45,630 nucleotides of DNA from the NCBI GenBank assembly GCA_949295035.1, contig CASFJO010000093.1, forward strand, positions 1-45,630. The letters run 5' to 3'. The position numbers and the translations under genes are program-made. Numbering within the stretch: position 1 is the first letter of the stretch; every line of letters starts with the position of its first letter. This DNA comes from an uncultured Gemmiger sp. (GTDB lineage: Bacteria; Bacillota; Clostridia; Oscillospirales; Ruminococcaceae). The notes beneath the pieces were generated by a model that saw only the letters and a program-made list of their open reading frames with translations, made no database searches and was not told the DNA's origin. Shown here piece by piece: positions 1-45,630 of the stretch.

Positions 1-749
1 GAACCGGAAGCGGTCACCGCGTGGATGGCGCTGTCCCGCTGGGCCTGTTCGCGGAAAAAGAGCAAAAAGCCGGATTCAACGATCTGATCGGCGGTGGAAG
101 GATCGGACTCCACCCCCTGCGGTTCATAGGTGAAATCTTCTTCGCTGCAAAGTTCCTTGACGGAATTTACCAGCATATAGGCGCGCAGATTTTCCATGCC
201 GCAGCCCTCGTCAAAAAAGACCTGCAGCCCATAGGGGAAACCGGCCGGCCCGCTGGCAGCCGGCTGTTCCGGCGCGGCCGCGGCGGCCTTCGCGTCCGGC
301 GCGGCGGGCGCATCCGACGCGGGCTCCGTCTGGCCGCCCGAACGAATTTGGTCGATCAGTCTATTAACTTTTTGCAGCAGGGTGTCGATATCTTCAGTGA
401 GCGGTTGCTCATTTTCGATGCGCTCCAGTTCCCCGCGGAAAAAGTCGATGGTCTGGAACAGCAGGTCGAACAACTCCGGCCGCAACCCCTCAGGCACCAC
501 ATCCATGGCCTTGTCCCGGATAATGGAGAACAGGTCCTCCGCCCGGTGCGCAATGGTCATCAGCGAGTTGTACTCCATCATGGCGGAGGAGCCTTTGATG
601 GTATGCATGATCCGGAAAATGGTGTTGATGTCGTCTTCCGAGAAGCTGTCCTGCTGTTCGGCGGCCAGAACGATACTGTCCAGTTGTTCGAGCAGGGAAC
701 TTGTCTCGTACAAAAAGGCATCCAGAATGCTTTCGTTGCCGGTACTCAT
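1..749 (-). CDS. cheA: CheA chemotaxis histidine kinase, N-terminal part (gene runs off the window)
   Basis: Only the first 249 codons are present; the rest lies beyond the window start. CheA passes receptor signals to CheY by autophosphorylation. The first 115 or so residues are an Hpt (P1) domain with the phospho-accepting His49 in the motif HTIKGSSAMM. A linker rich in Ala, Pro and Glu follows, then the start of a CheY-binding P2-like domain. The ATG at 749 (complement) is preceded by an AAGGAAGGAG-like ribosome site. The gene is divergent from the FliK-like gene and has its own sigma-D-like promoter. The kinase core, dimerisation and CheW-like domains cannot be checked here. Identity is firm from the Hpt motif. 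Confidence 0.9.
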   Translation of the reverse strand, partial: MSTGNESILDAFLYETSSLLEQLDSIVLAAEQQDSFSEDDINTIFRIMHTIKGSSAMMEYNSLMTIAHRAEDLFSIIRDKAMDVVPEGLRPELFDLLFQTIDFFRGELERIENEQPLTEDIDTLLQKVNRLIDQIRSGGQTEPASDAPAAPDAKAAAAAPEQPAASGPAGFPYGLQVFFDEGCGMENLRAYMLVNSVKELCSEEDFTYEPQGVESDPSTADQIVESGFLLFFREQAQRDSAIHAVTASG

Positions 750-795
750 TAAAAACGGCACGCTCCTTCCTTGGCGTTGGACTTCCTATATTTAA

Positions 796-822
796 TTATC
801 GACAGCGAATTTTGAAAAATTA
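796..822 (-). promoter_or_regulatory. Sigma-D (sigma-28) type promoter for cheA
   Basis: On the minus strand TAAT (819-822) is followed after 15 bases by GTCGATAA (796-803). The known Gram-positive sigma-D pattern is TAAA, 15 bases, GCCGATAA, so 10 of 12 positions match. Transcription would start near 789, about 40 bases before the cheA ATG. SigD is encoded in this window (23679-24503), so cheA would be a late, SigD-dependent gene. This is motif matching only. Confidence 0.65.
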
Positions 823-901
823 AGAGCAACATACAAAATATCCGGGCGCCCGGGCCGCTACCGTGGCAATGCCCGCTATATAACGAGAGGTGGAGCAAAC
901 A

Positions 902-2338
902 ATGGCAGAACTTTTAGGCGCGGCGAACCGCGTTCCGGGTTATGACGCGGCGAACAACAACCGCGCCCAGCCGGCCCCGGCGCGTCCCAGCGATCCGCAG
1001 GTACAGAATGTGCCGGACCCATCCCGGGTCACCCGGGCGGACGGGCGGACGGAACAGCAGGACGCGGGGAATGCGCTCCAGTCGGATGTACTGCGCTATG
1101 ACTCCAACCTGCAGACGTTTCTTGAGCAGCTTCGTCAGACGCCGGAACTGGCGCAAGTGCTGGGAAAAGCGTTTTTGCAGCTGCGGGGCGTGGTGTCCAC
1201 GCCGGGCCTGCAGCAGGGTGTCGCCCAGGAACTGGCCGAGTTTTTGCAGATGCTTCAGCTGGACGCTGATGGTTTTCGTCAGCTGTTCATGGAGCAGGTG
1301 CAGGCCGGCAATCGCTTTTCCGGCGCGCTGTTCTCTCTGCTGCGCCAGACCTATCATGTGCTGAACGGGGAGCAGGCGCGGATGGCCGTGCTGGAATTTG
1401 CCAAACGGTATATCGACTACTCTTCCACCGAGCATATCGGCAACAGCATGCTCAGCCTGCTGCGTCAGATGCCCAACTACCTGCCGCAGAGCTGGCGGGG
1501 CCGGCTGGAAGAGATGATCGCGCAGCTGGAGAACGGCCTGGCCGCCGGTGCGCGCACGGAAAATCTGGCACTTCTGCAGCAGGGGATCATCCCCTATCTG
1601 GGCAATTACGTGTCGCGTACCCATGACATGGGGGCGCTGCGTGCCCTGCTGAATCTTTTGGTCCTGAGCACCGCGCGGTACGAAAATGGCGCGGAAGGGC
1701 CGCTGTTGCTGTCGTTTCGGCAGCTGGGCAGCTTTGGCGGGCTGTTGGGCGGTCTGAACAATCTGGACGACGCCGCCGTGCTGAAGCTGTTGCAGGAGAA
1801 CGATTTTGCCCGCGCGGCGAACGGCGCTTTCGCCCAGAATTTCGCCCATGCGGCCGATCAGGCCCTGAAGGGCGCGTGGGGGCCGGACGCGCGCGAATCT
1901 TTCGCGCAGATCATACAGGCTCTGCTCATCAACGAGAGCGTGTATATGCCGCTGAATCACATGTTCTTCCCGGTGAACTGGGACGGGAAGATGATGTATT
2001 CGGAACTGTGGGTGGATCCTGACGCCGAGGAGGAGAACCCCGGTGACGGGCAGACCGGCGACAAGATCCAGTTTTTGTTCAAGCTGGACCTGGAATCGCT
2101 GGGATTCCTGGAGATCACTCTGGCCGCGCGGGAAGAGCAGGTGGATCTGCACATTTACGGGCCGGAAAACGTCTCGTCCCACGAGGCGGTCATCGCCGAG
2201 GATATGGCGAGCATTTTGGCCCGCCACCAGTTGAAGGGGACCCGGATCCAGGTCTCCAAGCTGGAAACGCCGCTGACCCTGACGCAGGTGTTTCCAAATT
2301 TGTTTGAAGGGAAGCGGGGCGTCAATGTCAAAGTCTGA
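902..2338 (+). CDS. FliK-like flagellar protein (YlqG type)
   Basis: The protein has 478 residues. I chose the ATG at 902 over a GTG at 890 because AGAGGTGGAG lies 7 bases before the ATG. The first 60 residues are Pro/Ala/Arg/Gln-rich and look disordered, the middle is helical, and the last 100 residues (FKLDLESLGFLEITL onward) resemble the C-terminal domain of FliK hook-length proteins. The next gene is FlhX, reproducing the ylqG-ylqH pair of Bacillus. A second, conventional FliK is encoded at 10158-11288, so this one is probably not the main hook ruler. Its role is unknown; an accessory part in export switching is an inference from the family and the neighbour. Confidence 0.7.
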   Translation: MAELLGAANRVPGYDAANNNRAQPAPARPSDPQVQNVPDPSRVTRADGRTEQQDAGNALQSDVLRYDSNLQTFLEQLRQTPELAQVLGKAFLQLRGVVSTPGLQQGVAQELAEFLQMLQLDADGFRQLFMEQVQAGNRFSGALFSLLRQTYHVLNGEQARMAVLEFAKRYIDYSSTEHIGNSMLSLLRQMPNYLPQSWRGRLEEMIAQLENGLAAGARTENLALLQQGIIPYLGNYVSRTHDMGALRALLNLLVLSTARYENGAEGPLLLSFRQLGSFGGLLGGLNNLDDAAVLKLLQENDFARAANGAFAQNFAHAADQALKGAWGPDARESFAQIIQALLINESVYMPLNHMFFPVNWDGKMMYSELWVDPDAEEENPGDGQTGDKIQFLFKLDLESLGFLEITLAAREEQVDLHIYGPENVSSHEAVIAEDMASILARHQLKGTRIQVSKLETPLTLTQVFPNLFEGKRGVNVKV

Positions 2339-2639
2339 AGCATCCGCCGCCAGGCCCGCCAAACGGGCCGCGGCTCTGCAATACCGTCCGCAGGACGGCG
2401 CACCGGTGATCGTGGCTTCCGGAATGGGCCACATGGCCGAAAAGATCGTGGAGGTGGCCGAGGACAGCGGTGTTCCTGTATACGAGGATACCTCACTGGC
2501 CACGGTGCTCACTCAGATGGAACTTGGCCGGGAGATCCCGGAGGAACTGTACCAGGCGGTCGTGGACATCTATTTATACTTTTTGAATTTCGATCCCGCG
2601 GACCCGGAAAAATTCCGGCGGGAAAACAAGACCGAGTGA
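2325..2639 (+). CDS. flhX: FlhX, free-standing homologue of the FlhB C-terminal domain (YlqH type)
   Basis: This 104-residue protein aligns with the part of FlhB that lies after the NPTH autocleavage site: ALQYRPQDGAPVIVASGMG parallels the FlhB stretch beginning ALRYKPDKDSAPVVLAKG (this window, near residue 276). It has no membrane segments and no NPTH. In related species FlhX can stand in for the cleaved C-terminal half of FlhB at the export gate. The ATG at 2325 overlaps the end of the upstream FliK-like gene by 14 bases, which suggests translational coupling. An in-frame TTG at 2304 is possible but has no better ribosome site. A charged, Ala-rich start of about 18 residues precedes the conserved domain. 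Confidence 0.85.
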   Translation: MSKSEASAARPAKRAAALQYRPQDGAPVIVASGMGHMAEKIVEVAEDSGVPVYEDTSLATVLTQMELGREIPEELYQAVVDIYLYFLNFDPADPEKFRRENKTE

Positions 2640-2657
2640 CACAGGAGCGTGAAGCGT

Positions 2658-3233
2658 ATGGCGGACAAATATTTGATTCTGGACAGCCACGGAAACGCGG
2701 TGGCGCACGGCGTTTCGGATTACCGCCCGCAAGGCGGCGAGTGGCGCATGGTCATCGACGACGGCGATCTGGAAGAGATCACAAAGCATACGGTGATCTG
2801 CCTGGTGGGGGATTCCGATGCGGTGCCCGCCATGGAGGGAAAGATCATCCGCCGGGAGGGCAATGCCGTCGTGCTGACGCCGGTGCGGCCGCTGAATCAG
2901 TCTGTGCGGGCCAACCTGCGCATCCTGACACGGTTTTCCAGCTATATCTACCCCCGCTCAGGGCGGTGGAAAGGCCGGGAGGCGATCGTCAGCCGCGATT
3001 TGAGCTGCGGTGGTCTGGCGTTTTTGTGTGCCCGCAAACTGGAGATCGGCGAGCAGGTACAGGTGGTCATCCCGATCACAGCCCAGCCGCTGTTGCTGGA
3101 CATGAAAATTCTGCGCTGTTCTCAGGAGGCGGACGGGCAATTCCTGTATGCGGCGCAGTTCCTGGACATGGTGCGGGAAGAAGAGAGTATGGTGCGGGAA
3201 GCGGTGTTCAGTCAGCAGCTTCGGCGCGGCTGA
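2658..3233 (+). CDS. PilZ-domain protein, probable c-di-GMP receptor
   Basis: The protein has 191 residues. The ATG at 2658 has AGGAG 10 bases upstream; the GTG at 2649 is only one base from it and is unlikely. The C-terminal half is a PilZ domain: the RxxxR element is R84-A-N-L-R88 and the second element is D114-L-S-C-G-G119, fitting the (D/N)xSxxG rule, so the ligand-binding residues are present. Residues 1-80 may be a YcgR-N-like beta domain, as in YcgR/YpfA flagellar brakes. Lying beside flagellar genes, in a window with two other c-di-GMP genes, it is a good candidate motility brake. That role is inferred. Confidence 0.8.
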   Translation: MADKYLILDSHGNAVAHGVSDYRPQGGEWRMVIDDGDLEEITKHTVICLVGDSDAVPAMEGKIIRREGNAVVLTPVRPLNQSVRANLRILTRFSSYIYPRSGRWKGREAIVSRDLSCGGLAFLCARKLEIGEQVQVVIPITAQPLLLDMKILRCSQEADGQFLYAAQFLDMVREEESMVREAVFSQQLRRG

Positions 3234-3265
3234 ACACCTGGAACTTCGGCATCAAAAATACAAAT

Positions 3266-3320
3266 AAAGACCGGCCGGTACCAAGCCTTGTTAGGCTGCG
3301 TACCGGCCGATCTTTGTTTC
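3266..3320 (+). terminator. Rho-independent-like terminator after the PilZ gene
   Basis: The arms AAAGACCGGCCGGTAC (3266-3281) and GTACCGGCCGATCTTT (3300-3315) pair with one mismatch. The loop contains a smaller AGCC/GGCT stem. Only a short T-rich stretch (TTTGTTTCT) follows. It separates the PilZ unit from the flgB promoter. Confidence 0.75.
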
Positions 3321-3476
3321 TGAGAATATTTCCTGCGAGAAAAAGCACTATATCATAACAAATGAAAGGGGACAAAAGGAGATTATTGCTATTTTGTGAA
3401 AAATGGTGAAAATCCTAAGCTTTTATTGGCTAAACAGAAAAACCTATAAATTTTGCGGCATATTTCGCACAAATAC

Positions 3477-3505
3477 TTGCAAAAAAGGACGTTTGGGGTT
3501 ACAAT
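3477..3505 (+). promoter_or_regulatory. Sigma-A promoter of the fla/che operon
   Basis: The -35 box TTGCAA (3477-3482) and the -10 box TACAAT (3500-3505) are separated by exactly 17 bases, and the upstream DNA is AT-rich. Transcription would start near 3512, about 140 bases before flgB. No equally good promoter was noticed inside the following 30 kb, so most of the cluster may depend on this one. Confidence 0.8.
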
Positions 3506-3522
3506 AATGAAGATCAAAACCG

Positions 3523-3529
3523 TGTCGAA
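3523..3529 (+). promoter_or_regulatory. Possible Spo0A box just downstream of the flgB start site
   Basis: TGTCGAA matches the core of the Spo0A-binding consensus exactly. It lies about +12 to +18 from the predicted start, where a bound protein would block transcription. A weaker 9-of-11 match (TTTGTGAAAAA) is at 3393-3403. A heptamer of this kind is expected several times by chance in a window this size. Confidence 0.35.
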
Positions 3530-3651
3530 ACATGGCTGTTTTATTGCTTGTTAGCCGAACGCTGTAATATTATATAAATTGGTCTTAAAGATCCCGCAGG
3601 CCTGTCTCCACAGGTTGGCGTGTCTAAATGATAAAGAAAGGATACTGAAAA

Positions 3652-4035
3652 ATGGATTTTTTATCAAGTAACACAGCGCTGATGCTCCAGCGCTCCATGG
3701 ATTATCTGTGGACCAAACAAAGCTGTATCCTGGATAACATCGCCAACGCGGAGACGCCCGGCTACAAAACCAAATACGCAACGTTTGAAGAGGCGCTGCA
3801 GCAGGCAGTGCAGTCCGCTGACAAAAAGAACGGTACGGCCAGCGGCATGCGTACTGCCATCGAACAGGCGCCGATCGCGGTGCAACAGGCGGAGGAGAGT
3901 ACACGCCTGGATGATAACGGCGTGAATATTACCGAACAGATGGTGGAACTTTCCCGCAACGGCTATCAGATGCAATATGTGCTGGACGCGATCAACAGCG
4001 ATCTCTCCCTGATGCTCGCCGCGATCAAAGGGTAA
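3652..4035 (+). CDS. flgB: FlgB, flagellar proximal rod protein
   Basis: The product has 127 residues, a normal FlgB length. It carries the N-terminal rod/hook signature (ILDNIANAETPGYK, about residues 24-37) and a C-terminal heptad helix (EQMVELSRNGYQMQYVL). FlgB forms part of the proximal rod that joins the MS ring to the drive shaft. AAAGGAT lies about 9 bases before the ATG. It is the first gene of the long motility cluster and is followed 13 bases later by flgC. Confidence 0.96.
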   Translation: MDFLSSNTALMLQRSMDYLWTKQSCILDNIANAETPGYKTKYATFEEALQQAVQSADKKNGTASGMRTAIEQAPIAVQQAEESTRLDDNGVNITEQMVELSRNGYQMQYVLDAINSDLSLMLAAIKG

Positions 4036-4048
4036 GGAGGAATAGGAA

Positions 4049-4495
4049 ATGGCTTTTTTGAATTCCATGAGCGTGGTGGGGTCCGGTCTCACCGCACAGC
4101 AGCTGCGGCTGGACGTCATTTCTGAAAATATCACCAACCAGAACACCACCCGCACCGAGGGCGGCGGGGCTTACCGGCGAAAGATGGTTGTCTTTCAGTC
4201 TCAGGACAGCCTGACGCCGTTCCAGCAGGCTCTGGAGCGCGCACGCGGCGGCGGCCGTACCGATCCGGGCGGCGTGCAGGTAACGGCCATTGTGGAGGAT
4301 CCCTCCGATCTGAAGCTGGTCTACGACCCCACCAACCCGGACGCAAACGCGGAAGGTTACGTGGAGATGCCCAATGTGGACCTGGTCAAGGAGATCGCCG
4401 ACGCCATGGCGGCTTCTCAGGCATACTCCGCGAATGTCACGGCATTCAACGTGCTCAAGCAGGTTACCGCCAAGGGCCTGGAGATCGGCAAGTAA
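4049..4495 (+). CDS. flgC: FlgC, flagellar proximal rod protein
   Basis: The product has 148 residues and assembles with FlgB, FliE and FlgF in the rod. The N-terminal signature is DVISENITNQNTTRTEGGGAYRR, split by family-typical insertions. The C-terminal helix (VDLVKEIADAMAASQAYSANV) is highly typical of FlgC. AAGGAGG stands about 10 bases before the ATG. It lies between flgB and fliE, the conserved order in Firmicutes. Confidence 0.96.
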   Translation: MAFLNSMSVVGSGLTAQQLRLDVISENITNQNTTRTEGGGAYRRKMVVFQSQDSLTPFQQALERARGGGRTDPGGVQVTAIVEDPSDLKLVYDPTNPDANAEGYVEMPNVDLVKEIADAMAASQAYSANVTAFNVLKQVTAKGLEIGK

Positions 4496-4538
4496 TCACC
4501 CGCTTTCTACGCCGTCACAGAAAAGAGGAAACAGCCAA

Positions 4539-4847
4539 ATGACAAACTTTCAAACCATCGCGCCTATCGAATCGCTCCGCGGCGTCTCCAGCACCCTGTC
4601 GGACATCAAGGCGCAGGGCGGGCAGCCCTCCATGTTCTCCCAGATATTCCAGTCCATGGTAGACAATGTGAAGGAAACCGACGCAGCCAGAAACGAAGCG
4701 TATTACGCTTTGGCCACCGGCCAGCTGGACAACCCTGCGGAGGCGACCATCGCCGCCTATCAGGCGTCCGTGGCGACCAATCTTTTGGTACAGATGCGGA
4801 ACAGGGCACTGGATGCCTATAGTGAGTTGATGCGCATCAGTCTGTAA
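4539..4847 (+). CDS. fliE: FliE, MS ring-rod junction protein
   Basis: The product has 102 residues, normal for FliE, which connects the FliF ring to the rod. The ATG at 4539 is preceded by AAAGAGG at 4522-4528; the open frame extends further upstream inside flgC but without a ribosome site. The C-terminal part (NPAEATIAAYQASVATNLLVQ) carries the family's conserved helix. It lies between flgC and fliF. Confidence 0.95.
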   Translation: MTNFQTIAPIESLRGVSSTLSDIKAQGGQPSMFSQIFQSMVDNVKETDAARNEAYYALATGQLDNPAEATIAAYQASVATNLLVQMRNRALDAYSELMRISL

Positions 4848-4881
4848 ATAAAAACAGACTGATTTGTTTTGGGAGGAGAAT

Positions 4882-6468
4882 ATGGCAGATAAAATAAAAC
4901 AGGCCGCCGCTGCGGTTTTGCAGCGGTGGAAATCCCTCTCCCGCAAGGTCAAGACCCTGATAGGGTGTGGCGCGCTGGCAATTCTCGTGGCTATCGTGAT
5001 TTTGGCGGTCGTGGTGAGCAATCAGCCGTACGCCACCTTGTTTACCGGGCTGAGCCAGACCGATCTGACGGCCATTTCCACATATTTTTCGGAAAACGGC
5101 ATCAGCGACTATAAGGTGGAGGACGACACGATCCTGGTCCCGCAGGCGCAGGAAGCCTCGCTGAAGGCCCAGGTCCTGGTGGCGGGATATCCCACCTCCG
5201 GTTATGGATACGACACCTATCTGGATAATGTGGGAAGCCTTACCACCGAGTCCGAGCGCAATCAGCTGACTCTTTATGGCCTGCAGGATCGTCTTGCCGC
5301 GGTGATCCGCAATTTTGCGGGGGTCAAGGATGCCGTGGTTTTTCTCACACCGGGCGAGGACAACACCTATGTTCTGGACAGCGGCAATGTAGTGGATGCC
5401 AGTGCTGCCGTCCAGGTCACCATGCAGGACGGAAAAACGCTGGATGAAAACCAGGTGGACGCGATCCGGAATCTGGTCAGCCGCGCGTTGTCCGGGCTGA
5501 ATGTGGAGAATGTGGAGATTTCCGACTCCTACGGAAATACCTACTCCGACACCGGCGGGATCACCGATCTGCGGGACGCCTCCAGTCTGAAGCTGGCTCT
5601 GGAGGAAAAGTGGAACAACAGCATTCGCACCCGGATCATGCAGGCGCTGCTTCCGATTTACGGTTCGGACAACGTGCAGGTAAGCGTGAATACGGTGGTG
5701 GATGTGGACCGCACCTACACCGATTCCACCGACTATTCGCTGGAAGACTGGGCCCAGGGCAATGAGGACGGTATCATCGGTTCTCAGATCTGGGACGACC
5801 AGATCATACGGGACGAAGGGGAGACCGCCGGCGGCGTAGCGGGGACCGAGACCAACGCGGATGTGAATACATACGTGGAAGAGCAGATGGAGCCCGACGG
5901 GAACGAGACGATGTATTCTTCCTCGGGCCAGACTGACCGTCTGGTCGATACCACCAAGCAGCAGGTGGAGCATGTGGCCGGGTACATCAGCGATGTGATG
6001 GTATCGGTCACGATCAACTCCAATGTGGCCGGCGGCGCCAACGAGCAGGATCTGTACGATCATGTGGCCCGGGCCGCTGGTATCTCCAAGGCTGACCAGG
6101 AAGATAAGATCTCCATCCTGATCACGCCGTTCTACCAGACCAGTATTCCGGTCATTGCCGCGCCGGAAGGCATGGAAACCTGGATGCTGTACGCGATTCT
6201 GATCGGCGCGGGCTTTCTGTTCCTGTTCCTGCTGATCCTGATGCTCATCTACCGCCATCGGGCGAAGAAAAACAGGGATATGGAAGACGAGCCGGCGGTT
6301 GTGGCAGCGCCTGAACCCGAAGTTCCCGCGCAGCCGGATATTCTGGAAATGCAGACTGAAAAGAGCATGGAACTGCGCAAGGATGTTCGGCAGTTCGCGC
6401 AGGACAATCCGGAGATCGCGGCGCAGATGGTTAAAAATTGGCTGCGGGAGGGCAATCAGACAACATGA
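4882..6468 (+). CDS. fliF: FliF, flagellar MS-ring protein
   Basis: The product has 528 residues. The ATG at 4882 follows GGGAGGAG; a TTG at 4864 is upstream of that ribosome site and is rejected. FliF forms the membrane ring that carries the rotor and houses the export gate. Membrane segment 1 lies at about residues 28-46 and segment 2 at about 433-457. The YscJ-type ring-building motif region starts at NQPYATLFTGLSQTDL. The charged, acidic C-terminal tail ending QMVKNWLREG binds FliG in the family. The stop codon overlaps the start of fliG in ATGA. Confidence 0.97.
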   Translation: MADKIKQAAAAVLQRWKSLSRKVKTLIGCGALAILVAIVILAVVVSNQPYATLFTGLSQTDLTAISTYFSENGISDYKVEDDTILVPQAQEASLKAQVLVAGYPTSGYGYDTYLDNVGSLTTESERNQLTLYGLQDRLAAVIRNFAGVKDAVVFLTPGEDNTYVLDSGNVVDASAAVQVTMQDGKTLDENQVDAIRNLVSRALSGLNVENVEISDSYGNTYSDTGGITDLRDASSLKLALEEKWNNSIRTRIMQALLPIYGSDNVQVSVNTVVDVDRTYTDSTDYSLEDWAQGNEDGIIGSQIWDDQIIRDEGETAGGVAGTETNADVNTYVEEQMEPDGNETMYSSSGQTDRLVDTTKQQVEHVAGYISDVMVSVTINSNVAGGANEQDLYDHVARAAGISKADQEDKISILITPFYQTSIPVIAAPEGMETWMLYAILIGAGFLFLFLLILMLIYRHRAKKNRDMEDEPAVVAAPEPEVPAQPDILEMQTEKSMELRKDVRQFAQDNPEIAAQMVKNWLREGNQTT

Positions 6469-7526
6469 AAGAGACAGCAGTAGCCCCGGCGGCAGCGGCC
6501 GTACAGCCGACAAACGCCAAGCCGGCCAAGGAATTGACCCGCCAGCAGAAAGCGGCGGCCGTCATCATCTCTCTCGGCACGGAAAAGGCCTCGCAGCTGT
6601 ATCAGTACATGGATCCGGAGGACGTGGAACAGATCACGCTGGAGGTCGCCAAACTCGGCTATGTGGACGCCGCCACTACCGAGAGCGTGCTGAACGAATA
6701 CTACCAGATGTGCATGACCAACAAGGCCGTGACGGAGGGCGGGCTGGAATATGCCCGTGCCGTTCTGGAGCGGGCGTTTGGCGCACAGACGGCGGACATG
6801 CTGCTGGACAAGGTGACCAAATCGCTCAAGCAGCGTGAGTTCTCCTTCCTGAACAAGGCGGACGAAAAATCTCTCTATGCGGCGCTCCAGCATGAAAGAC
6901 CGCAGACGATCGCCCTGGTGCTTTCCTATGTGGACCCGGAAAAATCAGCGGCGGTGATCGACGAACTGGACCCGGAACGACAGGTCAAGGTGGTGGAGAG
7001 CATCGCCAATATGGAAAGTGCTTCGCCCGCCGCAGTAAAGATCATCGAGGCCGAGATGGAAAAGCAGTTCTCCAGCATCATGACCACCAGCAACGTGAAG
7101 GTCGGCGGTATCGACTATGTGGCCGATGTGATGAACAACCTGGATCGTGCCAGCGAGAAGAGCATCTTCGATCGGCTGTCTACCCACAATTCCGAGTTGG
7201 CCGACGAGATCCGCAAGCGGATGTTCGTGTTCGAGGACATCGTCACCATGGACGACCGCTCGGTGCAGCGCTTTGTGCGTGACTGCGATCCCAAAGATCT
7301 GGTGCTGGCCCTCAAGGGGGCCAACAGCGAGGTGGCCAACAAGATCTTCAGCAATGTGTCCACCCGTATGGCCCAGAGCATTCGGGACGATCTGGAAGTC
7401 ACCGTCAACGTCCGTATACGGGACGTGGAGGCTGCCCAGCAGCGTATCGTGGGCGTGATCCGGGACCTGGAGGAGAGAAACGAGCTGATCATCCTCAAGG
7501 GCGGAAAGGACGATATCATTGCCTAA
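6465..7526 (+). CDS. fliG: FliG, flagellar motor switch/torque protein
   Basis: The product has 353 residues. The ATG at 6465 overlaps the fliF stop by 4 bases. FliG sits on FliF and meets the MotAB stator. The N-terminal domain starts with LTRQQKAAAVIISLG. The middle EHPQxxA motif appears as ERPQTIA. The C-terminal torque helix region (FVFEDIVTMDDRSVQRFV followed by DPKDLVLALKGA) has the conserved charged residues. The first 25 residues are an Ala/Pro-rich extension beyond the usual start. Confidence 0.97.
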   Translation: MKETAVAPAAAAVQPTNAKPAKELTRQQKAAAVIISLGTEKASQLYQYMDPEDVEQITLEVAKLGYVDAATTESVLNEYYQMCMTNKAVTEGGLEYARAVLERAFGAQTADMLLDKVTKSLKQREFSFLNKADEKSLYAALQHERPQTIALVLSYVDPEKSAAVIDELDPERQVKVVESIANMESASPAAVKIIEAEMEKQFSSIMTTSNVKVGGIDYVADVMNNLDRASEKSIFDRLSTHNSELADEIRKRMFVFEDIVTMDDRSVQRFVRDCDPKDLVLALKGANSEVANKIFSNVSTRMAQSIRDDLEVTVNVRIRDVEAAQQRIVGVIRDLEERNELIILKGGKDDIIA

Positions 7527-8340
7527 TATTTTTAAGAATTTTCTTCGGCCGCAGGTGGCTTCCTATACCTTCCCGCCGGCCGACGAGATCCAGATCGAGG
7601 AGGAGCCTGTCGTTCCGCCTCAGGAGGCGCCGCCGGCTGACGATCCGCAACCGGAGACGCCTCCGGCCGAGGAGACGCCTGATTCCGATCCTGCGCAGGG
7701 CGCGGCCGCCATGTTCTCCTATGCCCGTATACAGGCGGACGCTATCCTGGCTGACGCCCGGCGGCAGGCGGAAGAACTTCTGGAAGAGGCCCGCCAGCAG
7801 GCACAGCAGGAGGCCGAGGCATTGCAGCAAGAAGCCCGGCAGGATGGATTCCGGCAGGGGTATTCGGACGGTCAGCGCAAGGCGCAGATCGAAGCGCAGG
7901 CCCGGCTGGAAGAATTGCGCCAGCAGCAGGGTTCGCAGATCAAGACGTTTCTGGATCAGGCCACTCAGGCCCGGGAGGATCTGCTCACCAGTACACAGGA
8001 TGAGTTGTGCGATCTGAGCATTGCGGTGGCCGAAAAGGTGATCCATGTCAGCTTGAAAAGCAGCCGCGATGTGATTTTGCGTATGGTCCAGATGGCCACC
8101 GAACGGCTGCGCCGCCGTGACTGGGTGCGCATTTACATTGGTGGCTGCGACACAAGGGAACTGGCTCAGATCACCCCCAAACTGATGGCGTCCCTGGGCG
8201 GTTTGTCCGACAATATCAAGCTGATCCCGATGGCCAACGATGAATCCGGGACCTGCATCATTGAGATGCCGGACCAGATCATAGACGCCAGCGCGTCCAC
8301 ACAGCTCAACAATTTGAAAGACATCCTTCACGGCGGCTGA
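7519..8340 (+). CDS. fliH: FliH, regulator of the flagellar export ATPase
   Basis: The product has 273 residues. The start is TTG at 7519, inside the end of fliG, with GGAAAGGA 9 bases upstream. FliH holds the ATPase FliI near the export gate. Residues 20-65 are a Pro/Glu-rich linker, residues 70-140 a long Gln/Ala/Glu/Arg coiled coil, and the C-terminal domain (DLSIAVAEKVIHVSL onward) is the conserved FliH/V-ATPase E-subunit-like fold. Lying between fliG and fliI supports the call. Confidence 0.9.
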   Translation: MPNIFKNFLRPQVASYTFPPADEIQIEEEPVVPPQEAPPADDPQPETPPAEETPDSDPAQGAAAMFSYARIQADAILADARRQAEELLEEARQQAQQEAEALQQEARQDGFRQGYSDGQRKAQIEAQARLEELRQQQGSQIKTFLDQATQAREDLLTSTQDELCDLSIAVAEKVIHVSLKSSRDVILRMVQMATERLRRRDWVRIYIGGCDTRELAQITPKLMASLGGLSDNIKLIPMANDESGTCIIEMPDQIIDASASTQLNNLKDILHGG

Positions 8341-8356
8341 GAGGAGGCGAGGGGCC

Positions 8357-9658
8357 TTGTTCGAGGATATGATCCAGCGGGTGCGGCAGGCGCAGACCGT
8401 CAGCTACACCGGCAAGATCGAGAATATCGTGGGCATGTCGATCGAGGCCTCCGGCGGCCGGGCGGCGGTGGGGGATATCTGCCGCATCTACAATGGAGAT
8501 TCCGGCGGCCAGGTCATGGCCGAGGTGGTGGGCTTCAAGAATGACCGGATGCTGCTGATGCCCTATTCGGATATGAGCGGCATCTCGGCGGGCAACTTCG
8601 TCCGCAACACCGGCCGGCGTCTCAGCCTGGAGATGGGGCCTTTCCTCAAGGGGCGTGTCATCAACGCGCTGGGCCAGCCTATTGACGGCAAGGGCCCTTT
8701 TCCGGGCGGCATTCCTTTTTGCGTAGACGGAAGTTCTTATATCAACCCCATGGCCCGTCCTCCCATCCGGGAGCGGCTGGAATTTGGCGTAAAGGCCATT
8801 GACGGGATGCTCACGGTGGGCAAAGGCCAGAGAATCGGTATCTTTTCCGGTTCCGGCGTGGGCAAAAGTACCCTGATGGGGATGATCGCCAAACACGTAA
8901 AAGCGGATATCAATGTGATCGCCCTGGTGGGCGAGCGTGGACGAGAAGTTCTCGAGTTCATCGAAAAGGATCTGGGCCCGGAGGGCATGAGCCGTTCGGT
9001 CCTGGTGGTGGCCACATCCGACCAGTCCGCCATGCTGCGCAAGCGCTGCCCCTCGGTGGCGACCGGCGTGGCAGAGTACTTTCGGGACCAGGGGCTGGAT
9101 GTACTGTTGATGATGGATTCCCTGACCCGTTTCGCAATGGCGCAGCGGGAGATCGGTCTGGCGGTAGGGGAACCCCCGGTGGCCCGCGGTTATACGCCTT
9201 CCATTTATTCGGAACTGCCCAAGCTGCTGGAACGCAGCGGCAATTTCCAGCGTGGCTCCATCACCGGTGTGTACACCGTGCTGGTAGAGGGCGACGATAC
9301 CAACGAGCCCATCGCGGATACCGTCCGCGGTATTCTGGATGGACATATCGTGCTTTCCCGCCGGCTGGCAAACAGCAACCACTTTCCCGCCATTGACGTG
9401 AGCGCCAGCATATCCCGTCTGATGACCGATATCGTGTCACCGGAACATCGACAACTGGCGGCACGGATCCGTGATATCATGGGGGTATACGAGAAGAACT
9501 CGGACCTTGTGACCATCGGCGCCTATAAATCCGGTACCAACCCCAAGCTGGATTACGCGTTGAGCAAGATCGACGGCATCGAGCAGTTCCTCACGCAAGG
9601 GGTGGACGAAGGGGTTTCCTACGAGCAGGATCTGCAGCTGATGCGGGCGCTGCTGTAA
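8357..9658 (+). CDS. fliI: FliI, flagellar export ATPase
   Basis: The product has 433 residues. I chose the TTG at 8357 because GAGGAGG at 8341-8347 is well placed; the ATG at 8369 has no proper site. FliI is an F1-beta-like ATPase that energises export of flagellar proteins. Walker A is GSGVGKST (residues 165-172), followed by NVIALVGERGREVLEF. The Walker B region is LDVLLMMDSLTRFAMAQREI. The C-terminal helical domain is complete. Confidence 0.97.
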   Translation: MFEDMIQRVRQAQTVSYTGKIENIVGMSIEASGGRAAVGDICRIYNGDSGGQVMAEVVGFKNDRMLLMPYSDMSGISAGNFVRNTGRRLSLEMGPFLKGRVINALGQPIDGKGPFPGGIPFCVDGSSYINPMARPPIRERLEFGVKAIDGMLTVGKGQRIGIFSGSGVGKSTLMGMIAKHVKADINVIALVGERGREVLEFIEKDLGPEGMSRSVLVVATSDQSAMLRKRCPSVATGVAEYFRDQGLDVLLMMDSLTRFAMAQREIGLAVGEPPVARGYTPSIYSELPKLLERSGNFQRGSITGVYTVLVEGDDTNEPIADTVRGILDGHIVLSRRLANSNHFPAIDVSASISRLMTDIVSPEHRQLAARIRDIMGVYEKNSDLVTIGAYKSGTNPKLDYALSKIDGIEQFLTQGVDEGVSYEQDLQLMRALL

Positions 9659-9673
9659 AGGTGAGGTAGGATC

Positions 9674-10123
9674 GTGAAAAAGTTTCAGTTCTCTCTGGAC
9701 AGTATACTGGGGTATCGCCAGCAGGTCCTGGAAAGTCGCCAGAACGAATATGCCAAGGCGCTGGCACAGCTTCGGGAACAGCAGGCACGGGTGGACGACG
9801 CCAAGGAACGCTATCGCCGGACCAACCAGCAGTTTCGGGAGCAGGCGGCCAACGGTATCACCGCGGCGGATGCGCTGGGGTTTGAGAATGGTCTGCGGGC
9901 ACTGGAACACGAGATCGCCCGGGAGACGCGCCGGCTGGAAGAACTTCGGCAAAAGGCGGAGGAAAAACGGGCTCTGGTCGTGGAGGCGCACAAGGATGCC
10001 ACCATGCTGGAGCGTTTGAAAGACAAGCAGTTGGACGCCTACCAGAAAGATCTGCAAAAGAATGATGAGCGGTTCATAGACGAGCTGATCTCCGCCACGC
10101 GGGCGGCAAAAAGCGAGTCTTGA
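9674..10123 (+). CDS. fliJ: FliJ, flagellar export chaperone
   Basis: The product has 149 residues and starts with GTG at 9674 behind GGTGAGGTAGG. It is almost entirely a charged coiled coil (MKKFQFSLDSILGYRQQVLE at the start is the typical FliJ opening). FliJ is the stalk-like partner of the FliI ATPase ring and recycles export chaperones. It lies between fliI and fliK, as in Bacillus. Sequence conservation in this family is weak, so position in the operon carries weight. Confidence 0.9.
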   Translation: MKKFQFSLDSILGYRQQVLESRQNEYAKALAQLREQQARVDDAKERYRRTNQQFREQAANGITAADALGFENGLRALEHEIARETRRLEELRQKAEEKRALVVEAHKDATMLERLKDKQLDAYQKDLQKNDERFIDELISATRAAKSES

Positions 10124-10157
10124 ACATATTAGATCCCGGGAAAGGAGGTGAAATACG

Positions 10158-11288
10158 ATGCAAATGAGCGATATGCTTCTGCAGATGACCCTGATGAACA
10201 CGTGGCAGACCCTGCAGGCAACCGTAACTTCCGGGCAGGACCCGGTGTCCGGCAGCGCCAATCAGCAGACTACCTTTCAGGACCTGCTGGATCAGCGCCG
10301 CAGCGAGTTGAGCAATTCGGTCGAAAAAGACGCGGAGTCCTCCCCGACCGATTCCGACAGCCAGCCGGTGGAACAGCCGCAGGACGGGAAAGAACTCGCC
10401 GCGACCGAATCCGATCTGACCGTTCTGGCCACAGGGCAGGTCTTGATGACCAGCCTGGTGGTCCCGATGGAAGAAGTGGCGGGCCAGCCGGACGGTTCGG
10501 CGTCCGCGGCAGTGCAGCTGGTCACAGCAGTGGACAGCGCGCCGCAGCAGAACGCCATGCCGCTGGCCGGTATGCCGGTACAGCAGGAACTCCAGCAGCC
10601 GGCACAGGCGCCCGTGGTGGACACGGCCGTCGCCGCGGATCCCCAGGCTGCCGTTTCGCAGCAGGCCGCGGAGGTGGTGCTCCCTTCCGGCGAGGCCGAT
10701 ACGGCCGAGGCTTTTTCTCAACAACTGGCACAGCCTGACGCAGGCCAGGAGCCAAAGAGTCAGTTGACCGAGCAGGCTGAGGTCCAGAGTTGGCATACAC
10801 CCCTGTTCCGTGATGTGGAGGCCACTCCGGTACGGGTAGGCGATGCCCCGGTGGATATGACAGCCCCGGCGCAGGATGTGGAAAAAACCCTGAGCCAGTC
10901 CCTGAAAGGGGCGGTGGAACAGGGAGACCAGTTCCTGCAGATCCGCCTCAGCCCGGCCAATCTGGGCAATGTAGTGGCGGAGTTTACCCGCAGCCCGGAA
11001 GGCGCGCTTCATATTGTGCTTCACGCCGAGACCGAGCAGGCCGCCAAGCTGCTCAGCAATCACGCTTCGTCGCTGAGTCTGATGCTGCAGGACAGCACCC
11101 ATACCGAAGTTCGGGTAGAAGTGCCGCAGCCGCAGCAGGAACAGACCGCCTGGCAGCAGGATCAAAACGGCGGCCAGCAACAGCGTCAGCAGCAGCAACA
11201 GCAGCAACAGCAGCCTCGTCGTGAGACGGAATCCTTCCTCCATCAACTCCGCCTCGGGCTGGTGCAGATGGAAACGCAAGCCGTGTAA
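10158..11288 (+). CDS. fliK: FliK, flagellar hook-length control protein
   Basis: The product has 376 residues. A perfect AAAGGAGGTG lies 7 bases before the ATG. FliK is exported while the hook grows and flips the FlhB gate to late substrates. The N-terminal two thirds are Gln/Ala/Pro/Asp-rich with low complexity, as expected of the ruler part. The Flg_hook domain (LRLSP-like motif read as IRLSPANLGNVVAEF, about residues 262-276) follows, then a Gln-rich tract encoded by CAG/CAA runs at about 11167-11216. The Gln tract after the switch domain is unusually long and may vary between strains. Confidence 0.9.
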   Translation: MQMSDMLLQMTLMNTWQTLQATVTSGQDPVSGSANQQTTFQDLLDQRRSELSNSVEKDAESSPTDSDSQPVEQPQDGKELAATESDLTVLATGQVLMTSLVVPMEEVAGQPDGSASAAVQLVTAVDSAPQQNAMPLAGMPVQQELQQPAQAPVVDTAVAADPQAAVSQQAAEVVLPSGEADTAEAFSQQLAQPDAGQEPKSQLTEQAEVQSWHTPLFRDVEATPVRVGDAPVDMTAPAQDVEKTLSQSLKGAVEQGDQFLQIRLSPANLGNVVAEFTRSPEGALHIVLHAETEQAAKLLSNHASSLSLMLQDSTHTEVRVEVPQPQQEQTAWQQDQNGGQQQRQQQQQQQQQPRRETESFLHQLRLGLVQMETQAV

Positions 11289-11314
11289 AAGCGGTATGAG
11301 CAGGAGATGAAACT

Positions 11315-12019
11315 ATGGCAAGCGATTATATGTCCTTTCCGCTGGACGCGCTTCAGACCACCAATCCCTATGCTTCCACCCGGGCGTCCAGCACGCCTAC
11401 CACGGAAGAGCTGGAAAGCTGGGGGTATACAGTCGCAGACTCGGATGATGCGTTCGGTCTGGACTTTACAGATTTTCTCCAGCTGATGGTCCAGCAGTTG
11501 CAGAACCAGACCATCGACAGTGCGGCCGATACGTCTGACATGCTGAATCAGATGGTTCAGATGTCTGTGGTGCAGATGATGAGCCAGGTCCAGACCAGTC
11601 TGGACAACCTGACCACTGCCAGCACCATGACCTATGCGGCTTCTCTGGTGGGCAAGACCGTTACGGTCGGCGTCTACAATTCGGAGGGCAAGATCGAGGA
11701 GATCGTGGGCACCGTAGAGGGCACCGGCACCTATCAGAACACGCCGGTGATCTTTGTCGGCGGCGAGATGTACCCGTTGAGCAGCATCATGGCAGTCGGG
11801 ACTTTGCCGGCTGTGCCGGATACCGGCGACAGTGGTGAGACTGGCGAAGGCGGGGAGACGGTCGACGGCAGTGAGCCGGTCGAAGGCGGCGAAACAGTCG
11901 ATGGCAGCCAGCCGGTCGAAGGCGGCGAGACAGTCGATGGCAGCCAGCCGGTCGAAGGCGGCGAGTCCGCCGAAGGTGGCGACAACGCTGCCGGGAGCGG
12001 CGCCGACGAACAGGTCTGA
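11315..12019 (+). CDS. flgD: FlgD, hook-capping scaffold protein with a repeat tail
   Basis: The product has 234 residues. FlgD caps the growing hook and guides FlgE assembly. The FlgD core is clear: FLQLMVQQLQNQ (near residue 56) and DMLNQMVQMSVVQMM, followed by a small beta domain (SLVGKTVTVGV). After about residue 168 the protein changes to an acidic tail with a 12-residue repeat, EGGETVDGSQPV, three full copies and a partial one. This tail is not part of the usual family fold. The ATG at 11315 has an AGGAG-type site at 11301-11305. Confidence 0.9.
   Translation: MASDYMSFPLDALQTTNPYASTRASSTPTTEELESWGYTVADSDDAFGLDFTDFLQLMVQQLQNQTIDSAADTSDMLNQMVQMSVVQMMSQVQTSLDNLTTASTMTYAASLVGKTVTVGVYNSEGKIEEIVGTVEGTGTYQNTPVIFVGGEMYPLSSIMAVGTLPAVPDTGDSGETGEGGETVDGSEPVEGGETVDGSQPVEGGETVDGSQPVEGGESAEGGDNAAGSGADEQV
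11846..11961 (+). repeat. 36-bp coding tandem repeat in flgD
   Basis: Three full copies (11846-11881, 11882-11917, 11918-11953) and a partial fourth encode EGGETVDGSEPV or EGGETVDGSQPV. Copies 2 and 3 are almost identical in DNA, differing at one base (GAAACA/GAGACA), which points to recent slippage or recombination. The unit length is a multiple of three, so copy changes keep the frame. Confidence 0.9.
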
Positions 12020-12051
12020 CGGCTGCTGAAACAAATGAAGGAGGCGTTCCC

Positions 12052-12435
12052 ATGGTAGGACCGATTCAAGCAGCGGGTCCGGGCGGGATCTCCGGAAATG
12101 ACCAGGCGCGCAGGACGCAGAACCAGCAGGAGGGCAGCTTTGGCGCTGTGCTCCAGCAGGAATTGCAACGTGCCCGCACGCCGCAGGTAGCTTTCTCCAA
12201 ACACGCGCTCAGCCGCGCAGAGGAGAGAGGGATCGAAGTGACCCCCACACTGCTGGAAAAGCTGGGAGATTCGGTGGAACGGGCGCAGGCCAAAGGCGCG
12301 ACCAATATCCTCGCGCTGGATCAGAGCCTGGCGTTTATCGTAAACGTGCCTCACGGCCGGGTCATCACCGCTTTGTCCGAAGCGGAAATGAAAGACAGCA
12401 TTTTCACCAACATCGACGGCGCCGTGTTCCTGTAA
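12052..12435 (+). CDS. Conserved flagellar operon protein (TIGR02530 family)
   Basis: The product has 127 residues. The first 40 are Gln/Gly/Arg-rich. The rest matches the small family found between flgD and flgE in Gram-positive bacteria, with FSKHALSRAEERGIEV and a C-terminal TNIDGAVFL. The function is not established; a role in hook assembly is inferred only from its fixed place. AAGGAGGCG lies about 8 bases before the ATG. It shows no signal peptide and no membrane segment. Confidence 0.8.
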   Translation: MVGPIQAAGPGGISGNDQARRTQNQQEGSFGAVLQQELQRARTPQVAFSKHALSRAEERGIEVTPTLLEKLGDSVERAQAKGATNILALDQSLAFIVNVPHGRVITALSEAEMKDSIFTNIDGAVFL

Positions 12436-12473
12436 TCAACAGAGGGCAGGACCGAAAGGAGGCTCTGGGGACC

Positions 12474-12539
12474 GTGCGAATGACGGTTTCCCGGCGGCGC
12501 GCGAAATTTCGGAAAGGAAGCAAACAACTATGTCTATGA
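12474..12539 (+). CDS. Possible 21-codon basic leader peptide running into flgE
   Basis: A GTG at 12474 has AAAGGAGG (12456-12463) ten bases upstream, a better ribosome site than many genes here. The frame reads MRMTVSRRRAKFRKGSKQLC plus one more Leu and stops at 12537-12539, overlapping the flgE start by 10 bases. Such overlap is typical of translational coupling. Nothing shows that it is translated; it could equally be a decayed gene start. Confidence 0.3.
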   Translation: MRMTVSRRRAKFRKGSKQLCL

Positions 12540-13612
12540 CTGGCGCTATGAGCTCGGCAATCGCCGGCTTGAAAACGCACATGCAGGCGTTGAACGTGGT
12601 TGGCAACAACATCGCCAACGTGAATACCTACGGGTACAAGGCGCAGCGCATCACCTTCAAGGAAAGCCTGTACAACACCCTGAGTGCCGGCTCTGAGGGG
12701 ACCAACACGGTGGGCAGCACCAACCCGCAGCAGATCGGCTACGGCTGTACCGTGGGTACCATCGACCTGGATATGAGTTCCGGCGATCTGAGCGCTACCG
12801 GCCGCGATCTGGACTGTGCCATCAAGGGCGACGGGTTCTTCCTGGTGGGCAATAAAACGATCACGATCGACAGTGCTGCGGACGTAAACAACCTGACGCT
12901 GACCCGCGTGGGCGATTTCGATTTCCGCGACGGCTATCTGACCGATGGACAGGGCAACGTGGTCTACGGCTTTTTGGCCAGCACTGTTACCGATCCGGAT
13001 ACGGGCGCTCAGGGGGCTGCCGGCACTACGGTGGGGGATATCAGCACCGCTCTTGTGCCGATCCGTCTGCCGATGCGCTCCACCGATCCCAATACGCTGG
13101 GGTCGGCAGTCTATGTGGGCATTGGGGCCGATGGCAAAAATATTGATCCCACCACCGACGTGGACGGTTATATCAACTACACCAACCTGTCCATTGACGC
13201 CAACGGCAAGATCATCTGCACCAATGAGGACACCGCGGAAGAAGTTGTGGTAGGCTACATTGCGCTGGGCACGGTGGAAAACCCCGCCGGCGTGCTGCAT
13301 CAGGATGGCCCCTACTATCAGGCGGGCGCCGCGGCGGGCTCGGTTACGGTGAGCGCCCCCAACAGCGCGGTGACCGGCTATCTCAACAATGGCAAACTCC
13401 TTGACGCGGCGGGTGCTGCTCCGGATCCCAACAGCATGCTCCTCGCCAACAGCGGTACCGGCCTGATGACCTCCTTCCTGGAAGGGTCCGGCACCGATCT
13501 GGCCACCGAGTTTTCCAACATGATCGTATACCAGCGCGGCTACCAGGCCAACACCCGAATCGTTACCGTGACCGACTCCATGCTGGAGGAACTGGTCAAT
13601 ATGAAGCGCTGA
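12530..13612 (+). CDS. flgE: FlgE, flagellar hook protein
   Basis: The product has 360 residues. FlgE polymerises into the hook, the universal joint of the flagellum. The N-terminal signature is VVGNNIANVNTYGYKAQRI (about residues 24-42), and the DLDCAIKGDGFFLVG motif follows. The C-terminal helix is NMIVYQRGYQANTRIVTVTDSMLEELVNMKR with the usual family ending. AAAGGAAG lies at 12512-12519. A 95-base gap before it contains a possible leader frame, and a strong hairpin follows the gene. Confidence 0.95.
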   Translation: MSMTGAMSSAIAGLKTHMQALNVVGNNIANVNTYGYKAQRITFKESLYNTLSAGSEGTNTVGSTNPQQIGYGCTVGTIDLDMSSGDLSATGRDLDCAIKGDGFFLVGNKTITIDSAADVNNLTLTRVGDFDFRDGYLTDGQGNVVYGFLASTVTDPDTGAQGAAGTTVGDISTALVPIRLPMRSTDPNTLGSAVYVGIGADGKNIDPTTDVDGYINYTNLSIDANGKIICTNEDTAEEVVVGYIALGTVENPAGVLHQDGPYYQAGAAAGSVTVSAPNSAVTGYLNNGKLLDAAGAAPDPNSMLLANSGTGLMTSFLEGSGTDLATEFSNMIVYQRGYQANTRIVTVTDSMLEELVNMKR

Positions 13613-13633
13613 TACGCTTCTGAACAGGGCTTA

Positions 13634-13661
13634 GCCGCCTGAGGCGCGGGCCTCAGGCGGC
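13634..13661 (+). other. 12-bp perfect hairpin between flgE and flbD
   Basis: GCCGCCTGAGGC (13634-13645) pairs perfectly with GCCTCAGGCGGC (13650-13661) around a GCGG loop. No T-run follows, so it is not a standard terminator. It lies 22 bases after the flgE stop. It may protect the 3' end of a processed flgE message or slow transcription. Confidence 0.7.
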
Positions 13662-13691
13662 GGCACTGCCCGAAGAAAGTGAGGGCTTTTC

Positions 13692-13907
13692 ATGATCGAA
13701 CTTCGAAAGATGAATAACGAGCGGTTTCTGGTGAACCACAACCAGATCGAGTGCATCGAACTGATTCCCGAATGCAAGATCGTGATGATGAATCATGATT
13801 ACTATCTTGTACGCGATACAGTAGAGGAGATCATTGAGAAGATCGCCGAGTATAATGCCAAGGTTCAGGATATTCACCGGGAGATTGCCGTGAACGATCG
13901 GCGCTGA
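13692..13907 (+). CDS. flbD: FlbD/SwrD, small flagellar motor-power protein
   Basis: The product has 71 residues, normal for the FlbD/SwrD family located after flgE in Firmicutes. It starts MIELRKMNNERFLVNHNQIE with the typical ELIPE and IVMMNHDYYLVRDTVEEII segments. In Bacillus subtilis SwrD increases motor torque and affects swarming. Its place directly before motA and motB agrees with a stator-related role. AGTGAGGG lies at 13679-13686. Confidence 0.92.
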   Translation: MIELRKMNNERFLVNHNQIECIELIPECKIVMMNHDYYLVRDTVEEIIEKIAEYNAKVQDIHREIAVNDRR

Positions 13908-13955
13908 ACGCGGCGAAACGGCAGGATGTGGAGATAAACAGAAGGGATCAACGGT

Positions 13956-14825
13956 ATGAATGTTGTATATTTGATCGGTATTGTGCTGGCTACCGCCTTT
14001 ACAGTGTTCGGCATCGTGTTCGGCATCAATATCAACCCTGGGCAGACGCCCATGTTCGATTTCACTTTCGCACCGAATACGCTATGGAACTTTGTGGACG
14101 TTTCCAGCGTATTGATCGTGTTGGGCGGAACGCTGGCCGTGGTGGTTGCGTGTTATCCCAAACTGGCCCGGTCGATTCCAAGCCATATCAAGATCATGCT
14201 GCGCGCCAAGGCGTTTGATCCGAACGCCTATGTGGAGCAGTTGGTGGAACTGGCCCAGATCGCGCGCAAAAACGGCTTGCTGGCCCTTGAAGAAAAGGCC
14301 AACGAACAGCCGGATCCCTTCTTTAAGCAGGCAATCATGCTCATTGTGGATGCCAACGACCCGGATCGGGTGCGCAGCATCCTGGAGAATGATATAGAAC
14401 AAACGTCGGCCCGCCATCAGGAAGTGGTGGCCATGTATGAGCGGGGTTCCAACGCCGCGCCCGCTTTCGGCATGATCGGTACCCTGATCGGTCTGATCAA
14501 CATGCTGAAAAGTCTGGATGGCGCCGATATGGACATGTTGGGCCCCAACATGTCGGTGGCTCTTGTCACTACGTTTTACGGCTCGTTTCTGGCGCACGTG
14601 ATCTTCAACCCCATCGCGGCCAACCTGACCGCCCGGGATGAGGAAGAGATCCTTTGCCGGCAGATTGTGGTGGAGGGCATTATGGCAATCCAGTCCGGTG
14701 AAAACCCCAAGTTCCTGCGGGAACGTCTGATGACCTTCATGAACCAGCGCCAGCGGGATATGCAGGGCGAGGCGGAAAACGCCCAGTCCGCTGAGAAGAA
14801 GAAAAGACGCAGAGGCCGCAAATAA
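13956..14825 (+). CDS. motA: MotA, flagellar stator proton/ion channel subunit
   Basis: The product has 289 residues. MotA and MotB form the ion-driven stator that turns the rotor. Membrane segments lie at about residues 2-22, 42-64, 165-185 and 195-215. The cytoplasmic loop contains RKNGLLALEE, and the third segment begins with the conserved Pro of NAAPAFGMIGTLIGL. The basic tail (KKKRRRGRK) is longer than in many homologues. motB follows after 30 bases. Whether H+ or Na+ is used cannot be told from this sequence alone. Confidence 0.96.
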   Translation: MNVVYLIGIVLATAFTVFGIVFGININPGQTPMFDFTFAPNTLWNFVDVSSVLIVLGGTLAVVVACYPKLARSIPSHIKIMLRAKAFDPNAYVEQLVELAQIARKNGLLALEEKANEQPDPFFKQAIMLIVDANDPDRVRSILENDIEQTSARHQEVVAMYERGSNAAPAFGMIGTLIGLINMLKSLDGADMDMLGPNMSVALVTTFYGSFLAHVIFNPIAANLTARDEEEILCRQIVVEGIMAIQSGENPKFLRERLMTFMNQRQRDMQGEAENAQSAEKKKRRRGRK

Positions 14826-14855
14826 GCAGCCTGCGCCGGGAGAGGAGGTCAGGAG

Positions 14856-15704
14856 ATGAAGAAAAAACGCGGCGGCAGCGGCGGCGCCAACTGGATGGAT
14901 ACATACGGGGACATGGTGACCCTGTTGCTGTGCTTTTTTGTAATGCTCTATTCCATGTCCACTTTGGACAAGGAAAAGTGGATCGCTCTGGTGCAGTCTT
15001 TTAATCCCAGCGCCGTGGCAGAAAACGCGACCGGAGGTAACGGTTCCTCAGATTCCACGGATGAAATGCTGGAACAGATGACGCAGGAGCAGGTGGATGC
15101 CGATATCGAAGAGCTGTATCAGGCGATGAAAGCCTACATCGAGCAGGAGCAGCTCACTATGCAGGTCAGCATCACCAAAGGCAGCGGTTATGTATTCGTG
15201 TCTTTTGATAATACCGTGTTCTTTGACGGTGACAGTTATGTTTTACGGGATGACGGAAAGGTGGTATTGGATCAGGTGGCGCAATCCATCGCCAGTGTGA
15301 GCGATTCGATCGACGAGATCCGAGTTTTGGGCCACACGGCGCAGGATGATCCGGTCACCCCCAACAATCCAAGGGTAGACCGTTTCCTGGCGACCAACCG
15401 CGCGGCGGTCGTTACCGTGTATCTGCAGGAAAAGAACATCATCGATCCGTCCCGGCTGGTCAGCGTGGGATATGGACAGTGGCGGCCTGTCGCCGACAAC
15501 ACCACCCTGGAAGGGCGCGCGCAGAACCGGCGTGTGGAATTGTTGGTGACAGGACTAAATATGGAAAACGGCATCGGGGATGACATTGCCCAGTACTATA
15601 CCATGCGTTCCGGCGAGGGCAATGTCACAGGAGAGACGCAGGTGACCGACGGAATGACCGGCGGGCAGGCCCAGGCGCAAACCGGTTCCGACCAGGAGGA
15701 ATAA
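14856..15704 (+). CDS. motB: MotB, flagellar stator peptidoglycan-anchoring subunit
   Basis: The product has 282 residues. The single N-terminal membrane segment carries the ion-binding Asp19 in the motif TYGDMVTLLLCFFVMLYSMS. The periplasmic OmpA-like domain (about residues 110-235) binds peptidoglycan and includes IRVLGHTAQDDP, NRAAVVTVYL and GRAQNRRVEL. A Gln/Thr/Gly-rich tail follows. AGAGGAGG lies upstream of the ATG, and fliM starts two bases after the stop. Confidence 0.96.
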   Translation: MKKKRGGSGGANWMDTYGDMVTLLLCFFVMLYSMSTLDKEKWIALVQSFNPSAVAENATGGNGSSDSTDEMLEQMTQEQVDADIEELYQAMKAYIEQEQLTMQVSITKGSGYVFVSFDNTVFFDGDSYVLRDDGKVVLDQVAQSIASVSDSIDEIRVLGHTAQDDPVTPNNPRVDRFLATNRAAVVTVYLQEKNIIDPSRLVSVGYGQWRPVADNTTLEGRAQNRRVELLVTGLNMENGIGDDIAQYYTMRSGEGNVTGETQVTDGMTGGQAQAQTGSDQEE

Positions 15705-15706
15705 CC

Positions 15707-16717
15707 ATGGCGGAAGTGTTGTCACAAAGCCAGATTGACGCGCTGCTCAGCGCAGCGCGCAGCGGCGAGATGAACCTGAACCGGTCCGACCAGGATACGG
15801 AGAAGAAGTACAGAAAATACGATTTCTACAGCCCCCGAAAGTTTACCAAAGACAGGCTGAAGATGATCAGCGGCGTCTTTGAAAACTATACCCGGATCAT
15901 CAATTCGCGTCTGAACGGTTTGTTGCATACGACCAGTGAGATCTCGGTGGAATCGGTGGAAGAACAGCGATACTACGAATTTTCCAACGCCCTGTCCGAC
16001 GGCGATGTGCTGACATTGGCGGATGTGGACGTTCAGGGCAAACGGGAAAGCGAAGAAACTCCTGTATTGATCCATCTCAGCACGGGTCTCGCGCTGAATA
16101 TGATGGACCGGCTGATGGGCGGCCAGGGGGATGGAAGTTCCAAAGCGCCCGCCGGATACGGCTTTACGCCACTGGAACTAAAACTTTATGAGACCATCGT
16201 CAAGGACATGGTCTCCACGTTGGGCGGAAGCTGGGAAAATTACATCAATTTGAATTTTGTGTTCCGCCGCGTGGAATCCAACCCCACGCTGGTACAGCTG
16301 ATCGGCCTGGACGAAACCGTGGTCATTATCGGCATCAGCATCAAATTCCCCAATGCGTCCGGACGGATGAATATCTGTTTGCCGGGAATGATGCTCACCA
16401 ATATATTCGCCAGCATCACGGCCATAAATCAGATAGGCCGCGGCTCTGGAGAAAAAAATTCCGAAGAGATCATGGACATCCTGCGGGATTCGCAGCTGGA
16501 GATCACGGCGGAATTGGGACGCACCCAGCTGAAGTTGTGGGATATCTACTATTTGAACGTAGGCGACGTGATCGACTTGGGGCACTCCACCAAAAAACCC
16601 GTCAGCTTGTACATTGGCGGGCAGCCTTGGTTCAGCGGAAAGCTGGGAACCCAGGGAGGCAATATGGCAGTTAAAATTTGGGACACCTATCACGTCCAGA
16701 CAAGAGAGGAGAAGTGA
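15707..16717 (+). CDS. fliM: FliM, flagellar motor switch protein
   Basis: The product has 336 residues. FliM binds phospho-CheY and sets rotation direction. The N-terminal CheY-binding peptide is present (EVLSQSQIDALLSAA, residues 3-17). The middle CheC-like domain contains LSTGLALNMMDRLMGGQG, and the C-terminal SpoA domain contains LGRTQLKLWDIYYLNVGDVI. It is followed at once by FliY, the usual Gram-positive switch pair. Confidence 0.97.
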   Translation: MAEVLSQSQIDALLSAARSGEMNLNRSDQDTEKKYRKYDFYSPRKFTKDRLKMISGVFENYTRIINSRLNGLLHTTSEISVESVEEQRYYEFSNALSDGDVLTLADVDVQGKRESEETPVLIHLSTGLALNMMDRLMGGQGDGSSKAPAGYGFTPLELKLYETIVKDMVSTLGGSWENYINLNFVFRRVESNPTLVQLIGLDETVVIIGISIKFPNASGRMNICLPGMMLTNIFASITAINQIGRGSGEKNSEEIMDILRDSQLEITAELGRTQLKLWDIYYLNVGDVIDLGHSTKKPVSLYIGGQPWFSGKLGTQGGNMAVKIWDTYHVQTREEK

Positions 16718-16722
16718 GGAGC

Positions 16723-17931
16723 ATGGCTCAGAACATCTTTAATTCGATGGAACTGGACGCCATCGGCGAAATCATGAATATCAGCCTGGGGTCCTCGGCG
16801 ACCGCGGTGTCCAATATGCTGGATCATCGGGTGGACATCACCACCCCCTCCGTCAGCGTGGTCAGTGCAGGCGATTTCAGTATCGGCGATCTGGAGCCCG
16901 CCATCGGCATTGAGATCCGCTACGTTTCCGGCCTGAAGGGCAGCAACATCATGCTGCTGAAGAAAAGCGATATCAAGGTGATCGTGGATATCCTGATGGG
17001 CAGCGAAACCCCGGATGAGGAGTTTGAACTTAACGATCTGACGGTCAGCGCGGTGTGCGAGGTCATGAACCAGATGATGGGTGCGGCCTCCACCGCCCTG
17101 TCGGATTTCCTGGGTTACCCTGTCAACATCTCCACGCCGCAGTCTTTTGAACTGGATGATATGCCCAAGTTCAAAGCCGAGCATTTCGGTTCTGACGACG
17201 AAACGCTGGTCGTGGTCCGCTTTATGTTGAGCATTGAAAATATGCTCAAGAGCGAGTTTGTCAACGTGATGCCGATGGATCTGGCCCGCGAACTGCTGGC
17301 AGGCTTCGAAATGAATTTCGGCGTTGTTCCTTCCGACGATAGCGCGGCGGCACAGCCGCAGCATGCTGCCCAGCCGGCGGTACAGCCGCAGCCTGCATCG
17401 CAGCCGGCAGCCGCGCCCCAGCCGGAAGCGGCTTCTGCCAATCGGGTGATGAGCCAGGATGAGATCGAGAAGATGCTCGGCGGCCTCACTGGCGGCGCGG
17501 CACAGCCGGCGCCGGCCGCGCAGGCTCCGGTCCAGCCGGCTCCGGTCCAGCAGGCTCCGGTCCAGCAAATGCCGGTCCAGCAAGTCTGGCAGACGTCGGA
17601 ACCGAAACGGATCAACGCCAGCCCGGTTGCCCTTCCCGCTCTGGATGTGGAAGAGCGGATCGGCAAAGAGCAGGCGGACAACCTGGAAATGATCATGTCT
17701 GTTCCGCTGGAGATCTCGGTGGAGATCGGCCGTACGCGCCGGAAGGTGGAGGATATCCTTGCCTTCTCCAAAGGATCTCTGGTGGTGTTGGATAAATTGG
17801 CTGGCGATCAGGTGGATCTTTTTGTAAACGGACTGTGTGTGGCCCGGGGCGATGTGGTCGTGATCGATGATAATTTCGGCATCCGCATTACCGAGGTGCT
17901 CAAGCACGGCGAGCTTTTGAACCTGACCTGA
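16723..17931 (+). CDS. fliY: FliY, switch protein combining CheC-type phosphatase and FliN domains
   Basis: The product has 402 residues. The ATG at 16723 follows AGTGAGGA; the open frame upstream lies in fliM. Two CheC phosphatase helices are visible, DAIGEIMNISLGSSA (about residues 10-24) and SAVCEVMNQMMGAAS (about 108-122), both with the E-xx-N pair. A Pro/Gln/Ala linker (residues 205-290) with pentapeptide repeats leads to the C-terminal SpoA/FliN domain (LEISVEIGRTRRKVEDILAF). In this family FliY both builds the switch and removes phosphate from CheY. cheY follows. Confidence 0.95.
   Translation: MAQNIFNSMELDAIGEIMNISLGSSATAVSNMLDHRVDITTPSVSVVSAGDFSIGDLEPAIGIEIRYVSGLKGSNIMLLKKSDIKVIVDILMGSETPDEEFELNDLTVSAVCEVMNQMMGAASTALSDFLGYPVNISTPQSFELDDMPKFKAEHFGSDDETLVVVRFMLSIENMLKSEFVNVMPMDLARELLAGFEMNFGVVPSDDSAAAQPQHAAQPAVQPQPASQPAAAPQPEAASANRVMSQDEIEKMLGGLTGGAAQPAPAAQAPVQPAPVQQAPVQQMPVQQVWQTSEPKRINASPVALPALDVEERIGKEQADNLEMIMSVPLEISVEIGRTRRKVEDILAFSKGSLVVLDKLAGDQVDLFVNGLCVARGDVVVIDDNFGIRITEVLKHGELLNLT
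17524..17583 (+). repeat. 15-bp coding tandem repeat in the FliY linker
   Basis: Four copies of GCTCCGGTCCAGCAG-like units begin at 17524, 17539, 17554 and 17569 and encode APVQP, APVQQ, APVQQ and MPVQQ. They extend the flexible linker between the CheC-like and FliN domains. The near identity of the copies suggests slippage. Confidence 0.88.
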
Positions 17932-17992
17932 CCCGCGGCTGGATATCCAACGCGGAAACAACAAAACAGTAAAACAGTAAAGGGTGAAAATC

Positions 17993-18358
17993 ATGGCTAA
18001 GATTCTGATTGTGGACGACGCGGCTTTCATGAGAAAGGTGATCCGGGATACGCTGACAAAAGAAGGCTATACCGACATCTACGAGGCGGTAGACGGGCAG
18101 GATGCGGTGGAGAAATACTCCGAGATCAAGCCCGATCTGGTCCTGATGGACATCACGATGCCCAATATGGACGGTCTGGAAGCGCTGAAAGCCATCCGCG
18201 CCAAAGACAGCAACGCCAATGTGGTGATGTGTTCCGCCATGGGCCAGGAGGCCATGGTGGTGGAGGCCGTACAGGCGGGCACCAAGGACTTTGTTGTGAA
18301 ACCCTTCAAGAGCGATCGACTGCTTAAGACGGTCACTGCCATCGTGGGCAAGCCCTGA
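17993..18358 (+). CDS. cheY: CheY, chemotaxis response regulator
   Basis: The product has 121 residues, a single receiver domain. The ATG at 17993 has AAAGGGTG about 7 bases upstream; a GTG at 17984 lies within that site and is rejected. The acidic pair is D8/D9, the phosphorylated residue is D53 (LVLMDITMPNMDG), the switch Ser is S81 and the conserved Lys is K103 (VVKPF). Phospho-CheY binds FliM/FliY to control rotation. Its place after fliY matches Bacillus. A direct repeat AAAACAGT occurs twice at about 17963-17978 before it. Confidence 0.95.
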   Translation: MAKILIVDDAAFMRKVIRDTLTKEGYTDIYEAVDGQDAVEKYSEIKPDLVLMDITMPNMDGLEALKAIRAKDSNANVVMCSAMGQEAMVVEAVQAGTKDFVVKPFKSDRLLKTVTAIVGKP

Positions 18359-18363
18359 GAGGC

Positions 18364-18717
18364 ATGAAGGATATACTGGCTTTGCTCTGGGCCCTGTTCG
18401 TCACCGGCCTGGTCCTGGTGCTGGCGTATTTTCTTACCCGGTACCTGGCCGGGCGCATGGCGGCGGGCGGTATGGTCCGGGGGCGGCGCCTTGCGGTGCT
18501 GGAACAGGCAGCGGTGGGCAAAGACCAGAAGCTGTTGCTGGTGCGCCTGGATGATCGGCTGTATTTCCTGTCGGTCACGCCGGGTGCGACCACGATCCTG
18601 CGGGAATTGACCGCGGAGGAAAACGCGGCCTGGCAGGCGGAACAGCCGCCGCTTTCATCGGAGGCTGGAAGTTTTGCCCAGGCGTTGCGCCGGGTGATGG
18701 AACAGCGCAAGAAGTAA
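18364..18717 (+). CDS. fliO: FliO, flagellar export gate assembly protein
   Basis: The product has 117 residues with one N-terminal membrane segment (about residues 5-26) and a small cytoplasmic domain containing RRLAVLEQAAVGKDQKLLLV, the FliO signature. FliO helps FliP assemble into the export gate. It starts only 5 bases after the cheY stop with a poorly spaced GAGAGG, so translation probably depends on coupling. fliP follows. Confidence 0.9.
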   Translation: MKDILALLWALFVTGLVLVLAYFLTRYLAGRMAAGGMVRGRRLAVLEQAAVGKDQKLLLVRLDDRLYFLSVTPGATTILRELTAEENAAWQAEQPPLSSEAGSFAQALRRVMEQRKK

Positions 18718-18731
18718 GGAGGAAATGCAAC

Positions 18732-19394
18732 TTGGACGCGCTTATCAATGTAAACGGCGAAAACGTCCAAACCCTTCAGATCCTGTTCATGACCACCATG
18801 GTAACACTGTTGCCGTCCATCGTGGTCATGATGACCTCGTTTACACGGTATGTTATCTCCTTTTCTTTTCTGCGTTCCGCCATGGGCCTGCAGCAGAATC
18901 CGCCCAATATGGTCTTGATAGGAATGGCGCTGTTTCTCACGCTGTTTACCATGTCTCCGGCCATCAGCGAGATACAAACTACCGCCTATGAGCCGTATAT
19001 CGCGGAAGAGATCACCCAGGACGAGTTCTTTGAACGGGCGCAGGTCCCGCTGAAGGAGTTTATGGCGCGCAATACCGAGCCCAGTTCACTGCAGTTGTTC
19101 TGTGAACTGTCGGGGACGCCGGCTCCGGGCGATCAGGATGAAGCGGCGGATCTGCCGTTGACCACGCTGGTCCCGTCCTTTATGACGTCGGAACTCAAGC
19201 GGGCTTTTCTGATCGGTTTCTATCTGTACATCCCCTTCCTGCTGATCGACGTGGTGGTGGCCTCGGCGCTGATGTCCATGGGCATGATCATGCTTCCGCC
19301 GTCCATGATCTCCATGCCGTTCAAACTTCTCCTGTTTATCACCCTGGACGGGTGGCAGCTGTTGTTCTCCACGCTGGTGCAGGGGTTCAACTAG
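18732..19394 (+). CDS. fliP: FliP, flagellar export gate protein
   Basis: The product has 220 residues and starts with TTG at 18732, nine bases after AAGGAGG. FliP forms the core of the export gate with FliQ and FliR. Membrane helices include LFMTTMVTLLPSIVVMMTSF, a helix near 65-85, one near 160-180 and a C-terminal one. The family motif VISFSFLRSAMGLQQNPPNM is present. Many FliP proteins begin with a signal peptide and a longer periplasmic lead; here the first 14 residues are short and polar, without a cleavable signal. Confidence 0.95.
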   Translation: MDALINVNGENVQTLQILFMTTMVTLLPSIVVMMTSFTRYVISFSFLRSAMGLQQNPPNMVLIGMALFLTLFTMSPAISEIQTTAYEPYIAEEITQDEFFERAQVPLKEFMARNTEPSSLQLFCELSGTPAPGDQDEAADLPLTTLVPSFMTSELKRAFLIGFYLYIPFLLIDVVVASALMSMGMIMLPPSMISMPFKLLLFITLDGWQLLFSTLVQGFN

Positions 19395-19416
19395 AAAGCA
19401 AGGGAGGAGAAAGACC

Positions 19417-19662
19417 ATGGAGCCAGTGGATATTCTGCGGGAAGGCGTGGGCGTGGCGCTCAAACTTGGCGGTCCGATGCTGATCCTCAGCATGCTGGTA
19501 GGCATCCTGGTAGCGATCTTCCAGGCCGTGACCCAGATCCACGAGCAGTCTCTTGCCTTTATTTTGAAGCTGATCGTGGTGGTGCTGATCCTTCTGGTGG
19601 GTGGCAGCTGGATGCTGGAATCCCTCCAGGATTATTCCCGTTATCTGTTCACATTGATGTGA
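19417..19662 (+). CDS. fliQ: FliQ, flagellar export gate protein
   Basis: The product has 81 residues with two membrane helices (about residues 16-38 and 50-70). The motif VAIFQAVTQIHEQSLAFILK is diagnostic for FliQ. It packs around FliP and FliR in the export gate. AAGGGAGGAG precedes the ATG, and fliR starts 10 bases after the stop. Confidence 0.96.
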   Translation: MEPVDILREGVGVALKLGGPMLILSMLVGILVAIFQAVTQIHEQSLAFILKLIVVVLILLVGGSWMLESLQDYSRYLFTLM

Positions 19663-19672
19663 GGTCACGGGA

Positions 19673-20443
19673 ATGGACTGGTCGGAACTGTATCTTTTTA
19701 CCCTGATCTTCATGCGGGCCACCGGTTTTGTGATGATGAATCCGCTGCTTGGCCGAACAAGCGTGCCCAATCTGATACGGGCCGGCACAGCGATGGTCCT
19801 TTCCATCTTTTTGTTTGGGCTGGCGAATGAGTCGCCCGCCGTGCCTGCCACGACGCTGGAATTTGGGCTCAAACTGTTGCTGGAACTGGGCGTGGGCTTT
19901 GTGCTGGGCTTTGTGATGCAGCTGTTTTTCATGGTGATCGGGGTGGGCGGCGAAATCATCGACGCCCAGATGGGCCTGAATATGGCTCAGGTCTACGATT
20001 CCAGCAGCCAGGTCAACATGACGATGACCGCCGCGCTGCTGAACGTGCTGATGATCCTGACATTTTTTGCAGAGAACGGACACTACACCATGCTGCGGAT
20101 CTTTCTTTCCGCCCAGCGCGTCGTGCCCTATGGTGAGGCAGCGTTTGGGCGGGAGGTGGCTTCGGGAGTGACCGAAGTATTTCTTTCCTGTATTCTTCTG
20201 GCGGTCAAGCTGGCGCTGCCGATCCTGGCGGCGGAGATGCTGGGCGAGTTGGGTATGGGCATTCTGATGAAAGCCATTCCGCAGATCAATGCCTTCGTCA
20301 TCAACATCGAACTTAAGGTCATCATCGGTCTGGTCTTGTTTTTTCTGTTTCTGTTACCCATCAACGAGTTTTTGTTGGGGGTGGAGTCGCAGATGCTCAG
20401 GACCATGAGCCAGATACTGACCCGGATCGTGGCACCGGGCTGA
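19673..20443 (+). CDS. fliR: FliR, flagellar export gate protein
   Basis: The product has 256 residues and six or so membrane helices. It opens MDWSELYLFTLIFMRATGF and carries the conserved FVMQLFFMVIGVGGEIIDAQ and QINAFVINIELKVIIGLVLF segments. FliR completes the FliP5Q4R1-type gate in the family. The gene ends 20 bases before flhB; some clostridia fuse the two, but here they are separate. Confidence 0.96.
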   Translation: MDWSELYLFTLIFMRATGFVMMNPLLGRTSVPNLIRAGTAMVLSIFLFGLANESPAVPATTLEFGLKLLLELGVGFVLGFVMQLFFMVIGVGGEIIDAQMGLNMAQVYDSSSQVNMTMTAALLNVLMILTFFAENGHYTMLRIFLSAQRVVPYGEAAFGREVASGVTEVFLSCILLAVKLALPILAAEMLGELGMGILMKAIPQINAFVINIELKVIIGLVLFFLFLLPINEFLLGVESQMLRTMSQILTRIVAPG

Positions 20444-20463
20444 CCGGCAGGAGGTGATGCAGG

Positions 20464-21543
20464 GTGGCGGACGGACAGAAAACCGAAAAAGCAACACCAA
20501 AACGACGGGAAGACGAACGAAAAAAAGGTAATATCTTCTTCAGTAACGACGCCGTTTCGGTGGCGGTGCTGCTGACCGGATTAGCGATCCTGTTTCTTCT
20601 GGCGGGAAGCATGGCGTCCAGCATCCAGCGGTTTCTGCGCCAGTGTATCAGCATGGTGCAGGACCAGCAGGCTATTCCCACGCAGGGAGATCTGCAGGAA
20701 TTGCTGCTGCAATTTCTCAAGGTGTTTTTAACAGCGGCGGGCCCGCTGTTGGCGGTCACAACAGTGGCGGGCATCGCGGCGACCTTTTTTCAGACGAAGA
20801 TGCTGGTCACGGGCGAATCGCTGCGGCCCAAGTTCAGCCGCCTGAATCCCTTGCAGGGCCTGAAACGCCTGTTCTCTGTGCGCAGCCTGGTGGAGGCGCT
20901 GAAAGGCATTCTGAAGATCGGGGTGCTGCTGTACATTATCTACAATTTCCTGTCCGGCGTGGTGGACCTGTTTACCAAGTATCTGTTCACCGATGTGGTA
21001 ACTGCCTGCAGCCATTTGCTGGACCTGGCATTTCAGATGGCAATGCAGATCGGCGTGGCCTTCGTGGTGCTTGCCGGCGCGGACTACTTTTATCAGTGGT
21101 GGGACTACGAGCGGCAGATCCGCATGTCCAAGCAGGAGATCAAAGAAGAATATAAACAAATGGAGGGCGATCCCAAGGTCAAGGGCAAGATCAAAGAGAT
21201 CCAACGAAAGATCGCCCAGTCGCGCATGATGCAGAAGGTGCCGCAGGCAGACGTGGTCATCCGAAACCCTACCCACTTTGCCGTGGCGCTGCGCTATAAA
21301 CCTGATAAGGACAGCGCCCCGGTGGTGCTGGCCAAAGGGCAGGATCACCTGGCGCTGCGTATCGTGCAGCTGGCGGAAGAAAGCGGCGTGGCCATCGTAG
21401 AGAATGTGCCGCTGGCCCGGGCGCTGTACGCGTCCGCCGAGCTGGAACGCGAGATTCCGCCTGAACTTTACGGCGCCGTAGCCGAGGTGCTGGTGTACAT
21501 CTATCAGATGGGCAATAACAGCGGCACCCAAAACGGCAGTTAA
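20464..21543 (+). CDS. flhB: FlhB, export gate substrate-specificity switch
   Basis: The product has 359 residues and starts with GTG at 20464 after GGAGGTGA. Four membrane helices lie in the first 215 residues. The autocleavage motif N268-P-T-H271 is intact, and the C-terminal domain that follows is the part mirrored by FlhX at 2325-2639. Cleavage between N and P changes export from rod and hook proteins to late proteins, triggered by FliK. The start (MADGQKTEKATPKRREDERKKG) has the usual basic FlhB opening. Confidence 0.97.
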   Translation: MADGQKTEKATPKRREDERKKGNIFFSNDAVSVAVLLTGLAILFLLAGSMASSIQRFLRQCISMVQDQQAIPTQGDLQELLLQFLKVFLTAAGPLLAVTTVAGIAATFFQTKMLVTGESLRPKFSRLNPLQGLKRLFSVRSLVEALKGILKIGVLLYIIYNFLSGVVDLFTKYLFTDVVTACSHLLDLAFQMAMQIGVAFVVLAGADYFYQWWDYERQIRMSKQEIKEEYKQMEGDPKVKGKIKEIQRKIAQSRMMQKVPQADVVIRNPTHFAVALRYKPDKDSAPVVLAKGQDHLALRIVQLAEESGVAIVENVPLARALYASAELEREIPPELYGAVAEVLVYIYQMGNNSGTQNGS

Positions 21544-21568
21544 GAGAAAGCGAGCAGCAAGGTACGTT

Positions 21569-23659
21569 ATGAGACGAATTTTCGACAATGCCATATCCCT
21601 GATGGTAGTGGTCATCGTTCTGTTTCTGGTGATCCCGCTGTCAGCGCCCGTGCTGGACGTGTTGATCGTGGTCAACATCTCCCTGTCCATCATGATCCTC
21701 ATGATCACGATGAGCATTTCGGAAGCGCTGGAGTTTTCCATCTTCCCCTCATTGCTGCTGGTAACGACCCTGTTCCGGTTGGGCTTGAATGTCTCTTCTA
21801 CCCGCCTGATTCTGCGGGACGGAGGTCAGGCCGGCGTGGTGATCGGCGCGTTTGGTCAGCTGATCACCCAAGGCAATATCGTCATCGGCGTGCTGATCTT
21901 TCTCATCATCGTGCTGGTGCAGTTCATTGTTATCACCAAAGGCGCGGAACGCGTGTCGGAGGTGGCCGCCCGGTTCACACTGGACGCCATGCCCGGCAAG
22001 CAGATGGCGATCGACGCGGACCTGAGTTCCGGTCTGATCGACGAAAAGGAAGCGCGTCTGCGGCGTTACAAGATCCAAAAGGAGGCGGACTTCTACGGCG
22101 CCATGGACGGCGCCACCAAGATCGTCAAGGGCGACGCCATCATGTCCTTGATCATCACCGCGATCAACTTTGTGGCCGGCATTATTATAGGTGTGGTGCA
22201 GGGCGGCGGCGATATCCAGACCGTGCTGAGTATTTACTCCATCGCCACCATCGGTGACGGCCTGGTCTCTCAGTTGCCGGCGCTGATGATCTCCACCGCC
22301 ACCGGTATGATCGTGACCCGGTCGGTGTCTGACGGAAGCCTGAATACCGACGTGGTCAGCCAGTTCAAGGCGCAGCCGCGGGCCATCCTGGCCACAGGTG
22401 TGATCCTGGTGCTGCTGGGTATCTTCCCGGGCACGCCCACGCTGCCGCTGCTTCTGGTAGGCGTTGCGCTGACCGCCGGCGGTCTCATAGGTGAGAACGC
22501 CCTGGAAAAGGAGAAAGCGCAGCAGCGCACGCAAGAGCCGTCCGCCGCGGAGCCCGCGCCGGAGTCACCGGCCGCCGGCGAAGCGGAATACTATAAGGAT
22601 ATCAACAACGTCTATTCGCTGCTTACGGTGGAACCCATCGAGATGGAATTTGGCTACAGCCTGATCCCGCTGGTGGATGAAGCCAGTGGCGGCAAGCTGA
22701 TCAGCCGTATCGTGATCTTCCGCCGCCAGTATGCGCAGGATATGGGCTTCGTGATCCCGTCCATCCGTCTGCATGACGGTGCGGCGCTGGGCACGAACCA
22801 GTATGTCATCCGTATCCGCGGCGAGGAGGTGGCCCGGGGCGAGGTGCTGGTGGATTACTACCTGGCACTGGAGCCGTCCAATCCGGCAAGCCAGATCGAT
22901 GGTATTGAGGCGATCGAACCGGCTTACGGTATCCCGTCCCGGTGGATTTTGCCGGAGAACAAAGAGATGGCCGAAATTTACGGCTATACCGTGATCACCC
23001 CGCTGACCGTTATGCTCACCCACCTGTCCGAGACTATCAAAAAACATGCCTACGAACTGTTGGGAAGAACGGAAGTCATGCAGCTGGTGGAACACCTGAA
23101 ACAGACGGACCCGGATCTGGTGGCCGACGCTATTCCCAACAATATCACCTACGCGGGGCTGGAGAAGGTGCTGCGGGCGCTGCTCAAGGAGGGCATCCCC
23201 ATCCGGGACCTGGGGCTGATCCTGGAGGCGATCGTGGACGCCGGCCCCGGCAGCCGGGACATCGACCTGATCACCGAACAGGTACGTGCCCGTCTGAGCC
23301 GGACCATTACCCGGCGCTTCTGCGAAAACGGGCAGCTGCGGGTGGTAACACTGGATGCGGAGGTGGAGAAAAAGATCCTGGCGGCGCTTACCAAGAGCGA
23401 TCAGGGCGTCTATCTGGCGCTGGGGCCGGATATCATGCAGCAGATCATGACCCAGCTGGGGGATCTGCGCCAGAAGTTCCAGGAGCTTTCCCAGACCCCG
23501 GTGGTGCTCACCAGTCAGGTCATTCGGGTTTACCTGAGCCGCCTGATCGCCCAGTTCTATCCGGATGTGTATGTGCTTTCTTTCAACGAGATCACCAGCA
23601 ACATTCAGATCCAGGCCATAGGCAATATCACCCTGCAGGCGCAGACGGTGCAGGTATAA
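21569..23659 (+). CDS. flhA: FlhA, export gate platform protein
   Basis: The product has 696 residues. The N-terminal half (to about residue 315) has eight or so membrane helices and the FHIPEP signature around RFTLDAMPGKQMAIDADL. The cytoplasmic domain (from about 345) forms the nonameric platform that docks chaperones and uses the ion gradient. It contains AEIYGYTVITPLTVMLTHLS and GLILEAIVDAG. In many Firmicutes flhF and flhG follow flhA; here sigD follows directly after 19 bases. Confidence 0.97.
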   Translation: MRRIFDNAISLMVVVIVLFLVIPLSAPVLDVLIVVNISLSIMILMITMSISEALEFSIFPSLLLVTTLFRLGLNVSSTRLILRDGGQAGVVIGAFGQLITQGNIVIGVLIFLIIVLVQFIVITKGAERVSEVAARFTLDAMPGKQMAIDADLSSGLIDEKEARLRRYKIQKEADFYGAMDGATKIVKGDAIMSLIITAINFVAGIIIGVVQGGGDIQTVLSIYSIATIGDGLVSQLPALMISTATGMIVTRSVSDGSLNTDVVSQFKAQPRAILATGVILVLLGIFPGTPTLPLLLVGVALTAGGLIGENALEKEKAQQRTQEPSAAEPAPESPAAGEAEYYKDINNVYSLLTVEPIEMEFGYSLIPLVDEASGGKLISRIVIFRRQYAQDMGFVIPSIRLHDGAALGTNQYVIRIRGEEVARGEVLVDYYLALEPSNPASQIDGIEAIEPAYGIPSRWILPENKEMAEIYGYTVITPLTVMLTHLSETIKKHAYELLGRTEVMQLVEHLKQTDPDLVADAIPNNITYAGLEKVLRALLKEGIPIRDLGLILEAIVDAGPGSRDIDLITEQVRARLSRTITRRFCENGQLRVVTLDAEVEKKILAALTKSDQGVYLALGPDIMQQIMTQLGDLRQKFQELSQTPVVLTSQVIRVYLSRLIAQFYPDVYVLSFNEITSNIQIQAIGNITLQAQTVQV

Positions 23660-23678
23660 AAAAGGAGGCGGGAGATAT

Positions 23679-24503
23679 ATGGATGAGACCCGGACGGCGA
23701 CAGCCGTGTGCGATGACACTCCGTCTCCCGTCGATCGTGAACAGGCGGAAAAGCTGGACGATCATCAGCTCCTCCTTTTGTACCGCCAGACCGGCGACCA
23801 GGAATTGCGCTGGATGCTGGCCATGCGCTATACCCCGCTGGTGCGGCGGATCGCACTGCGGGCCAGTGGGTTGTACAGCAGCTTTGCCCAGCTGGACGAT
23901 ATTATTCAGGAAGGGCTTCTGGTGCTGCTCAATGCCGTGGATAAGTTTGATCCGGACAAAAACGTGAAATTTGAGACCTTCGTCTCAGCCCGCCTGAGGG
24001 GGATGATCGTGGATCTCGCCCGCCGGCAGGACTGGTTGCCCCGGCAGGTGCGGCAAAAATCGGTGCGGCTGAACCGGGCCATTGACGAGCTGGCCATTCA
24101 GCTGGGCCGTATGCCAAAAAATGACGAGGTTGCCCAGCACATGGGCCTGAGCAGGGAACAGTACGACGCGCTGCTTTCCGAGACTGCCATGTCCAGCCTG
24201 GTGTCGTTTGAGGCTATCCTGGACAGCTGCGGAAACGGCAGCGAAAAGTTTCTCCCGCCGGGCGAACAGCGCAGCAGTACCGAGGAAGAGTTCCAGGAAC
24301 GGGAGCTGCATCAGGTGCTGGAACAGGGGGTCGCTTCTCTGCGGGACAACGAAAAGATGGTTTTGTCGCTGTACTATGAAAAGGAACTGAACATGAAGGA
24401 GATCGCGCAGGTGCTGGGGGTCAGCGCCGCCCGCGTTTCCCAGATCCACAGCCGGGCACTGCAGCGCCTGCGGGTCTATATGAAGCAGTATATGCAGGCG
24501 TAA
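23679..24503 (+). CDS. sigD: SigD (FliA/sigma-28), flagellar late-gene sigma factor
   Basis: The product has 274 residues. Region 2 is seen in LDDIIQEGLLVLLNAVDKFD and FETFVSARLRGMIVDLARR, region 3 in LAIQLGRMPKNDEVAQHMGL, and region 4 in LSLYYEKELNMKEIAQVLGV with the helix-turn-helix VSAARVSQIHSRALQRLR. SigD directs late flagellar and chemotaxis genes. AAAGGAGG lies about 11 bases before the ATG. A FlgM anti-sigma factor is not in the window. A target is suggested at 796-822 before cheA. Confidence 0.93.
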   Translation: MDETRTATAVCDDTPSPVDREQAEKLDDHQLLLLYRQTGDQELRWMLAMRYTPLVRRIALRASGLYSSFAQLDDIIQEGLLVLLNAVDKFDPDKNVKFETFVSARLRGMIVDLARRQDWLPRQVRQKSVRLNRAIDELAIQLGRMPKNDEVAQHMGLSREQYDALLSETAMSSLVSFEAILDSCGNGSEKFLPPGEQRSSTEEEFQERELHQVLEQGVASLRDNEKMVLSLYYEKELNMKEIAQVLGVSAARVSQIHSRALQRLRVYMKQYMQA

Positions 24504-24521
24504 AGACGCCGGAAGGAAGGA

Positions 24522-25283
24522 ATGGCTATGACCAAAGGATTTTATCAGTTGACATCCGGTATGCTGTCCCAGGGCAGACGGCTGGACGTGGTGAGCAACA
24601 ACATGACCAATCTGAGCACCGCCGGCTATAAGGCTGAAACCTATACCGACCGTACTTTCGAAGAAGTTCTTATAAGCCGAGTGGGCAACAAAGACAAGAG
24701 CGGCGCCACCGTGATCGGGGAGGAGAGTTATATCCTCGCGCCGGATCAGCTGTACGTGAACTACACCCAGGGTTCGCTGAAGCAGACCGGCCTGACGCTG
24801 GATTTTGCCATTCTGGGGGATGGATTCTTTGCGATCCAGACCGATAACGGGGTCGAATATACCCGTTCGGGCAGTTTCTGCCTGAACAACGCCGGCCAGT
24901 TGTACCTGGAGGGCCAGGGCCTGGTGCTGGGCTCAAACGGGCAGCCCATCACCCTAGCCACCGATAAGATCCAGGTGGACAGCAACGGCGCGATCTATAC
25001 GGAGGACGGCGCGTATCAAGGCCAGCTGGGGGTCTACACGTTTGCGGATAATGGCCAGCTGGAAAAAGGGACCAGCGGCCTGTTCCTGGCGAACGGCCAG
25101 CAGGCACAGGTACAGGCCCAGCCGCAGATCAGCTGGAAGTACGTGGAAGAGGCCAACGTGGATATGCTGCAGGAGATGAGCCGTATGCTCACCGCCCAGC
25201 GGGCGCTCCAGAGCGGCGCGCAGGTACTCAAACTGTACGACGGGCTGCTTACCAAAGCCACCACCGAACTGGGCCGGCTGTAA
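24522..25283 (+). CDS. FlgF/FlhO-type flagellar rod protein
   Basis: The product has 253 residues. It has the rod/hook N-terminal signature VVSNNMTNLSTAGYKAETY, the central DFAILGDGFFAIQTDNGVEY motif and the C-terminal helix ANVDMLQEMSRMLTAQRAL. Firmicutes carry two such paralogues (FlhO and FlhP, or FlgF and FlgG). This one lacks the exact C-terminal FlgG ending and is most like FlgF/FlhO. Two ATGs, at 24522 and 24528, share the GGAAGGAAGG site; the second is better spaced. Confidence 0.85.
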   Translation: MAMTKGFYQLTSGMLSQGRRLDVVSNNMTNLSTAGYKAETYTDRTFEEVLISRVGNKDKSGATVIGEESYILAPDQLYVNYTQGSLKQTGLTLDFAILGDGFFAIQTDNGVEYTRSGSFCLNNAGQLYLEGQGLVLGSNGQPITLATDKIQVDSNGAIYTEDGAYQGQLGVYTFADNGQLEKGTSGLFLANGQQAQVQAQPQISWKYVEEANVDMLQEMSRMLTAQRALQSGAQVLKLYDGLLTKATTELGRL

Positions 25284-25303
25284 TCGGAAAGGAGCGATGA
25301 TCC

Positions 25304-26029
25304 ATGCTTCAGGGATTTTACAGCGCCGTAGTCGGCGCACAGCAGCAGATGCTGCGGATGGACGTTCAGGCCAACAACATCTCCAATGTCAATACCAACG
25401 GGTTCAAGGCGCAGGTGCCGGCGTTTCAGGCGCTGATGTACGGGATGCTGGACGGCATCGAAGGCGAGCAGCTGCCCCGGGGCACCGGTGCCCGCATGTC
25501 GGGAACGGCCACCAACCCGGACACGGGATCTATCCGGGAGACCGGGCGCAACCTGGATTACGCGATCATCGGGGACGGTTATTTCGCCCTGTATGATCCC
25601 CGCACCGGCGAGACCACCTATACCCGGGACGGCGCGTTCACCATGGCGGCTTTCCCGATACAGGGTGGCGGCGCCGAATCGGTGTTCTACCTTTCCGACG
25701 GCGAAGGGCGCCAGGTGCTGAATGCGAACAGACAGGCCATTCCGGTGACCGATCCGAATGAGGAACTGCCAATCGGGGTGTTCAACATCCAGTATGAGGA
25801 TGGCCTGCTCCGCACCGACAGCAGCCGATTCCAGGCCACCGCCAAAAATGGCGCGATCGCGGCGGTTGACGCGCGGGTCGAGCAGGGCCTGCTGGAGGAG
25901 TCCAACGTGGACCTGGCTACCGAACTGACTCAGGTGATCGAAGCGCAGCGGTCTTACAGCTATGTGCTGAAAATGGTGCAAACCGCCGATGAGGTCGAGA
26001 CAACTGTCATCGGGCTCACCAACGGCTGA
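25304..26029 (+). CDS. FlgG/FlhP-type flagellar rod protein
   Basis: The product has 241 residues. The signature is VQANNISNVNTNGFKAQVP (about residues 21-39), with NLDYAIIGDGYFALYDP in the centre and ESNVDLATELTQVIEAQRSY near the C terminus. It pairs with the upstream FlgF-type gene to build the distal rod. Which of the two fills the FlgG role cannot be settled by reading. AAAGGAG precedes the ATG, and cheC follows after 15 bases. Confidence 0.85.
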   Translation: MLQGFYSAVVGAQQQMLRMDVQANNISNVNTNGFKAQVPAFQALMYGMLDGIEGEQLPRGTGARMSGTATNPDTGSIRETGRNLDYAIIGDGYFALYDPRTGETTYTRDGAFTMAAFPIQGGGAESVFYLSDGEGRQVLNANRQAIPVTDPNEELPIGVFNIQYEDGLLRTDSSRFQATAKNGAIAAVDARVEQGLLEESNVDLATELTQVIEAQRSYSYVLKMVQTADEVETTVIGLTNG

Positions 26030-26044
26030 ATCGAGGAATAAACT

Positions 26045-26674
26045 ATGAAACCTGTGAAAAAGTATGAGGACCTGAACGGCCTGGAACTGGATACCATCCG
26101 GGAGATCGGCAGCATCGGCACGGGCAATGCGGCTACCGCATTGTCCAGCATGCTGGGGTGCGCGGTGCGTATTCAGATGCCGGAAGTGCGGATCATGGGG
26201 TACAACGAGGCCATCGACTGGATCGGCGGGCCGGAGATCATCACTGCGGGCGTCCTGGTCCAGATGTCGGGCGAGGTCAACGGGATCATGCTGTCGGTAC
26301 AGCAGATGGAATTCGTCAATCTGGTGCTGCAAAAGATGGTTGGCCATACAGTGGAAAATTATGAGCAGTTGTCGGATCTGGATCGTTCGGCGCTGGTAGA
26401 GGTGGGCAATATCATGATCTCTACCTTTATCAACGCGTTGTCCTCGCTGGCGGGCATCACCACGCGGCTCACCGTGCCGGCATTCGCCGTGGATATGCAA
26501 GGGGCGATCCTGACGGTGCCGATGGTGGAGTTTGGCGGCCAGTCCGACTATATCATGACCATCGGCGCGAACTTTATCTGCGATGGCACGGCGGTTCCCT
26601 GCCGGCTGTTGCTTTCGCCGGATATTCTTTCACTGAACTTTTTGCTGAAGAAACTGGGTGTTTTGGATGGATAA
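26045..26674 (+). CDS. cheC: CheC, CheY-P phosphatase and CheD partner
   Basis: The product has 209 residues. Two phosphatase helices are present: LDTIREIGSIGTGNAATALS and SALVEVGNIMISTFINALS. In the first the E-xx-N pair is changed to E-xx-S (REIGSIGTGN), while the second keeps E-xx-N, so only one site may be active by this rule; alignment would decide. CheC removes phosphate from CheY and binds CheD. It overlaps cheD by 8 bases. Confidence 0.92.
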   Translation: MKPVKKYEDLNGLELDTIREIGSIGTGNAATALSSMLGCAVRIQMPEVRIMGYNEAIDWIGGPEIITAGVLVQMSGEVNGIMLSVQQMEFVNLVLQKMVGHTVENYEQLSDLDRSALVEVGNIMISTFINALSSLAGITTRLTVPAFAVDMQGAILTVPMVEFGGQSDYIMTIGANFICDGTAVPCRLLLSPDILSLNFLLKKLGVLDG

Positions 26675-27149
26675 CAAACTGGTGGTCGGGATCGCGGATA
26701 TGAAGATGACCCGGCAGGACGGTATGCTCATCACATACGCGCTGGGCTCCTGCATTGGTGTCTGCCTGTATGACCCGACGATCCGATTGGCGGCGCTGGT
26801 GCATATCATGCTTCCGCTGAATATGGAAGCGGGCCGGAAATCCCCCATGAAGTATGCGGATACCGGCATCAGCGAGACCTTGAGCCAGATGGAAAAACAG
26901 GGCGGGATGCGGTCCCGGATCGTGGCCAAGATCGCCGGAGGCGCGCGCATGTTTGATGTGGGCGGTTCAGGCAGTCTGGGAAATATCGGGCAGCGGAATA
27001 TTGAGAGCACCCATATCGTACTTCGGCGGGAAGGGATACGCCTTTTGCGGGAGGACGTGGGAGGCTCGGTAGCCCGGACCTTGTTGTTTGACGCGGCTTC
27101 CGGTCAGGCGTGTGTACGCAGTTATGGAAAGCCGGAACTGATTTTTTAA
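26667..27149 (+). CDS. cheD: CheD, chemoreceptor glutamine deamidase
   Basis: The product has 160 residues from the ATG at 26667, which overlaps the cheC stop; a GTG at 26658 is possible but has no ribosome site. CheD deamidates receptor glutamines and stimulates CheC. The catalytic set matches the family: T23, C29 (YALGSCIGVCLYD) and H46 (LVHIMLP). The C-terminal segments GSLGNIGQRNIE and DVGGSVARTLLFD are typical. The cheC-cheD pair supports joint adaptation control. Confidence 0.95.
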   Translation: MDNKLVVGIADMKMTRQDGMLITYALGSCIGVCLYDPTIRLAALVHIMLPLNMEAGRKSPMKYADTGISETLSQMEKQGGMRSRIVAKIAGGARMFDVGGSGSLGNIGQRNIESTHIVLRREGIRLLREDVGGSVARTLLFDAASGQACVRSYGKPELIF

Positions 27150-27202
27150 GATCCGTTGTTGGTTTAAGGTTTGAATGAATTTGCAGAAAGCGGGGATACG
27201 GC

Positions 27203-28150
27203 ATGGCGCAAGAAGGAAAAAGCGGGATCTTGCTGGAGACTGGCACCAACGAGATCGAGATCATGGAGTTTACCATTGACGGTAATCTCTATGGGATCAA
27301 TGTGGCCAAGGTACGCGAGATCATGATGTCGGCGGAAGTTAAACCGATGCCGCATACGCACCCGGCAGTAGAAGGGATCTTCAAGCCCCGGGACACGGTC
27401 ATCACCGTTGTGGATCTGCCCAAGTATCTGACCGGCCAGGAGCACGAGCATAAGGAAAAAGACCTGTTCATCGTGACCAACTTCAATCAGATGCACGTGG
27501 CGTTCCGGGTGGACAGCGTGGTGGTGATCAGCCGCATCTCCTGGAGAGATATCCAAAAACCGGACAGTACCATTTCCGGCGGCGCCGACGGTGTGGCCAC
27601 CGGCATTGCTCAGTGCGGCGACGACCTGGTGAGCATTCTCGACTTTGAACGGATCGTGGCGGAAATCGCCCCCGAGACCAGCATCCAGCTCAGCGAAGTG
27701 GAAGCGCTGGGCAAGCGCCAGCGCAACGCCAGCCCGATCTGGGTAGCGGAGGACTCGGTGCTGCTGTCCCGGATGATCCGCGAATCCCTGGAAAAGGCCG
27801 GGTACACCAATCTGCGGATGTTCCCCAACGGCGCCGAACTGTGGGATGCGCTGCAGGCCTGCGCCGAAGAAGGAGACGTGGCCGACAAGGTGGCCCTCAT
27901 CATCACCGACCTGGAGATGCCGCAGATGGATGGGCATCACCTGACCAAATTGATCAAGAGCACACGAGACCTGCAGAAGATCCCGGTGGTGATCTTCTCC
28001 TCGCTGATCACCGAGGAGATGCGCCGTAAAGGGCGGGAGGTCGGTGCAGATGAACAGCTCAGCAAACCGGAGATCGCACACTTGATCGGCATTCTGGATG
28101 AACTGTTGAGCCGCAGCCGCGCAAATCAGAAAGGGGGAACAGGCCTGTGA
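27203..28150 (+). CDS. cheV: CheV, CheW-receiver coupling protein
   Basis: The product has 315 residues. A CheW-like domain spans about residues 15-165 (VAKVREIMM, GIFKPRDTVITVVDLPKYL) and a receiver domain about 175-300, with the phosphorylated D236 in ALIITDLEMPQMDG and the conserved Lys in LSKPE. CheV couples receptors to CheA and adapts by phosphorylation. No separate cheW lies in the window, so CheV could be a main coupler here. It overlaps the next gene by 4 bases. Confidence 0.93.
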   Translation: MAQEGKSGILLETGTNEIEIMEFTIDGNLYGINVAKVREIMMSAEVKPMPHTHPAVEGIFKPRDTVITVVDLPKYLTGQEHEHKEKDLFIVTNFNQMHVAFRVDSVVVISRISWRDIQKPDSTISGGADGVATGIAQCGDDLVSILDFERIVAEIAPETSIQLSEVEALGKRQRNASPIWVAEDSVLLSRMIRESLEKAGYTNLRMFPNGAELWDALQACAEEGDVADKVALIITDLEMPQMDGHHLTKLIKSTRDLQKIPVVIFSSLITEEMRRKGREVGADEQLSKPEIAHLIGILDELLSRSRANQKGGTGL

Positions 28151-29433
28151 GCAGCAAATATATCGTACGAGTACCCATCAAAGATCGGGACAACCATATC
28201 ATCGGCTATGAAATTCAGTATTATGGGGAGAATCACGCTTTCGGCGGAGACGATAAGACTCCCGGTTCGGCGAACGATTTTGCCGCCGCGGATACCATTT
28301 ATAACTTCCTGACACTGAATACCGATAAGATCCTGCGGGGCACGCTGAACTTCATGACCTTTACCACGACCCTGCTGATGAAAAAGTCGCCCCGCCTGTT
28401 CGATAAGGATGAGCTGGTCATCCAGATCGACGACAGCGTGATCATCCATCCGCTGGCCATGCACATGATCCAGCAGTATGCCCGGGAAGGGTATAAGATC
28501 GCGGTCAACGAGTTTCAGTTTGCACCGCGCTATCTGGCTATGCTGGACAGCATCGACTATATCAAGCTGAACTTCCAGACGATGCCGGAACTGACCCTGA
28601 AAAATATCATTGAGATCGCCCACAGCATGAACAAGAAATGTGTGGCCGTGGGCGTGGACAGTGAGCAGTTGTACCAGCAGGCCCTGAAATTGAATGTGGA
28701 CGCGATGGAAGGCACCGTCGTGGCCGAGAAGATGACCCAGAAGACTCACAACAGCGGGTATCTGCAGAGCAATTTCTTCCGCCTGATGGTGGCGGTGATC
28801 CAGGACGAGCCGGATGTGGACGAGATCGAGAAGATCATCTCGGTGGACGCTACCCTGACCTACGGCCTGCTCCGCATTGCCAATTCCCGGTATTTCTCGC
28901 TGCGCAGCAAGGTCACCAATGTACGTCAGGCCATCATGACCATCGGCCTGAATGAACTCAAGCAGTGGGTCTATCTGCTCAGCGCCAGCAACGCGGAGAA
29001 CCAGATGGACGAAGGCGCCGAAGAATTTTTGCGTCTTTCCCTTATGCGGGCGAACTTCTGCAGCAGCCTGATGAATTATGCCAAGGATATGCCCATCACC
29101 AAGTCGGATGCGTATCTGATGGGTATGTTCTCGACCTTGAATTATCTGATTGACGCGCCGCTTGAGGAAATCTTGCAGCAGATCCTGATTTGCAAGGAGG
29201 TCAAGGACGCGCTGCTGTATCACAAGGGCCGGTGCGGGATACTCTATGATCTGGCTTTGTGCTATGAGCGTGCGGATTGGTCGCAGATCGACAGCCTGGC
29301 CGGTGAACTCAATATCCAGACGAACCTGCTCACCAGCCTGTATTTCAACTGCATGGAAAAGGTGAATCAGATCTGGAATGAGATCACCCAAAGCATCGCC
29401 AGCGTGGAAGAAAAGAAAAAAGAGGAAGCGTAA
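28147..29433 (+). CDS. YuxH-type protein: degenerate EAL domain plus HDOD domain
   Basis: The product has 428 residues and starts with GTG at 28147, after AAAGGGGGAA, overlapping the cheV stop. The first 205 residues have an EAL fold, but the signature E-A-L is replaced (IGYEIQYYG), and the metal-binding residues are largely missing, so phosphodiesterase activity is unlikely. Residues 205-400 form an HDOD domain (ISVDATLTYGLLRIANSRYF). Proteins of this build are known as regulators in motility and c-di-GMP signalling (the YuxH/CdgJ group). The translational overlap with CheV suggests a joint role; this is inference. Confidence 0.85.
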   Translation: MSSKYIVRVPIKDRDNHIIGYEIQYYGENHAFGGDDKTPGSANDFAAADTIYNFLTLNTDKILRGTLNFMTFTTTLLMKKSPRLFDKDELVIQIDDSVIIHPLAMHMIQQYAREGYKIAVNEFQFAPRYLAMLDSIDYIKLNFQTMPELTLKNIIEIAHSMNKKCVAVGVDSEQLYQQALKLNVDAMEGTVVAEKMTQKTHNSGYLQSNFFRLMVAVIQDEPDVDEIEKIISVDATLTYGLLRIANSRYFSLRSKVTNVRQAIMTIGLNELKQWVYLLSASNAENQMDEGAEEFLRLSLMRANFCSSLMNYAKDMPITKSDAYLMGMFSTLNYLIDAPLEEILQQILICKEVKDALLYHKGRCGILYDLALCYERADWSQIDSLAGELNIQTNLLTSLYFNCMEKVNQIWNEITQSIASVEEKKKEEA

Positions 29434-29494
29434 GCGAACCATTCGACACTTTGCGGGATAGGTCGCCAGACGACAGAAAGGCGAAGGACGTGCC

Positions 29495-32400
29495 ATGAAG
29501 TTGGAAAACGAGGGCCCTGCGCAGCAACCGCAGAAAACTTCCAATATCCTGGGAAGCACCGGCAATGACTATCTGTTTTTGTGGGACCTGCGCAGCGGCG
29601 CCATCCATATTTCCGGCAACATTCAAAAGCAGTATCCGATCCAGCTGGATGACGATAATACCTGTACCATTGAGGACTGGTATCGGATTGTATACGCAAA
29701 GGATTTGCCCGCGCTGCGCCATAGCCTGGAACAATTGTGCCAGGGCACTTTGTCGCAGTACGCGCAGGAATATCGGGTCATAGACCGAAAGGGCAACCGG
29801 GTTTGGGTCGCCTGCCGGGGCGAGTGCCGCTTGGATAAGCAAGGGGTGCCCATATCCCTGATTGGCCGCATTTCCGACACGCGTCTGAAAGGTCGGGTAG
29901 ATCTGCTGACCGGTGCTTTTAACAGCACCGAACTGGCCGAGGATCTGGATCGGCTGCTCCGGGAGCGGAAACAGGGCTTTCTGCTGTTGGTTGGCGTGGA
30001 CAACCTGAAACATGTGAACCTGCGGCACGGCCGGGAATATGGCAACCGTATCCTGCAAAAAACCGTGGATGTTCTGGAAGAGCTGGTCGGCCCGGGCAAC
30101 CGCATCTATCGGATAAACGGCGACTGTTTTGCCGTAAACCTGTCGGAAAAAGACCGGGAAGCGGTCGAAGAACTGTACCGTGCGCTGCGGGATCAGATGG
30201 CGGATTCCTGTACCATTTCGGCGGGCGCTGTCGCATACCACGAACATCCCTCGGCAGATGCCGGGGCGTTGTACCAGTATGCGGAGGATACTCTGGATAA
30301 GGCCAAGCGGCAAGGCAAAAACAAGCTGGCCTTTTTCTCGCCGGAAGATTACGCGGTGCGCCTGTCCACCATTGAACTGCAGGAGGAGCTGGAACGCAGC
30401 GTTCAGAACGAGTTTGAAGGCTTCTCGCTGCGGTATCAGCCGCAGCTGCGGGCGGGGAATTATGATCTGTTCGGTGCCGAAGCACTGCTGCGCTATCATT
30501 CACCACGACACGGCAATGTGGAACCGTCCAAATTCATCCCGGTGCTGGAACAGTCGGGCATGATCCGCCCGGTGGGGCTGTGGATCCTGCGCAAGGCCCT
30601 GGATCAGTGCCGGCAATGGCGTGCCGCGGCGCCGCAGCTGCATATCAGCGTCAACATGTCCTATGTACAGCTGGATCAGGAGGATATCGCCCAACAGGTG
30701 CTGGATCTGCTTGAAGAAAGCGGCCTTCCCGGCGACGCCCTGATCCTGGAAGTGACCGAGAGCATGCAGCTGCAGGATTATCTGCGCTTTAATAAACTGT
30801 TCTACCGGTGGAAACAAGCCGGGATCGAAATTTCAGTGGACGATTTCGGTACCGGCTATTCCAGTTTGGGATATCTGAAAAATCTGGACATTGAGGAGAT
30901 CAAGATCGATCGCTGCTTTGTGCGGGGCATCCAGCACAGCGCCTATAACTATCGGCTGCTGAGCAATATGCTGGAGTTGGCCAGATCCTCCCAGATCCGG
31001 GTCTGCTGTGAAGGGGTGGAGACGCAGGACGAACTGGAAGCTCTGGAAGAGTTGAAGCCCGACTCTTTGCAGGGCTTTTTGTTCAGCCGTCCGCTGACCA
31101 GCACCGAGTTTGAAAACACCTATATACGGCAGGAAACGCCGGAGTATGCGGGCTATGTGGCCCTGAAGCAGGAATTGCGCCGGATCTGGCACGGTGGCCG
31201 GGGGGCTGACCGGGAGGGGATCCCTCCGGAAGAAGCGATGGGTAATATCGTAGGGGCGCTGGATGAAGTCGTGTATGTGAGCGATCTTGTCACCTACGAT
31301 CTGTACTATCTGAATCCGGCGGGCCGGCGGCTTACCGGCATCTGTGACTACAAGGGACTGAAATGCTATAAAGTGCTGCAAGGGCGGGACGAACCCTGCG
31401 ATTTCTGCACCAACAGCCGATTGCGCCGGGACAGTTTTTACGTCTGGGAGTTGAACAACCAAAAATTTGGCCGTCGATTTATCCTGAAGGATAAACTGAT
31501 CGCCTGGCAGGGCAAAATGGCCCGCTTGGAGCTGGCCAAGGATGTCACGGAACAGGAGATCGTAAGCCAGTCCGCCCAGACAAAGCTGGATTTTTCTCAG
31601 GCGGTGTGCGCCTGTACCCGGGCCTTGCTTGAGGAACCGGACAGGGCGTCGGCCACCCGGCAGATGCTGGCGGCGGCAGCCGGATTTTACCGGTCCGATC
31701 GGGTCTGTTTGTTTGAATCGGTCCCGGGCGGCGGATGGCGGATCGCCGGCGAGTGGTGCCGGGATGGCGTATCTTCCGGGGCGGACCCTCTGTCCGCCTG
31801 TCTGCTCACGTTGCCGGAACGCTGGATGATGGCTTTTCGTCAGAATGTGTCGGTGGTGATCGACGATGCGAAACGCCTCAAAGAGAGTGACCCCGGCGAG
31901 TGGAAACTTCTGCAGGCGATGCGGGCAGAGCGTCTGCTGGCTGTTCCCGTTTGCAGAGAGAGGGAACCGGTCGGCTTTTTGGCGGTGAACGCGCCCGGCC
32001 GCTGTGAGATGGACGGCGCCATGCCGCGCGCGCTTGCGCTGTTTTTATCTGCCCGCATGGCGGAGGAAACGCAGGAGCTGCCACACGAACCGCTGGAACA
32101 GCAGTATCGAAACGTGCTGCGCGATGTGAACCTCGGGCTGTGGTATATCCGTATCGACCCGGCGGGCAACCGGCATGAAATGTTCACCGACGGCACGATG
32201 CGCCGGATCATGGGGCTCGAAAAGCCGGTCTCCCCGCAGGAATGCTATGAATACTGGTATGGACGCATCAAGGATGGGTACTATCAGTATGTGGATCTGT
32301 CGATGGACGCGATGATCCGCTCCGGCCAGGTGATGCAGCTGGAATATCCCTGGCAGCATCCCACGCTGGGCGAGATCATGGTGCGCTGCACCGGCGTGCG

Positions 32401-33727
32401 CACACAGGACGCGGACGGAATGATCTGCCTGGAGGGGTGCCATCGCGGCATCTCCGATCTGGAACGCCCCAAGTATTTGCCGGACACCCCCACCGGCGAG
32501 GTGTTTGAGTTCAACGAACGGCGCGGCAGCATCTATTTCCATACCGGCCGCACGCTGCTGGACGGGGCCGACAGGAGCGAGGAGAACTTCCCGGCCTGCT
32601 GGTTGAAAAACGAGATCGTGCATCCCCATTTCGCCAAACGGTTTGCCGCGATCTTCCATCAGGTGCAGCAGGCGCCGGATGTGGAAGGTGAAGAATTTAT
32701 GCTGCGCGGTAAGAGCGGCGGATACGAATGGTTCAAGCTGCGCACAAGACACCTTGGTACCAGCGTAAAAGACCGAGATACCATCCTGGTGCTGCTGGAT
32801 GCCGCCGATCGGGAGCGGGTGCTGCAGCTGGAGATTTTGCGGCTGCAGGATTTTTATCAGGCGAGCCTGAGCGATTCCATCGCCTATGCGGAGGTGGACC
32901 TGGAGAGCGGACAACTCAAATCCGCCGGCGGTTTGTGGGAAGGGTACGAGCGTTCGTATGACCGGGACTCCGAAAATCTGTTCCAGTTTATGATGCGCCA
33001 GGCAAAGGACAACGTGCAGACCAACCCCGCCATTCAAACGTTGTGCGAGATGAAAAGCTGGAAAGATATCATGGCAAAGGGCGAACCGGTCCGGCGCCTG
33101 CGCTATCAGCGAAAGATCAACGATGAGTGGCGCTGGGTGGAATTGGTGGCTCATTATTTCCGCGAACAGTTCACCGAAAATATGTTTGCCTTGCTGTATC
33201 TGAAGGATATTGACCGGCAGGTGCGCAAAGAGCAGGCACAGCAGGAGGCGGCCAACCGGGACCCGCTGACCAGCGTTTATAACCGGAATGCCTTCGAGAT
33301 GCTGGTGCGGGAATACATGGAGGATCCGGCCGGCGAAAAACAGGGGGCCTTGATCCTGATCGACATCGACAATTTCAAGGAGGTCAACGATCGGCTGGGC
33401 CATCTGGAAGGCGACGCGGCGCTGCGGTATGTGGCCAATCTTCTCAAATCCACCTTCCGTCAGCGGGATGTGATAGGCCGCCTGGGCGGCGATGAGTTTT
33501 TTGTCTTTTTGCAGGGACCCATCACCGAAAAGACATTGCATGACCGGATGGAACAGCTGTATACGGCTATGGATGAATATCCACGCACCCCGATCAGCTG
33601 CAGCGCCGGTATCGCCAAACTCAAAAGCGAAGGGTTCTCCTACAACGCAAGTCTGTACAAGGCGGATATGGCGCTGTATGAGAGCAAAAAGCGCGGAAAG
33701 CGCCACTATACGTTCGCGCAGGAATAA
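29495..33727 (+). CDS. Multidomain c-di-GMP enzyme: PAS, GGDEF-like, EAL, PAS/GAF sensors, GGDEF
   Basis: The product has 1410 residues and no membrane segment. Domains by reading: PAS (about 20-130), degenerate GGDEF (137-290; N208-G-D-C-F212 replaces GGDEF), EAL (300-545; E329-A-L, EVTESM, DDFGTGYSSLGYL and EIKIDRCFV are intact), a PAS-like domain with a Cys cluster (C624, C635, C638), a GAF-like domain (705-855), further PAS-like domains (865-1240) and a complete C-terminal GGDEF (R-L-G1331-G-D-E-F1335). So it can probably both break down and make c-di-GMP. Cytosolic location follows from the lack of membrane helices. It ends the motility cluster, 61 bases after the EAL-HDOD gene. Boundaries are approximate. 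Confidence 0.88.
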   Translation: MKLENEGPAQQPQKTSNILGSTGNDYLFLWDLRSGAIHISGNIQKQYPIQLDDDNTCTIEDWYRIVYAKDLPALRHSLEQLCQGTLSQYAQEYRVIDRKGNRVWVACRGECRLDKQGVPISLIGRISDTRLKGRVDLLTGAFNSTELAEDLDRLLRERKQGFLLLVGVDNLKHVNLRHGREYGNRILQKTVDVLEELVGPGNRIYRINGDCFAVNLSEKDREAVEELYRALRDQMADSCTISAGAVAYHEHPSADAGALYQYAEDTLDKAKRQGKNKLAFFSPEDYAVRLSTIELQEELERSVQNEFEGFSLRYQPQLRAGNYDLFGAEALLRYHSPRHGNVEPSKFIPVLEQSGMIRPVGLWILRKALDQCRQWRAAAPQLHISVNMSYVQLDQEDIAQQVLDLLEESGLPGDALILEVTESMQLQDYLRFNKLFYRWKQAGIEISVDDFGTGYSSLGYLKNLDIEEIKIDRCFVRGIQHSAYNYRLLSNMLELARSSQIRVCCEGVETQDELEALEELKPDSLQGFLFSRPLTSTEFENTYIRQETPEYAGYVALKQELRRIWHGGRGADREGIPPEEAMGNIVGALDEVVYVSDLVTYDLYYLNPAGRRLTGICDYKGLKCYKVLQGRDEPCDFCTNSRLRRDSFYVWELNNQKFGRRFILKDKLIAWQGKMARLELAKDVTEQEIVSQSAQTKLDFSQAVCACTRALLEEPDRASATRQMLAAAAGFYRSDRVCLFESVPGGGWRIAGEWCRDGVSSGADPLSACLLTLPERWMMAFRQNVSVVIDDAKRLKESDPGEWKLLQAMRAERLLAVPVCREREPVGFLAVNAPGRCEMDGAMPRALALFLSARMAEETQELPHEPLEQQYRNVLRDVNLGLWYIRIDPAGNRHEMFTDGTMRRIMGLEKPVSPQECYEYWYGRIKDGYYQYVDLSMDAMIRSGQVMQLEYPWQHPTLGEIMVRCTGVRTQDADGMICLEGCHRGISDLERPKYLPDTPTGEVFEFNERRGSIYFHTGRTLLDGADRSEENFPACWLKNEIVHPHFAKRFAAIFHQVQQAPDVEGEEFMLRGKSGGYEWFKLRTRHLGTSVKDRDTILVLLDAADRERVLQLEILRLQDFYQASLSDSIAYAEVDLESGQLKSAGGLWEGYERSYDRDSENLFQFMMRQAKDNVQTNPAIQTLCEMKSWKDIMAKGEPVRRLRYQRKINDEWRWVELVAHYFREQFTENMFALLYLKDIDRQVRKEQAQQEAANRDPLTSVYNRNAFEMLVREYMEDPAGEKQGALILIDIDNFKEVNDRLGHLEGDAALRYVANLLKSTFRQRDVIGRLGGDEFFVFLQGPITEKTLHDRMEQLYTAMDEYPRTPISCSAGIAKLKSEGFSYNASLYKADMALYESKKRGKRHYTFAQE

Positions 33728-33740
33728 AAGCCTGCATCAA

Positions 33741-33781
33741 AAAACGCCGGGAACCGTGTGTACAGCGGTTCCCGGCGTTTT
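33741..33781. terminator. Bidirectional terminator between the c-di-GMP gene and hemerythrin
   Basis: AAAACGCCGGGAACCG (33741-33756) pairs perfectly with CGGTTCCCGGCGTTTT (33766-33781), a 16-bp stem with a 9-base loop. On the plus strand the tail is TTTTGCG; on the minus strand the stem is followed by a run of six T, so it works best for hemerythrin. It serves both convergent genes. Confidence 0.92.
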
Positions 33782-33798
33782 GCGTCGATCGCACAGAA

Positions 33799-34197
33799 TC
33801 AATGCTCCTGCACATAGCGGGCCATGCGCTTGTCTTCCGTGCGGATGTGGGTGATCAAGGTGGCCACGGCGCGGTTCAGATCCCCCAGAGTCTTTACGGA
33901 AGGGCCTTCCTGGATCAGGACCTGCGCGGTCGCCGAAAGCTGGTTACGGTACCCGGTGTGGAACTGTTTGTGGGCGCCATAATTCGGGTAGTGCGCCTGG
34001 ACCTGAAGGCGTTCCTCGTCCTGAAAATGCCGAACCACATAATCGTTCAAAAAGGTCACGGTACTTTGGATCTGCTCGCGCCCCTTGCCGACCGAGCAAG
34101 CATCCATCAATTGGTTTACCGCGTCAAAAAGATGGCGGTGTTCTGAATCGACCAAAGAGTTTCCCGTCAGAAGGTCTGCGGTGAACTCGTATTTCAT
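33799..34197 (-). CDS. Bacteriohemerythrin, di-iron oxygen-binding protein
   Basis: The product has 132 residues, the size of single-domain bacterial hemerythrins. All expected iron ligands are visible: H20 (VDSEHRHLF), H57 and E61 (HFQDEE), H76 and H80 (HKQFH), H117 and D122 (HIRTED). It can bind oxygen reversibly and may sense, store or remove it; in an anaerobe a protective or sensing role is plausible. The ATG at 34197 (complement) is preceded by AAAGGAGAT. It is the only minus-strand gene between cheA and the window end and has its own promoter. Confidence 0.93.
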   Translation of the reverse strand: MKYEFTADLLTGNSLVDSEHRHLFDAVNQLMDACSVGKGREQIQSTVTFLNDYVVRHFQDEERLQVQAHYPNYGAHKQFHTGYRNQLSATAQVLIQEGPSVKTLGDLNRAVATLITHIRTEDKRMARYVQEH

Positions 34198-34250
34198 GAT
34201 GATCTCCTTTCAGATATAACATTCCCTCAATAAAAAACCACTCTTATTCT

Positions 34251-34278
34251 ATTATATCTTGAAGAACGCAGAAATCAA
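34251..34278 (-). promoter_or_regulatory. Sigma-A promoter of the hemerythrin gene
   Basis: On the minus strand TTGATT (34273-34278) and TATAAT (34251-34256) are 16 bases apart. The predicted start is near 34244, giving a leader of about 46 bases with AAAGGAGAT. One arm of an inverted repeat overlaps the -35 and spacer. Confidence 0.75.
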
Positions 34279-34336
34279 TAATAGTTCTCCGTATTTATTT
34301 ATCTATTTTTTAACAGTCCAGAAGGATTTCTGCGTT
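34265..34336. repeat. 12-base inverted repeat over the hemerythrin promoter
   Basis: AACGCAGAAATC at 34265-34276 has its exact reverse complement GATTTCTGCGTT at 34325-34336, with 48 AT-rich bases between. The left arm lies in the hemerythrin -35/spacer. The right arm is followed by ATTTTTT on the plus strand, so a long-loop terminator is an alternative reading. Confidence 0.75.
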
Positions 34337-34406
34337 ATTTTTTAGGCCGCAAAACAAGGCGCAATCATCCTGGCCTGCCACAGATCGGGCCAAACGGCGA
34401 TTTTGG

Positions 34407-34436
34407 TTGACATAGAAGGCCGCGGCGTGGTTAAAT
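34407..34436 (+). promoter_or_regulatory. Sigma-A promoter of parE-parC
   Basis: A consensus TTGACA (34407-34412) is followed after 18 bases by TTAAAT (34431-34436), a 4-of-6 match to the -10 box. The leader would be about 65 bases. Confidence 0.6.
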
Positions 34437-34506
34437 ATTATCGTGTGCCGCTTTTTGGCGGCTTCAGGGCGTCACCGCCTATATCAAAAAAGGAGAGAGG
34501 AAATCT

Positions 34507-36486
34507 ATGCCAAAAAAGCAGGATTACGGCAATGAGAGCATCACCAGCCTGAAGGGCGCGGACCGGGTACGCAAACGCCCTGCGGTCATCTTTGGCTCCG
34601 ACGGGGTGGAAGGGTGCGCCCACTCGATCTTTGAGATCCTCTCCAACTCCATCGATGAGGCCCGGGAAGGTTTTGGCGCCAGGATCACCCTGACCCGCTT
34701 CAAGGATGGCAGCATCCAGGTGGAAGATATGGGCCGGGGCATTCCGGTGGACTACAACGCCAAGGAGGATCGCTACAACTGGGAGTTGGTCTTTTGTGAG
34801 ATGTACGCCGGCGGCAAGTATACCGCGGGCGAGGACAACTACGAATATTCCCTGGGCCTGAATGGCCTGGGACTGTGCGCCACCCAGTACGCCAGTGCCT
34901 GGATGACCGCCGATATCTACCGGGACGGTTTTCACTATCACCTGGATTTCCGCAAAGGCGAAAATGTGGGCGGCCTGAAAAAGGAGCCGCTCACCCGCAA
35001 GCGCACCGGTTCGGTGATCCGCTGGATGCCGGATACCGAGGTGTTCACCGATATCGCCGTGCCCACCGAGTATTTTCTGGACACCATGAAACGGCAGGCG
35101 GTGGTCAATGCCGGGCTGACCCTGGTGTTTGTGGATGAGATGGGCGGCGAGCGCACCACCACCGAGTTTTGCTATGAAAAAGGCATCGAGGATTATGTGG
35201 AGGAGATCGCCGGGCTGGACGCCATGACCCCGGTGGTCTACTGTGAGTCCTCAGCCACCGGCCGGGACCGGGAGGACCAGCCCGACTACAAGGTGCGGAT
35301 GACCGCGGCCTTCTGCTTTTCCAATAAGGTGCAGCTGCTGGAATACTACCACAATTCCAGCTTTCTGGAGCACGGCGGCAGCCCGGACCGGGCGGTGCGC
35401 ACCGCTTTCGTGAACCAGATCGACACATTCCTGAAGAACAAGGGCATGTACAAAAAAGGGGAGAGCAAGATCACCTTCGCGGACGTGCAGGACTGCCTGG
35501 TGTATGTGTCCAGCAGCTTCTCCACCCGCACCAGCTACGAGAACCAGACCAAAAAGGCTATCACCAATAAATTCGTGGCCCAGGCCATGACCGAGTTTCT
35601 CAAGCACAATCTGGAGGTCTATTTCCTGGAAAAACCGGACGAGGCCCAGAAGATCTGCCAGCAGGTGCTGATCAACAAGCAGAGCCGCGAACATGCGGAA
35701 AAGACCCGTCAGTCGATCAAAAAGACCATGTCCAGCCAGATCGACATTGCCAACCGGGTACAGAAGTTTGTGGACTGCCGTACACGAGACGCCTCCCGCC
35801 GGGAACTCTACATCGTGGAGGGCGATTCGGCCATGGGCGCCGTCAAGACCAGCCGGGACTCGGAATACCAGGCCATCATGCCGGTGCGGGGCAAGATCCT
35901 GAACTGCCTCAAGGCCGACTACGACAAGATCTTCAAGTCCGACGTGATCACCGACCTCATTAAGGTGCTGGGCTGCGGTGTGGAACTGGGCGGCAAAAGC
36001 AAGCGGGATCTGGCCACCTTCGATCTGGCCAATCTACGCTGGAACAAGGTGGTCATCTGCACCGACGCGGACGTGGACGGCTACCAGATCCGAACCTTGA
36101 TCCTGACCATGCTCTACCGGCTGGTGCCCACCCTGATCCAGCAGGGATACGTGTATATTGCCGAGAGCCCGCTGTATGAGATCAACACCAAAACCAAGAC
36201 CTACTTTGCCTACACCGAACCAGAGAAGGCCTCCATCCTGAGCCGTCTGGGCGAAAAGGAAAAGCCCGTCATCCAGCGGTCCAAAGGTCTGGGCGAGAAC
36301 GACCCGGAAATGATGTGGCTCACCACCATGAATCCGGAGAGCCGCCGGCTGATCAAGGTGATGCCCGAGGACGCGGAGGATACCGCCCGGGTCTTTGATT
36401 TGCTGCTGGGTGACAACCTGACCGGCCGCAAGGAACACATCGCCCTGCACGGGGCGGAATATCTGGACGATCTGGATCTGTCCTGA
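34507..36486 (+). CDS. parE: ParE-like type IIA topoisomerase ATPase subunit (divergent)
   Basis: The product has 659 residues. With ParC it would form topoisomerase IV, which unlinks daughter chromosomes. ATPase motifs are LSNSIDEA, GRGIP and GLNGLGLCATQYAS; the last replaces the usual GLHGVG form. The QTK loop is ENQTKKAITNK. The metal-binding TOPRIM motifs are E438-G-D-S-A-M-G444 (the usual form is EGDSAGG) and T519-D-A-D-V-D-G525. The end of the TOPRIM region, QRSKGLGENDPEMMWLTTM, is typical. These changes mark a divergent branch seen in clostridia. GyrB cannot be fully excluded, but gyrase is usually elsewhere. Confidence 0.85.
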   Translation: MPKKQDYGNESITSLKGADRVRKRPAVIFGSDGVEGCAHSIFEILSNSIDEAREGFGARITLTRFKDGSIQVEDMGRGIPVDYNAKEDRYNWELVFCEMYAGGKYTAGEDNYEYSLGLNGLGLCATQYASAWMTADIYRDGFHYHLDFRKGENVGGLKKEPLTRKRTGSVIRWMPDTEVFTDIAVPTEYFLDTMKRQAVVNAGLTLVFVDEMGGERTTTEFCYEKGIEDYVEEIAGLDAMTPVVYCESSATGRDREDQPDYKVRMTAAFCFSNKVQLLEYYHNSSFLEHGGSPDRAVRTAFVNQIDTFLKNKGMYKKGESKITFADVQDCLVYVSSSFSTRTSYENQTKKAITNKFVAQAMTEFLKHNLEVYFLEKPDEAQKICQQVLINKQSREHAEKTRQSIKKTMSSQIDIANRVQKFVDCRTRDASRRELYIVEGDSAMGAVKTSRDSEYQAIMPVRGKILNCLKADYDKIFKSDVITDLIKVLGCGVELGGKSKRDLATFDLANLRWNKVVICTDADVDGYQIRTLILTMLYRLVPTLIQQGYVYIAESPLYEINTKTKTYFAYTEPEKASILSRLGEKEKPVIQRSKGLGENDPEMMWLTTMNPESRRLIKVMPEDAEDTARVFDLLLGDNLTGRKEHIALHGAEYLDDLDLS

Positions 36487-36507
36487 TCGCGGGGAAAGGA
36501 GAAAGCA

Positions 36508-38751
36508 ATGGCAAAAAAGAACGCAAAGCGCGCGGCGCCGGTGCGGCCTCAGCTGGGCGACCATGTGGAGATCCCGGGCGCCGGCGTGGTGCTGGAGACC
36601 CCCATCACCCAGACGCTGGAGACCAACTATATGCCCTACGCCATGAGCGTGATCGTCTCCCGGGCGCTGCCGGAGATCGACGGCTTCAAGCCTGCCCACC
36701 GCAAACTGCTCTATACCATGTACGAGATGGGGCTGCTCAAGGGCAACCGCACCAAGAGCGCCAACATTGTGGGCAGTACCATGCACCTGAACCCCCACGG
36801 CGACGCCGCCATCTATGAAACGATGGTGCGCATGGGCCGGGGCAACGAGAGCCTTCTGGTGCCTTTTGTGGATTCCAAGGGCAACTTCGGCAAGGCATAC
36901 AGCCGGGATATGGCCTACGCCGCCAGCCGGTACACCGAGGCCCGGCTGGAGCCGGTGTGCGAGGAGCTGTTCCGGGATATCGACAAGGATACGGTGGACT
37001 TTGTGCCCAACTACGACGGTACCACCACCGAACCCACCCTGCTTCCGGTGACCTTTCCCACCATCCTGGCCAACAATACCCTGGGCATTGCGGTGGGTAT
37101 GGCCTCCAATATATGTTCCTTCAACCTGGCGGAACTCTGTCAGACCACCATCGCCCTGATGAAAGACCCCGGTCATGATCTGCTGTCTACCCTGCCCGCG
37201 CCGGATTTCGTGGGCGGCGGTGAAATTTTGTACAACGAAGCAGAACTTCGCAAGATTTATGAAACCGGCCGCGGCAGCGTACGGGTGCGGGCGGAATACC
37301 GGTTTGAAAAAGACGGCAATATGCTCGAGATCACCCATATTCCTCCCACCACCACGGTGGAGGCGATTATGGACAAGATCGCGGAACTGGTCAAGGCGGG
37401 CAAGATACGCGAGATCAGCGATATGCGGGACGAGACCGACCTGCAGGGGCTGAAGCTGACCATAGACCTCAAGCGCGGCCAGGACCCGGACAAGGTCATG
37501 CAGAAGCTGTACAAACTCACCCCGCTGGAGGACAGCTTTGCCTGCAACTTCAACATTCTGGTGGGCGGTCAGCCCCGGGTGATGGGGGTCGCGGAGATCC
37601 TGAACGAGTGGGCGGCATTCCGGGCCGAATGCGTGCGCCGGCGCACCTTCCACGATCTGCAGGGCAAGCAGAAACGTTTGCACCTGCTCAAGGGCCTGGA
37701 AGCCATCCTGCTGGACATCGACAAGGCCATCCGCATCGTGCGGGAGACCGAGGAGGAGGCCGAGGTGGTGCCCAACCTGATGATCGGGTTCGGCATCGAC
37801 CAGGTCCAGGCCGAGTATGTGGCCGAGATCAAGCTGCGCCATCTGAACCGGGAATATATCCTCAAGCGCACCGAGGAGATCGCCGACCTGGAGGCGGAGA
37901 TCGCCCGCCTGAAGGAGATCCTGGACTCGCCGGCCAAGATCCGCCGCATCATTATGGACGAACTGGCGGCTGTGGCCAAGAAGTATGGCGGACCCCGCCG
38001 CTGCCGGATCGTCTACGACCTGCCCGACGAGGAAGAGGACCCTGGCGAGGACGCCATGCCGGACTACCCGGTCACGGTCTTTTTTACCCGGGAGGGATAC
38101 TTCAAAAAGATCACTCCCCAGTCGCTGCGGATGAGCGGCGAACAGAAACTCAAAGAGGGGGATCGGATCATCACCCAGGTGGAGACCCGCAACAACGTCT
38201 GGCTGCTCTTTTTTACCAGCCGGTGCCAGGTGTACAAATGCCGCGCCGGGGATTTTGCCGACGGCAAGGCCAGCCAGATGGGCGAATATGTGCCCGCCGC
38301 GCTGGGAATGGAGCCGGATGAGACGCCGGTATTCATGGCGCTGACCGAGGAGTACAAGGGATATATGCTCTTTTTCTTCGACAACGGCAAGTGCGCCCGG
38401 GTGCCGATGGAAAGTTACGCCACCAAGCAGAACCGCAAAAAACTGCTGAAGGCCTACAGCGACAAAGCGCCGCTGGTGCAGGCTATGCAGATCACGGAGG
38501 AGACCGAACTGGCCATCCAGACCAGCGCGGGCCGTCTGCTGCTGGTGGGCACCGCCCAGATCCCCGCCAAGCAGACCCGGGATACGGCGGGGGTGGCGGT
38601 GATCACCCTGAAAAAGAATCAGACCATCACCTCCATCCGGCCGGCGTCGGAGCTGGAACTGGCCAATCCCCACCGCTACCGGGTGCGCACCCTGCCCGCC
38701 GCCGGCGCGCTGCTGCGCGCCGAGGACACCGCCGAACAGATGTCCTTCTGA
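36508..38751 (+). CDS. parC: ParC-like type IIA topoisomerase cleavage subunit (divergent)
   Basis: The product has 747 residues. The catalytic Tyr142 lies in SRYTEARLEPV. The winged-helix region reads NPHGDAAIYETMVRMGR, with Ala100 where quinolone-susceptible enzymes have Ser (GyrA Ser83) and Glu104 at the GyrA Asp87 position, as in ParC. The C-terminal part (from about 500) has beta-propeller-like repeats but no clear QRRGGKG gyrase box, which supports ParC over GyrA. It starts 21 bases after parE behind AAAGGAG. No terminator follows directly; the valS promoter begins 24 bases on. Confidence 0.87.
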   Translation: MAKKNAKRAAPVRPQLGDHVEIPGAGVVLETPITQTLETNYMPYAMSVIVSRALPEIDGFKPAHRKLLYTMYEMGLLKGNRTKSANIVGSTMHLNPHGDAAIYETMVRMGRGNESLLVPFVDSKGNFGKAYSRDMAYAASRYTEARLEPVCEELFRDIDKDTVDFVPNYDGTTTEPTLLPVTFPTILANNTLGIAVGMASNICSFNLAELCQTTIALMKDPGHDLLSTLPAPDFVGGGEILYNEAELRKIYETGRGSVRVRAEYRFEKDGNMLEITHIPPTTTVEAIMDKIAELVKAGKIREISDMRDETDLQGLKLTIDLKRGQDPDKVMQKLYKLTPLEDSFACNFNILVGGQPRVMGVAEILNEWAAFRAECVRRRTFHDLQGKQKRLHLLKGLEAILLDIDKAIRIVRETEEEAEVVPNLMIGFGIDQVQAEYVAEIKLRHLNREYILKRTEEIADLEAEIARLKEILDSPAKIRRIIMDELAAVAKKYGGPRRCRIVYDLPDEEEDPGEDAMPDYPVTVFFTREGYFKKITPQSLRMSGEQKLKEGDRIITQVETRNNVWLLFFTSRCQVYKCRAGDFADGKASQMGEYVPAALGMEPDETPVFMALTEEYKGYMLFFFDNGKCARVPMESYATKQNRKKLLKAYSDKAPLVQAMQITEETELAIQTSAGRLLLVGTAQIPAKQTRDTAGVAVITLKKNQTITSIRPASELELANPHRYRVRTLPAAGALLRAEDTAEQMSF

Positions 38752-38775
38752 ACGGCGCAAAACCGGCTTTTCCCG

Positions 38776-38803
38776 TTGACGGAGCGGGATTTTGTGGTAT
38801 AAT
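38776..38803 (+). promoter_or_regulatory. Sigma-A promoter of valS
   Basis: TTGACG (38776-38781) and a perfect TATAAT (38798-38803) are 16 bases apart. Transcription would start near 38810 and run into the T-box leader. Confidence 0.85.
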
Positions 38804-38809
38804 ACTACT

Positions 38810-39094
38810 GTATATTCCGCCGGTTTGCCGGCGGCTGTCAAATGCGCGGAAAAAGAGTTCCCGCCGCTTGAACATCCCTTTCAGAGAGCCGGGCCAGAGG
38901 CTGCGAGCCCGGCAGGGGCCGCGGCGGGTTGTCGCTTTGGAGCAGGGGCGGTGAGGTTTTCAGGTAGTCGTCCCCGTAGGCCTGCGTTAAAGGCTCTCGA
39001 GTGGCTGCCCGGTATCGGGCGGCAATTTGGGTGGTACCGCGGTTGTGCGTATGCACAGGCCGTCCCATGTAAAATGGGGCGGCCTTTTGTTTTG
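38810..39094 (+). promoter_or_regulatory. T-box leader controlling valS
   Basis: The T-box core AATTTGGGTGGTACCGCGG lies at 39024-39042, with the TGGT bulge expected to pair with uncharged ACCA-ended tRNA-Val. Stem I is supported by CCCGCCGC (38860-38867) with GCGGCGGG (38921-38928), a distal GCCGGGC/GCCCGGC stem, and AGAGAG and GGCTGCGAG loop motifs. The likely specifier is GTC (38931-38933), a valine codon; GTT just before it is an alternative. A terminator closes the leader. Low charged tRNA-Val would favour the antiterminator and raise ValS. Confidence 0.95.
39057..39094 (+). terminator. T-box terminator hairpin before valS
   Basis: AGGCCGTCCCAT (39057-39068) pairs with ATGGGGCGGCCT (with one G-T pair), followed by TTTTGTTTT. 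It lies directly after the antiterminator region. Confidence 0.9.
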
Positions 39095-39121
39095 CCGCCC
39101 GTGACCAGACAGGAGGACGCA

Positions 39122-41815
39122 ATGAAAGAACTGGAAAAACTGTACGATCCCGCTCAGGTCGAGGACCGCACCTACGCTGACTGGGTGGAAAAGGGATACT
39201 TCCACACCCAGGTGGACCGCAGCAAAAAGCCCTATTCCATCGTGATGCCGCCGCCCAATGTCACCGGCCAGCTGCACATGGGCCACGCCATGGACGAGAC
39301 CTGGCAGGATATCCTGATCCGCTACAAGCGGATGCAGGGGTATGCCGCGCTGTGGGTGCCCGGCACCGACCACGCCTCCATCGCCACCGAGGCCAAGGTG
39401 GTGGCCAAGATGAAGGAGGAGGGCCTGACCAAGGAGGATCTGGGCCGGGACGGCTTTCTGGAGCGGGCCTGGGCCTGGAAAGAGCAGTACGGCGGCCGCA
39501 TCGTCAGCCAGCTGAAAAAGCTGGGCTGCTCCTGCGACTGGGAACGGGAACGCTTTACCATGGATGAGGGCTGCTCCAAAGCGGTGCTGAAGGTGTTCCA
39601 GCAGCTGTATGACAAGGGCTTGATCTACCGGGGCAGCCGGATGGTCAACTGGTGCCCCCACTGCCGCACCTCCATCTCCGACGCCGAGGTGGAGTACGCC
39701 GAGAAGGAGGGCAACTTCTGGCATCTGCTCTACCCGGTCAAGGAGACCGGCGAGATGCTGGAACTGGCTACCACCCGGCCCGAGACCATGCTGGGCGATA
39801 CCGCCGTGGCCATCAATCCGGACGATCCCCGTTATGCCCATCTGCATGGCTGCCATGTGATCCTGCCGCTGCTGAACAAGGAACTGCCTATCGTCTGCGA
39901 CGAGCATGCCGATATGGAAAAAGGCACCGGCGTGGTGAAGATCACCCCCGCCCACGACCCCAACGACTTTGAGGTGGGCAAGCGCCACGATCTGCCGATG
40001 GTGCGGGTGCTCACCTATGACGGCCGCATGACCGGCGCGGCCGACAAGTCCGAGGCCGACGCGCTGCGTGCCTCCGGCCGTGCAAGCGCCGATGAACCCG
40101 AGGTGCTGGACTGTGGCAAATATGCCGGTATGACCGCCCAGGAGGCCCGGAAGGCCATCCTGGCCGACCTGGAGGCCGGTGGCTACCTGAAAGAGACCGA
40201 ACCCCTCACCCACGAGGTGGGCACCTGCTACCGCTGCCACACCGTCATCGAGCCGATGGTCAGCAAACAGTGGTTCGTCAGAATGGAACCCCTGGCCGGC
40301 CCTGCCATCGAGGCGGTGCGCAGCGGCCGCATCCGGTTTGTGCCCGAACGGTTCGACAAGCATTACTATCACTGGATGGAGAACACCCGGGACTGGTGCA
40401 TCAGCCGGCAACTCTGGTGGGGCCACCGCATCCCTGCCTACTACTGCGACGCCTGCGGCAAGGTCCATGTAAGCGCCGAGCCGCTCACCGTCTGCCCGGA
40501 CTGCGGCGCCCCGGTGCATCAGGACGAGGATACGCTGGACACCTGGTTCTCCAGCGCTTTGTGGCCCTTCAGTACCCTGGGCTGGCCGGATAAGACCGAG
40601 GATCTGGACTATTTCTATCCCACCAACACCCTGGTCACCGGCTACGACATCATTACCTTCTGGGTCAGCCGGATGATCTTCTCCGCGCTGGAGTACACCG
40701 GCACCATCCCCTTCGACACCGTGCTGATCCACGGCCTGGTGCGGGACGCCCAGGGCAGCAAGATGAGCAAATCCCTGGGCAACGGCATCGACCCGCTGGA
40801 GATCATCCGGGATTACGGCGCCGACGCGCTGCGCCTGACCCTGGTGCTGGGCAGCACCCCGGGCAACGATATGCGGTTCTCGGACGAGAAGGTCAAGGCC
40901 AGCCGCAACTTTGCCAACAAGCTGTGGAACGCCGCCCGCTTTGTGCTCATGAACCTGCCCGAAGGGTTTGAGGCCGGCCTGCCCGGGGAACTGGACCTGT
41001 CCGACCGGTGGGTGCTGTCCCAGCTGAACGGTCTTTGCCGCAGCGTCACCGACAACCTGGAAAAGTTCGAGCTGGGCCTGGCTGCCCAGAAGGTGCAGGA
41101 CTTTATCTGGGACGTCTACTGCGACTGGTTCATCGAGATCGCCAAGCTGCGCTTGAACTCCGGCGACGAGCGGCAGGCGGACAACGCCCGCAAGGTGCTG
41201 GTCTGGGTGCTGGACAAGGCCCTCAAGCTGCTGCATCCCTTCATGCCCTTCATCACCGAGGAGATCTACCGGGCCCTGCCCGGCAGCGGCGAGAGCGTCA
41301 TGATCACCCGCTGGCCCGAGGCTGACCCGGCGCTGGACTTTGCCGCCGACGAGGCGGATTTCGCCAAACTCATGGACTACATCAAGGCGGTGCGTACCAT
41401 CCGCGCCGACATGAACGTCCATCCCGCCAAAAAGACCAGCATGATCATCGCCACCGCCGACCCGGAGCCCTTCCGCCGCGGCCAGGTCTATCTGGCCAAG
41501 TTTGCTTTCGCCACCGATGTGACCGTTGTGGACGCCTACGAGGGAGATACCGCCGGCATGGTACAGGTGGTCACCCATGCGGCCCGTGGCTTCATCCCCA
41601 TGATGGAACTGATCGACCGGGAGAAGGAACTGGCCCGCCTGAACAAGGAAAAGACCCAGGCCGAAAATGAGATCGAACAGTTCGGCCGTCAGCTGGCCAA
41701 CGAGGGCTTTGTGAGCAAGGCGCCCGCCAAGGTGGTGGAGGATATCCGCCAGAAGCTGGCCCGCGCTCAGGACAAGCTGGCCAATGTGGAACAATCTCTG
41801 GCCGCCCTGGGCTGA
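39122..41815 (+). CDS. valS: Valyl-tRNA synthetase
   Basis: The product has 897 residues, normal for ValRS. It attaches valine to tRNA-Val. The class I HIGH motif reads H52-M-G-H55 within PPPNVTGQLHMGH, and KMSKS is K547-M-S-K-S551. The editing domain lies between them, and the last 70 residues form the ValRS-type coiled coil (IDREKELARLNKEKTQAENE). The ATG at 39122 follows AGGAGG. The frame is open far upstream, but that part is the T-box leader and is not coding. Confidence 0.98.
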   Translation: MKELEKLYDPAQVEDRTYADWVEKGYFHTQVDRSKKPYSIVMPPPNVTGQLHMGHAMDETWQDILIRYKRMQGYAALWVPGTDHASIATEAKVVAKMKEEGLTKEDLGRDGFLERAWAWKEQYGGRIVSQLKKLGCSCDWERERFTMDEGCSKAVLKVFQQLYDKGLIYRGSRMVNWCPHCRTSISDAEVEYAEKEGNFWHLLYPVKETGEMLELATTRPETMLGDTAVAINPDDPRYAHLHGCHVILPLLNKELPIVCDEHADMEKGTGVVKITPAHDPNDFEVGKRHDLPMVRVLTYDGRMTGAADKSEADALRASGRASADEPEVLDCGKYAGMTAQEARKAILADLEAGGYLKETEPLTHEVGTCYRCHTVIEPMVSKQWFVRMEPLAGPAIEAVRSGRIRFVPERFDKHYYHWMENTRDWCISRQLWWGHRIPAYYCDACGKVHVSAEPLTVCPDCGAPVHQDEDTLDTWFSSALWPFSTLGWPDKTEDLDYFYPTNTLVTGYDIITFWVSRMIFSALEYTGTIPFDTVLIHGLVRDAQGSKMSKSLGNGIDPLEIIRDYGADALRLTLVLGSTPGNDMRFSDEKVKASRNFANKLWNAARFVLMNLPEGFEAGLPGELDLSDRWVLSQLNGLCRSVTDNLEKFELGLAAQKVQDFIWDVYCDWFIEIAKLRLNSGDERQADNARKVLVWVLDKALKLLHPFMPFITEEIYRALPGSGESVMITRWPEADPALDFAADEADFAKLMDYIKAVRTIRADMNVHPAKKTSMIIATADPEPFRRGQVYLAKFAFATDVTVVDAYEGDTAGMVQVVTHAARGFIPMMELIDREKELARLNKEKTQAENEIEQFGRQLANEGFVSKAPAKVVEDIRQKLARAQDKLANVEQSLAALG

Positions 41816-41840
41816 GATCGACCCGACCCCGGCGACGCGT

Positions 41841-41875
41841 CCGGCCCCTCCGTGCCTTCCGCAAGGAGGAGCCGG
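41841..41875 (+). other. GC-rich hairpin after valS
   Basis: CCGGCCCCTCC (41841-41851) and GGAGGAGCCGG (41865-41875) pair with one mismatch around a 13-base loop. No T-run follows. It may reduce read-through from valS into the VanZ-like gene. It would also tie up the first GGAGGAG stretch, but that is not the ribosome site of the next gene. Confidence 0.45.
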
Positions 41876-41913
41876 GCGTTCCGCGTTGGCGGGATTCACA
41901 ATAAGGAGCCATT

Positions 41914-42435
41914 ATGCACACACATACCCGTACCCCCTGGTATCTGATCGCATTTCGGATACTGTTTACCATCGCGCTGGCCGCAACGGTGTACTTCATC
42001 TTCGCCAACTCGCTGGAGATCGCCCGGGAATCTTCCGCGCGCAGCCAGCAGGTGATGGCACTGATCAATGGCCTGCTTGCCAAGGTGGAACTGGGCCCGC
42101 TCAGCGAGCATACCGTACGCAAACTGGCCCATTTCTGCGAATTTTCCCTTCTGGGCTTCTGGTTCATGCTCTGTCTGCGGGTCTATACCCGCCATTTTGT
42201 ACGGCATGTAAGCTGGCCGCTCTTCTTCGGCCTTCTCACCGCCGTGATCGATGAAACGATCCAACTGTATGTGCCCGGCCGCACCTCCAGTGTAAAGGAT
42301 GTGCTGCTGGATTTCAGCGGCGTGCTGGCGGGGCTGTTCGTAGCGTTTCTGATCCTGCTGTTTTTCCGGCTTTGCGGTCTGGCGCTGCGCGGCCTGGAAC
42401 GGGAAACGGCTGAATTGCAAAAGGAGAATCCATGA
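41914..42435 (+). CDS. VanZ-like membrane protein
   Basis: The product has 173 residues with four membrane helices (about residues 9-29, 70-90, 98-115 and 130-155). VanZ-family motifs are present: KLAHFCEFSLLGF in the second helix region and VIDETIQLYVPGRTSSVKDV. VanZ proteins are linked to low-level teicoplanin resistance, but most genomic members have no known role and this one has no glycopeptide genes near it. AAGGAG precedes the ATG, and the stop overlaps the folC start (ATGA). Confidence 0.85.
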   Translation: MHTHTRTPWYLIAFRILFTIALAATVYFIFANSLEIARESSARSQQVMALINGLLAKVELGPLSEHTVRKLAHFCEFSLLGFWFMLCLRVYTRHFVRHVSWPLFFGLLTAVIDETIQLYVPGRTSSVKDVLLDFSGVLAGLFVAFLILLFFRLCGLALRGLERETAELQKENP

Positions 42436-43685
42436 CCGAACAACAAGCCATCGCATATTTTCACAGCCTGCCCCGTCTCTCCGGCGCGCCTACCCTGACA
42501 CGGATGCAGGCGCTGCTGGCGGCGTTGGGCAATCCGGAGCGGCAGTTCCGGGCGGTACACATCGCGGGCACCAACGGCAAGGGCACGGTGGCCTGCCTAA
42601 CCGCCTCGATCCTGCGAGCCGCCGGTTATCGCACCGGGCTCACCATATCGCCCTACGTGCTGGAGTTCCGGGAGCGGTTTCAGATCAACGGCGAGATGAT
42701 CCCGTCCGAAGAACTGGCCGCCCTTGCAGAACAGGTGCGCGCCGCGGCGAACGCGCTGCCCGAGCCGCCGGTAGAGTTTGAGGCGGTCACGGCCCTGGCC
42801 TTTTTGTGGTTTGCCCGCCAGAAATGCGACATCGCCGTGGTGGAGGTGGGGCTGGGCGGCCGGTTCGACGCCACCAACGTGCTGCCGCCGCCGCTGGTGT
42901 CCGCCATTGCCTGCATCGGCCTCGATCATACGGAACTGCTGGGGGATACTTTGGCCGCCATCGCGGCGGAAAAGGCCGGCATTATCAAGCCGGGCAGTAT
43001 CGTGGTGTGCTACCCCGATCAGCCCAGGGAAGCGCTGCGGGAACTGGTGGTGGCCGCCGGGGCGGCGGGCTGTGAACTTGTGGTGCCCGATAAAGAGGAT
43101 CTGCGCCTGCTGAAAGGCCGCCCGCTGGAAAACCGCATCAATTACGGCGGCTACCAGGCGGCGCTGAACTTTCCCGGGGTGCATCAGGCCTATAACGCCA
43201 CCATGGCGGTGGAGATCGCCCTGGCACTCTGGCGCAAGGGGCTGGATATTTCCGATGAGGCTATCGACAAAGGTCTGGCAGAAGCCCGTCTGCCGGCCCG
43301 CATCGAGGTAGTGGGCCGTGACCCGCTGGTGATCCTGGACGGATGCCACAATCCGGACGGCATGAAGGCCCTGGCCGCGGCTCTCATGGCGGAGAAGCTG
43401 CCCCGCTTCACTGCCATTTTAGGGATGCTGGCGGATAAAAGTGCCGCCGAATCCCTGGCCGCTATCGCGCCCTGCGTGCGTCGGGCCTATACCGTTACGC
43501 CGGACAGCCCCCGCGCGCTCCCGGCACAGAAACTGGCCGAACTGGCAAAACCTCACATCCCGGACGTGACCCCCTGCGCCAGCCTGCAGCAGGCGGTGGA
43601 CCTGGCCCGGGCGGACGGCACGCCGCTGCTGATCTGCGGTTCGCTCTATCTGGCGGCTCAGGCTCGTCCGTATTTTGTGAAGTGA
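42432..43685 (+). CDS. folC: FolC, folylpolyglutamate synthase/dihydrofolate synthase
   Basis: The product has 417 residues. It adds glutamate to folates, and in many bacteria also joins glutamate to dihydropteroate. The P-loop is G46-T-N-G-K-G-T52 (HIAGTNGKGTVAC). A Mur-ligase-type signature follows in EVGLGGRFDATNVLPPP, and the C-terminal domain contains VILDGCHNPDGMKAL. It overlaps the VanZ-like gene by 4 bases, so the two are translated together. valS, vanZ and folC may form one transcript. Confidence 0.95.
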   Translation: MTEQQAIAYFHSLPRLSGAPTLTRMQALLAALGNPERQFRAVHIAGTNGKGTVACLTASILRAAGYRTGLTISPYVLEFRERFQINGEMIPSEELAALAEQVRAAANALPEPPVEFEAVTALAFLWFARQKCDIAVVEVGLGGRFDATNVLPPPLVSAIACIGLDHTELLGDTLAAIAAEKAGIIKPGSIVVCYPDQPREALRELVVAAGAAGCELVVPDKEDLRLLKGRPLENRINYGGYQAALNFPGVHQAYNATMAVEIALALWRKGLDISDEAIDKGLAEARLPARIEVVGRDPLVILDGCHNPDGMKALAAALMAEKLPRFTAILGMLADKSAAESLAAIAPCVRRAYTVTPDSPRALPAQKLAELAKPHIPDVTPCASLQQAVDLARADGTPLLICGSLYLAAQARPYFVK

Positions 43686-43713
43686 CTGCCCGGTTTTGGC
43701 AAAAATCGCAGAC

Positions 43714-43761
43714 AAAGACCCGTACACTGGGGATAGCCCCGGTGCGCGGGTCTTTTTGTTT
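43714..43761 (+). terminator. Rho-independent terminator after folC
   Basis: AAAGACCCG (43714-43722) pairs with CGGGTCTTT (43747-43755), with a GGGG/CCCC inner stem, and TTGTTT follows. It separates folC from the sporulation operon. Confidence 0.9.
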
Positions 43762-43802
43762 GTCCGGCGCCGGCGGCCGGATGATGTGCAAGGAGGAACA
43801 GT

Positions 43803-44099
43803 ATGGCAAAGGTAACCTTTTCATCGGCGGGGGATACCCTGATCGCCTATCTGAACGGCGAGATCGACCACCACTCCGCTCAGTATCTCCGGGATGAGAT
43901 CGACTCGATGCTGCAAAGCCGGATGCCCCAGACCCTGATCCTGGATTTTTCAGCGGTAAGTTTTATGGATTCTTCCGGGGTGGGTTTGATTCTGGGCCGG
44001 GCGCGCCGGATGCAGGCAGCGGAAGGGCGGCTGGTGGTGCAGCAGCCCCCCGCGCAGATTCAAAAAATGCTGGAACTGGCCCGCGTGGCCTATGTATAA
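43803..44099 (+). CDS. spoIIAA: SpoIIAA, anti-anti-sigma factor for sigma-F
   Basis: The product has 98 residues, a STAS domain. Ser58 in FMDSSGVGLILGR is the site phosphorylated by SpoIIAB, at the same number as in Bacillus subtilis. Unphosphorylated SpoIIAA binds SpoIIAB and frees sigma-F in the forespore; SpoIIE, the phosphatase, is not in the window. AAGGAGGAAC precedes the ATG. No sigma-H-type promoter was recognisable in the 117 bases after folC. Confidence 0.96.
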   Translation: MAKVTFSSAGDTLIAYLNGEIDHHSAQYLRDEIDSMLQSRMPQTLILDFSAVSFMDSSGVGLILGRARRMQAAEGRLVVQQPPAQIQKMLELARVAYV

Positions 44100-44113
44100 A
44101 GGAGGAAATCCCT

Positions 44114-44548
44114 ATGAACACACGAAATCTTGCCCGCATCAGTTTTCCTTCCCGCAGCGCCAATGAAGCGTTCGCCCGTGGGGCGCTGTCCGCCTTTTTG
44201 TCCCAGGCGGATCCCACGGTCAATCAACTGGCCGACATCAAGACCGCCGTGTCGGAGGCGGTCACGAACTGTATCGTTCATGCCTACCCGGACCGTACCG
44301 GCGTTATCCGTATGACCTTGTCCCTGCTGGAGGACGGCCGGGTGCGCATCGTCATCGCCGACAGCGGTGTGGGCATCCCGGACGTGGAAAAAGCCATGGA
44401 ACCCTTGTATACGACGGGCAACCCAGATGAAAGGGCGGGTCTTGGCTTTGCCGTCATGCAGAGTTTTATGGACCGGGTCAAGGTCACCTCGCAGCCCGGC
44501 CGCGGCACCCGCGTGATCCTGGAAAAGCAGCTGGAGACCAGAGAGTGA
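44114..44548 (+). CDS. spoIIAB: SpoIIAB, anti-sigma-F factor and serine kinase
   Basis: The product has 144 residues, a GHKL-type kinase. The ATP-binding boxes are KTAVSEAVTNCIVHAY, ADSGVGIPD and RAGLGFAVMQSFMD. It binds sigma-F with ATP and phosphorylates SpoIIAA. AAAGGAGG lies upstream of the ATG, and the gene begins 14 bases after spoIIAA. The gene order spoIIAA-spoIIAB-sigF is the conserved sporulation operon. Confidence 0.96.
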   Translation: MNTRNLARISFPSRSANEAFARGALSAFLSQADPTVNQLADIKTAVSEAVTNCIVHAYPDRTGVIRMTLSLLEDGRVRIVIADSGVGIPDVEKAMEPLYTTGNPDERAGLGFAVMQSFMDRVKVTSQPGRGTRVILEKQLETRE

Positions 44549-44586
44549 ACGCTTATACATAACCGCGGCGGAGGAGGGGACAGGCC

Positions 44587-45261
44587 ATGGCGGAACTTCC
44601 GGGCACACGGGAGGAATTTATACAAAACAATCTGGGGCTGGTCCATGCTTGTGCCGGACGATTCCGGGGCCGGGGAGTGGAGTATGACGATCTGTATGCC
44701 GCTGGCTGTATGGGGCTGGTCAAAGCTTACGATGGGTTTGATACCAGCCGGGGAGTGCAGTTCTCCACCTACGCGGTGCCGGTGATTCTGGGGGAGATCA
44801 AAAAACTGTTTCGGGACGGGGGCACCGTAAAGGTGAGCCGATCGGTGAAGGAACTGGGGCTGCGGATCAACGCGCTGCGGGAACGATATATGAAAAGCAC
44901 CGGCAGTGAGCCCACCATCGGCCAGCTGGCAGGGGAACTGATGGTCAGCAAAGAACAGGTGGCGCTGGCCATCCGGGCCGGGCAGCCCGCGCTTTCCCTG
45001 ACACCGGCTTCGGATGAGGAGAACGGACGGGAACTGGATATTCCGGTGGATTCCCCGGAAGAAGAACTTGCCGACCGGATCGGTTTAGCGGAAGTATTGC
45101 GCACACTCCCGGAACAGGACAGGCGGCTGATCCTGCTTCGCTTCTTTCAAGGCAAGACCCAAAGCGAAACGGCCTCCTGTTTGGGCACAACGCAGGTGCA
45201 GATATCCCGAAAAGAGCGAAAGATCCTGGCGCAGCTGCGCCGGCGCTTACTGGACGAATGA
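44587..45261 (+). CDS. sigF: SigF, forespore-specific sigma factor
   Basis: The product has 224 residues, somewhat shorter than the usual 240-255. Region 2 includes YDDLYAAGCMGLVKAYDGFD and FSTYAVPVILGEIKKLFRD. Region 3 includes SEPTIGQLAGELMVSKEQV, and region 4 ends TQVQISRKERKILAQLRRRL. It directs the first forespore genes once released from SpoIIAB. GGAGGAGGGG lies close to the ATG. The region 4 helix-turn-helix is complete, so the shorter length looks like a short N terminus rather than truncation. Confidence 0.95.
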   Translation: MAELPGTREEFIQNNLGLVHACAGRFRGRGVEYDDLYAAGCMGLVKAYDGFDTSRGVQFSTYAVPVILGEIKKLFRDGGTVKVSRSVKELGLRINALRERYMKSTGSEPTIGQLAGELMVSKEQVALAIRAGQPALSLTPASDEENGRELDIPVDSPEEELADRIGLAEVLRTLPEQDRRLILLRFFQGKTQSETASCLGTTQVQISRKERKILAQLRRRLLDE

Positions 45262-45299
45262 CCGCGGCTTGTGCGATTCGTACGCAAGCGGAAACTTTT
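45262..45299 (+). terminator. Possible terminator after sigF
   Basis: CCGCGGCTTGTGCG (45262-45275) and CGCAAGCGG (45283-45291) form an imperfect stem with a bulge, followed by AAACTTTTGG. The stem is weak, so the call is tentative. Confidence 0.4.
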
Positions 45300-45405
45300 G
45301 GATAGCGATCTCCCGCGATTTACTTGGAATTTACACAAAAACCGGAAAATATACTGGGCACAACTCCGAAAGGATGACTTTTGCATAGAAATCGTAAAAA
45401 AAGTG

Positions 45406-45434
45406 TTGACCCCGCGTATGGTCTGTGCTATTAT
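45406..45434 (+). promoter_or_regulatory. rRNA operon promoter P1
   Basis: TTGACC (45406-45411) and TATTAT (45429-45434) are exactly 17 bases apart, with an A-rich stretch just upstream. A GC-rich stretch follows (45441 onward). Confidence 0.88.
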
Positions 45435-45498
45435 ATGTGAGCACCCCGCGAGGGGGGCGGCGCTGAAAAGAGCGGCTCGAAAAATCTCAAAAAAGTGC

Positions 45499-45527
45499 TT
45501 GACAAAAGCGGGTTGATGAGATATAAT
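45499..45527 (+). promoter_or_regulatory. rRNA operon promoter P2
   Basis: The perfect TTGACA (45499-45504) and TATAAT (45522-45527) are 17 bases apart, the strongest promoter in the window. It lies 93 bases after P1 and has a similar GC-rich stretch downstream. Confidence 0.92.
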
Positions 45528-45534
45528 AAATGAG

Positions 45535-45630
45535 CTGCCCACCCGAGAGGGCGCGGCGCACAGGACCTTGAAAATTGAACAATATCGAAGCTTGAACGGA
45601 ACCCTTTTGAAGTGAGGAAACACTTGAAAA
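45535..45630 (+). other. Leader of an rRNA operon, before the 16S gene
   Basis: CCTTGAAAATTGAACA (45566-45581) is the leader element commonly found before 16S and in rRNA spacers of Firmicutes. A small AAGTG/CACTT hairpin lies at 45610-45625. The 16S gene itself begins past the window end. The P1-P2 region from 45300 has no coding gene that I can support. Confidence 0.8.

Follow-up and report, generated by a model that had tools for sequence, protein, structure and literature searches.

The gene at 29495-33727 (+ strand) of the window, which is the whole 45,630-nucleotide stretch of DNA that was analysed, probably encodes a soluble two-enzyme c-di-GMP protein in which a DosP-like phosphodiesterase is joined to a sensor-driven diguanylate cyclase. 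The protein, P0001, of a gut-type bacterium, is the product of a single open frame of 1410 aa and displays the order PAS, dead GGDEF, intact EAL, variable linker, PAS with a Cys motif, GAF, three PAS-like domains and intact GGDEF (Table 1). It represents an unusual arrangement of well-known parts and not a new kind of system.

Domain architecture of P0001

The first-pass annotation had described a single cytosolic protein with an intact EAL domain and, about 700 residues further on, an intact C-terminal GGDEF domain, and both this layout and its coordinates were borne out by Pfam and the family alignment, which show the catalytic residues present in both domains. EAL was matched at residues 298-533 (E 2e-63), with the fold of PF00563. 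Two separate stretches matched GGDEF (the better one 1253-1403; E 6e-55 over the whole protein) and another two PAS_3 (the better one 56-124), and GAF_2 was matched at 751-840 (E 8e-4, under the curated cut-off). Some 700 residues lie between the end of the EAL domain (540) and the start of the cyclase (1248). No 19-residue window exceeds a Kyte-Doolittle value of 1.6 (maximum 1.14) and no membrane segment is predicted, consistent with a soluble, cytosolic protein. The nine-domain order is common to 19 complete proteins, P0001 included, and its presence in the 18 others led us to reject an assembly artefact as its source. Binning of the contig into the wrong genome was likewise rejected, as its ValS, the only strong ValS match in the genome, is 97% identical to ValS of two genomes of the same genus, G001 and G002.

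Table 1. Coordinates of the P0001 gene, its domains and associated features in the window.
Feature	Position	Strand	Basis
Predicted two-enzyme c-di-GMP protein gene (P0001)	29495..33727	+	Open frame, Pfam, family alignment
N-terminal PAS, residues 25-128, presumed sensor of phosphodiesterase half	29567..29878	+	Pfam PAS_3 56-124; limits from alignment
Degenerate GGDEF, residues 134-284, motif NGDCF at 208-212	29894..30346	+	Catalytic Glu position not Glu in 46/46
EAL phosphodiesterase domain (predicted), residues 296-540, catalytic residues present	30380..31114	+	E 2e-63; residues 46/46
Variable linker, residues 541-579, joins both halves	31115..31231	+	5-24% identity to 8 orthologues
Cys-motif PAS, invariant at C624, C635 and C638	31232..31570	+	Cys in 21/21 long forms; structure model
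GAF domain, residues 694-862	31574..32080	+	Weak Pfam; family profile; structure model
PAS_A, residues 868-990	32096..32464	+	PAS_3 in 19/21 segments
PAS_B, residues 998-1108, PAS-like	32486..32818	+	Weak PAS_3 in 3/21; predicted strand/helix order
PAS_C, residues 1112-1242, PAS-like	32828..33220	+	Weak PAS_3 in 3/21; predicted strand/helix order
C-terminal GGDEF, residues 1248-1406, intact motif and RxxD I-site	33236..33712	+	Motif 25/25 rows; RxxD 19/25
HDOD protein, upstream neighbour, partial EAL-like half without EAL motifs	28147..29433	+	Profile scan
PilZ-domain protein, presumed c-di-GMP reader of same cluster	2658..3233	+	E 2.4e-11
Hairpin with short T run, presumed terminator closing flagellar unit	33741..33781	.	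-32.2 kcal/mol, z -7.1

The EAL domain of P0001 keeps E329, N387, E419, D449, D450, K470, E506 and Q526, which we take to be its metal-binding and catalytic positions, and the catalytic residues are intact in all 46 family proteins aligned; this half is thereby predicted to be an intact-looking c-di-GMP phosphodiesterase. The GGDEF domain that precedes it lacks the catalytic Glu throughout the family (46/46). Assuming that the metal-binding and guanine-contacting roles generally assigned to GGDEF positions apply, this domain of P0001 has Gly in place of the first metal-binding Asp, Cys in place of the catalytic Glu and Asn in place of the guanine-contacting Asp; the guanine-contacting Asn is retained in P0001 and in 46/46 family members. 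The C-terminal GGDEF domain possesses the complete motif (1331-1335), D1290, N1298 and D1307, which presumably include the metal-binding Asp and the guanine-contacting Asn and Asp, together with an I-site of sequence RQRD, and appears able to make c-di-GMP. Its motif is intact in 25/25 aligned rows (24 when one duplicate is removed), including the six that lack RxxD.

Conservation along P0001 is lowest in the linker, and a shortened relative, L143, terminates inside this region. Two features of the sensor series that follows were not in the first-pass annotation: the first PAS after the EAL domain contains three invariant Cys, and three PAS-like domains follow the GAF. PAS_8 was matched by 8/21 Cys-PAS segments, P0001's own segment giving no match, and the family GAF profile aligns with a portion of the 1ykd GAF (E 1e-5). 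Against PAS_3, PAS_A of P0001 scores E 2e-4 (under the cut-off) and PAS_B E 0.048, and PAS_C has no match. Profile searches of the PDB with all four PAS or PAS-like segments of the tail (Cys-PAS and PAS_A to PAS_C) returned nothing better than E 0.099, one match being a PAS chain, 2k7s, found with PAS_B (E 0.25). The identity of PAS_B and PAS_C as PAS domains is weakly supported.

Comparison with known c-di-GMP proteins

The head of P0001 shares the order PAS-GGDEF-EAL with DosP of E. coli, whose structures align over residues 135-539, and DosP is among its three best NCBIfam matches, all of which are phosphodiesterases. P0001 scores 288 bits against a curated cut-off of 857 for the DosP equivalog and, unlike DosP, carries a whole cyclase half after the EAL domain. 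When a model of the tail (pTM 0.37) was searched with Foldseek, a PAS-GAF-PHY-GGDEF cyclase ranked first, the bacteriophytochrome diguanylate cyclase of Idiomarina (5llw, 6et7; we take both to have this domain order), and a DosP chain ranked fifth. The top superpositions are, however, poor as a whole (12-13% identity, TM 0.18-0.20), and the matches therefore support single domains only.

In the Pseudomonas proteins RmcA, RbdA, MorA and MucR a single GGDEF directly precedes the EAL domain. These proteins resemble P0001 in that a single chain contains GGDEF and EAL domains that are both intact (PMC10874727). In contrast with them, the GGDEF adjacent to the EAL of P0001 is dead, and a second, active-looking GGDEF lies about 700 residues past the EAL. 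RmcA and RbdA, although both domains are intact, are reported to have displayed no synthesis in vitro (PMC10874727).

The first-pass annotation had also regarded the layout as departing from the common one. Twenty-six genomes, that of P0001 included, gave 39 full-length EAL matches; the commonest arrangement among these was indeed one GGDEF before the EAL (22/39), and GGDEF flanked the EAL on both sides in only three. The possibility that the architecture is already described, raised in that annotation as a refutation, is half borne out. An EAL before a GGDEF is known from an Azospirillum hybrid that combines an N-terminal EAL with a conserved GGDEF (PMC5845226), whereas no description of the nine-domain order was found in searches of the open-licence PMC literature. 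The text consulted on the Azospirillum protein makes no mention of that order, and the likeness concerns its described domain content. The phrase GGDEF-EAL-GGDEF did not occur in the part of the open-licence PMC literature on the topic that was covered. Within the genus, proteins of a 1071-aa type in G001 and G002 also have an EAL between two GGDEF domains and are 28-30% identical to P0001; the G001 protein, the one scanned, matched none of the family's PAS, Cys-PAS or GAF models. A single-protein scan of genome and viral contigs, with six peptides as seeds, found no relative, and the plasmid records with matches, numbering at least 5000, included no place covering 80% of P0001.

Family conservation and genomic setting

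The family sample comprises 46 proteins gathered by similarity, and 22 of these have no cyclase half. In an IQ-TREE analysis that set the family cores beside 15 outgroup cores, bootstrap for the family is 100, and cyclase-free forms (the PgEA group, L143, L136, the PgECFA/PgECF group and perhaps L147 and L148) are nested among cyclase-bearing ones, a finding that led us to reject a recent fusion in the lineage of P0001. The cyclase half would seem to have been lost several times, at least four on the tree, although the choice between loss and gain depends on the rooting; several nodes are weak (40-79) and the outgroups are not monophyletic. The clean case is L143, which, in the same flagellar context, stops after the EAL domain without any remnant of its own tail. 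In the early-branching L114 and L156 the final GGDEF scores 60-68 bits with the family model, against 184-250 for the others, and may have another origin.

Across six pairs of relatives, picked from the 21 long forms and none containing P0001, all domains represented by over 100 aligned codons have dN/dS of 0.04-0.31 (EAL 0.04-0.16; C-terminal GGDEF 0.11-0.31), which, alongside the shared order, speaks against a chance arrangement. Several of the dS estimates are above 1 and unreliable, and the GAF value of L122/L123, which comes from 6 codons, was left out. EAL distances correlate with those of the C-terminal GGDEF (r 0.80), but this is nothing special, as they also correlate with those of other domains (r 0.64-0.79).

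Upstream, flagellar and chemotaxis families were matched by the genes scanned between 4049 and 29433, 3652-4032 giving no family match in the scan, and the PilZ protein has a counterpart in G221 that is 85% identical. P0001 is encoded by the last gene of this flagellar cluster, as had been proposed, and the same genes precede its homologue in six relatives. The proposal holds for this locus and one branch, but not as a general link: among nine genomes (own included) that carry a member, full-length or cut by a contig end, FlhA was matched in only three, and it was not found in six of the eight others, negatives made uncertain by the same whole-genome search having missed the PilZ protein that direct scanning found in the window. 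An obligate or dedicated flagellar gene was rejected on these counts; both genomes with the GAF-less variant have an FlhA match. The hairpin downstream of the gene was not among the output of a pattern scan for terminators, and counts from the promoter and terminator patterns in the window were similar to those from shuffles (3 vs 4.6 and 10 vs 7.5). A search of the whole window against Rfam at gathering thresholds gave neither a c-di-GMP riboswitch nor any other family.

Alternative explanations and biological implications

One could argue that P0001 is a net phosphodiesterase whose C-terminal GGDEF mainly binds GTP or c-di-GMP and tunes the EAL domain. RmcA and RbdA set a precedent (PMC10874727), the I-site is retained in 19/25 rows, and the EAL is intact in 46/46 proteins when 22/46 are without the cyclase half. 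This GGDEF is, however, separated from the EAL by about 700 residues and a variable linker, is served by its own sensor series, and keeps its motif in 25/25 rows, even the six without RxxD, making such a role rather unlikely. Mainly cyclase activity, with the EAL limiting output and the protein slowing motility in its flagellar context, would fit the intact GGDEF with its I-site and the large sensor series, but is most improbable given that L143, a relative at the same locus, retains the phosphodiesterase half only.

GTP sensing by a degenerate GGDEF beside an EAL is known from the Caulobacter CC3396 type, and the first-pass annotation had suggested such a role for the NGDCF domain of P0001. 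That suggestion is not supported, as both metal-binding positions and the guanine-contacting Asp are lost (D to G, E to C, D to N) and only the Asn is kept. In the family all 46 cores contain the domain, the Asn is invariant and the guanine-contacting Asp is Asp in 28/46, yet it is Asn or Ser in the other 18, including all seven flagellar-context members. We thus consider it very unlikely that this domain senses GTP and thereby activates the EAL.

In the preferred reading, that of a two-enzyme protein, the first half (PAS, dead GGDEF, EAL) would be a DosP-like phosphodiesterase tied by the poorly conserved linker to a second half (Cys-PAS, GAF, three PAS-like domains, GGDEF) that is built like an ordinary sensor-driven cyclase and may be subject to product inhibition at the I-site. 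The phosphodiesterase would be the core function and the cyclase an add-on input, raising or buffering c-di-GMP when its own sensors fire. Control of synthesis and breakdown by separate signals is plausible from the architecture, because each enzyme has its own sensor domains. In this organism the PilZ protein of the cluster may read the net c-di-GMP level and set motility, a step that is at best restricted to P0001's branch, because FlhA was not found in 6/9 member genomes. More tentatively, the protein could be a push-pull switch in which a constant phosphodiesterase is combined with a removable, separately sensed cyclase, the three invariant Cys mediate redox or metal sensing, and evolution, by cutting at or after one linker, leaves a one-way eraser.

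Almost nothing on c-di-GMP in this bacterial group was found in the open-licence PMC literature. P0001 offers two active-looking enzymes set apart, each behind its own sensors, and natural relatives without the cyclase. Thus, the balance between synthesis and breakdown within one chain would be testable by truncations.

Domain order and catalytic residues

A gap of 61 bases separates the HDOD stop codon from the gene under study, whose ATG follows a ribosome-site-like AAGGA. Besides EAL, Pfam recognized two stretches each of GGDEF and PAS_3 and a weak GAF in the protein; these matches, together with family profiles built from an alignment of nine orthologues (the 1410-aa protein among them), recover the order proposed in the first-pass annotation, namely PAS, degenerate GGDEF, EAL, PAS/GAF sensors and GGDEF. 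No membrane segment was seen in the protein. The GAF family profile hits a portion of the corresponding domain in adenylate cyclase 1ykd (E 1e-5), and AlphaFold2, run on residues 555-1410 (mean pLDDT 76, pTM 0.37), predicts a PAS-like strand/helix order for PAS_B and PAS_C. Three cysteines of the Cys-PAS domain (C624, C635 and C638) are invariant in all 21 long forms; our guess would be a metal or redox site.

Features of the window and of related loci
Feature	Position	Strand	Remarks
Two-enzyme c-di-GMP protein gene	29495-33727	+	single open frame, 1410 aa
PAS	residues 25-128		nine-orthologue profiles
Degenerate GGDEF	residues 134-284		nine-orthologue profiles
EAL	residues 296-540		nine-orthologue profiles; Pfam E 2e-63
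Cys-PAS	residues 580-692		nine-orthologue profiles; PAS_8 in 8/21 segments, own segment without match
GAF	residues 694-862		nine-orthologue profiles; Pfam weak
PAS_A	residues 868-990		nine-orthologue profiles; Pfam PAS_3 in 19/21 segments
PAS_B	residues 998-1108		nine-orthologue profiles; sequence support weak (3/21 segments)
PAS_C	residues 1112-1242		nine-orthologue profiles; sequence support weak (3/21 segments)
C-terminal GGDEF	residues 1248-1406		nine-orthologue profiles
PilZ-domain protein	2658-3233	+	5' side of flagellar cluster; 85% identical in G221
Flagellar/chemotaxis genes	4049 to 29433		names assigned from Pfam matches
Hemerythrin-like protein	33799-34197	-	Pfam E 1e-11; convergent with the 29495-33727 gene
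1161-aa protein	L048:2585-6067		own genome, other contig; Cys-PAS, GAF, GGDEF, PAS, weak motif-less GGDEF, EAL
1161-aa-type neighbours	L115:10669-13875, L126:10381-13608, L127:10781-13864, L143:8312-11413

Residues were surveyed in 46 family cores, after removal of three identical copies and three pieces below 350 aa and exclusion of the loci from L157 onward, which lie outside the family; the roles of the EAL and GGDEF positions follow RocR and PleD. In the EAL domain E329, N387, E419, D449, D450, K470, E506 and Q526 are conserved in every core; the alanine of the EAL motif is V or C in three family proteins, and one has G in place of E422. All 25 rows with a C-terminal GGDEF, among them one duplicate genome and one broken gene, have that motif intact, and 19 of the 25, ours included, keep the I-site RxxD. 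The N-terminal GGDEF has a residue other than Glu at the catalytic position in all 46 cores and Gly at the first metal-binding Asp position in 37. Judged by these residues, the first GGDEF looks dead, whereas the EAL phosphodiesterase and the C-terminal cyclase look active, in agreement with the earlier prediction that both enzymes are intact. The suggestion that the degenerate domain senses GTP fared worse: the guanine-contacting Asn is present throughout the 46 cores, and the guanine-contacting Asp (Asp in 28, Asn in 14, Ser in 4) is missing here and in the other flagellar-linked members, which counts against GTP sensing.

Distribution of the layout and probable loss of the cyclase half

A census of 26 genomes, our own included, yielded 45 EAL matches in 14 genomes, of which 39 matches exceed 600 bases. 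GGDEF precedes EAL in 22 of the 39, as expected of the layout that had been called common; nine have no GGDEF match in the same frame, four have two GGDEFs ahead of EAL and one has EAL then GGDEF. GGDEF flanks EAL on both sides in three, the 1410-aa protein and 1071-aa-type proteins of two genomes of the same genus (G001 and G002). The two-sided layout is thus uncommon, not unique.

The whole protein as query gave some match in 150 of 197 genomes of the family, two of which (G142 and G066) held a further full-length one. With residues 561-1235 (E 1e-30), matches, mostly partial, came from 28 of 396 genomes of the family and 22 of 394 of the order. The PAS_B profile (E 1e-6) matched six of 391 genomes of the class, our own and, weakly, five others. 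When named contigs were scanned with an eight-sequence alignment, full-length proteins among the best 80 of 515 relatives came, nearly all in metagenome bins, from Pseudoflavonifractor, Flavonifractor, Intestinimonas, Gemmiger, Faecivivens, Oscillospiraceae, one Lachnospiraceae, Eubacteriales and Clostridia. One Pseudoflavonifractor MAG holds two copies, L125 in flagellar context and L130 with flanks lacking a flagellar match. G012, a genome in which no EAL was found, has a tail-like arrangement standing alone, in a frame of 900 aa that aligns with residues 1027-1409 (29%).

The 46 cores, an uneven sample collected by similarity, include 19 complete nine-domain proteins. L118 is cut by a contig end inside the last GGDEF, L122 and L123 lack GAF, and in L114 and L156 GGDEF directly follows GAF. 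The C-terminal GGDEF is absent from 22 cores (9 PgECFA, 4 PgECF, 2 PgEC, 1 PgE and 6 PgEA, our labels for these forms). In an IQ-TREE phylogeny of PAS-GGDEF-EAL heads that included 15 outgroup cores, themselves not monophyletic, the family has bootstrap 100 and cyclase-free forms are nested among cyclase-bearing ones; a FastTree phylogeny rooted at the midpoint was similar. Support is 100 for the PgECFA/PgECF group and 99 and 88 at the nodes that place L143 with other flagellar-linked members, but falls to 40 to 79 at several weak nodes. Counted from the tree, the cyclase half would have been lost at least four times (PgEA group, L143, L136 and PgECFA/PgECF group), possibly up to six if L147 and L148 are counted. 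The product of L143:5890-7647, reduced to PAS-GGDEF-EAL with its last residue matching 564, would by the tree be a natural loss. In the DNA of the 22 loci tblastn found no remnant of the tail, further matches being the first GGDEF or other genes (in L143 the next gene). A separate GGDEF gene adjoins three of the six PgEA loci (L150, L151 and L152); in L153, also PgEA, little of the contig is left beyond the gene.

Six pairs of relatives, with several dS values >1, show purifying selection on both enzyme domains; the L122/L123 GAF value (six codons) was set aside. The divergence of the two enzyme domains correlates (r 0.80), and that of EAL correlates almost as well with other domains (0.64-0.79). 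The eight upstream genes matched in L115, the locus of G221, are 81-95% identical to G221 proteins and the 1410-aa protein just 59%, so the latter appears to change much faster.

Flagellar surroundings

The upstream cluster encodes rod and hook proteins, FliF, FliG, FliH, a FliI-type ATPase, FliJ, FliK and FlgD; MotA, MotB, FliM, FliY, FliO, FliP, FliR, FlhB and FlhA; and a CheY-like receiver, CheC, CheD, CheV and an HDOD protein with a partial EAL-like half. A sigma-70-family factor was named FliA from its position. RANLR and DLSCGG of the PilZ protein resemble the c-di-GMP motifs RxxxR and DxSxxG.

That the gene closes a flagellar cluster holds here, and an identical cluster end, with a family member after the HDOD gene, recurs in L115 and in five of 32 named loci (L125-L156): L125, L126, L127, L128 and, shortened, L143. 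Across the family the association is looser, as FlhA was matched in three of nine genomes with a full-length or contig-cut member (our own, G221 and G066, where it lies on a different contig). Among the 21 genomes examined, both with the GAF-less variant (G525 and G593) have FlhA, and the three others of the genus gave no match (one of these genomes is 75% complete). It should be emphasized that this whole-genome search missed our own PilZ gene, so its negatives for FlhA and PilZ elsewhere are uncertain.

Comparison of selected stretches shows the window matching G001 (89%) only to the right of 34391 and G002 likewise from 34405, both being same-genus genomes that lacked an FlhA match. The flagellar block thus ends at ~34.39 kb and was gained here or lost in G001/G002. 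The hemerythrin-like neighbour makes an oxygen link possible. A type II topoisomerase subunit pair at 34507-38751 scores below each curated gyrase/topoisomerase IV cut-off listed.

The c-di-GMP set found in our genome (92% complete) is small, comprising beside the 1410-aa protein the 1161-aa protein, a 488-aa GGDEF protein encoded by the adjoining gene, and the HDOD protein, which lacks EAL motifs. Another GGDEF-EAL gene, of the 1161-aa type, follows the family member directly in L115 and L126 and after an intervening hemerythrin gene in L127 and L143; these four loci thus place two enzymes of opposite domain order next to each other.

A proposed phosphodiesterase with removable cyclase

Single chains with both activities are already known: PMC10874727 reports bifunctional behaviour in vitro for Pseudomonas MucR and MorA, whereas RmcA and RbdA act as phosphodiesterases whose activity GTP raises. 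PMC5845226 describes an Azospirillum EAL-GGDEF protein with N-terminal EAL, PMC5052742 reviews trigger phosphodiesterases and inactive GGDEF/EAL domains as receptors, and Filp is presented as a degenerate EAL-GGDEF receptor in PMC5932348 and in a reference listed by PMC9371280. No account of the nine-domain order was found in the open-licence literature searched.

Considered singly, each half has an ordinary layout in which sensors precede the enzyme. The head is DosP-like and the tail resembles a sensor-GGDEF cyclase; a bacteriophytochrome cyclase took the top Foldseek rank for the modelled tail, although whole chains superpose poorly (TM 0.18-0.20) and the good fits are single GGDEF domains. 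Because both halves are ordinary, conservation is lowest at their boundary (residues 541-579, 5-24% identity) and L143 ends at the position corresponding to 564, the protein may be regarded as a phosphodiesterase carrying a removable cyclase. The two could plausibly answer different signals.
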